NCBI GenBank assembly: GCA_900317375.1
Contig: ONGJ01000073.1
Coordinates: forward strand, 1 to 35,114
DNA from: an uncultured Eubacteriales bacterium
GTDB lineage: Bacteria > Bacillota > Clostridia > Oscillospirales > Oscillospiraceae
Direction of reading: 5' to 3'
DNA length: 35,114 nucleotides
Positions 1 to 35,114 of this stretch are shown in pieces; position 1 is the stretch's first letter, and each line of letters opens with the position of its first letter. The translations under genes were made by a program, and so were the position numbers. Below the pieces are notes generated by a model. The model was not told where the DNA came from. It ran no database searches and worked only from the letters and a program-made list of their open reading frames with translations.

Positions 1-1
1 C

Positions 2-558
2 GGACGGGACCTTCTGCATGCGCAGCGCAGCGAACTGCGAAAGCTGCACGGCCGGGAAATCGGCGTTGTATTTCAGGAGCCGATGAGCGCCATGGACCCA
101 CTGATGAGGGTCGGAGAACAGGTCGCAGAAGTCCTCCGCATTCATACGGATCTGAATGAGTCTGAAAGACGGGGAAAAGCGCTCAAAGCCCTGGCGGATG
201 TAGAGCTGCAGAATCCGGAGAAGGTTTACCGCAGCTACCCGCACGAGCTGTCCGGCGGTATGCTGCAGCGTGTGATGATCGCGGCCGCCATCGTCATCGA
301 GCCGAGCCTGCTTCTGCTGGACGAGCCGACCACTGCGCTCGATGTCACCATCCAGGCACAGATCCTGGAGCTGCTCAGAAAGCTGAATGAAGAGTATGCG
401 ATCTCCATGCTTTTTATTTCCCATAACCTGAAAGTCGTTCGAAAGCTCTGCAGCCGGGTTGCCTCGGTGAGACAGATCAGGTGTTTTTCCACCCGCAGCA
501 TCCGTATACCCGGCACCTGATTGATGCGATCCCGAGCCGCGAAAGGAGATTCTTATGA
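2..558 (+). pseudogene. Oligopeptide/dipeptide ABC transporter ATPase, OppD/DppD-like; 5'-partial and frameshifted
   Basis: ATP-hydrolysing subunit of a peptide importer at the inner face of the membrane. The open frame runs in from before the window, so Walker A is not seen. Visible are the Q-loop (VVFQEPMSAMDP), the ABC signature LSGGMLQRVMIAAAI, Walker B LLLLDEPTTALD and the H-loop FISHNL. After CSRVA (about 465) the frame drifts and stops at 518-520. The +1 frame carries the family's normal ending, GETDQVFFHPQHPYTRHL, and stops at 556-558, giving an ATGA overlap with the next gene. About ten residues (the usual VMYxGxIVE stretch) are missing between the two parts, so this is a deletion of about 30 bp rather than a one-base slip. 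It is either a recent pseudogene or a sequence error. The family call is secure. Confidence 0.88.
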
Positions 559-1298
559 CAGACAGCGGCGAATTGATTCTGGAAGTCCGCCATGTCAGCG
601 GCGGTTACAGGGAAGGCGGCTTCTTCACCGGCGGGCGGCATTATCATGAGGTCCTGCACGATGTGGATTTTGTCGTCGATCATGGTGAGATCCTGGGCCT
701 TGTCGGGGAAAGCGGCACGGGCAAAACTACCCTCACGAGAATGATTCTCGGACTTTTGAAACCGGAGAGCGGTGAGATTATCCATCACACCAAGCGGCCG
801 CAGATCATTTTTCAGGATCCCTACAGCTCTCTGAACCCGGCCTATACGGCGGAATGGTCTGTGGAAGAACCTCTTCGAATCTACGGGAAATATGACGCCG
901 GCGAACGGAAGCGCCGTGTACACGAGATGCTGGAACGCGTCGAGCTTCCCCGCGAGTGCTGGGGGGCAAAACCGGATGAACTGTCCGGCGGTCAGCGCCA
1001 GCGGGTCAGCATCGCCTCGGCACTGATACGGCGCCCCCGGTTCCTGATTGCCGACGAACCGGTCAGCGCGCTCGATGTTACCATCCAGGCACAGATCCTG
1101 AAGCTGCTGAAGCAGCTCAGGGACCAGCTGGATCTGAGCTATCTTTTTATCTCGCACGACCTGAATGTTGTTTACCAGCTCTGCGACCGCGTGCTTGTCA
1201 TGAAGCAGGGAAGAATTGTTGAGCAGGGAACCGTAGACGAAGTTTACGATCATCCCAAAGAGGAATACACCAAAAGGCTGCTTGCCGCCGGGCTGTAA
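555..1298 (+). CDS. Oligopeptide/dipeptide ABC transporter ATPase, OppF/DppF-like
   Basis: Second ATPase of the peptide importer, expected to pair with the OppD-like subunit just upstream. 247 aa. Walker [10 protein letters not shown] (about residues 51-59), Q-loop [12 protein letters not shown], signature [15 protein letters not shown], Walker [13 protein letters not shown] and H-loop FISHDLNVV are all intact. The protein is shorter than E. coli OppF (about 330 aa) because the C-terminal extension is minimal and the segment between Walker A and Q-loop is short. The start is ATG 555 with RBS GAAAGGAGA, overlapping the restored upstream stop by four bases, which implies translational coupling. 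The exact peptide substrate cannot be told; a nickel or dipeptide role is possible. Confidence 0.9.
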
Positions 1299-1313
1299 GG
1301 AGACGGAAGGAAC

Positions 1314-1868
1314 ATGATTCGGTATATTGCGGACATGCATTTTGACGATGCGGATATCATTGCCTATGACAACCGCCCCTTCGACAGCGTGAATGAGATG
1401 AACGAGACGCTTGCTGAGCACTGGAACCGTGTGGTTGGCCCCGATGATCTGACATGGATCCTCGGTGATTTCTGCACCGGCGATTCTGACAGCTGGGCCA
1501 GGCATCTGAGCCGCCTGAACGGCAGGAAAGCCCTGATTATCGGAAACCATGACAATGCAGACACAGCTGCGGCGCTGAGAAACATGTTTGAGGATGTCGC
1601 AGAGTATCGCGAGATCAACGACAGCGGCAGGCAGGTTGTTCTCTGCCATTACCCGATTCTGGGCTTTCACGATCACTACTTTGGATGGACGCATCTGTAC
1701 GGCCATCTGCATGCGTCCTTTGAATGGAATGTGACAGAGCACGCAAAACGTCTGCTGAAAAAACTGTATGTGAGGGACGACGTCTGCCGTATGGCAAATA
1801 TAGGCGCCATGCTGCCCTATATGGACTATACGCCCCGCAGCCTGGAAGAATTGGCAGCGCAGCTTTGA
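1314..1868 (+). CDS. Calcineurin-like metallophosphoesterase
   Basis: Predicted dinuclear-metal phosphoesterase of 184 aa, cytoplasmic. The motifs appear in family order: D-x-H near the N-terminus (IADMHFDD), GDFC (about 57-60), GNHD (about 77-80), a histidine in LCHYPI and the closing GHLHASF. This small form resembles stand-alone phosphoesterases of unknown substrate found in phages and Firmicutes. It lies 15 bases after the OppF-like stop with RBS GGAAGG, so it probably shares that transcript. The substrate is unknown: a nucleotide or a nucleic acid 3'-phosphate are equally open. The neighbouring exonuclease III is suggestive only. Confidence 0.85.
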   Translation: MIRYIADMHFDDADIIAYDNRPFDSVNEMNETLAEHWNRVVGPDDLTWILGDFCTGDSDSWARHLSRLNGRKALIIGNHDNADTAAALRNMFEDVAEYREINDSGRQVVLCHYPILGFHDHYFGWTHLYGHLHASFEWNVTEHAKRLLKKLYVRDDVCRMANIGAMLPYMDYTPRSLEELAAQL

Positions 1869-1887
1869 AAAGGAGTGATGTTTTTTC

Positions 1888-2646
1888 ATGACAAGGTATA
1901 TTTCGTGGAATGTGAACGGCCTGCGTGCTGCTGAGAAGAAGGGATTTTCCGACAGCGTACTGCCTTTGAATGCGGACTGCATCTGCATCCAGGAGACCAA
2001 GCTGCAGGGAGGGCAGATCGATCTGCAGCTTCCCGGTTATGAGAGCTACTGGAGCTATGCAGAAAAGAAGGGCTATTCCGGCACGGCGATTTTCACACGG
2101 CGCGAGCCGGTTTCCGTACGGTACAATCTCGGCATTCCCGAGCACGACACCGAAGGACGCGCAGTTACGCTGGAGTTCGACGATCATTTTCTCGTCTGCG
2201 TTTATACGCCGAATGCACAGGACGGCCTGCGCCGCCTCGACTATCGCATGGCCTGGGAGGATGCCTTTCGCGACTATCTGCTGAAACTGGATACCCAAAA
2301 ATCGGTGATTGCCTGCGGCGACATGAACGTTGCCCATGAGGAGATCGACCTGAAAAACCCCAAGACCAACATCGGCAACCCCGGATTCTCTTATGAAGAG
2401 CGTGGCAAGTTTACGGAGCTTCTGGAGGCCGGCTTTACCGACAGCTTCCGATGGCTGTATCCGGAACGTGAGAACGCCTATTCCTGGTGGAGCTACCGCG
2501 CTGCCGCGCGTGAGCGCAACGTCGGCTGGCGCATCGACTATTTCATCGTCTCCAACCGGCTGCGCGAAAAAATCAAAGAGGCCTTCATCCTTCCGGAGAT
2601 TATGGGCTCAGACCATTGCCCGATTGGCCTGGACCTGACGGAATGA
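1888..2646 (+). CDS. xth: Exodeoxyribonuclease III / AP endonuclease (ExoA-type)
   Basis: Base-excision repair enzyme that cuts DNA 5' of abasic sites and trims 3' ends, using Mg2+. 252 aa, the usual length. EEP-fold motifs are intact: WNVNGLRA, the metal-binding glutamate in QETKLQ, GYSGTAIF, the catalytic GDMNVAH (Asp, Asn), the R/Y-rich YSWWSYR, WRIDYF and the terminal GSDHCPI with the Asp-His pair. ATG 1888 is chosen because it opens the conserved MTRYISWNVNG; RBS AAAGGAG lies 12 bases upstream, rather far. The stop overlaps the next start as ATGA. Confidence 0.96.
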   Translation: MTRYISWNVNGLRAAEKKGFSDSVLPLNADCICIQETKLQGGQIDLQLPGYESYWSYAEKKGYSGTAIFTRREPVSVRYNLGIPEHDTEGRAVTLEFDDHFLVCVYTPNAQDGLRRLDYRMAWEDAFRDYLLKLDTQKSVIACGDMNVAHEEIDLKNPKTNIGNPGFSYEERGKFTELLEAGFTDSFRWLYPERENAYSWWSYRAAARERNVGWRIDYFIVSNRLREKIKEAFILPEIMGSDHCPIGLDLTE

Positions 2647-3611
2647 AGATCGGCACAGTCGAGCTTCCGGGTGTCGTTGCCCTTGCGCCGATGGCCGGCG
2701 TGACGGATTTCGCATTTCGCCGCCTGTGCCGCTCCTGCGGCGCCGCGCTGACAACGACCGAGATGGTCAGTGCCCGTGCCCTTGCATACAACGACGGCCG
2801 AAGCCGTGAGCTCCTCTATATGCCGGATGATGAAGCGCCGGCTGCCGTTCAGATCTTCGGGCACGAGCCGGATATCATGGCGGAAGCCGCCCAGATCGCC
2901 ATTGAGATTTCCCGCGCCGCCATCCTGGACATCAACATGGGGTGCCCGGTCGGCAAAATTGTGAAAAGCGGCGACGGTTCTGCCCTGATGAAAACACCAG
3001 AGCTTGCCGGGAAGATCATTGAGGCTGTATGCAGATGCGTCACGGTGCCTGTAACAGTGAAATTTCGAAAGGGATGGGATAACGGCTCGGCCAATGCAGT
3101 GGAATTTGCCAAAATCTGCGAGCAGGCCGGGGCCTCGGCACTGACAGTACACGGCAGAACGCGGGCGCAGATGTACTCCGGACACGCGGACCGCGAGATC
3201 ATCCGGGAAGTAAAGAAGGCCGTGTCTGTCCCGGTCACAGCAAACGGAGATATCTTCAGCGGGAAAGACGCCGCAAAAATGATGCAGTACACCGGCTGCA
3301 ACATGGTGATGATCGGAAGAGGCTGCTTTGGAGACCCGTGGCTGTTCGCACGTGCAAATGCCGCCCTTCGCGGGGAGGATGAGCCCGCGCTGCCGCCGCT
3401 GCAGGATCGGATGGACGCGGCGGTCCGGCAGATCGAAGACCTGGCCGTGCAGCGCGGAGAACGCGCCGCCTGCCTTGAGGCCAGGCATCAGCTTCCCTGG
3501 TATCTGCACGGGGTTGCGTACTCGGGTGTCTACCGGCAGCAGATGGTCCATGTCGAGACGCTGGATGAAATCCGCCGAATTGCCTCACAGGTCAAGCGAG
3601 ACCTCCGGTAA
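2643..3611 (+). CDS. dusB: tRNA-dihydrouridine synthase, DusB family
   Basis: FMN/NADPH-dependent enzyme that reduces uridines in the tRNA D-loop. 322 aa. TIM-barrel motifs: APMAGVTDFAFR at the N-terminus, the TEM(V) segment, DINMGCPVGKIVKSGDGSAL with the catalytic cysteine, VTVKFRKGWD, LTVHGRTRAQMYSG, ANGDIFS and MIGRGCFGDPW for FMN phosphate binding. The start is ATG 2643, overlapping the exonuclease stop by four bases; an in-frame start at 2616 would lie inside the previous gene and precede the conserved MKIGTVELP. It is last in this run, before the rex promoter. Many Firmicutes keep a single Dus, so its exact target uridine is uncertain. Confidence 0.95.
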   Translation: MKIGTVELPGVVALAPMAGVTDFAFRRLCRSCGAALTTTEMVSARALAYNDGRSRELLYMPDDEAPAAVQIFGHEPDIMAEAAQIAIEISRAAILDINMGCPVGKIVKSGDGSALMKTPELAGKIIEAVCRCVTVPVTVKFRKGWDNGSANAVEFAKICEQAGASALTVHGRTRAQMYSGHADREIIREVKKAVSVPVTANGDIFSGKDAAKMMQYTGCNMVMIGRGCFGDPWLFARANAALRGEDEPALPPLQDRMDAAVRQIEDLAVQRGERAACLEARHQLPWYLHGVAYSGVYRQQMVHVETLDEIRRIASQVKRDLR

Positions 3612-3626
3612 GACGGCATTTTCTTC

Positions 3627-3655
3627 TTGAACAGACAAGATGAATGTGTTATAAT
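3627..3655 (+). promoter_or_regulatory. Sigma-A promoter of rex
   Basis: TTGAAC at 3627-3632 and a perfect TATAAT at 3650-3655 with a 17-bp spacer. The predicted transcript starts near 3662, about 50 bases before the rex start. Confidence 0.85.
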
Positions 3656-3663
3656 TTTAACTG
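3646..3663 (+). promoter_or_regulatory. Candidate Rex operator over the rex -10 box
   Basis: An 18-bp near-palindrome with half-sites TGTTA and TTAAC centred at 3654/3655. It matches about 10 of 14 fixed positions of the clostridial Rex consensus TTGTTAANNNNTTAACAA as I recall it. It covers the -10 box, so binding would block polymerase and give NADH-sensitive autoregulation. Inferred from sequence alone. Confidence 0.6.
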
Positions 3664-3711
3664 TCAGAAGGCTGCATTTTTGAATACTTCGGACAGAGGA
3701 GTACGGAAAAA

Positions 3712-4374
3712 TTGAAACGGATTAAGGTTTCCAACAATGTGATTCGGCGTATGCCGAGGTATCTGAGAAAACTGGATGAACTGCAGGAGGGAGGCACCAG
3801 CAGGGTTTCATCTTTTGAACTCGGACAGCAGCTGGGCCTGACACCTTCACAGATCCGGCAGGATTTCAGCTGCTTCGGGGAATTCGGACAGCAGGGATAC
3901 GGATACAATGTCGCAGCGCTGCGGGAACAGATTGCTGCGATCCTCGGTATGGACAGAGGCTTTCGGGCGATCCTGATCGGCGTCGGCAACATTGGGCATG
4001 CGCTGATGGATAACTTCAGCTTTCGGGCCTGCGGGGTGGAACTGGCAGCGGCGTTCGATGTCAAGGAGAACCTGATCGGCACGGAGTTTAAGGGCGTACC
4101 GATCCTGCCCATGGACAAACTGGAAGAGTACCTGAAGAAAAACGAGGTTGCCATTGCCGTTCTGGCCGTTCCGAAAGAGGCAGCCCTCAAGGTAACGGAA
4201 GTCCTGACGGAAAACGGGGTTGAAGCGATTTGGAATTTCACCAACATGGAACTGACCGAACCGAACAGCCCGATCCTGGTTGAAAACGTTCATTTTTCGG
4301 ACAGCCTTCTCGCGCTGAGTTATTTTGTATCCGAAAGAATGGATGAAAATGCGGCAAAGCCTGCACAGGAGTGA
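3712..4374 (+). CDS. rex: Redox-sensing transcriptional repressor Rex
   Basis: DNA-binding repressor that senses the NADH/NAD+ ratio and controls fermentation and respiration genes. 220 aa. The N-terminal winged helix contains RMPRYLRKL, VSS.ELG..LGLTPSQIRQDFS and the FG.FGQQGYGY signature. The Rossmann domain has GVGNIGHAL (about 86-94), then AAFDV, and a C-terminal domain-swap helix. The start is TTG 3712, because it gives the family's normal N-terminus and has AGAGGAG about ten bases upstream; no ATG fits. It is monocistronic: its own promoter and operator precede it and a strong terminator follows. Lower protein output through TTG is plausible for a repressor. Confidence 0.96.
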   Translation: MKRIKVSNNVIRRMPRYLRKLDELQEGGTSRVSSFELGQQLGLTPSQIRQDFSCFGEFGQQGYGYNVAALREQIAAILGMDRGFRAILIGVGNIGHALMDNFSFRACGVELAAAFDVKENLIGTEFKGVPILPMDKLEEYLKKNEVAIAVLAVPKEAALKVTEVLTENGVEAIWNFTNMELTEPNSPILVENVHFSDSLLALSYFVSERMDENAAKPAQE

Positions 4375-4390
4375 GAAAAGGCGAATACAA

Positions 4391-4417
4391 AGCCCCCGCC
4401 TCCGGCGGGGGCTTTTT
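4391..4417 (+). terminator. Intrinsic terminator after rex
   Basis: Ten-base-pair stem AGCCCCCGCC / GGCGGGGGCT with a TCC loop followed by six T. It ends only about 15 bases before the mnmE start, so mnmE depends on readthrough or an unseen promoter. Confidence 0.93.
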
Positions 4418-4432
4418 TGAAGGAAGTGCATC

Positions 4433-5791
4433 ATGGGAGACACCATTGCAGCCATTGCCAGCGGTCATCAGGTGGCAGCCATTGGAATTGTCAGAATGTC
4501 GGGGGAACAGAGCATCTCTTACGCAGAAAGCCTCTTCGTTCCGTCTTTCGGCGGCAAACTGAGCGAGCAGAAGGACAGGAAACTGGTTTTCGGAGAACTC
4601 CGGGATACGGAAGGACAGCTCCTCGACCTCTGTCTCTGTACGATCAGCCGGGCACCGGGAAGCTATACAGGGGAAGACACGGTGGAATTCCAATGCCATG
4701 GGTCTCCCATGCTGCTGCGGACCCTGCTGGACAACCTGTTCAGACTGGGAGCGCGGCAGGCGGGCCCGGGGGAGTTTACCAAACGGGCTTTCCTGAACGG
4801 CAGAATGGATCTCAGCTCTGCCGAGGCGGTGATCGACCTGATCGACGCGGAAACGGAAGAAGCCGTCCGCAATGCGGCAGGGCAGCTTTCCGGAGCCATC
4901 CACCGGAAAGCGGAGAGCATCTATTCGATGCTGGCGGATGTCAGCGCGCATTTTCATGCAGTGCTGGATTATCCGGATGAAGATATCGAGGACTTTCAGC
5001 TTCGCGACTACTGCGAAAAACTGAGAAACGGACAGAGAGAGCTGCAGATCCTTCTGAAAAGCTTTGACCACGGACAGATTATGAGCAGCGGCATCCCTAC
5101 GGCAATCATCGGGCTTCCCAACGCGGGGAAAAGCTCGCTGCTGAATGCGCTGGTCGGCTATGAACGGGCGATTGTCACTGAGGTTCCCGGGACAACACGG
5201 GACACCGTAGAGGAACGGGTAAGACTGGGAGGCGTGACCCTGCGCCTGATCGACACTGCCGGAATCCGTGAGACCGAGGACCGGCTGGAAAAACTCGGCG
5301 TTGAGCGGAGCATATCGGCGGCGGAAAACGCAGCCCTGATCCTCGCAGTGATTGACGGAAGCAGGGAAGCAGAGGAAGGGACCCGGAGAATCCTGCAGAC
5401 AGCCGAGCGCTCCGAACACGCTATTGCCGTGATTTCCAAGGCCGACCTCCCTCAGCGGATGGAGAAGCTGGAGACAAGGCTTTCGCAGCTGCATCTGAGC
5501 AGTCTGAACGGCGAGGGGATGGAGCAGCTGGAGAAAATGATCGCGGCGATGTTCCCGGCACCGTCCGTCCCGGCGGGCGAGATTCTGACGAATGCACGCC
5601 AGGCCGAGGCTGTCAGGCGGGCGTGCGAGAGCATGGAGGCGGCCCTTTGCGCCATGGAAGAGGGCAATACGCCGGACATCGTGCTGACCGAAACGGAAAC
5701 AGCCATGCAGGCTCTCGGCGAACTGACGGGAAGCAGTGTCCGGGAAGATATCACCGATCGGATCTTTTCGCGCTTCTGCGTCGGAAAGTAG
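4433..5791 (+). CDS. mnmE: tRNA uridine-5-carboxymethylaminomethyl modification GTPase MnmE
   Basis: With MnmG it forms the 5-carboxymethylaminomethyl group on the wobble uridine of tRNAs. 452 aa, normal length. The N-terminal tetrahydrofolate-binding domain ([16 protein letters not shown]) is followed by a helical domain and an inserted G domain: G1 GLPNAGKSS (about 222-230), G2 TTRDT, G3 DTAGIRE and G4 SKADLP. G4 has Ser in place of the usual Asn of NKxD, a tolerated but uncommon change. The C-terminus ends in FCVGK with the conserved cysteine. The RBS GAAGGAAG lies seven bases before ATG 4433. No promoter is evident between the rex terminator and the start. Confidence 0.97.
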
Positions 5792-5843
5792 AGAGAGCCG
5801 CGGACGGCAGCGGCAGAACGAAGAAAGAAGGGGAAGGAAGGCA

Positions 5844-6383
5844 GTGCATCCTATCGCGCATTTCAGAACGATTACTGAGCATCGGCAACTGGTCTGCCGG
5901 TACTGCTTCCGGCTTGGCCTAATCCGTCAGGGACTGACCCACGACCTGAGCAAGTATTCCCCGGAAGAATTCTGGCGCGGAGCAAAGTATTATCAGGGCT
6001 TTCGCAGCCCGAACGATGCTGAGCGGCTGGAGAAGGGGATCTCTCAGGCCTGGCTGCATCACAAGGGGCGCAACCGGCACCACTTTGAATACTGGGTGGA
6101 TTATGCCCTGACACCGGATCACAAGATCAGCTATACGGGGCACAAAATGCCGATGCGCTATGTGGCGGAGATGTTCTGCGACCGCCTGGCAGCCTGCAAA
6201 ATCTACCTGAAAGATCGATATACCGATGCGGCCCCCTATGATTATTTCATGCACTCGCGGGAGGACATCCCCATTCACCCGGAGACCGGTGCAGAGCTTG
6301 AGAAAATGCTGCGGGTTCTGAAGGATGAGGGGGAGAACGCCGCCTTCCGTTATGTGCGGAAACGCCTGAAAGAGGGCCTTTGA
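5844..6383 (+). CDS. DUF5662 family protein
   Basis: Conserved protein of unknown function, 179 aa. It matches my memory of DUF5662: an N-terminal HFRTITEHRQLV, then THDLSKYSPEEF and a histidine cluster HHKGRNRHHFEYW. The spaced H..D and HH patterns suggest an HD-like metal site, but no activity is established. GTG 5844 is chosen because AGGAAGG precedes it and it opens the conserved HPIAHFRTI; earlier in-frame ATGs lie inside mnmE. The gene follows mnmE by 52 bases and is likely co-transcribed. It ends before a region with minus-strand terminators. Confidence 0.8.
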   Translation: MHPIAHFRTITEHRQLVCRYCFRLGLIRQGLTHDLSKYSPEEFWRGAKYYQGFRSPNDAERLEKGISQAWLHHKGRNRHHFEYWVDYALTPDHKISYTGHKMPMRYVAEMFCDRLAACKIYLKDRYTDAAPYDYFMHSREDIPIHPETGAELEKMLRVLKDEGENAAFRYVRKRLKEGL

Positions 6384-6398
6384 ACGCAGATGCCCGGG

Positions 6399-6425
6399 AA
6401 AAAAGAAAAAACCGCCTGACGGCGG
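6399..6425 (-). terminator. Intrinsic terminator on the minus strand
   Basis: Read on the minus strand: stem CCGCC / GGCGG (6425-6421 and 6416-6412) with loop GTCA, then T6, C and more T down to about 6399. It serves leftward transcription and backs up the hairpin at 6443-6497. Confidence 0.75.
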
Positions 6426-6438
6426 ACTAAAAGTGTGT

Positions 6439-6497
6439 AAAAAGAAGTAAGCCCTGACTGCAGCATAAAACGCTCAACACAATCAGGGCTTACTTCT
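6439..6497 (-). terminator. Long-stem terminator of the minus-strand transcript
   Basis: Perfect 15-bp inverted repeat, AGAAGTAAGCCCTGA at both ends (6443-6457 and complement 6483-6497), with an unusually long 25-nt loop. On the minus strand it runs directly into five T. On the + strand it could also stop transcripts from the DUF5662 gene, with ATTTTT a few bases beyond. Confidence 0.75.
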
Positions 6498-6724
6498 CTG
6501 AATTTTTCGTATCTAACATCTTTAGACCTCTCTTTCATCAGAATCATGTGCTGTGCTGAATTCTTTCCGGACTGCCTCACGTACAGCAACATCATCACTG
6601 CGGCTCGCGCATATCCCGTAAGAGGGACAAACCTGTGTGTGTCGGAGCTTCCGAACGAAGACTTTCAGCATCTCACCCGACCTGCTGTGTCGGATGAACG
6701 GAAGATAGGACTTCCTCATTTCCT
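6439..6724 (-). ncRNA. Candidate structured RNA (or small-protein mRNA), not recognised
   Basis: A leftward unit of about 286 nt. A promoter at 6731-6759 places the start near 6724, and a 15-bp hairpin with a U run ends it near 6439. The RNA folds readily by eye: hairpin 1 AUGA-GGAAG / CUUCC-gu-UCAU right at the 5' end (loop UCCUAU), CCGAC / GUCGG (loop ACAGCAG), CUUC / GAAG, UCCC / GGGA, a bulged helix AUGUUGCUGU / ACAGCACAU, then the terminator. A 65-codon ORF (6719-6522) overlaps it. Its ATG is only about five bases from the predicted start and it resembles no family I know, so RNA function is favoured. It does not fit my memory of tmRNA, SRP RNA or 6S. I could not exclude other known Firmicute RNAs such as raiA. 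Confidence 0.45.
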
Positions 6725-6730
6725 GTATTT

Positions 6731-6759
6731 ATGATACACGAAAAACAGAACACTTGCAA
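6731..6759 (-). promoter_or_regulatory. Minus-strand sigma-A promoter
   Basis: Read leftward: TTGCAA (6759-6754), 17-bp spacer, TATCAT (6736-6731). The predicted start is near 6724. Its spacing and box quality match the other promoters in the window. Confidence 0.6.
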
Positions 6760-6834
6760 GAGGAAGAATGTACAAAAATAACAAGCCGGAATTGTTGAGA
6801 ATAGCAAATTTTGTGTAGATTGCAAAAATGAGAC

Positions 6835-6863
6835 TTGACGGTTTTTCAGGAGCATAGTATGAT
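6835..6863 (+). promoter_or_regulatory. Sigma-A promoter of the LUD-domain gene
   Basis: TTGACG at 6835-6840, 17-bp spacer, TATGAT at 6858-6863. The predicted transcript starts near 6870, essentially at the base of the hairpin at 6873. Confidence 0.85.
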
Positions 6864-6872
6864 CATAAATCG

Positions 6873-6897
6873 GCGGGCGCAGCAGCGCCCGCTTTTT
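6873..6897 (+). promoter_or_regulatory. 5'-terminal hairpin plus T-run in the LUD leader
   Basis: Eight-base-pair GC stem GCGGGCGC / GCGCCCGC with loop AGCA followed by TTTTT. It has terminator form but sits within about three bases of the predicted start, where a normal elongation complex cannot yet exist. It is more likely an mRNA-stabilising 5' stem-loop, or a terminator for transcription arriving from upstream. Confidence 0.6.
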
Positions 6898-6926
6898 ACA
6901 GAAAACGGAAGGAGCCGTGAGACAAA

Positions 6927-7556
6927 ATGAATGAAAATATCGTAAAACGCAACGACCTGCTGGCACAGAAGGTGATCAAGGGCCTGCAGTCCCGAAATAT
7001 GAGCGGCAGTTATGCACGCGACCGTCAGGAAGCGCTGAAACTGGCGCTGGACCTGATCCCGGATGGGAGCAGCGTGACCATGGGCGGCGGTTACAGCGTA
7101 GAGGAAATCGGTTTGAAGGACGCTGTGAAGAACGGCAATTATCACTTCATAGACCGTGATGCCATGGAAGATAAACGCGCGGCCATGCTGATGGCGTATG
7201 ATGCGGATGTTTTCCTTGCCAGCTGCAATGCGCTTACGGAGGACGGAATCCTGGTGAATATCGACGGAAATGCCAACCGGGTATCCGCAATTGCCCAGGG
7301 GCCGAAAAAGGTGGTCTTCATCGTCGGCATGAACAAGGTCTGCAGCGACCTTGACGGCGCTATGAAGCGGGCCCGAAATGTAGCGGCGCCCACCAACGCC
7401 CAGCGCTTCGGCCTTTCTACCCCCTGCGCAAAGACGGGAGCCTGCATGGACTGCAAGTCGCCGGACACCATCTGCTGCCAGTTTCTGATCACCAGATTTT
7501 CGCGTCATACGGGGAGAATCCATGTGATTCTTGTGAATGACAATCTGGGATTCTGA
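6927..7556 (+). CDS. LUD-domain protein (LutC/YkgG-type, DUF162)
   Basis: 209 aa, single LUD domain. The domain is typified by the lactate-utilisation proteins LutB/LutC, but stand-alone members like this one have no proven reaction. Visible are the glycine-rich VTMGGGYSVEEIG (about 50-62), DVFLASCNALTEDG, GNANRVSAIAQGPKKVVFIVG and a cysteine-bearing tail, CAKTGACMDCKSPDTIC, before the final ILVNDNLGF. The cysteine cluster hints at metal or FeS binding, which is inference. ATG 6927 follows GGAAGGAG. It is monocistronic with its own promoter. No lutA or lutB neighbour is present. Confidence 0.85.
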   Translation: MNENIVKRNDLLAQKVIKGLQSRNMSGSYARDRQEALKLALDLIPDGSSVTMGGGYSVEEIGLKDAVKNGNYHFIDRDAMEDKRAAMLMAYDADVFLASCNALTEDGILVNIDGNANRVSAIAQGPKKVVFIVGMNKVCSDLDGAMKRARNVAAPTNAQRFGLSTPCAKTGACMDCKSPDTICCQFLITRFSRHTGRIHVILVNDNLGF

Positions 7557-7568
7557 ACGAATTCATCC

Positions 7569-7597
7569 TTGCATTTTCTGAGGACATCGTCTATACT
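7569..7597 (+). promoter_or_regulatory. Promoter of tRNA-Leu
   Basis: TTGCAT at 7569-7574, 17-bp spacer, TATACT at 7592-7597; tRNA-Leu begins 11 bases after it. Confidence 0.75.
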
Positions 7598-7607
7598 GTC
7601 CTCACAT

Positions 7608-7694
7608 GCCGGTGTGATGGAATGGTAGACGTGACGGACTCAAAATCCGTTGGGCTAATCCCCCGTGTGGGTTCGAGTCCCACCACCGGCACCA
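7608..7694 (+). tRNA. tRNA-Leu (anticodon CAA)
   Basis: 87 nt with encoded CCA. The acceptor stem GCCGGTG pairs with CACCGGC, discriminator A. The anticodon stem ACGGA / TCCGT encloses CTCAAAA, giving anticodon CAA, which reads UUG. A long variable arm typical of class II tRNA-Leu and the T loop TTCGAGT are present. Confidence 0.97.
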
Positions 7695-7728
7695 AAGGAA
7701 AAAGCCCCCACGAGGGGCTTTTTCCTTT
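7694..7728 (+). terminator. Intrinsic terminator after tRNA-Leu
   Basis: Fifteen-base-pair inverted repeat AAAGGAAAAAGCCCC / GGGGCTTTTTCCTTT with loop CACGA, starting at the last base of the tRNA CCA. The T-rich 3' arm provides the U tract. Confidence 0.92.
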
Positions 7729-7739
7729 GGCAGGACAAA

Positions 7740-7773
7740 TCAGACAGCGCCGCCCGGCCAGGGCGCTGTCTGA
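7740..7773 (+). repeat. Inverted repeat without U tract
   Basis: Perfect 12-bp stem TCAGACAGCGCC / GGCGCTGTCTGA with a GC-rich 10-nt loop, just after the tRNA-Leu terminator. No T run follows, so its role is unclear: a backup stop, a protein site or a mobile-element trace. Confidence 0.8.
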
Positions 7774-7800
7774 CCAAGAAAGCGAAAACAAAAAAACAGG

Positions 7801-7829
7801 TTGACAAACCGCGGCTTTTTTGCTAATAT
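7801..7829 (+). promoter_or_regulatory. Promoter of the tRNA-Thr/tRNA-Tyr pair
   Basis: Perfect TTGACA at 7801-7806, 17-bp spacer, TAATAT at 7824-7829, about 38 bases before tRNA-Thr. Confidence 0.9.
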
Positions 7830-7866
7830 AACCGGGCGGCTGGATGGTAGCGAGTATCCCGGTTAT

Positions 7867-7942
7867 GCTGGTGTAGCTCAGTCGGTAGAGCAGCTGATTT
7901 GTAATCAGCAGGTCGGGGGTTCGAGTCCGTCCACCAGCTCCA
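7867..7942 (+). tRNA. tRNA-Thr (anticodon TGT)
   Basis: 76 nt with encoded CCA. Acceptor GCTGGTG / CACCAGC, discriminator T. Anticodon stem GCTGA / TCAGC with loop TTTGTAA gives TGT, reading ACA. D-arm GCTCAGTCGGTAGAGC and T loop TTCGAGT are standard. Confidence 0.98.
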
Positions 7943-7972
7943 ACGTCGGTGCAAGCGACTAAAACAGAATAT

Positions 7973-8057
7973 GGGGGAATTCCCGAGTGGCCAAAGGGGA
8001 CAGACTGTAAATCTGCTGGCGATGCCTTCGGTGGTTCGAATCCACCTTCCCCCACCA
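7973..8057 (+). tRNA. tRNA-Tyr (anticodon GTA)
   Basis: 85 nt with encoded CCA. Acceptor GGGGGAA / TTCCCCC, discriminator A. The anticodon loop contains CTGTAAA, anticodon GTA. The long variable arm and T loop TTCGAAT fit bacterial tRNA-Tyr. It follows tRNA-Thr by 30 bases. Confidence 0.98.
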
Positions 8058-8089
8058 GAAAAAGAACTTGCACAGGCAAGTTCTTTTTC
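8058..8089 (+). terminator. Intrinsic terminator after tRNA-Tyr
   Basis: Fourteen-base-pair stem GAAAAAGAACTTGC / GCAAGTTCTTTTTC with loop ACAG, then TTTT. It sits about 35 bases ahead of the acyltransferase start. Confidence 0.93.
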
Positions 8090-8123
8090 TTTTCCATGAA
8101 AGGGCCAGGGGGAGGTGAGAGGT

Positions 8124-9146
8124 ATGACAATCAAAGGCGGGTATCGAAAGTACGGCGAAGTGTCCTTCCTGCGCGGCTTTGCGATTACGACCGTGATTTT
8201 CATGCATCTCATCCAGGTATTCGTTGCACAGGGGGATATTCCTCAGTGGCTGCGCTTTGCCGCATCCCTCGGCGGAACGGGCGGGCATGTGTTCGTGTTC
8301 TGCTCTGGCTTCGGTCTTTATCTCAGCTATCTGCACCGGCCGGTTCGGGCCGGTGAATTTCTGAGGAAACGTTTCCTCAAGATTTACATACCATATATAA
8401 TAGTAGTCGTCATCACCTATCTGCTGCCGCACGGGGGCGATGAGGCCGAACGGATCCGAAAGCTGCTCAGCCACATCTTTCTGTACAAGATGTTCTATGA
8501 GCGGTACGAGATCAGCTTCGGGCTGCAGTTCTGGTTCATCTCGACGATTCTGCAGCTGTACCTGCTTTTCCCGCTGCTCTGCCGCTTCCGGGAGAAAACC
8601 TCGCGGCGGGCGCTGATCCTGCTGGGCCTGCTTGTCAGCATGGTCTGGTGGATCCTGATGGAGGCGACCGGGCTCGGGGCGTATCGGATCTGGGGAAGCT
8701 TCTGCTTCCAGTACCTCTGGGAATTCACGCTCGGCATGGCGGCAGCGGAATATATGATGAATACGGAGAGCGTGCGCTTCCCCGTCGGGGGACTGCTGCT
8801 TACGGCGGCAGGCGGTCTCGGCCTGCAGGCGGTGACGGCGATGGCGGGCGGATGGGCTGCGGCATTCAACGATGTGCCGGCCCTGTTCGGCTACGGTTCG
8901 GCAGCGCTGCTGCTGTATCATTTCGGAAGACGGATTGTCCGGCCGCTGTTTTTGTGGATCGACACGATCTCGTATGAATGGTTCCTCGTCCATACGGAGG
9001 TGATGGCGCGCTTCTACGGGTACTTCGGGGAGCGGATCCCGAGCGAAGTGCTGAAAGCCGTCCTGGCGACAGCCTGCAGCCTGGCGGTGGCCTGGGTCTA
9101 CGCGAAGCTGATCCGATGGCTGATGAGGCGCACGGAGACGGGCTGA
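8124..9146 (+). CDS. Acyltransferase-3 family membrane protein
   Basis: Integral membrane O-acyltransferase (OafA/YrhL-like fold), 340 aa, with about ten hydrophobic segments. These proteins usually acetylate cell-surface sugars or peptidoglycan-linked polymers. The N-terminal VSFLRGFAITTVIFMHL carries the family's R..A...V...H pattern, with the conserved histidine in helix 1. GLQFWFISTILQLYLLFPL is the typical second signature. ATG 8124 is preferred over an in-frame GTG at 8115, because GGAGGTGA (8111-8118) would overlap the latter. No glycan-synthesis neighbour is present, so the acceptor is unknown. It lies just after a tRNA terminator, with no clear promoter of its own. Confidence 0.88.
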   Translation: MTIKGGYRKYGEVSFLRGFAITTVIFMHLIQVFVAQGDIPQWLRFAASLGGTGGHVFVFCSGFGLYLSYLHRPVRAGEFLRKRFLKIYIPYIIVVVITYLLPHGGDEAERIRKLLSHIFLYKMFYERYEISFGLQFWFISTILQLYLLFPLLCRFREKTSRRALILLGLLVSMVWWILMEATGLGAYRIWGSFCFQYLWEFTLGMAAAEYMMNTESVRFPVGGLLLTAAGGLGLQAVTAMAGGWAAAFNDVPALFGYGSAALLLYHFGRRIVRPLFLWIDTISYEWFLVHTEVMARFYGYFGERIPSEVLKAVLATACSLAVAWVYAKLIRWLMRRTETG

Positions 9147-9266
9147 GGGGTACAACGGCGAAACGACGGCGAAACATCGGCGGCAGCGTCATAAGGCGTT
9201 TTTCAAAAGTATACAGATTGCACAAAAAGCCAAGGAAAATTTCTACGTTTTGCACGAAAATTTTTC

Positions 9267-9295
9267 TTGACTTTTGCTTTCCCCACTGGTATATT
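9267..9295 (+). promoter_or_regulatory. Promoter of the S10 ribosomal superoperon
   Basis: TTGACT at 9267-9272, 17-bp spacer, TATATT at 9290-9295. AT-rich sequence immediately upstream (AAAATTTTTC and similar) could act as an UP element. The predicted start is near 9302. Confidence 0.88.
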
Positions 9296-9301
9296 AATTG
9301 A

Positions 9302-9598
9302 GCGTGTGTGCGCAGGCGCATACGTATGCGTTGAAGCGGGAGATTGCTCGCAAGGCGAGGTAACTTCCGTGGAGTATGTCCGGTACCGGGAAACCGGTAC
9401 ACAATCGGGCGGCTGAAGCCTATCATTCCACGCGTATATCGCGCGGACAGGTGGCAGACCGGCTGGAACGCCGGTTTGTTTTTCGGACGCGGTCTGATAC
9501 GCACGGCTGTGTGTATGAAATCGGCTTCATGCGTACGCATCCTTAAAAAGGCGGTGCCCAATGCCGCCGCAAAGAACGTACGAAAAGGAGAAAACCAA
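9302..9598 (+). promoter_or_regulatory. Long structured 5' leader of the S10 operon with attenuator-like hairpin
   Basis: About 297 nt between the promoter and rpsJ. Visible elements: a 14-bp palindrome at 9317-9330; a 7-bp stem GTACCGG / CCGGTAC capped by a GAAA tetraloop (9383-9400); a hairpin ACCGGC / GCCGGT (9458-9475) followed by TTTGTTTTT, which has intrinsic-terminator form; a 12-bp palindrome at 9529-9540; and a stem GGCGG/CCGCC near 9550. CCGGT at 9394-9398 can pair with ACCGG at 9458-9462, so the tetraloop stem and the terminator have an alternative partner. L4-type feedback is a guess from other S10 operons. Confidence 0.65.
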
Positions 9599-9916
9599 AT
9601 GGCAAGCACCAGCAAGAACATGATCCGCATTCGTCTCAAGGCCTATGACCATCAGCTGATCGACAAGGCCGCCGAAACCATCGTCGAGGCTGCCAAGCGC
9701 ACCGACGCGAAGGTATCGGGCCCCATCCCCCTGCCCACCAAGACCGAGATCGTCACGATCCTTCGTGCTGTTCATAAGTATAAGGACAGCCGCGAGCAGT
9801 TTGAGCGCCGTACCCACAAGCGCCTGATCGACATCATGAGCCCCACCCAGAAGACGGTGGAAGCCCTGATGAGTGTGGAAGTCCCCGCCGGCGTCGAAAT
9901 CGAGATCAAGCTCTGA
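9599..9916 (+). CDS. rpsJ: 30S ribosomal protein S10
   Basis: 105 aa, head of the 30S subunit and partner of NusB in antitermination. [20 protein letters not shown] and [11 protein letters not shown] are the family signatures, ending VEIEIKL. The open frame extends upstream to 9344, but ATG 9599 with AAGGAG at about 9584 gives the standard start. First gene of the superoperon. Confidence 0.98.
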
Positions 9917-9942
9917 TTCGCCGCCAGACCCCGGCAAAGCAA

Positions 9943-10025
9943 AACCCACTGCCTGCAGAGACGGTCTGCGGGCGGGTTAAGTTGCCAGCCTCCGGATGGG
10001 CAGAGCCCAGACCATGCGAGGCAAC
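9943..10025 (+). promoter_or_regulatory. Structured rpsJ-rplC intergenic region
   Basis: Two foldable units lie in a 133-base gap. One is an imperfect hairpin, AACCC..GCC.GCAGA / TCTGC.GGC.GGGTT (9943-9978). The other is an outer helix GTTGCC / GGCAAC (9981-9986 and 10020-10025) that encloses TGGGC-AGA-GCCCA. No terminator follows. Role unknown: processing or regulation. Confidence 0.55.
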
Positions 10026-10049
10026 CAATAACCGATAGGAGGAAAAACC

Positions 10050-10710
10050 ATGAAGAAAGCCATTATTGGCAAGAAGGTCGGCATGACGCAGATCTTCGAC
10101 GAGATGGGGAAGGTCATCCCCGTCACCGTCATCGAAGCAGGCCCCTGCGTGGTCGTGCAGAAGTTCCAAGCCGGAGCAGGGCCACCTGAAAAAGGCCGGC
10201 GTCGGCATGATGAAGCACCTGAAGGAATTCCGCCTGGAAGATGACAGCAACCTGGAAGTCGGCGACGTGATCAAGGCAGACTTCTTCACCGAAGGGGAGA
10301 AGGTTGACGTCACCGGAACCAGCAAGGGCAAAGGCTACGCCGGCGTTGTCAAGCGCTTCGGCCAGGGCCGCACCCCGACCAGCCACGGCGGCGGCCCGGT
10401 TCACCGGCACGCCGGCTCCATGGGTTCGAGCACCGATCCTTCCCGCATTTTCCCGGGTAAGAAGCAGGCCGGACACATGGGTGTGGAACAGGTCACCGTT
10501 CAGAATCTGGACATCGTCAAGGTCGATGCCGAGCTGAACCTCATCGCGATCCGCGGTGCGGTTCCCGGACCGAAGGGAAGCATCGTGTATCTGAAGAATA
10601 CCGTGAAGACCCAGCCCGTCAAGAAGGGCGAAGGCGCCGGTATCAGCGTCAACCCGCAGAAGGCCTCCGCGCGTGTCAACCCGCAGAAGGCTTCCGCACG
10701 TACCAAGTAA
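10050..10710 (+). pseudogene. rplC: 50S ribosomal protein L3, frameshifted by an internal deletion
   Basis: L3 nucleates 50S assembly. The start at 10050 (AGGAGG upstream) reads [16 protein letters not shown] through VVVQK normally, then runs out of frame to a stop at 10242-10244. The next frame resumes at about 10170 with [12 protein letters not shown] and continues intact to 10710 (HRHAGSMGSS, KKQAGHMG, VTVQNL, VPGPKGS). About 24 residues of the usual sequence between QK and NKPE are absent, roughly 68 bases. An essential protein should not be lost, so a sequence or assembly error is likely. The C-terminus has a 27-bp tandem duplication (10648-10701) encoding VNPQKASAR twice. Confidence 0.93.
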
Positions 10711-10729
10711 GGAAAGGAGAGCAGCATAA

Positions 10730-11353
10730 ATGCCTAAAGCAAATGTTTTCAACATGGCAGGCGAGAAGATCGGCGAGATCGAGCTCTCCGAAGCCATCTT
10801 CGGCATTCAGCCGAATGAGAGTGTGCTGCATGATTCTGTGAAGAATCACCTGGCCAACTGCCGTCAGGGCACACAGAGCACGCTGACCAAGGGCGAGGTT
10901 TCCTACACCACCAAGAAGCCCTGGCGTCAGAAGGGCACCGGCCGTGCCCGCGCCGGCTATGCCGGATCCCCCGTGTGGTATCACGGCGGCGTCGCTTTTG
11001 CGCCGAAGCCGCGCGACTACAGCTACTCGCTCAACAAGAAGGTCAGACGCCTCGCCCTCAAGAGCGCGCTGAGCGCCAAGGCGGCGGAGAGCGAAATCGT
11101 CGTCATCGACGGTCTGGCTGTTGACGAGATCAAGACCAAGGCCTTCAAGAGCTTCCTCGAGAAGGTCGGCGTGACCGGCAAGGCGCTGGTCGTTACCGAG
11201 AATGTCGATGAGAAGGTTGTCAAGTCGGCACGGAACCTGCCCGGTGTGACCACCACCACCGCCACGATTATCAGCCCCTACATGATTCTCACGAGCGGCA
11301 AGATGGTTCTCGACAAGGCTGCCCTCGCCAAGATTGAGGAGGTGTTCGCCTGA
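10730..11353 (+). CDS. rplD: 50S ribosomal protein L4
   Basis: 207 aa, full length. It lines the exit tunnel with its extended loop (KPWRQKGTGRARAG, residues about 62-75) and in some bacteria represses its own operon. It has an RBS, GGAAAGGAG, upstream. Its stop (TGA 11351-11353) overlaps the rplW start by one base, indicating coupling. Confidence 0.98.
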   Translation: MPKANVFNMAGEKIGEIELSEAIFGIQPNESVLHDSVKNHLANCRQGTQSTLTKGEVSYTTKKPWRQKGTGRARAGYAGSPVWYHGGVAFAPKPRDYSYSLNKKVRRLALKSALSAKAAESEIVVIDGLAVDEIKTKAFKSFLEKVGVTGKALVVTENVDEKVVKSARNLPGVTTTTATIISPYMILTSGKMVLDKAALAKIEEVFA

Positions 11354-11649
11354 TGAAAACCGCATATGATGTGATCATCCGCCCGCTCATTACCGAACAG
11401 TCGATGGAAGACCTCGACATCAAGAAGTACGCTTTCGTTGTTGCGAAGGATGCCAACAAGATCGAGATCAAGAAAGCCGTCGAAGAAATCTTTGACGTCA
11501 CGGTCATCAAGGTGACCACGGAGAACGTCTCGGGCAAAATGAAGCGCAACGGCGCCTATCCCATGGGCCGCTCCGCCGCCTGGAAAAAGGCCGTTGTGAA
11601 ACTCAGCGCAGATTCGAAGAACATCGAGATCTTCGAAGGCATGGCTTAA
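11353..11649 (+). CDS. rplW: 50S ribosomal protein L23
   Basis: 98 aa, full length. It sits at the tunnel exit and docks trigger factor and SRP. It opens with YDVIIRPLITEQSM, followed by KYAFVVAKDANKIEIKKAVE. The start shares a base with the rplD stop. Confidence 0.97.
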   Translation: MKTAYDVIIRPLITEQSMEDLDIKKYAFVVAKDANKIEIKKAVEEIFDVTVIKVTTENVSGKMKRNGAYPMGRSAAWKKAVVKLSADSKNIEIFEGMA

Positions 11650-11664
11650 GGGAGGGGAAAGAGA

Positions 11665-12501
11665 ATGTCTATTAAAGTCTATAAACCGACCACCCCGGCC
11701 AGAAGACAGATGACCGTTTCCGGTTTTGACGGTGTCGACAAGCACGCCAAACCCGAGAAATCACTGCTCGAGGTTCTGAAGAAGAACTCCGGCCGCAACA
11801 GCTACGGCCGCATCACCGTCCGCCATCAGGGCGGCGGCAACCGCCAGAAGTACCGCGTGATCGACTTCAAGCGCAACAAGATCGATGTCCCCGCGAAGGT
11901 TGTCCGTCTCGAGTACGACCCGAACCGCAGCGCCTTCATCGCACTGTGCGAGTATGAAGACGGCGAGCGCCGCTACATCCTCGCTCCGGTCGGCCTGAGC
12001 ACCGGCGACACGGTTCTTTCGTCCGCAGCTGCCGACATCAAGCCCGGCAACGCGCTTCCGCTGGCCAACATCCCCGTCGGCACCGTCATCCACAACATCG
12101 AGCTCTATCCGGGCAAGGGCGCCCAGCTCGTACGCAGCGCCGGCGTGTCGGCACAGCTGATGGCGAAGGAAGGCGGCATGGCCCAGATCCGTCTCCCCTC
12201 GGGCGAGTACCGCAAGGTCCGCCTCGAGTGCATGGCGACCATCGGCCAGGTCGGCAACATCGACCACGCCAACATCCACATCGGCAAGGCCGGACGCAAA
12301 CGCCACATGGGCATCCGCCCGACGGTCCGCGGCTCTGTCATGAACCCGGTTGACCACCCGCACGGCGGCGGCGAAGGCAAGTCCCCGGTCGGCCGTCCCG
12401 GCCCTGTAACTCCGTGGGGCAAGCCCGCACTGGGTTACAAGACCCGCAAGACGAAGAACCGCACCGATAAGTTCATCGTCAAGCGCCGCAACGCGAAGTA
12501 A
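11665..12501 (+). CDS. rplB: 50S ribosomal protein L2
   Basis: 278 aa, full length. Core protein of the peptidyl-transferase region. Conserved features: [16 protein letters not shown], the RNA-binding SH3/OB body, and the C-terminal [14 protein letters not shown] with the essential histidine. RBS GGGAGGGGAAAG precedes ATG 11665. Confidence 0.99.
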
Positions 12502-12515
12502 GGAGGGAAAACGAA

Positions 12516-12788
12516 ATGAGCAGAAGTATCAAGAAAGGCCCCTACGCCGCTCCCGAGCTGCTGAAGAAGGTCGACAAGATGAACCAGAGCGGAAACAAGC
12601 AGGTCATCAAGACCTGGTCCCGCGCCTCTACGATTTTCCCGTCCTTTGTCGGACATACGATTGCCGTCCATGACGGACGCCGCCATGTTCCCGTGTATGT
12701 CACCGAGGATATGGTCGGACACAAGCTCGGCGAATTTGCGCCGACCCGTACGTTCCGCGGCCACGCCGGAAGCAAGACCGGCAAGTAA
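12516..12788 (+). CDS. rpsS: 30S ribosomal protein S19
   Basis: 90 aa. SRSIKKGPY at the N-terminus and [23 protein letters not shown] identify it. Binds 16S rRNA in the head with S13. RBS AGGAGG. Confidence 0.98.
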
Positions 12789-12800
12789 GGAGGAGAAGCA

Positions 12801-13148
12801 ATGGATGAGAAAAAGATTGCCCGTGCGGAGCACAAATACGCACGCATTTCTCCCCGCAAGGTCGAGATCATCTGCAACATGATCCGCGGCAAGGACGCAA
12901 AAGTCGCCATGGCCATGATGCAGAACACACCGAAGGCCGGCTGCGAGCTGATGGTCAAGGTCCTCAAGAGTGCGATGGCGAATGCCGAGAACAACTTTGA
13001 GATGGATCCTGAAAAGCTCTATGTTGCCGAGACCTATGTCGGCGCCGGCCCGATCCTGAAGCGCGGCATGCCGCGTGCCCAGGGCCGTATGTACCGCATC
13101 AACAAACGCACCAGCCACATCATGATCGCCGTGGCTGAGAGAGACTGA
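12801..13148 (+). CDS. rplV: 50S ribosomal protein L22
   Basis: 115 aa, full length. It lines the exit tunnel. [22 protein letters not shown] and the C-terminal loop segment [18 protein letters not shown] are typical. RBS AAGGAGGAG. Confidence 0.98.
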
Positions 13149-13165
13149 GGGAAGGAGGCAGAATT

Positions 13166-13933
13166 ATGGGACAGAAAGTAAATCCGCACGGCCTCCGCGG
13201 GTATCTGAAAAAGACCCTTTATTCCGCCGGTGTCCCCACCATCGAGATTGAGCGCGACTCCTCCAAGGTCCGCATCTACATTCACTGCGCCAGACCCGGC
13301 GTCGTGATCGGCAAGGGCGGCCAGGAGATCGAGCGTCTCCGCCAGGAAGTGGAAAAGCTGATCGGCAAGCCCGTCGCTCTCTCGATCGTCGAGATCCGCA
13401 CCCCCGACACCAACGCGCAGCTGGTTGCCGAGAACATCGCGCAGCAGCTTGAAAAGCGCATCGGCTTCCGCCGTGCGATGAAGAACGCCATGGGCCGCGC
13501 CATGAGAATGGGCGCCCGCGGCATCAAGGTCAAGTGCGGCGGCCGTCTCGGCGGTGCTGAGATTGCCAGAAGCGAGACCTATCACGAGGGAACCATCCCC
13601 CTGCAGACCATCCGTGCCGACATCGACTACGGCTTTGCCGAGGCCAACACGACCTACGGCCGCATCGGCGTCAAGGTCTGGATCTACAAAGGCGAGGTCC
13701 TCTCCCAGACCCTGCGCACAACCCCGCGCACGATGGATCTTTCGAAGCCGGCAGGCGAGCGCCGCCGCAGAGACGACCGCCGTCAGGGCGATCGCCGTCC
13801 GGGCGGATTCAACCGTGACCGCGGCCAGGGCGGCGAGCGCCGTCAGGGCTACGGCAGCAGACCTGCGGGTCAGGGCGGCTACAACCGCGGACCCCGCCCG
13901 GCTGCTCCCGTGAAGGAAGGAGGCAACAACTGA
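13166..13933 (+). CDS. rpsC: 30S ribosomal protein S3 with an in-frame N-terminal gap and RG-rich tail
   Basis: S3 shapes the mRNA entry tunnel and helps unwind mRNA. 255 aa. The KH-type domain ([11 protein letters not shown]) and the C-terminal domain ([31 protein letters not shown]) are intact. The N-terminus jumps from [11 protein letters not shown] straight to [11 protein letters not shown]. The family's GVIxDWxSxWYAxxxxFxxxLxEDxxIR segment, about 28 residues, is missing with the frame preserved. The C-terminal 45 residues are rich in Arg/Gly ([23 protein letters not shown]), an extension common in Ruminococcaceae-type S3. RBS GGAAGGAGG. Confidence 0.95.
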
Positions 13934-14373
13934 TGTTAATGCCCAAGAGAGTCAAATACCGCAGAGTTCAGCGCGGCCGCATGAAGGGCAAGGCTACCCG
14001 CGGCAACAGCGTGACCTACGGTGAGTTCGGCCTCGCCGCACAGGAGCCCGGCTGGATCACCTCGAATCAGATCGAGGCAGCCCGTATCGCCATGACGCGC
14101 TATACCAAGCGCGGCGGCCAGGTCTGGATCAAGATTTTCCCGGATAAGCCGGTTACCGCGAAGCCGGCCGAGACCCGTATGGGTTCCGGTAAAGGCGCCC
14201 CCGAATACTGGGTCAGCGTTGTCAAGCCCGGCAGAGTGATGTTTGAGATTGCCGGTGTTCCGGAAGATGTTGCCCGTGAGGCGCTGCGTCTGGCCAGCCA
14301 CAAGCTGCCGATCAAGACCAAGATCGTCGCGAAGGCAGAGACAGAGAATGGTGGTGAAGATGATGAAGGTTAA
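13933..14373 (+). CDS. rplP: 50S ribosomal protein L16
   Basis: 146 aa, full length. It contacts the A-site t[26 protein letters not shown] and [18 protein letters not shown] are the signatures. ATG 13933 shares a base with the rpsC stop and has GGAGG nine bases upstream; ATG 13939 is the less likely alternative. An acidic tail ends ENGGEDDEG. Confidence 0.98.
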
Positions 14374-14551
14374 TGAAATCCGTTCCAAGTCCGTCGAAGA
14401 GCTCGAGAAGACCCTCGTCGATCTGAAGAAGGACCTGTTCATGCTCCGCATGCAGCATGCCACCAATCATCTTGACAATCCCACACGGATCTCCGCGACC
14501 CGCCGTGATATCGCTCGCGTGAAGACCGTGCTGCGCGAGAAGCAGAACTGA
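14363..14551 (+). CDS. rpmC: 50S ribosomal protein L29
   Basis: 62 aa, all-helical protein near the tunnel exit. [21 protein letters not shown] and [19 protein letters not shown] are typical. The start overlaps the end of rplP; ATG 14360 one codon earlier is also possible. GGTGG (14350-14354) is the RBS. Confidence 0.96.
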
Positions 14552-14565
14552 GGAGGTAAGCAGGA

Positions 14566-14829
14566 ATGAATAACGAAAGAACTACTTCCCGTAAGACCCG
14601 CGTAGGCAAGGTTGTCTCTGACAAGATGGACAAGACGGTCGTTGTGATCGTGGAAGACCGCGTTGCACACAAGACCTACAAGAAGATTATCGGACGGACC
14701 TACCGCCTGAAGGCGCATGACGAGAACAACGAATGCGGCGTCGGCGATATCGTCCGCGTGATGGAGACCCGCCCCCTGTCCAAGGACAAGAGATGGCGCG
14801 TGGTCGAGATCGTTGAGAAGGCCAAGTAA
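14566..14829 (+). CDS. rpsQ: 30S ribosomal protein S17
   Basis: 87 aa, OB-fold primary 16S binder. [18 protein letters not shown] and [19 protein letters not shown] are diagnostic. RBS GAGGAGG. Confidence 0.98.
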
Positions 14830-14843
14830 GGAGGCAACAGAGA

Positions 14844-15215
14844 ATGATTCAACAGGAAACATATCTGAAGGTTGCCGACAATACCGGCGCCAAAGAACTG
14901 AAATGCATCCGCGTTCTGGGCGGCTCCCGGCGCAAGTATGCGAGCATCGGCGATGTGATCGTCTGCTCGGTGCGCAAGGCTGCGCCCGGCGGCTCTGTGA
15001 AGAAGGGCGATGTCGTGAAAGCGGTTGTCGTCCGCACCGTCAAGCCGGTTCGCCGCGCAGACGGCACCTATGTCCGCTTTGATGAGAACGCTGCCGTGCT
15101 CATCAACACCGGCGACAAGAACCCCCGCGGGACCCGCATTTTCGGGCCCGTGGCCCGCGAGCTTCGTGACAAGGAATACATGAAGATCCTGTCTCTGGCT
15201 CCCGAAGTGATCTGA
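14844..15215 (+). CDS. rplN: 50S ribosomal protein L14
   Basis: 123 aa, full length. It forms an intersubunit bridge and is the binding site for the silencing factor Rsf[20 protein letters not shown] and [16 protein letters not shown] are diagnostic. RBS AAGGAGG. Confidence 0.99.
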
Positions 15216-15230
15216 TGGAGGATACGGACA

Positions 15231-15536
15231 ATGAAGATTAAAAAAGACGATAAGGTCGTTGTTCTCTCCGGCAAGGACAAGGGGAAACAGGGGAAGGTTC
15301 TGAGTGCCGATCCGAAGGGCGCAAAGGTCATAGTGGAAGGTGTCAATGTTGCCACCAAGCATCAGAAGCCCCGCAAGCAGGGCGAAGAGGGCGGCATCAT
15401 CAAGCTTGAAACCCCCATCTATGCGTCCAAGGTTCAGCTGGTCTGCCCGAAGTGCGGCAAGGCCACCCGTGTCGGCTTCAAGGTCGAGAACGGGAAGAAG
15501 ACCCGCATCTGCAAGAAGTGCGGCGCAGAAGTCTGA
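15231..15536 (+). CDS. rplX: 50S ribosomal protein L24
   Basis: 101 aa. The N-terminal KOW domain [20 protein letters not shown] is followed by a Cys4 pair (CPKCGK...CKKCGAE) in the tail. This zinc-ribbon-like ending occurs in many Firmicute L24 proteins. RBS GGAGG. Confidence 0.98.
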
Positions 15537-15556
15537 GAGAAAGGAGAACTGAAATC

Positions 15557-16096
15557 ATGACCAGAATGAAGGAAAAGTATGTGAAGGAAGTTGCTCCCGC
15601 TCTCATGGAGAAGTTCCAGTACAAGTCCGTCATGCAGATCCCGAGAATTGACAAGATCGTTGTCTCGGTCGGCTGCGGCGACTGCAAGGACAATGCCAAG
15701 GCCCTCGATGCCGTTATCAAGGACATCTCGGCCATCACCGGCCAGCATGCGGTTGCGACAACGGCGAGAAAGTCGGTCGCCAACTTCAAGCTGCGTGAAG
15801 GCATGAAGGTCGGCGTGAAGGTCACCCTTCGCCAGGACCGCATGTGGGAATTTCTGGACAGGCTTCTGAACGTGGCACTGCCCCGTGTGCGTGACTTCCG
15901 CGGCATCTCGGCCGATGCTTTCGACGGACGCGGCAACTACAGCCTCGGCCTGAAAGAGCAGATCATCTTCCCCGAGATCGAGTATGACAAGATTGAGAAA
16001 CTGCGCGGCATGAACATTGCCATCACCACGACCGCAAAGACCGATGAGGAAGCACGCGAGCTTCTGCGTCTGATGGGCGCTCCGTTTGTCGGCTAA
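15557..16096 (+). CDS. rplE: 50S ribosomal protein L5
   Basis: 179 aa, 5S rRNA-binding protein of the central protuberance. [34 protein letters not shown] and [14 protein letters not shown] are conserved. The two cysteines in VGCGDC are unusual where most species have VGxG. ATG 15557 follows AAAGGAGA; the frame is open further upstream inside rplX. Confidence 0.98.
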
Positions 16097-16109
16097 GGAG
16101 GAAGAAAAC

Positions 16110-16295
16110 ATGGCTAAGAAATCGATGATTCTCAAGCAGCAGAGAGACGCAAAGTTCTCTACCCGCAAGTATAACCGCTGCAAGATCTGCGGCCGTCCTC
16201 ACGCCTATCTGCGCAACTACGGCATCTGCCGTATCTGCTTCCGCGAGCTGGCCTACAAGGGCCAGATCCCGGGCGTCAGAAAAGCCAGCTTCTAA
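16110..16295 (+). CDS. rpsN: 30S ribosomal protein S14, type Z (zinc-binding)
   Basis: 61 aa, the short zinc-binding form. The CxxC pair CKICGRPH and a second pair CRICFRELA bind zinc. ATG 16110 has AAGGAGG upstream. Confidence 0.98.
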
Positions 16296-16303
16296 ACCGC
16301 GCG

Positions 16304-16416
16304 CATCCGCCCGGCGGGATTCCCGTTCCGGGCAGATGCAGACATAAAGACATTGAAAGGCCGCGTTCAATCAAGCATTGACCCGGAACCTCAATGATAT
16401 CACCGGGTTTCCCGGT
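16304..16416 (+). promoter_or_regulatory. Three hairpins in the rpsN-rpsH gap
   Basis: The largest gap inside the spc part (145 bases) contains three foldable units: a long imperfect stem CATC-GCCCGG / CCGGGC-GATG with inner CGGG/CCCG (16304-16338); ATTGAA / TTCAAT (16352-16371); and ACCGGG-TTT-CCCGGT (16402-16416), just before the rpsH RBS. No U tract follows any of them. A regulatory or mRNA-processing site is plausible but unproven. Confidence 0.55.
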
Positions 16417-16440
16417 AACTCTGAACAAGGAGGATAAACC

Positions 16441-16839
16441 ATGCAAATCACCGATCCCATTGCAGACATGCTGACCCGTATCCGCAACGCCGGAACCGCG
16501 AAGCATGAAACCGTTGACGTCCCCGCTTCCAAGATGAAGAAGTCCATCGCCGAGATTCTTCTGAACGAAGGATACATCAAGGGCTATCAGGTCCTTGACG
16601 ACGGCACCCAGGGCGTCATCCGCATCACCCTGAAGTATCTCCCCGGCAAGGAGAAGGCCATCCAGGGTCTCAGGCGTGTCTCGAAGCCCGGCCTGCGCGT
16701 GTATGCCGGCGCCGACGAGCTGCCCAGAGTCCTCAAGGGCCTCGGCATTGCCATTATCTCAACTTCCAAGGGCGTCATGACCGACAAGCAGGCCCGCAAA
16801 GAGCATGTCGGCGGCGAAGTCCTTGCATTTGTCTGGTAA
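16441..16839 (+). CDS. rpsH: 30S ribosomal protein S8
   Basis: 132 aa, full length. Central-domain 16S binder and, in E. coli, translational repressor of the spc operon. [14 protein letters not shown] and the C-terminal [19 protein letters not shown] carry the RNA-binding signature. RBS CAAGGAGG. Confidence 0.98.
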
Positions 16840-16852
16840 GGAGGGCGAAAGA

Positions 16853-17395
16853 ATGTCTCGAATCGGAAGAGCCCCCATTACCGTACCGGCAGGGGTTGAA
16901 GTAAAAATCGATGAGCACAACCACATCACCGTCAAGGGACCGAAGGGCACGCTGGAGCGCGACCTGGTTCCCCAGATGAAGGTAGAGCTCGACGCAGGCG
17001 TCCTCCACGTTGTCCGCCCGGACGACACGAAGGAGAACCGTTCCCTTCACGGTCTGACCAGAACCCTGATCGACAACATGGTTGTCGGCGTGACCAACGG
17101 CTTTGAAAAGAAGCTGGAGATCAACGGCGTCGGCTACCGTGCAGCGAAGGAAGGAAAGAACCTGGTCATGAACCTCGGCTACTCGCACCAGATCACCGTG
17201 CCCGAGACCGAGGACATCCAGATCGACGTTCCCGATGCCAACCACATCGTGATCAAGGGAATTGACAAGCAGAAAGTCGGCCAGTTTGCAGCAGAAGTTC
17301 GTGGCAAGAGACCTCCGGAACCCTACAAGGGCAAGGGAATCAAGTATGACTACGAAGTTGTCCGCCGCAAAGAAGGCAAGACCGGCGCCAAGTAA
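16853..17395 (+). CDS. rplF: 50S ribosomal protein L6
   Basis: 180 aa, full length, near the sarcin-ricin loop. SRIGRAPITVPAGVEV, GYRAAKEG and PPEPYKGKGIKY are diagnostic. ATG 16853 follows AAGGAGGG; the open frame starts earlier inside rpsH. Confidence 0.99.
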   Translation: MSRIGRAPITVPAGVEVKIDEHNHITVKGPKGTLERDLVPQMKVELDAGVLHVVRPDDTKENRSLHGLTRTLIDNMVVGVTNGFEKKLEINGVGYRAAKEGKNLVMNLGYSHQITVPETEDIQIDVPDANHIVIKGIDKQKVGQFAAEVRGKRPPEPYKGKGIKYDYEVVRRKEGKTGAK

Positions 17396-17411
17396 ACGGA
17401 GGTGTGCCTGA

Positions 17412-17771
17412 ATGATTAACAGACCCGATACGCGCGCACAGCGCATGAAGCGTCACAGCAGAGTACGCAGCAAGATCTCGGGTACGCCCGAGCGTCCGCG
17501 GCTGAGCGTGTTCCGCAGTGAGAACAACATCTATGCGCAGATTATTGACGATGTCGCAGGCAGCACCCTGGTCTCCGCCTCCACGGTGGAAAAGGGCTTC
17601 GAAGGCAACGGCGGCAATGTCGAGGCTGCAAAGAAGATCGGCGCTCTGGTCGCAGAGCGCGCTCTGAAGAAGGGCATTGAAGAGGTCGTTTTCGACCGCG
17701 GCGGCTACATCTATCACGGCCGCGTCCAGGCTCTGGCCGACGGCGCACGTGAAGCCGGCCTGAAGTTCTGA
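17412..17771 (+). CDS. rplR: 50S ribosomal protein L18
   Basis: 119 aa, 5S rRNA binder. [23 protein letters not shown] and [23 protein letters not shown] in two parts are typical. RBS GGAGGTG. Confidence 0.98.
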
Positions 17772-17790
17772 GGAAGGGGGAAAACGAAAA

Positions 17791-18315
17791 ATGGCTTACA
17801 ACAATGACAGAAGAGAGCGCCGCGGCAGAGACGAGGCTCCCTCCGAATTTATTGAAAAGGTAGTTTCCCTCAACCGTGTCAGCAAGACCGTCAAGGGCGG
17901 CCGCGTGGCGAAGTTCTCGGCCCTTTGTGTCGTCGGCGACGGCAAAGGCCGTGTCGGCTTCGGCATGGGCAAGGCAAGCGAAGTCTCCGAGGCGATCCGC
18001 AAGGGTCTTGAGGATGCCAAGAAGAACATCGTGACCATCACCCTGAGCGGAACGACCATTCCCCATGAAGTGATCGGCGCTTTCGGCGCCGGCCGCGTCC
18101 TGCTCAAGCCCGCACCGGAAGGCACCGGCGTTATCGCCGGCGGCGCTGTCCGTGCCGTAGTGGAAGCAGCCGGCATCAAGAACATCCGTACCAAGTGCCT
18201 GCGCACCAACAACCCCGCGAACGTTGTTGCCGCTACGATGGAAGGACTCAGGTCCCTGCGCGATGCAGCTCAGGTTGCAGCCGTCAGAGGCAAGAGCCCC
18301 GAAGAAATCGGTTAA
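17791..18315 (+). CDS. rpsE: 30S ribosomal protein S5
   Basis: 174 aa. It acts in decoding accuracy and spectinomycin sensitivity. The N-terminal domain has [18 protein letters not shown], followed by [12 protein letters not shown] and the C-terminal [22 protein letters not shown]. Confidence 0.98.
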
Positions 18316-18330
18316 GGGAGGGCGTGCATC

Positions 18331-18510
18331 ATGGCGAATCTCAGAATCAAGCTGGTCAAGAGCCTGAACGGCAGACTTGACAGCCATATTGCGACGGCTC
18401 AGTCTCTCGGTCTGCACAAGATCGGCAACGAGACCGTACAGCCCGACAATCCCCAGACCCGCGGCAAGATCGCCAAGATCGGCTATCTGCTGAAGGTCAC
18501 CGAAGAATAA
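18331..18510 (+). CDS. rpmD: 50S ribosomal protein L30
   Basis: 59 aa, full length and too short for many ORF callers. [20 protein letters not shown] and [17 protein letters not shown] define it. RBS GGGAGGG. Its stop abuts the point where the start region of rplO is missing. Confidence 0.97.
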
Positions 18511-18920
18511 GCTCCACGCATGTCGATAAGCGCAAGGGCAGAGGACATGGAACCGGAAACGGCAAGACAGCCGGCCGCGGCCACAAGGGTCAGAAGGCCC
18601 GCAGCGGCGGCGGTGTGCGGATCGGATTCGAAGGCGGTCAGATGCCTCTGGCCCGCCGTATCCCGAAGCGCGGATTCAACAATATTTTTGCAAAGCCTCT
18701 GGAGGCAGTCAACGTTTCCGCTCTTGATAAGTTTGAAGACGGTGAAGTTGTCGATACCGCAGCGCTGCTTAAGAAGGGAATCCTTTCCAAGTGCAGCTAC
18801 GGCGTGAAGTTCCTGGGTGAAGGGGACGTAAACAAAAAGCTTACAGTAAAGGCTGCTGCTTTCTCCGCAACCGCGAAAGAGAAGATCGAAGCGGCCGGCG
18901 GAAAGGCAGAGGTGATTTAA
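18511..18920 (+). pseudogene. rplO: 50S ribosomal protein L15 lacking its start region
   Basis: Late-assembly 50S protein. From about 18513 the frame reads [17 protein letters not shown] and then the normal [25 protein letters not shown] and on to a complete C-terminus. The usual ten or so N-terminal residues (MKLxELxPxxG), the start codon and the RBS are all absent. The sequence passes directly from the rpmD stop (TAA 18508-18510) into the body of L15. The frame upstream of STH reads through rpmD with no ATG, GTG or TTG before a stop. GTG 18615 is a weak internal alternative. Probably a deletion of about 40-60 bases. Confidence 0.92.
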
Positions 18921-20210
18921 GTGCTTCAGACACTGCGCAATGCCTGGAAAATCGAAGAGCTTCGCAAGAAGATTCTCTTCACCCTGGTCATCGTCCTGCT
19001 GTACCGGCTCGGCAATGCCGTCCCGGTTCCCTACGTCAACACGACGGCTCTGCAGTACTACTTCGCACAGCTCCAGAACACGGTTCTGGGCCTTTACAAC
19101 GTCATGTCGGGCGGCGCGTTCTCAACGGCAACCATCTTTGCTCTGAGCATCCAGCCCTACATCAACGCCAGCATTATTATCCAGCTGCTGACCATTGCCA
19201 TTCCCGCTCTTGAACGGATGGCGAAGGAAGAGGGCGAGGAAGGACGCAAGAAGATCGCTTCCATTACCCGCTATGCCACTGTCGGCATCGGCCTGCTGAT
19301 GGGCTTTGCCTATTACATGCTGATGAAGAACAACGGCCTTCTGGATCCGGAAGCGCAGAACAGCGTGTTTGCTGCGATCGTCGTTATCCTTACCTTCACC
19401 TCCGGCTCGGCCCTGATCATGTGGCTGGGCGAGCAGATCACGGAATTCGGCATCGGAAACGGTATTTCGATCATTCTGTTCTCGAGCATCGTTTCCCGTC
19501 TCCCGCGCAGCATCATCCAGACCATTTCCAACGTCATCAACGGATCTCTGAAATGGTGGGCGGCGGTGCTGGTCTTCCTCGGCGCGCTGGTACTGATCAT
19601 CCTGATCGTGTTTGTCAACGATGCTGAGCGCCGTCTTCCCGTCCAGTATGCCAAGCGCGTCGTCGGACGGAAGATGTACGGCGGACAGAGCACGTATCTG
19701 CCGATGAAGGTGAACATGTCCGGCGTTATGCCGATCATCTTCGCACAGTCGATTGCCATGCTTCCCGCCACGATTGCCGCCCTCGCAGGCAGCAAGAGCG
19801 ACGGCTGGTTCATGAAGCTGTTCGATTCCACCTCGATCACCTACGCGCTGATCTACTTCCTGCTGATCATCTTCTTCGCGTACTTCTACTCCACGATCCA
19901 GTTTAACCCGGTCGAGGTCGCGAACAACCTGAAGAAGAACGGCGGCTACATCCCGGGCTTCCGTCCCGGCAAGCCCACCAGCGAGTTCATTCAGAAGGTT
20001 CTGAACAAGATCACGCTGTTCGGCGCGATCTATTTGGGCATCGTTGCCTGCACACCGATTCTGATCTCGCATTTCTCGAATGCGGAAGCGCTGACCGGTC
20101 TGAGCCTCGGCGGAACGTCGATCATCATTGCGGTCGGTGTGGCACTGGAAACGGTGCGTGCACTCGAGGCACAGATGATGATGCGCAATTACAAGGGCTT
20201 CCTGTCCTGA
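18921..20210 (+). CDS. secY: Protein translocase subunit SecY
   Basis: Central channel of the Sec translocon, 429 aa with ten transmembrane segments. Signature segments include VPVPYVN, the plug and pore helices around YNVMSGGAF, ALSIQPYINASIIIQLL, GNGISIILF, and the cytoplasmic loops with RRLPVQYAKR. Starts with GTG 18921, immediately after the rplO stop, with AGAGGTGA upstream. Complete. Confidence 0.99.
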   Translation: MLQTLRNAWKIEELRKKILFTLVIVLLYRLGNAVPVPYVNTTALQYYFAQLQNTVLGLYNVMSGGAFSTATIFALSIQPYINASIIIQLLTIAIPALERMAKEEGEEGRKKIASITRYATVGIGLLMGFAYYMLMKNNGLLDPEAQNSVFAAIVVILTFTSGSALIMWLGEQITEFGIGNGISIILFSSIVSRLPRSIIQTISNVINGSLKWWAAVLVFLGALVLIILIVFVNDAERRLPVQYAKRVVGRKMYGGQSTYLPMKVNMSGVMPIIFAQSIAMLPATIAALAGSKSDGWFMKLFDSTSITYALIYFLLIIFFAYFYSTIQFNPVEVANNLKKNGGYIPGFRPGKPTSEFIQKVLNKITLFGAIYLGIVACTPILISHFSNAEALTGLSLGGTSIIIAVGVALETVRALEAQMMMRNYKGFLS

Positions 20211-20223
20211 GGAGAAAACCGGC

Positions 20224-20856
20224 ATGAAACTGATTCTTCTCGGTGCACCCGGTGCCGGCAAAGGCACCCAGGCAGAAATCCTCAGCAATCTTCTCAGTAT
20301 CCCGACCATTTCGACAGGAAATATCCTGCGTGCGGCCATGAAAAACGGAACGCCCGTAGGGCTGCAGGCCAAGGCCTATGTCGAATCCGGCAGGCTGGTT
20401 CCGGACGATGTCATCATCGGCATCGTCCAGGAGCGCCTCAGCGAGCCCGACTGTGCCGGCGGCTACATCCTGGACGGCGTTCCCAGGACAATTCCCCAGG
20501 CGGAAGCCATGGAGAAGCTCGGCATTGACGTGGATACCGCCCTGTCCATCGAGGTGGAAGACGAGGTCATTGTCAAGCGCATGTCCGGACGGCGTACCTG
20601 CAAAAACTGCAGCGCCACGTTCCATGTGGTGAACAACCCGCCCAAGAAGGAAGGCCGCTGCGACCGCTGCGGCGGTGAGCTGAGCATCCGCAAGGATGAC
20701 GCGCCCGAAACCGTGCGTGCCCGCCTGGAAACCTATCACAGGGAGACCGAGCCGCTGATGGCCTTCTACGAGGCCCGCGGCAAGCTGGTCAAAGTCAACA
20801 ACCGTCCGACGATTGAAGAGACAACGGCTGCGATCCGCGCGGCACTGCATATCTGA
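20224..20856 (+). CDS. adk: Adenylate kinase
   Basis: Interconverts ATP + AMP and 2 ADP. 210 aa. P-loop GAPGAGKGTQ (residues 7-16), the AMP-site ISTGNILR, DGVPRT (usually DGFPRT), and a zinc-type LID with CKNC...CDRC. This zinc LID is typical of Gram-positive Adk. RBS GGAG. Four bases beyond the stop is the map start, so it is co-translated. Confidence 0.98.
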   Translation: MKLILLGAPGAGKGTQAEILSNLLSIPTISTGNILRAAMKNGTPVGLQAKAYVESGRLVPDDVIIGIVQERLSEPDCAGGYILDGVPRTIPQAEAMEKLGIDVDTALSIEVEDEVIVKRMSGRRTCKNCSATFHVVNNPPKKEGRCDRCGGELSIRKDDAPETVRARLETYHRETEPLMAFYEARGKLVKVNNRPTIEETTAAIRAALHI

Positions 20857-20857
20857 A

Positions 20858-21634
20858 ATGTCGGAAGCCATCTACATCAAGTCTGACGCGGAAATCGATG
20901 CCATGCGCGTTGCCGGCCGGATCACAGCCGGGGCGCGCAGCATCGCCCGCCAGGCAATCCGCGACGGAATCAGCACGAAGGAAATCGACCGCGAGGTTCG
21001 GGCCTTTATTCTGAAAAACGGCGCGAAACCCACCTTCTACCGCTACGGCGGTTTCCCAGGAAACCTCTGCATCTCTGTCAACGAAGAGGTCATCCACGGC
21101 ATTCCCGGTGCGCGTCGGATTCATACCGGCGATATCGTCTCGGTCGATGTCGGTGCATCGATCGGCGGTTTCACCGGCGACTGTGCAGGGACCTATCCCG
21201 TCGGCGAAGTTTCGGAGGAGGCCAGATGCCTGATTGAAGTCACCCGACAGAGCTTCTTTGAAGCCCTTAAGGTGGCCAGGGAAGGAAACCGCATCTCGGA
21301 CATCGGCGCGGCCGTGCAGGAATACTGTGAAAGCCGCGGATTCGGAGTCGTACGGGACTATGTCGGACACGGCGTAGGACGCCATCTGCATGAGGCACCG
21401 GAAGTCCCGAATTATGTTCCCAACAGACGGGAACGCCGTCCGAATCCCCGTCTTGTAAAAGGGATGTGCCTGGCGATCGAGCCCATGATCACAGCCGGCG
21501 ACTGGCATATCCGGGTTTTGGACAATGACTGGACAGTGGTCACCGTTGACGGATCTCTCGCCGCTCATTATGAGAACACGGTCTGCGTGACCGACGGAGA
21601 ACCCGAGATCCTGACGATGGCAGATGACATCTGA
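20858..21634 (+). CDS. map: Type I methionine aminopeptidase
   Basis: Removes the initiator methionine; dinuclear metal enzyme of 258 aa. The ligands are visible: Asp in VSVDVGA, Asp in GFTGDCAGT, His in GVGRHLHEAP, Glu in AIEPM and Glu in HYENTV. The conserved HGIPG is also present. ATG 20858 opens MSEAIYIKSDAEID; the frame is open back into adk. No KOW-domain gene, often placed between map and infA in Clostridia, is found here. Confidence 0.98.
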   Translation: MSEAIYIKSDAEIDAMRVAGRITAGARSIARQAIRDGISTKEIDREVRAFILKNGAKPTFYRYGGFPGNLCISVNEEVIHGIPGARRIHTGDIVSVDVGASIGGFTGDCAGTYPVGEVSEEARCLIEVTRQSFFEALKVAREGNRISDIGAAVQEYCESRGFGVVRDYVGHGVGRHLHEAPEVPNYVPNRRERRPNPRLVKGMCLAIEPMITAGDWHIRVLDNDWTVVTVDGSLAAHYENTVCVTDGEPEILTMADDI

Positions 21635-21658
21635 GACCGAATTTTGGAGGTTGCTGTT

Positions 21659-21877
21659 TTGGCTAAAGACGATGTAATTGAACTCGAGGGAACCGTTGTC
21701 GAGTCCCTGCCCAACACCATGTTTCAGGTGGACATCGGAAACGGACACATCATTCTCGCGCACATTTCCGGAAAGCTCCGGATGAATTTTATCAGGATTC
21801 TGCCCGGTGACAAAGTGACGGTTCAGATGTCTCCCTATGATCTGACCCGCGGCCGCATTACCTGGAGAAGCAAGTAA
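21659..21877 (+). CDS. infA: Translation initiation factor IF-1
   Basis: 72 aa OB-fold factor that covers the A site during initiation. [27 protein letters not shown] and [19 protein letters not shown] are diagnostic. TTG 21659 is the start: TTGGAGG lies eight bases before it, and earlier in-frame codons would overlap that RBS. A TTG start may keep IF-1 output modest. Confidence 0.97.
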
Positions 21878-21910
21878 GGTTTTCAGTACTTCAAGTATGG
21901 AGGGAAATCA

Positions 21911-22024
21911 ATGAAAGTCAGACCTTCTGTGAAACCCATGTGCGAAAAATGCAAGATCATCAAGCGCAAGGGGAAAGTCATGGTCATCTGCGAGAACCCC
22001 AAGCACAAGCAGAGACAGGGCTAA
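21911..22024 (+). CDS. rpmJ: 50S ribosomal protein L36
   Basis: 37 aa zinc-ribbon protein, too short for most callers. It reads [20 protein letters not shown] and ends NPKHKQRQG; the CxxC...C...H ligand set is complete (the Zn+ paralogue). RBS GGAGGG upstream of ATG 21911. Confidence 0.97.
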
Positions 22025-22028
22025 AGAC

Positions 22029-22062
22029 AAAGCTCAAAGTTCAAAGTTCTAAGTGAAAAGAC
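22029..22062 (+). repeat. AAAGTTC-type short repeat after rpmJ
   Basis: AAAGTTCAAAGTT at 22036-22048 flanked by degenerate copies (AAAGCTC, TCTAAG). The same 13-mer recurs at 31874 in a tidier tandem. The remaining leader to rpsM (to 22192) shows AGCTGCAG-type inverted pieces but no clear promoter. Confidence 0.7.
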
Positions 22063-22192
22063 TGACGGAACTTCGCAGTACTTTCCATCTGAACCGGAGG
22101 CTTACACTTCTGCAGCTCCCTTCCGGCAGGAATAAGCTGCAGTGGCGGCAAAACAAGGTATAAAAAGAAAAACTGAAAGGAAGAAGCGTATT

Positions 22193-22561
22193 ATGGCACG
22201 TATAGCCGGCGTTGACCTGCCGAAAGACAAGAGAATCGAAATCGGTCTCACCTATGTCTACGGGATCGGCAGAACCAGCGCAATGAAAATCCTGGAAAAA
22301 ACCGGCATCAACCCCGATACCCGCGTAAAAGACCTGACCGATGAGGAAGAGTCCAAGCTGCGTGAGTGCATCGACCACGGATACATCGTGGAAGGTGACC
22401 TGCGCCGTCAGACGGCCCTCGATGTCAAGCGCCTCACCGAAATTGGCTGCTATCGCGGCCTTCGTCACCGCAGAGGACTGCCTGTCCGCGGCCAGAGGAG
22501 CAAGACCAATGCACGTACCCGCAAGGGTCCGAAACGCACCATCGCGAACAAGAAAAAGTAA
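22193..22561 (+). CDS. rpsM: 30S ribosomal protein S13
   Basis: 122 aa, head of the 30S subunit and contacts the P-site t[30 protein letters not shown] and the C-terminal basic tail [17 protein letters not shown] are diagnostic. ATG 22193 follows GAAAGGAAG. Confidence 0.99.
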
Positions 22562-22577
22562 AGGAGGGATATGACAC

Positions 22578-22979
22578 ATGGCTGCCAACAGCAATAAGAA
22601 AAAAGTCCGTACGCGCCGCAGAGAGCGCAAGAACATTGAAAAGGGCCAGGTTCATATCAGCTCTTCTTTCAATAACACCATGGTCACGGTGACCGATACG
22701 GCCGGCAACGCCATTTCCTGGGCATCCGCCGGCGGCCTCGGCTTCCGCGGCAGCAAGAAATCCACCCCCTTCGCCGCTCAGACAGCGGCCGAGACCGCAG
22801 CACGCGCTGCGATGGAGCACGGCCTGAAGACTGTTGAGGTCTTTGTCAAGGGCCCCGGCTCCGGACGTGAAGCCGCCATCCGCGCTCTGCAGACGGCGGG
22901 ACTTGAAGTGACGATGATCAAGGACGTTACGCCCATCCCCCACAACGGATGCCGTCCTCCGAAACGTCGCCGTGTCTGA
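22578..22979 (+). CDS. rpsK: 30S ribosomal protein S11
   Basis: 133 aa, platform protein. [33 protein letters not shown] and [16 protein letters not shown] are diagnostic. RBS AAGGAGGG. Confidence 0.99.
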
Positions 22980-22997
22980 TTGAAGGAGGGAATACGA

Positions 22998-23597
22998 ATG
23001 GCTAAGAATACGCAGCCGATCGCCAAGCGCTGCAAGGCCCTCGGCATCAGCCCCGCAGTGATGGGCTATAACAAGAAAGAGACTACCCGCAACAGCAATA
23101 CGCAGCAGAGACGGAAGAAATCCGAATACGCCACCCAGCTCCAGGAAAAGCAGAAGGTGAAATTCATCTACGGCGTGCTGGAGAGACAGTTCCTCGGTTA
23201 CTATGAGAAGGCTGTCCGTATGCCCGGCAAGGCCGGCGACAACCTGCTGATTCAGCTGGAGAGCCGTTTGGACAACGTCGTTTTCCGCCTGGGCTATGCG
23301 ACCACGCGCCGTGAAGCCCGCCAGCTTGTCAACCACGGTCACTTCACCGTGAACGGCAAGAAGGTCAACATTCCCAGCTATCAGGTCAAGCCGGGCATGG
23401 TGATTGAACTGAAGGAAGCCAGCCGCAAGATCGAACGCTTCAAGGAGAACGTTGAAGCCAACTCGACAATCGTGGTTCCGAAATGGCTCTCCTTTGATGC
23501 GGCGAATATGGTCGGCAAGGTCGTCGCCGCACCGACGAGAGAGGACATTGAATTCCCGGTCGAAGAGCACCTCATCATCGAGCTGTACTCCAAGTAA
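22998..23597 (+). CDS. rpsD: 30S ribosomal protein S4
   Basis: 199 aa primary 16S binder. Instead of the Cys cluster of some S4 proteins it has [13 protein letters not shown], so it is the zinc-free form. [10 protein letters not shown] and the S4 domain [17 protein letters not shown] are typical. ATG 22998 follows GGAGGG. Confidence 0.98.
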
Positions 23598-23677
23598 TTC
23601 ATAAACCCTCATCCAAAGCTCCACTCACAAAGATGCCCGCAGAGGGCAACAGAATAACAAGGAGGGTCATCTTATCT

Positions 23678-24628
23678 ATGATTGAAATAAAGAAGCCGCG
23701 TATTGAATGCATCGAGACCCCCGCCGATCCCGCATACGGCAAGTATGTGGTGGAACCGCTGGAGCGCGGCTACGGTACAACGCTCGGAAATTCTCTCCGC
23801 AGAGTGCTGCTCTCTTCTCTCCCCGGCACGGCATTCACCAGTGTGAAGATTGCCGGTGTCCAGCATGAGTTTTCCACGATCCCCGGCGTGGTGGAAGATG
23901 TGACCGAGATCGTCCTGAACATCAAGGGTATTCTCGCAAGACTCCATTCCGCAGGTTCCAAGACCGTCTATCTCGAGGCTTCGGGAGAAGGCACGGTAAC
24001 GGCCGGCGACATCAAGGCAGACGCGGAAGTGGAGATTCTCAATCCGGAACACGTGATTGCCCATCTCGGGCCGGACGGTGCGCTGAACATGGAGATGGTT
24101 CTGGATCACGGCCGCGGCTATGTCTCGGCAGATCGGAACAAGAACCCCGCGATGCCCATCGGTACGATCCCCGTGGACTCGATCTATACTCCGGTACTGA
24201 AGGTCAACTACAGCGTCGAGAACACCCGTGTCGGCAACCAGACGGATTTTGACAAGCTCACAATCGAGGTCTGGACCGACAACACCATGTCTTCGAGAGA
24301 CGCTGTCTCTCTGGGAGCCAAGATCCTTGTCGACCACTTCACCCTCTTTACGGATCTCTCAGAAAATCTGGTAGAGAGCAGCGTGGTCGTAGAGAAAGAG
24401 GAACAGCAGACCAACGATCTGATGTCCATCACCATAGAGGAACTGGATCTTTCCGTACGCAGCTTCAATTGCCTGAAGCGCGCCAATATCAACACCGTTG
24501 AGGACCTGGTCAGCAAGACCCAGGAGGAAATGATCAAGGTTCGCAACCTCGGCCGCAAGTCCCTGGAAGAGGTTGAGCACAAGCTCAATCAGATGGGTCT
24601 TCACCTGGCCGACGACAGCGATAACTGA
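23678..24628 (+). CDS. rpoA: DNA-directed RNA polymerase subunit alpha
   Basis: Alpha subunit, 316 aa, which nucleates core polymerase assembly. The N-terminal domain has [19 protein letters not shown]. The C-terminal domain ([29 protein letters not shown]) binds UP elements and activators. ATG 23678 is preferred because AGGAGGG lies 11 bases upstream and [10 protein letters not shown] is the family start; the earlier open codons have no RBS. Confidence 0.99.
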
Positions 24629-24629
24629 A

Positions 24630-24667
24630 CCGGCCGGCCGGCCGGACTCTCCCGGAAGGGAGAGTCC
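24630..24667 (+). repeat. CCGG repeat and GGAA-capped hairpin between rpoA and rplQ
   Basis: CCGG is repeated four times in tandem (24630-24645) and runs into a perfect 10-bp stem GGACTCTCCC / GGGAGAGTCC closed by a GGAA tetraloop (24644-24667). No U tract follows, so this is a processing or stability element rather than a terminator. Confidence 0.75.
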
Positions 24668-24710
24668 TGAGCCTCCCTGGACCGCAAGCTTTTACAGGAG
24701 GAAATAGACT

Positions 24711-25052
24711 ATGCCCGGAACAAGAAAACTCGGACGGCCGACCGACCAGCGCATGGCGATGCTCCGTCAGCAGGTGACCGATCTGCTCGACACCGGCAGA
24801 ATGGAGACCACCGTTACCCGCGCCAAGGAGATTGCGCCTGTTGCCGAGAAAATGATCACCCTTGGCAAGGCGAAGGACCTCGCTTCCTACCGTCAGGCCC
24901 TCTCGTTCATTACACGGGAGAACGTTGCCAAGAAGGTCTTTGACGAGATTGCGCCGAAGTATGCCGACCGCAACGGCGGCTACACCCGCATCACCCGTAT
25001 CGGCTTCCGCCGCGGCGATGCGTCCGAGATGGCAGTCATCGAACTCGTCTGA
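24711..25052 (+). CDS. rplQ: 50S ribosomal protein L17
   Basis: 113 aa, last gene of the superoperon. [22 protein letters not shown] and [25 protein letters not shown] are the signatures. RBS AGGAGG. Confidence 0.98.
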
Positions 25053-25063
25053 AACCGAAGAAA

Positions 25064-25094
25064 GCCCCGACCGCATCAGACGGCCGGGGCTTTT
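25064..25094 (+). terminator. Terminator of the ribosomal superoperon
   Basis: Stem GCCCCG / CGGGGC extended by CCG/CGG across an A-C mismatch, then TTTT. It ends 21 bases before the next start. Confidence 0.85.
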
Positions 25095-25115
25095 CCGATG
25101 AAAGGGGAGAGCAGC

Positions 25116-25592
25116 ATGGCTGAACAGAAGACAAACGTGATGCGCACGCTGGAGCAGAAGAAGGTCGCCTATACCGCCCACTTCTATCCGCACGGCGATG
25201 AGGCGGTGGACGGCGTTACCGCGGCGGAGCTCATCGGAAAGAGACCGGAAGAAGTATACAAGACGCTGGTCACCAGAGGGGCGGGCGGCGGTATCTATGT
25301 TTTCGTCATTCCCGTCGCGGAGGAGCTGGACCTGAAGAAGGCGGCAAAAGCCGTGAAGGAGAAATCCGTCGCCATGATTCCCGTGCGGGAGATCAATGCC
25401 GTAACCGGCTATGTCCGGGGCGGCTGCTCGCCGGTCGGCATGAAGAAAAGCTATCCGACGGTATTTGACGCATCTGTGCTCAAGCTGGAGACGGTAACGG
25501 TCAGCGCGGGGAAAATCGGCTGTCAGGTGGAGGCAAAGCCGGAAGACCTGATCACTCTCACGCGGGCATCCGCTGCCGAACTTACGACCTGA
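25116..25592 (+). CDS. ybaK: Cys-tRNA(Pro)/Cys-tRNA(Cys) deacylase, EbsC/YbaK family
   Basis: Trans-editing protein that hydrolyses mischarged aminoacyl-tRNA, typically Cys-tRNA(Pro). 158 aa. Family landmarks: RTLEQKKVAYTAHFYP, KRPEEVYKTLVT, the lysine-rich KKAAKAVKEKSVAM and GYVRGGCSPVGMKK (the substrate-loop G-SP-G). ATG 25116 follows AAGGGGAG. It shares an operon with the HAD gene, whose start lies 12 bases after its stop. Confidence 0.93.
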   Translation: MAEQKTNVMRTLEQKKVAYTAHFYPHGDEAVDGVTAAELIGKRPEEVYKTLVTRGAGGGIYVFVIPVAEELDLKKAAKAVKEKSVAMIPVREINAVTGYVRGGCSPVGMKKSYPTVFDASVLKLETVTVSAGKIGCQVEAKPEDLITLTRASAAELTT

Positions 25593-25603
25593 GGAGGATG
25601 AAG

Positions 25604-26245
25604 ATGTTTCAGACTGTCCTGTTTGATTTTGACGGAACCGTGTTCGATACCGTCGACGGCATCACGAAGAGCATCCAGTTTGCGCTCAGCAAGCACGGAA
25701 AAGACACGGAGCTCGAAGAACTGAGATGTTTTGCAGGCCCGCCGCTGGTGGATAAATTCATGGAGGTCTACGGCGTGACGCAGGAGGAGGCCGAACAGCT
25801 GGTCGTGGATTTCCGCGAACGCTATCGGCCGATCGGCATCTATGAGAGCGCGCCCTTTCCGGGAATCCGGGAGCTGGCCGAAAAGCTGCACGCAGCCGGA
25901 AAGAAAGTCGGCATTGCCACCTCCAAGCCCCAGAGCATGGCGGAAATGCTGCTGGAAAGACACGGCCTGAGCGGCTGCTTTGACGCGGTCTGCGGCAGCG
26001 AGCCGGGCCTGAACAACAACGCCAAATGGGAAGTGGTCCTCCGGGCCATGCAGGCCTGCGGCGCCGAAAAAGAAACGACCGTGCTGGTCGGCGACACCAA
26101 GTATGACGCCGCCGGCGCCAAACAGGCGGGCATTGCGTGCATCGGGGTCCGATGGGGCTATGCAGCCGAAGGAGAGCTCGAACAAACCGGCGTCCCCATC
26201 GCCGAAACCATGGAAGAGCTGTACCGCATGCTGACAGAAGAATAA
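25604..26245 (+). CDS. HAD-superfamily hydrolase, phosphoglycolate-phosphatase-like
   Basis: 213 aa, Mg2+-dependent phosphatase. Motif I DFDGTVFDT (nucleophile and acid/base Asp), motif II IATSKPQ, a lysine in LNNNAKWEVV and motif IV LVGDTKYDAAGAKQAG. The helical cap (residues about 15-80) marks subfamily IA. ATG 25604 is preferred to ATG 25598, because the latter abuts the RBS GAGGAGG with no spacer. The substrate is unknown: phosphoglycolate, pyrophosphate and other small phosphoesters all fit. Confidence 0.88.
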   Translation: MFQTVLFDFDGTVFDTVDGITKSIQFALSKHGKDTELEELRCFAGPPLVDKFMEVYGVTQEEAEQLVVDFRERYRPIGIYESAPFPGIRELAEKLHAAGKKVGIATSKPQSMAEMLLERHGLSGCFDAVCGSEPGLNNNAKWEVVLRAMQACGAEKETTVLVGDTKYDAAGAKQAGIACIGVRWGYAAEGELEQTGVPIAETMEELYRMLTEE

Positions 26246-26250
26246 TCATC

Positions 26251-26286
26251 AGGCCCCGGACCGTAAAATCAAACGGTCCGGGGCCT
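26251..26286 (+). terminator. GC-rich hairpin between convergent genes
   Basis: Perfect 14-bp stem AGGCCCCGGACCGT / ACGGTCCGGGGCCT with an 8-nt A-rich loop, between the HAD gene and the opposed desulfidase gene. No U run on either side; probably a bidirectional stop or transcript-end protector. Confidence 0.7.
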
Positions 26287-26308
26287 GTGTGCACCTCAGA
26301 GAGCGCTG

Positions 26309-27583
26309 TCAGGTCGTTGACATCATCAGTTTGATGACTTCCTTGTCGGTGCCGCGCATGCCGTCGCGGGCAATGCTGCTGACAGCCTTGATGGTGTTCT
26401 CCACACCGGTGACCACAATGCCGTCGCCGCCGAAGAACTGGCTGTCATGCATGTTCATGCACATGCCGAGCAGGCCGGCCTCCACCGCGGAGGCGATTTT
26501 GGCGGCACAGCTGGCCTTGGCGCCGTCGCAGATCATGCCGGAGTTGATGGCGAGGGCGTTGACAATGGTCTGGGCGATCTCCTCGTAGCTGCCGCCGTAG
26601 AGGTAGCAGATGCCGGCCCCGGCGCCGGCGCCCGCCGAGGTGGCGCCGCAGTAGGCGGAGAGACTGCCGATGCCGGTCTTCAGATGGATGGTCACAAGAT
26701 TGGAGATGACCAGAGCCCGGAACAGCAGCTCCTCGGAGACAGCGCATTCCCGGGCATAGACGATGACCGGAATCGAGGTGGTGATCCCCTGGTTGCCGCT
26801 GCCGGAGTTGATGACCACCGGCATCTCGCAGCCGTCCATCCGGGCATCCGAACCGGCGGCAGCCCAGGCCTTCGCCCGGTTATGCACACTGTTGCCGTAG
26901 CTGAGCAGAAGAATCCGGCCGATCTGCGCCCCGTACTCGCCCTTCAGACCCTCCTGGGCGATGGCGAGGTTATAGTCGATCTGGCGCTGCAGAATGGGGC
27001 GGACATCCTCAATGTCGACCGTGTCGGCAAACTCGACAATATGCTCGACTGACAGCAGCTTTCGATTATCAGGAACCTGAATGGTGTCATCGGTGAAGGG
27101 CTTTTCCAGTATGACAGTGTCATTCTTCCGGATGCAGACCACATTGGTATGATGGCTGACGATGTGCACGTAGGCGCTGTCGCTGCCTTTGTGAAGCAGA
27201 ACCGCGAGATCAAAGGGCTGATTGGAGTCGGCCTGCTTCAGGGTGATATCCGCCGTCCGGAGATAGGCATCCAGGTCGGCAAGATCCTGTTCCGTGGCAT
27301 CGGCGATGACCTCGAGCTCCTTCTCGGCCTTCCCGAAGCAGAGACCGGCAGCGACCGCCGTGCGCAGGCCCTTCCGGCCGCCGGTATTGGGCACGACAAC
27401 GCTCTTCACATTTTTGACGATGTTGCCGCTGACAATCAGCTCGGTCGAATCCGGCATGCAGCCGAGCGTGTCACGGGCAATGGCGGCGGCATAGGCCACC
27501 GCAATCGGCTCGGTACAGCCCATGGCCGGGACCAGCTCTTCCCGCAGAATATCGAGATAACTGTCATAAAGAATACGGTCCAT
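26309..27583 (-). CDS. L-cysteine desulfidase-family protein (CyuA-like; UPF0597/serine dehydratase alpha-like)
   Basis: 424 aa. The family includes archaeal cysteine desulfidase and E. coli CyuA (YhaM), which break cysteine into pyruvate, sulfide and ammonia with an FeS cluster. The likely cluster cysteines are visible in AMGCTEPIAVAYA, in ICYLYGG and in GMICDGAKASCAAK. SGSGNQGITTSIPVI matches the serine-dehydratase-like glycine loop. ATG 27583 follows AGAGGTG. It has its own promoter, divergent from the lysine transporter. The function is assigned from family resemblance only. Confidence 0.85.
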   Translation of the reverse strand: MDRILYDSYLDILREELVPAMGCTEPIAVAYAAAIARDTLGCMPDSTELIVSGNIVKNVKSVVVPNTGGRKGLRTAVAAGLCFGKAEKELEVIADATEQDLADLDAYLRTADITLKQADSNQPFDLAVLLHKGSDSAYVHIVSHHTNVVCIRKNDTVILEKPFTDDTIQVPDNRKLLSVEHIVEFADTVDIEDVRPILQRQIDYNLAIAQEGLKGEYGAQIGRILLLSYGNSVHNRAKAWAAAGSDARMDGCEMPVVINSGSGNQGITTSIPVIVYARECAVSEELLFRALVISNLVTIHLKTGIGSLSAYCGATSAGAGAGAGICYLYGGSYEEIAQTIVNALAINSGMICDGAKASCAAKIASAVEAGLLGMCMNMHDSQFFGGDGIVVTGVENTIKAVSSIARDGMRGTDKEVIKLMMSTT

Positions 27584-27637
27584 TTGTACACCTCTTTTCT
27601 GTAAGATTGGTGAACTGAGGCAAAGCCCACTGATGTT

Positions 27638-27666
27638 ATGTTACTATTATTATTAAAAAACGTCAA
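27638..27666 (-). promoter_or_regulatory. Promoter of the desulfidase-family gene
   Basis: Read leftward: TTGACG (27666-27661), 17-bp AT-rich spacer, TAACAT (27643-27638). About 50 bases of leader follow to the ATG. Confidence 0.7.
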
Positions 27667-27789
27667 TCGGGAATTGGAAAAACTATCATAAAATCTGCAT
27701 AAAACTTGAACAGAATCACCAAAAAACAGCATTTCACTTTGTGAATCCTGCCGGATGTAACAAAAAATAGGCGCCTGAGGCGTTTCCGG

Positions 27790-27818
27790 TTGACATCCGG
27801 GGAAAGGAATGATAGGAT
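27790..27818 (+). promoter_or_regulatory. Promoter of the lysine riboswitch-transporter operon
   Basis: Perfect TTGACA at 27790-27795, 17-bp spacer, TAGGAT at 27813-27818. The start near 27825 lies just before the aptamer. Between this and the divergent promoter at 27666 I see only small inverted repeats, for example TTCAC-TTT-GTGAA near 27736. Confidence 0.85.
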
Positions 27819-27835
27819 ACCGACAAAGTGAATCG

Positions 27836-28001
27836 CTTGAGATAGAGGTGCGGTGTTCATCAGTACGGTCCGGCAAAGCCAGGCAGCTGCCGAACGGAAA
27901 GGGTCCGCCGCCGAAGAATCAGAGGGTGCCTGCCCGAAGGATTCTGGGCTGCATGAAAAGATCATGCAGACTGTCACAAGACTTTGTGGAGCGCTATCGA
28001 T
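27836..28001 (+). promoter_or_regulatory. Lysine riboswitch (L-box) aptamer
   Basis: P1 pairs GATAG (27841-27845) with CTATC (27994-27998). Hallmarks in order: GATAGAGGTGCG, TCATCAGTA, the conserved GCCGAAG (27910-27916), the P4-like hairpin CTGCATGA / TCATGCAG (27949-27969), and CTGTCACAAG-ACT-TTGTGGAG (P5), closing with GCGCTATC. The match to the L-box consensus is extensive. Lysine binding should favour the terminator at 28041. Confidence 0.92.
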
Positions 28002-28040
28002 GTTTACCGGAGGGCGAAAGCCAAAACCGTGTTTCCATGG

Positions 28041-28066
28041 ACCGCTTGCAAAGCGGTTCATTTTTT
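28041..28066 (+). terminator. Riboswitch expression-platform terminator
   Basis: Stem ACCGCTT / AAGCGGT with loop GCA, then TCATTTTTT, 40 bases after the aptamer. It would stop transcription when lysine is bound. The leader then continues to the RBS GGAAAGGAAG before 28127. Confidence 0.88.
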
Positions 28067-28126
28067 ATGATTCCCAGCCGGCGGGGAAAGAGAGCCGGAG
28101 CGTGAAAACGCGGAAAGGAAGACAAA

Positions 28127-29068
28127 ATGAGAAGAGCACTTGCAATCGTACTGGCCATGCTGATGATGCTGGCCCTGGCCGCCTGCGGACAGAGCAGCGC
28201 ACCTGCTGCGGCGCCCACAGAGGCACCCCCCGCTGAAACCCCTGCCCCCGAAACCCCTGCAGATGAAGCTCCCATAATCGAAGAAACGGAAGCCGCGGTT
28301 CCCAGCGGCGTGGAAGACGGCGTCCTCACCATCGCAATGGAATGCGCCTATGCCCCGTATAACTGGACTCAGGGCGATGACTCGAACGGCGCCGTGCCCA
28401 TCAAGGACTCGGACGGCGAGTATGCCAACGGCTATGACGTCATGATGGCCAAGAAGATCTGCGAAGCCAACGGATGGACCCTCGAGGTCATTAAGGCCGA
28501 CTGGGATTCACTGGTCCCCGGCGTTCAGTCCCGCACCTATGACGCGGTCATCGCCGGTCAGTCCATGACTGCTGAGCGCTCCGAGCAGGTCGATTTTGCA
28601 GGCCCATATCTGTATGCGACCATCGTCTGCCTGACCCGTTCCGACAGCCCCTATGCCTCCGCAAAGGGCATCAATGACCTGGCGGGCGGCACCTGCACCT
28701 CGCAGAGCGCGACCATCTGGTACGACACCATGCTGCCGCAGATTCCCGATGCCAAGATCCAGCCTGCCGCCGAGAGCGCCCCGGCCATGCTGATGGCACT
28801 GGAAACCGGCACGGTTGACTTCGTCTGCACTGACATGCCCACTGCGCTGGGCGCCGTCCGGGCCTATCCGGACATGGTCCTGCTGGACTTTGCCGGAAGC
28901 GACAATGACTTCACCGCCGACGCCGGCGATGTCAACATCGGCGTCTCGGTGTTCAAAGGCAACACGGTTCTGCTGGATGCCATCAACGCGGTTCTCTCGC
29001 CGATGACGGCGGACGACTTCAACGCCATGATGGATCAGGCCATCGCGGTCCAGCCCTCAGAAGCGTAA
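28127..29068 (+). CDS. Amino-acid (predicted lysine) ABC transporter substrate-binding lipoprotein
   Basis: 313 aa extracellular receptor. Signal peptide MRRALAIVLAMLMMLALAAC with a lipobox LAAC, so Cys20 is lipidated. A Pro/Ala/Glu-rich tether (about 21-62) leads to the family-3 binding domain with MECAYAPYNW, YDVMMAKKI, VIAGQSMTAERSEQVDFAGPY in part, and TCTSQSATIW. Lysine specificity is inferred from the riboswitch in its leader. A large hairpin separates it from the permease, which would favour more receptor than permease. Confidence 0.9.
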   Translation: MRRALAIVLAMLMMLALAACGQSSAPAAAPTEAPPAETPAPETPADEAPIIEETEAAVPSGVEDGVLTIAMECAYAPYNWTQGDDSNGAVPIKDSDGEYANGYDVMMAKKICEANGWTLEVIKADWDSLVPGVQSRTYDAVIAGQSMTAERSEQVDFAGPYLYATIVCLTRSDSPYASAKGINDLAGGTCTSQSATIWYDTMLPQIPDAKIQPAAESAPAMLMALETGTVDFVCTDMPTALGAVRAYPDMVLLDFAGSDNDFTADAGDVNIGVSVFKGNTVLLDAINAVLSPMTADDFNAMMDQAIAVQPSEA

Positions 29069-29094
29069 GAATAAAGAATAAATAAGAAACCGCT

Positions 29095-29151
29095 GCGGGA
29101 ATCACAAGCCTGCTTCCTCTGCCACCGGCAGCGCAGGCTTGTGACTCCCGC
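29095..29151 (+). promoter_or_regulatory. Long hairpin between receptor and permease genes
   Basis: A 19-bp stem with one A-C mismatch (GCGGGA-TCACAAGCCTGC and complement), with an inner CTGCC/GGCAG stem. No U run. This type of intergenic stem commonly protects the upstream mRNA segment, raising receptor over permease. Confidence 0.75.
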
Positions 29152-29200
29152 CTTAACCATAAAGCGACAATGCTATTTTTCAGTGAGGAGAGCAAACTGC

Positions 29201-29918
29201 ATGGGTAAACTGGCACAGCTCGGCCTTGATATCGTAAAACTGTGGAGCAAATACAGCGGCTCGTACCTCAGCGGCATGAAAAACACGCTGATCCTGGCGC
29301 TGATCGGTACCCTGATCGGCTGCGTGATCGGCTTTATCTGCGGCGTGCTGAACACCATCCCCTACAGCCAGAGCGACCATCCGGTCAAGCGTTTTGTCCT
29401 GAATCTCCATCAACACCGGCGCCTACATGGCGGAATCCGTCCGCGGCGGCATCATCTCGATCGACCCGGGGCAGACGGAGGGCGCCATGGCCATCGGCAT
29501 GACGCACGTACAGACAATGACCAGCGTCATCCTGCCCCAGGCACTGCGGAACATCATGCCGCAGATCGGCAACAACTACATCATCAACGTCAAGGACACC
29601 TCGGTGATGTTCATCATCGGCTTTCCGGACTTCTTTGCCGCCCACCGCGCCGCCGTCGGCGCAAGCTATCTGTACTTCCCGTCGGCAACGGTCGAGATGA
29701 TTGGGTACCTGACGATGACGCTGCTGGCTTCGTTCCTGCTGCGCTGGATTGAGAAGAAAATGGACGGCTCGAGCAGCTATGAACTGGCGCAGACGGACCA
29801 GCTGACCATGACGGCGGGAACCTACCGGCACCCGGAAAGCGGCAGCCCCTTTGACGAGCGGAGCAGGGAATACGCCGATCAGGATCTGCGCGAGCAGGCG
29901 GAGAAGGAGGACAGGTGA
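29201..29918 (+). pseudogene. Amino-acid (predicted lysine) ABC transporter permease, frameshifted by an internal deletion
   Basis: HisM-type permease. ATG 29201 (RBS GAGGAG) reads MGKLAQLGLDIVKLW and a first membrane helix LILALIGTLIGCVIGFICGVL, then KRFVLN, after which the frame fails and stops at 29752. From about 29412 the next frame reads SINTGAYMAESVRGG and the full remainder, including the EAA-loop EGAMAIGMTHVQTM...LPQALRNIMPQ, to TGA at 29918. Roughly 45-55 residues (a helix and the RGTPM region) are absent, about 150 bases. The stop at 29918 lies one base before the ATPase start. Confidence 0.92.
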
Positions 29919-29919
29919 T

Positions 29920-30657
29920 ATGGCAGAACAGATTCTACAGGTAAACCATCTGTCCAAATCCTTCGGAAGCAACCTGGTCCTGAAGGACATCGACTTTACG
30001 GTGAGCACCGGGGATGTCATCAGCATCATCGGCGCTTCGGGCTCCGGAAAGTCAACGCTGCTGCGGTGCATCAACCTGCTGGAAACCCCGAGCTCCGGCG
30101 AAATCCTCTACCACGGGAAAAATGTGCTGGGCCGCGGGACCAGGGCGCCGGAATACCGCTCGCACGTGGGAATGGTGTTCCAGTCCTTCAACCTGTTCAA
30201 CAACATGACCGTACTGGAAAACTGTATGACCGGCCAGATCAAGGTGCTGAAACGCGGAAAGGAAGAAGCGCGCAGGCACGCCATGGAATATCTGGAACGC
30301 GTCGGCATGGCCCCCTTTATTAACGCAAGGCCGCGTCAGATCTCCGGCGGACAGAAGCAGCGCGTGGCCATCGCCCGCGCGATGGCGATGGATCCGGAAA
30401 TCCTGCTGTTCGATGAACCGACCTCGGCCCTCGACCCGGAGATGGTCGGAGAGGTGCTGAACGTCATGCAGGCGCTGGCCGAGAGCGGAATGACCATGCT
30501 GGTGGTGACCCACGAGATGGCCTTTGCCCGCGATGTCAGCAGCCGGGTCGTGTACATGTCCGGCGGCGTGATCTGCGAACAGGGAAGCCCGAAAGAAATC
30601 TTCGGCAACCCGCAGAAACAGGAAACCATCGATTTCCTTTCCCGCTTCAGAGGATAA
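29920..30657 (+). CDS. Amino-acid (predicted lysine) ABC transporter ATP-binding protein
   Basis: 245 aa, GlnQ/HisP type. Walker [10 protein letters not shown] (about 37-45), Q-loop [16 protein letters not shown], signature [15 protein letters not shown], Walker [16 protein letters not shown] and H-loop VTHEM. ATG 29920 with AAGGAGG upstream; the open frame extends back into the permease. Third gene of the riboswitch operon, followed by a hairpin. Confidence 0.96.
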
Positions 30658-30663
30658 ATAACT

Positions 30664-30690
30664 GTCCCCCTGTACTGCATACAGGGGGAC
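30664..30690 (+). terminator. Terminator of the lysine transporter operon
   Basis: Eleven-base-pair stem GTCCCCCTGTA / TACAGGGGGAC with loop CTGCA, followed by the T-rich GTGTTCTCTTT. A weak U run, but well placed just after the ATPase stop. Confidence 0.75.
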
Positions 30691-30732
30691 GTGTTCTCTT
30701 TCCGCTGCTTTGAAGCTGCGTCTGAAAAGCTG

Positions 30733-30761
30733 TTGAGAAAAGAGGCACATTGTGATATAAT
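30733..30761 (+). promoter_or_regulatory. Promoter of ychF
   Basis: TTGAGA at 30733-30738, 17-bp spacer, perfect TATAAT at 30756-30761. Confidence 0.88.
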
Positions 30762-30792
30762 CGCCCCTATGATAAAGGAGATGTGATACCAG

Positions 30793-31869
30793 ATGAAATT
30801 GGGCATTGTCGGTCTGCCGAATGTCGGAAAGACCACCCTGTTTAATGCGCTGACCGGCTCCAAGGCGGAGACGGGCAGCTATTATAACGCAGCGGCCAAG
30901 CCGAACATCGGGACGGCCAAGGTCCCGGATGAACGACTGGACTGGCTGGCGGAATACTATCATCCGAAAAAGTACAGCCCGGCCACCATCGACTTTGTCG
31001 ATGTGCCCGGCGTCAGTTCGGGCGGAGGAAAGGGAAACGAGGTTTTCCAGGCGATCCGTCAGGTGGATGCCCTGGTCGAGGTGGTGCGCTGCTTCGACAA
31101 TGACGACCTCTTCCTGGAAAAGGCGGATGCCGTCCGGGATGCCGAGTCCTTCGAGCTTGAGCTGATCCTCGCCGATATCGAAATCGTCGAGCGCCGGCTG
31201 GACAGGGCAAAAAAGAACGCCAAGGGCGGGGACAAAAAGTACAAGCGCGAGTGCGAGATGTGCGAGGCGCTGCTGAAGCACCTGGAAGAGGAAAAACCGG
31301 CAAGAGACTTCCCCTTTACGGAGGACGACAAGGATATCCTGGCTGATGGCGGCCTGCTGACGGTCAAACCGGTGATCTATGCGGCCAACCTGGACGAACA
31401 GGGGATGAGCGATGCCGAGAACAACCCCAACGTCACTGCGCTGAAGGCGTATGCGGAAGGCTCGGGCGCCGCGGTGCTGCCGGTGGCGGCAAAGTTCGAA
31501 GAGGATATTGCCGAGCTGGATGCGGAAGAGGCGGAGATGTTCATGCAGGACCTCGGCCTGACCGAAACCGGCCTGAACCGCCTGATCCGCACCTCGTATG
31601 ACCTGCTGGGCTACATCTCGTTCCTGACCGCCGGTGAAGACGATGTGCATGCCTGGACCATCGTGCGGGGCACGAAGGCGCAGAAGGCGGCAGGAAAGAT
31701 CCACACGGATATCGAGAGAGGATTCATCCGGGCCGAAATCGTGGCCTTTGAGGATCTGAAAGCCTGCGGAAGCATGGCAGCCGTCAAGGAGAAGGGCCTG
31801 TTCCGTCTGGAAGGGAAGGAATACGTCATGCAGGACGGCGATGTCACCATGTTCCGGTTTAATGTTTAA
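30793..31869 (+). CDS. ychF: Ribosome-associated ATPase YchF (OLA1 family)
   Basis: 358 aa Obg-related ATPase that binds ribosomes and is regulated by redox state. G1 GLPNVGKTT (7-15), G3 VDVPGV, GNEVFQAIRQVDALVEVVRCF in pieces, and the nucleotide-base motif YAANLDEQ in place of NKxD, as expected for ATP specificity. The C-terminal TGS domain carries AWTIVRGTKAQKAAGKIHTDIE and FIRAEIVAFEDL. RBS AAAGGAG lies about 12 bases before ATG 30793. Monocistronic. Confidence 0.97.
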   Translation: MKLGIVGLPNVGKTTLFNALTGSKAETGSYYNAAAKPNIGTAKVPDERLDWLAEYYHPKKYSPATIDFVDVPGVSSGGGKGNEVFQAIRQVDALVEVVRCFDNDDLFLEKADAVRDAESFELELILADIEIVERRLDRAKKNAKGGDKKYKRECEMCEALLKHLEEEKPARDFPFTEDDKDILADGGLLTVKPVIYAANLDEQGMSDAENNPNVTALKAYAEGSGAAVLPVAAKFEEDIAELDAEEAEMFMQDLGLTETGLNRLIRTSYDLLGYISFLTAGEDDVHAWTIVRGTKAQKAAGKIHTDIERGFIRAEIVAFEDLKACGSMAAVKEKGLFRLEGKEYVMQDGDVTMFRFNV

Positions 31870-31873
31870 ATAT

Positions 31874-31905
31874 AAAGTTCAAAGTTAAAAGTTCAAAGTT
31901 AAAAG
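31874..31905 (+). repeat. Tandem 14-bp AAAGTTCAAAGTTA repeat
   Basis: Two exact copies (31874-31887, 31888-31901) plus a partial third (AAAG). It shares a 13-mer with the element after rpmJ. Next to it, 31906-32038 contains a hairpin CCGGTC-AGAGAAA-GACCGG (32002-32020) followed by CTTTCC, a weak ychF terminator. Confidence 0.85.
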
Positions 31906-32038
31906 ACGGGAGCGCCCGACTTCGGCCTGCTGCCGCTGCGCGGAAGAGAAGATTCGCTCTCGCACGAAGATTTCTCGGCCGCGCATGGTATTTATGTGAT
32001 TCCGGTCAGAGAAAGACCGGCTTTCCGGCAGGAAAGGT

Positions 32039-32067
32039 TTGACATTGGCGGCAAATGGTGCTATGAT
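32039..32067 (+). promoter_or_regulatory. Promoter of thrS
   Basis: Perfect TTGACA at 32039-32044, 17-bp spacer, TATGAT at 32062-32067. The start is near 32074, at the head of the T-box. Confidence 0.9.
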
Positions 32068-32074
32068 ACCGACA

Positions 32075-32294
32075 CATTGTTAAAGGCAGTGACGGAGAAC
32101 GACGCATTCGATTCCGCCTCAGAGAGGGAAGACCGCGGCTGAAAGCCTTCCCGGCAGGAAGATGCGCCGACCGCTCCGGAGCCGGAAGGAGGAAATGCCT
32201 TCCCGCGGGCACGCGTTATGTGCGTGAATGAGTGAAACAGCAAGGTGGAACCGTGTATTTTTGATGCACCCTTGGAAACAGGGGTGCATTTTAT
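32075..32294 (+). promoter_or_regulatory. T-box riboswitch, threonine-specific, with terminator
   Basis: The T-box motif AAGGTGGAACCGTG is at 32242-32255. In Stem I, GGAG (32094-32097) pairs with CTCC (32174-32177) and GCAT (32104-32107) with ATGC (32162-32165). These helices frame a specifier loop in which ACC (32170-32172), a threonine codon, is followed by G. The distal part has AGAGAGG and GGCTGAAAGCC. The terminator TGCACCCTT / AGGGGTGCA (32265-32288) runs into TTTTATTATT. Uncharged tRNA-Thr should bind and allow thrS transcription. Its GGU anticodon would match ACC; the tRNA-Thr in this window is UGU, so another isoacceptor is needed. Confidence 0.92.
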
Positions 32295-32315
32295 TATTGG
32301 GAGGAAGAGAAAAGC

Positions 32316-34076
32316 ATGAAGATCATTTATAAGGACGGTACGGTAGCGGAATGCCCGCCGGAAGAAGAACTGCATGTCCTGCGGCACAGTGCGGCCCATA
32401 TCATGGCCCAGGCGATCAAGCGCCTGTTCCCGGAGGCGGACTTCGCCTTCGGCCCGGCAACGCAGAACGGCTTTTACTATGACGTCGATCTCGGTGACCG
32501 GAAGCTGACCCAGGAGGACCTCGACGCCATTGAGAAGGAAATGAAGAAGATCACCAAGGAGAATCTTCCTTTCAAGGCCTTCATCCTGAACCGCGAGGAC
32601 TCGAAAAAGCTGATGGAGGAGCGGGGCGAGAAATACAAGCTCGAGCATATGGACGACCTGGCCGACGAGAGCGAGTTCAGCTTTTTCCAGCAGGGCGAGT
32701 ATGTGGACATGTGCCTCGGACCCCATCTGCTGTATACCAAGGCGCTGAAGGCTTTCAAAATCACTCAGCAGTCCGGCGCCTACTGGAAGGACGACAAGGA
32801 CAACAAGATGCTGACCCGCATCAACGGCGTCGCGTTCCGCAGCACCGAGGAGCTGGACGCCTACATGAAGCAGCTGGAAGAGGCGAAGAAGCGCGACCAC
32901 AGAAAGCTTGGCAAGGAACTCGGCCTGTACGCATTCCGGGATGAGGCGCCCGGCTTCCCGTTCTATCTGCCGAAGGGAATGGTGCTGCGCAACACGCTAA
33001 TCGATTACTGGCGCAAGGTCCACAAGAAATGGGACTATGTCGAGATTTCAACGCCGCAGATCATGCGCAGAACCCTCTGGGAGACCTCAGGCCACTGGGA
33101 TCACTATAAGGACAACATGTATACGACGGTCATCGACGGCGAGGACTTCGCCATCAAGCCGATGAACTGCCCGGGCAGCATCCTGGTCTACGATCTCGAG
33201 CCGCATTCGTATAAGGAGCTCCCGCTGCGCTATGCCGAACTGGGCATTGTCCACCGGCACGAGCTTTCCGGCGCGCTGCACGGCATGTTCCGGGTGCGCT
33301 GCTTCACGCAGGACGATGCACACATCCTGCTGGCGAAGGATCAGATCAAGGATGAGGTCATCCGCATCGCCCAGCTGTTTGACGAGGTCTATTCCGTGTT
33401 CGGCCTGCCCTATACCATCGAGCTGTCCACCATGCCGGAGGACCATATCGGCTCGGTAGAGGACTGGGATATCGCCACGGCGGCGCTGGCGGATGCCATC
33501 ACCTCCATCGGCAAGGAATACATCCTCAACCCGGGCGACGGTGCCTTCTACGGACCGAAACTGGACTTCCATATTCAGGACTGCCTCGGGAGAACCTGGC
33601 AGTGCGGAACCATCCAGCTGGATTATCAGCTGCCCGGCCGCTTCGACCTGAGCTATGTCACCTCGGACGGCGGGGAAGACTGCCCGGTGATGATTCACCG
33701 CGTTGTCTTCGGTTCCATCGAACGCTTTATCGGCATCATCACCGAGCACTATGCAGGCGCCTTCCCGACCTGGCTGGCACCGGTGCAGGTAAAGGTCCTC
33801 CCGATCACCGACCGTGCGGCGGAGTACAGCAAGAAACTCAGCCTGCTGCTTGAGGCCGAGGGAATCCGCACCGAGGTGGACTACAGAAACGAGAAGATCG
33901 GCTATAAGATCCGCAGCGCCCAGATGGAAAAGGTCCCCTATATGCTGGTGATCGGCGACAAGGAAGTCGAGACGCATACCGTCGCTGTCCGTACCCGCGA
34001 GGGAAAAGACCTCGGCGCCATGGAGATGGATGCCTTCCTGGAGAAGATTGAAACGGAAGTCCTCACAAAAAAGTAA
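32316..34076 (+). CDS. thrS: Threonyl-tRNA synthetase lacking the TGS domain
   Basis: Charges tRNA-Thr. 586 aa against about 640 in E. coli, because the N-terminal TGS domain is reduced to MKIIYKDGTVAEC. The editing domain has the H-x3-H pair LRHSAAHIM. Catalytic-core motif 2 is FRVRCFTQDDAH and motif 3 is FGSIERFIG. The zinc ligands are Cys in MNCPGS, His in VHRHELSG and His in MIHRVVFG. The anticodon-binding domain follows (VQVKVLPITDRAAEY). ATG 32316 follows GGGAGGAAGAG. Regulation is by the T-box upstream. Confidence 0.98.
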   Translation: MKIIYKDGTVAECPPEEELHVLRHSAAHIMAQAIKRLFPEADFAFGPATQNGFYYDVDLGDRKLTQEDLDAIEKEMKKITKENLPFKAFILNREDSKKLMEERGEKYKLEHMDDLADESEFSFFQQGEYVDMCLGPHLLYTKALKAFKITQQSGAYWKDDKDNKMLTRINGVAFRSTEELDAYMKQLEEAKKRDHRKLGKELGLYAFRDEAPGFPFYLPKGMVLRNTLIDYWRKVHKKWDYVEISTPQIMRRTLWETSGHWDHYKDNMYTTVIDGEDFAIKPMNCPGSILVYDLEPHSYKELPLRYAELGIVHRHELSGALHGMFRVRCFTQDDAHILLAKDQIKDEVIRIAQLFDEVYSVFGLPYTIELSTMPEDHIGSVEDWDIATAALADAITSIGKEYILNPGDGAFYGPKLDFHIQDCLGRTWQCGTIQLDYQLPGRFDLSYVTSDGGEDCPVMIHRVVFGSIERFIGIITEHYAGAFPTWLAPVQVKVLPITDRAAEYSKKLSLLLEAEGIRTEVDYRNEKIGYKIRSAQMEKVPYMLVIGDKEVETHTVAVRTREGKDLGAMEMDAFLEKIETEVLTKK

Positions 34077-34090
34077 AATGACAGAAAATT

Positions 34091-34121
34091 CACATCCCGG
34101 CTCTTGACCTGCCGGGATGTG
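34091..34121 (+). terminator. Terminator-like hairpin after thrS
   Basis: Eleven-base-pair stem CACATCCCGGC / GCCGGGATGTG with loop TCTTGACCT, followed by GTCTTTAT. It contains the -35 box of the next promoter in its loop. Confidence 0.75.
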
Positions 34122-34132
34122 GTCTTTATAAT
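34104..34132 (+). promoter_or_regulatory. Promoter of the zinc-ribbon membrane protein gene
   Basis: TTGACC at 34104-34109, 17-bp spacer, perfect TATAAT at 34127-34132. The -35 box lies inside the loop of the thrS terminator hairpin. Confidence 0.82.
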
Positions 34133-34162
34133 AAAGGCAATCAATTCGCGGAGGAATGGATT

Positions 34163-34858
34163 ATGGCCTATTGTTTAAAATGCGGAGCCTATATTCCGGA
34201 CGGACAGTCTGGCTGCCTTGCCTGCGGCTATGATCCGGAAGAGGAAAAGAAAAAAGCGGAAGCGGAGAGCACGGCAAGAAGCCGTGGCGGCAGCGCGGCA
34301 GCCGCTCAGACCGACAGCAATGCCGAGATGCGCGCACGCCTGGAAGAGCAGCGCCGCCGCGCCAGAGAGCAGAACCGCCAGTGGGCGGAGCAGGAGAAGC
34401 GGCGCCGGGAAGAAGCGGCTGCAAGGGAAGCGGCCAGAAAAGAACAGCAGGAGAGAGACCGCCGCTGGGCACAGGAGGAATACGAAAGGCGCCAGGCCGA
34501 AAAGAGGGCGGAAGCCGAATCCCGCCGGAGCAACCAGAGCTTTGGGGAGTATTACCGTTCCCATACCGGGGGCAGCCAGACCAGCCAGGGCAACAAAGCC
34601 CTCGCCGCCATCAGTTATCTGAGCGTGCTGTTCGCGATCCCCTACTTTCTGGCTCCAAATGACAAGTTTGTGCGCTTCCATGCCAAACAGGGGATGAAGC
34701 TGTTCCTGTTCGGGATTGTCGCGGATGTTCTGGGAGCGCTGATCGGTCTCGGATGGCTGGCTACACTGTTCAGACTGTATCTGATCTATAAGGGCATGTC
34801 GAACGCACTGAGCGGGAAGAAGGAAGAACTGCCCGTGATCGGGAACATAGGAGAATAG
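34163..34858 (+). CDS. Zinc-ribbon, coiled-coil and DUF4870-like membrane protein
   Basis: 231 aa of unknown function. Three parts: an N-terminal zinc ribbon with two CxxC knuckles (YCLKCGAYIP and CLACGYDP); a highly charged Arg/Glu/Ala coiled coil (about 30-125, rich in EEQRRRAREQ-type repeats); and a C-terminal membrane part with two or three helices (AISYLSVLFAIPYFL, FLFGIVADVLGALIGLGWLATLF) and KFVRFHAKQGMKLF typical of DUF4870. Probably membrane-anchored with the ribbon in the cytoplasm. ATG 34163 follows GGAGGAA. Single gene with its own promoter. Confidence 0.8.
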   Translation: MAYCLKCGAYIPDGQSGCLACGYDPEEEKKKAEAESTARSRGGSAAAAQTDSNAEMRARLEEQRRRAREQNRQWAEQEKRRREEAAAREAARKEQQERDRRWAQEEYERRQAEKRAEAESRRSNQSFGEYYRSHTGGSQTSQGNKALAAISYLSVLFAIPYFLAPNDKFVRFHAKQGMKLFLFGIVADVLGALIGLGWLATLFRLYLIYKGMSNALSGKKEELPVIGNIGE

Positions 34859-34890
34859 TAAAAAAAGAAATACAAAATCATTAAAATCGA

Positions 34891-34919
34891 TTGACAAGCG
34901 AAGCGTTTTGGTGTATATT
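34891..34919 (+). promoter_or_regulatory. rRNA operon promoter P1
   Basis: Perfect TTGACA at 34891-34896, 17-bp spacer, TATATT at 34914-34919, preceded by A/T-rich sequence. An 8-bp inverted repeat GCGAAGCG (34898-34905) / CGCTTCGC (34934-34941) straddles the -10 box and start site. Confidence 0.88.
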
Positions 34920-34982
34920 ACTGCACACAATAGCGCTTCGCCTGTTACTTCTTGACAATTTTTATTTTTTCTAAAAAAGTTG

Positions 34983-35011
34983 TTGACAAGAAAGAAGCTC
35001 TGTGCTATTAT
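34983..35011 (+). promoter_or_regulatory. rRNA operon promoter P2
   Basis: TTGACA at 34983-34988, 17-bp spacer, TATTAT at 35006-35011, with A/T-tracts upstream serving as an UP element. Another TTGACA at 34952 has no good partner. Confidence 0.92.
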
Positions 35012-35017
35012 CGTAAA

Positions 35018-35114
35018 GCTGCCGCTAAGGGCAGCGGATGTACCTTGAAAATTGAACAATGTAAGAAAAGCTTATGCTAAATAAGCACCAAAACGGGATT
35101 TTAAATGGAGCATT
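35018..35114 (+). promoter_or_regulatory. Pre-16S rRNA leader (cut by the window end)
   Basis: The predicted P2 start falls at a 6-bp stem GCTGCC / GGCAGC (35018-35035). Then comes CCTTGAAAATTGAACAA, resembling the boxA-type antitermination leader of Firmicute rRNA operons. The 16S gene itself is not reached. Confidence 0.8.

What the first reader, a model, noticed from the sequence alone, without database searches (positions are those of the whole stretch)
6399..6759. Minus-strand promoter, foldable RNA and double terminator: possible new small RNA
In a 540-base gap a leftward TTGCAA-17-TATCAT promoter is followed by a segment with at least five hairpins, a 15-bp/25-nt-loop hairpin with U run, and a second terminator 20 bases on. 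No convincing protein is encoded. Size (~286 nt) and compact structure suggest a functional RNA. I could not match it to tmRNA, RNase P, SRP or 6S RNA.
Basis: partly seen in the sequence, partly recalled or inferred. Interest (0 to 1): 0.72.

Follow-up and report, generated by a model that had tools for sequence, protein, structure and literature searches.

The report
Small RNA carrying tiny translated genes
The gap holds a small RNA gene of a family that is not in the RNA library searched; it and its relatives carry tiny genes of two to nine codons that ribosomes appear to read, so it is probably a translated RNA and not the untranslated small RNA first suspected.

Summary
The promoter, the 15-bp hairpin and the second terminator are real, and the locus is one copy of a multi-copy RNA family without an Rfam match at gathering score (permissive scans 9, 40, 41, 48). 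R1, a model of its 3' end, matches 74 of 81 genomes drawn from its genus, 29 of 197 from its order and 20 of 391 from its class, own genome included. But the RNA looks translated. Its conserved part is Shine-Dalgarno + AUG + a nine-codon ORF (MLDTKNSEK*, 6519-6490 minus) whose stop codon lies inside the 5' arm of the long hairpin. 177 of 181 selected copies have 8 or 9 codons, with stops TAA 84, TGA 80, TAG 17; 11 of 16 stem pairs show double compensatory changes. 92 of 181 copies also have an upstream SD with an ORF of at most three codons; the window copy does not. One relative has three such minigenes in a row and no structured core. No downstream gene is shared. I think the RNA works by being translated, a ribosome-loading or braking RNA resembling CreT toxins in architecture. 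A nonapeptide mRNA is the main rival. Identity is well supported; mechanism is inferred.

The parts
6762..6778 (-). T/A-rich element TTTTTGTACATTCTTCC just upstream of the -35 box, similar to the stretch upstream of relatives' promoters
   Evidence: read; relatives' promoters; role unknown, possibly an UP element or operator (inference)
6731..6759 (-). promoter TTGCAA-17-TATCAT
   Evidence: the near relative L002 has TTGCAA-17-TATGAT at the same place (read); family: -10 well kept, -35 weaker
6540..6724 (-). 5' leader/core of the RNA (predicted start about 6724); this copy has no 5' minigene
   Evidence: absence of an early stop read; not more stable than shuffles, but three helices with covariation among 8 relatives
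6672..6698 (-). core helix 1 (6698-6689 with 6681-6672)
   Evidence: 5 of 10 pairs with changes on both sides
6554..6670 (-). core helix 2 (6670-6666 with 6558-6554)
   Evidence: 3 of 5 pairs with changes on both sides
6614..6627 (-). core hairpin TCCC-TCTTAC-GGGA, similar to the YCUCGCUUAYGRGR hairpins of relatives
   Evidence: 2 of 4 pairs with changes on both sides, 81% of cells paired
6526..6536 (-). Shine-Dalgarno site GAAAGAGAGGT of the nine-codon ORF
   Evidence: nearly invariant in 30 aligned copies; coordinates
6490..6519 (-). ORF2: ATG TTA GAT ACG AAA AAT TCA GAG AAG TAA, MLDTKNSEK*
   Evidence: length and stop conserved in 181 selected copies
6443..6497 (-). hairpin T1 with U run; its 5' arm contains the ORF2 stop codon
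   Evidence: 11 of 16 pairs with double compensatory changes in 30 copies
6412..6425 (-). second terminator T2 CCGCCGTCAGGCGG-T6
   Evidence: second terminator-like site in 90 of 176 copies

Best explanation
The locus is one copy of a new family of short, stand-alone, translated RNAs in Clostridia. A sigma-70-type promoter makes a transcript of about 290 nt here (roughly 120 to 500 nt in relatives, by prediction) that carries one to four strong ribosome-binding sites, each opening an ORF of only two to nine codons. The last ORF ends inside a long hairpin (about 19 bp) near the end of the RNA. My mechanism: the RNA acts through being translated. Ribosomes load at high rate, make a tri- or nonapeptide, terminate and load again, so the RNA draws initiating ribosomes and the tRNAs of the minigenes away from other mRNAs, or reports on their supply. 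The hairpin stabilises the 3' end, and the second terminator catches polymerases when a ribosome on the ORF2 stop keeps the hairpin open. In GC-rich hosts the second codon of ORF2 is, in the copies counted, UUA or CUA, rare leucine codons there, which could make tRNA-Leu(UAA) the limiting item. Shown by comparison: family, stand-alone genes, frames, starts, stops, SD sites, covarying stem, minigenes, tandem minigenes. Inferred: that it is transcribed and translated in the cell, and that the act of translation is the function.
For: Stop identity: 84 TAA, 80 TGA, 17 TAG and no TGG, where 7.5 TGG would be expected if the two varying positions were independent (P about 5e-4, copies treated as independent). 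ORF2 lengths: 166 of nine codons, 11 of eight, 4 longer, of 181. The start codon switches to GTG (L196) and TTG (L209, L210) and a codon is inserted after the start (L191, L194, L195), all in frame. pN/pS of codons 6-9 is 0.38. 5' minigene: 97 of 107 SD-preceded ATGs upstream of ORF2 give ORFs of at most 3 codons (81 exactly 3), against 151 of 1031 ATGs without SD. Minigene codons 2-3 vary while start, stop and length stay. The exact SD-minigene pattern occurs five times in 197 genomes of the order, each time just upstream of an R1 match. L191 has three tandem SD+MFR* units and then ORF2 without core; L193 has two. L173, L159 and L144 have only 45-66 nt between the two starts, so the constant part is the ORFs, not the core. 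No shared neighbour and mixed orientation of the next gene: 59 same strand, 77 opposite. UUA/CUA at codon 2 in 74 of 74 selected copies from loci of at least 53% GC, where they are 3.3% of Leu codons.
Against: No expression or ribosome-profiling data. Two sets of relatives (8 and 12 sequences) share cores with covarying helices, which a pure ribosome sink would not need. Parts of ORF2 recur across orders (MLDIKSEQK and the C-terminal K(S/N)E(Q/E)K in many copies), which favours a peptide function. UUA is not rare in AT-rich members yet is kept there (14 of 16 copies below 40% GC), so rarity may be a by-product of an A/U-rich start region. The 5' minigene was detected in only 92 of 181 copies and is absent from the window copy; the exact minigene pattern was found in 4 genomes only, against 29 with an R1 match. 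Distribution outside the genus is patchy (1 of 14 other genomes of its family).
Confidence: 0.38

Rival explanations
1. It is the mRNA of a functional nonapeptide (MLDIKSEQK type). Minigene(s) and core are a regulatory leader that sets translation of ORF2; the peptide acts in the cell or in cis on the ribosome.
For: pN/pS of codons 4-9 is 0.27 and of codons 6-9 is 0.38. MLDIKSEQK recurs across orders and the C-terminal K(S/N)E(Q/E)K survives some start-codon swaps and codon insertions.
Against: Codons 4 and 6-8 are loose even inside the genus (MLDTKISKE, MLDTKIGMK, MLDIKNYE). Codon 9 and the stop lie in the stem and are constrained by pairing too. Nucleotide conservation at ATGTTAGATA exceeds what the amino acids need (codons 2-3 partly selected). 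Several copies per genome code different peptides.
Confidence: 0.27
2. It is a trans-acting structured regulatory RNA. The RBS-minigenes are ribosome caps that guard its ends against nucleases, as a strong SD near the 5' end does in Bacillus (STAB-SD) and the RBS of a mini-ORF does in an E. coli leader.
For: Covarying core helices in two sets of relatives and one covarying pair of a small pseudoknot, A-T 12 and G-C 9 with no mixed case in 21 copies. Minigenes usually sit directly after a predicted promoter. Protective SD leaders are described in the review PMC3997798 (passages seen; its reference list names the STAB-SD and mini-ORF papers) and a mini-ORF leader in PMC8708949 (passages).
Against: Copies without any core exist (L191, L173, L159) and would leave nothing to protect. 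The 5' part diverges strongly even between paralogues of one genome. No target is known.
Confidence: 0.2
3. It is an attenuation-type switch: a ribosome pausing at the ORF2 stop opens T1, so RNA ends at T1 or T2 depending on translation, and the two forms differ in activity.
For: The stop codon lies in the T1 5' arm and a second terminator-like site follows in 90 of 176 copies.
Against: No conserved gene follows. Stop codons overlapping terminators are, as far as I recall, ordinary in Firmicutes.
Confidence: 0.1
4. Untranslated small RNA, as first proposed; the ORF is incidental to a conserved sequence and hairpin.
For: The stem covaries and ATGTTAGATA is conserved at nucleotide level (partly selected).
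Against: Stops vary only among stop codons, 8-9-codon frame kept with 3-nt deletions, start swaps ATG/GTG/TTG, and a second set of tiny ORFs with SD upstream.
Confidence: 0.05

Closest known systems
CreT RNA toxins of CRISPR-regulated CreTA modules (PMC8501985, passages seen)
   Same: small RNA acting by translation of a mini-ORF with strong initiation signals, rare codon(s) near the start, and a stable stem-loop downstream of the mini-ORF
   Different: the CreTs described have two consecutive rare codons and are repressed by CRISPR-derived CreA; here at most one rare codon at that place, copies kept by most genomes of a genus, up to three tandem minigenes, toxicity unknown
Leader minigenes (axe-txe and others, PMC8708949, passages seen)
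   Same: two- to six-codon ORFs with an SD; short minigenes can deplete tRNA or may protect RNA by ribosome binding
   Different: those act in cis on a downstream cistron; here no downstream gene is shared and the RNA ends in terminators
STAB-SD / ribosome-protected leaders (PMC3997798, passages seen)
   Same: strong SD near the 5' end of a Firmicute transcript
   Different: here the SD is followed by a conserved 2-3-codon ORF and a second SD-ORF lies at the 3' end
Short-ORF RNAs met in bacterial RNA-motif surveys (Downstream-peptide/yfr6 in PMC2864571, sORF and uORF candidates in PMC6429828; passages seen)
   Same: small structured or leader RNAs that encode a short conserved peptide of unknown role; the survey calls such RNAs frequent
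   Different: I saw no description there of three-codon minigenes, tandem minigenes or a stop codon inside a closing hairpin; supplements were not readable
Leader peptide attenuators (TnaC, Erm leaders; recalled, not looked up)
   Same: short ORF abutting a hairpin
   Different: no regulated gene follows
Dual-function sRNAs with an ORF (SR1, SgrS; recalled)
   Same: small RNA that also encodes a peptide
   Different: those ORFs are longer (recalled); here ORFs of 3 and 9 codons are the most constant parts and the structured core is optional

Membership tests
Any Rfam 15 family (incl. tmRNA, RNase P, SRP, 6S, raiA) | covariance-model match at the family's gathering score over the RNA | tested here: not met
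   (gathering): none over the RNA, only tRNAs, Gut-1 and leaders elsewhere; (permissive): over the RNA only weak hits below gathering score, such as microRNA hairpins over T1
CreT RNA toxin | strong SD and start codon opening a mini-ORF | tested here: met
CreT RNA toxin | two consecutive rare codons after the start | tested here: not met
   ORF2 has one rare Leu codon (UUA/CUA) at position 2 in GC-rich hosts; minigene codons vary
CreT RNA toxin | stable stem-loop downstream of the mini-ORF | tested here: met
CreT RNA toxin | adjacent CRISPR-derived creA antitoxin | not tested
   no CRISPR search was made; only shows that no neighbour family recurs often
CreT RNA toxin | growth arrest on expression | not testable with these tools
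   needs bench work
Leader-peptide attenuator | regulated gene downstream on the same strand | tested here: not met
   59 same strand, 77 opposite among 136 copies (of 159) with a downstream ORF of at least 90 codons; largest neighbour cluster 7 of 257 proteins
Micropeptide mRNA | conserved reading frame under amino-acid constraint | tested here: inconclusive
   frame kept; pN/pS 0.27-0.38 but confounded by stem and start-region constraint
Structured trans-acting RNA | conserved core structure in all members | tested here: not met
   helices covary in two sets of relatives but coreless copies exist

The most novel reading that the evidence does not exclude
A class of bacterial RNA whose job is to be translated, not to be a message for a protein: Clostridia carry chromosomal RNA genes built from one to four minigenes of two to nine codons, closed by a hairpin that overlaps the last stop codon, which act as a built-in translational brake or as a sensor of initiation and tRNA supply.
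Probability: 0.35. Interest if true: 0.85.

Novelty: new variant of a known kind. Interest (0 to 1): 0.72.

Why it matters
Annotation pipelines ignore ORFs this short, and RNA-family searches usually look for untranslated structure, so a family like this falls between the two. If the reading holds, conserved three-codon genes exist, can be repeated in tandem, and are the constant part of an RNA kept by most genomes of a genus that includes rumen MAGs (74 of 81 drawn). That makes a testable question of whether cells keep RNAs to occupy ribosomes or specific tRNAs, known so far (in what I read) from CRISPR-linked toxins and leader minigenes.

Tried and rejected
1) Known Rfam RNA: six scans, none at gathering score over the RNA. 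2) Phage, plasmid or viral origin: no match in phages or plasmids, one query each; 0 viral-contig hits for the exact SD2-ORF2 pattern. 3) Leader of a downstream gene: rejected by neighbour and orientation analysis. 4) Pairing of the 5' end with the stretch before SD2: 71 copies, mean score 11.59 against shuffled 11.55, 83 of 200 shuffles as high; rejected. 5) Energy evidence for the 5' core of the window copy: none. 6) A single alignment of 34 long copies gave no common fold; subgroups did. 7) Element seen first as repeat or MITE-like because paralogues share mainly the 3' module; set aside once frame and stops proved conserved. 8) tRNA rarity as the reason for UUA: not settled, because AT-rich members keep UUA too. 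9) Papers: no held text contains three of the peptide strings; the listings of searches showed no paper that I recognised as describing this family (one returned none); the large 2017 RNA-motif survey I wanted is not held, and supplements could not be read.

Full report
Observation. The minus strand of 6384-6926 has a promoter at 6759-6731, a predicted transcript start near 6724, a 15-bp hairpin with a 25-nt loop and U run at 6497-6443 and a second terminator at 6425-6412. The neighbours are plus-strand DUF5662 and LUD-domain genes. The fold of the whole RNA is better than shuffles (z -4.07), but so is the other strand (z -4.49), and the signal sits in the 3' module (z -6.85); the 5' part is ordinary by energy (z -0.68). 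Rfam 15 has no family over it at the gathering score, and a permissive scan gave only weak hits.

Relatives. A DNA search of 60 genomes, own included, found matches in 28, all in the own genus, with three copies in the own genome; paralogues share mainly the 3' end (about 105-145 nt; L029 also has one weaker stretch, 70% identical, elsewhere in the query). A covariance model R1 of the 3' module found the three own copies; 74 of 81 genomes drawn from the genus (28 of 31 high-quality ones) with one to seven matches each, the seven including one antisense match to the palindrome; 29 of 197 genomes drawn from the order, in 17 of 111 genera, two of them borderline (E above 1e-4); 20 of 391 drawn from the class, own included, the other 19 in other orders and two of these borderline; and in 299 drawn from the phylum only the own genome and one of the same borderline cases. 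Within its own family 1 of 14 other genomes matched (family members listed). Two focused searches, in the family of one and the order of another class-level genome, gave 9 of 16 and 9 of 28 genomes. Large searches used stricter filters that lose weak matches.

ORF2. The shared module reads AGAAAGAGAGGU-AACCAGG-AUG-UUA-GAU-(ACC/AUC/AAU)-AAG-...-UAA followed at once by the hairpin. All 31 copies first picked out in the genus loci stop after codon 8 (2) or 9 (29); L014 did not fit the expression and was left out. Of 127 pattern-selected copies in named contigs 116 have nine codons, 9 have eight and 2 have eleven; one of the 127 runs off its contig before the stop. In the largest set, 181 distinct copies, 166 have nine codons, 11 eight, 3 eleven and 1 fifteen; stops are TAA 84, TGA 80, TAG 17. 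That set was selected on an SD-like word, ATG, Leu codon 2, Asp codon 3, Lys codon 5 and a downstream hairpin, so only codons 4 and 6-9, length and stop are unselected; divergent members such as L194-L196, L201, L202, L206, L209, L210 were not in it. If the two variable stop positions were independent, 7.5 TGG would be expected; none occurs (P about 5e-4 ignoring relatedness). pN/pS is 0.27 for codons 4-9 and 0.38 for codons 6-9, counting only single-difference codon pairs and ignoring relatedness. Divergent members found later swap ATG for GTG (L196) or TTG (L209, L210) or insert a codon after the start (L191, L194, L195), all in frame.

Hairpin T1. In 30 genus copies 99.2% of cells pair, 11 of 16 pairs have double changes, and no shuffle of 500 reaches any of the five measures. 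The longest uninterrupted stem has a median of 19 bp (range 8-25) in 181 copies. The stop codon lies in the 5' arm, so a terminating ribosome should block it (inference). A second terminator-like site follows within 6-76 nt in 90 of 176 copies against 7 in a control stretch 300 nt further down.

5' minigene. In many relatives a -10 box is followed by (A)AAGGGUGAUACC-AUG-NNN-NNN-UAA, or in other orders AAAGGAAGGUACAGUCC-AUG-NNN-NNN-UAA. With a list of SD heptamers drawn up after seeing the data, but without use of ORF length, 107 SD-preceded ATGs were found upstream of ORF2; 97 open ORFs of at most three codons including ATG (2 of one, 14 of two, 81 of three; two ATGs are nested in another minigene), against 151 of 1031 ATGs without SD (Fisher P about 1e-59, relatedness ignored). 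They were found in 92 of 181 copies; in the other 89 none was detected, partly for lack of upstream sequence. The exact pattern AGGGTGATACCRATGNNNNNNTAA occurs five times, in 4 of 197 genomes of the order, and all five lie just upstream of R1 matches; most R1-positive genomes there lack this exact form. L193 has two minigenes. L191 has three tandem SD+ATG-TTC-CGG-stop units (stops TAA, TAA, TAG) followed directly by ORF2. L173, L159 and L144 have 45-66 nt between the two start codons. The window copy has no 5' minigene; I saw none in its two paralogues either (L029 and L033).

Promoters. Of 58 copies whose minigene promoter could be scanned, 43 have a -10 box with at least 5 of 6 letters and 23 a -35 box with at least 4 of 6.

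Core. Between the ORFs lies a variable stretch. Near relatives of the window copy (8 sequences) share three helices with 10 of 19 pairs doubly changed (0 of 500 shuffles); the count of further pair types is not unusual (125 of 500). Twelve members, ten from class-level genomes and two divergent named contigs, share a small pseudoknot, a long helix next to SD2 and a hairpin (7 of 20 pairs doubly changed, 1 of 500 shuffles; further pair types 58 of 500). In the pseudoknot one pair varies, and it covaries: A-T in 12, G-C in 9, mixed in 0 of 21 copies. The helices were chosen after looking at the alignments. Copies without a core exist, so the core is optional; I did not count how many have one.

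Context. Of 159 copies, 136 have a downstream ORF of at least 90 codons in the locus: 59 on the same strand and 77 on the opposite one; the largest cluster among 257 neighbour proteins has 7 members (ORFs were called by a simple script). Tandem copies about 440-900 nt apart occur in several contigs. No phage, plasmid or viral contig matched.

Codons. In 38 long ORFs of the window TTA and CTA are 3 and 2 of 666 Leu codons (I chose the ORFs by hand, so rough). Grouped by GC of the locus, codon 2 of ORF2 in the 181 selected copies is: at least 53% GC, TTA 70 and CTA 4 of 74, where TTA+CTA make 3.3% of Leu codons; 47-53%, TTA 26, CTA 4, TTG 2, CTG 2; 40-47%, TTA 50, CTA 2, TTG 3, CTT 1, CTC 1; below 40%, TTA 14, CTA 1, TTG 1 of 16, where TTA is 14%. 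The set admitted only Leu codons there. The codon is thus a rare one in GC-rich hosts, but the rule does not depend on rarity.

Mechanism. What stays constant across orders is SD sites, very short ORFs, their stops and the closing hairpin; what is loose is the minigene codons and the core. That points to translation itself as the function. The architecture is close to CreT toxins (strong SD, AUG, rare codons, stem-loop; PMC8501985, passages) and to minigenes that deplete tRNA or may shield RNA (PMC8708949, passages; PMC3997798, passages). It fails the CreT test of two consecutive rare codons. I put the brake/sink reading at 0.38, the nonapeptide mRNA at 0.27 and the ribosome-capped regulatory RNA at 0.20.

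Novelty. No Rfam family matched, no held paper contains three of the peptide strings, and the listings of searches showed nothing that I recognised as this family. RNAs with short conserved ORFs are a known kind in motif surveys (PMC2864571 and PMC6429828, passages). The searches cover only Rfam 15 and open-licence papers; the 2017 survey of RNA motifs was not held, and supplements of the human-microbiome survey PMC8040213 (passages seen) could not be read, so an unnamed candidate there cannot be excluded.

Noticed in passing
L191 (minus strand, upstream of ORF2): Three head-to-tail SD+ATG-TTC-CGG-stop minigenes before ORF2, with stops TAA, TAA, TAG.
   Followed up: partly
window 6458-6482 (T1 loop); L029, L030, L003; L018, L022, L023, L028: The T1 loop is nearly identical between paralogues of one genome or close species while the 5' part is not, and differs between species groups; GUGAAAGA or GUGUAAAGA loops recur elsewhere. 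Gene conversion or a co-evolving partner could explain it.
   Followed up: no
window 6762-6778 and upstream of relatives' promoters: Element like TTTNGTACAANATTNC just upstream of the -35 box in many copies; the plus strand near 6807-6819, ahead of the LUD gene, has a similar stretch, so it may be a general UP-like element.
   Followed up: partly
L050, L189: Gut-1 RNA (RF01706) lies within about 0.7 kb of the RNA in two loci from different orders.
   Followed up: no
L073, L095, L114, L119, L128, L148, L149, L165, L180: Two or three copies in tandem, with different leaders in those looked at.
   Followed up: no
window 27835-28004 and 9323-9404: Lysine riboswitch and S10-Clostridia leader, both above Rfam gathering score.
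   Followed up: no
L095: Two copies where the usual stop is out of frame and the next in-frame TGA two codons on ends the ORF at 11 codons.
   Followed up: no
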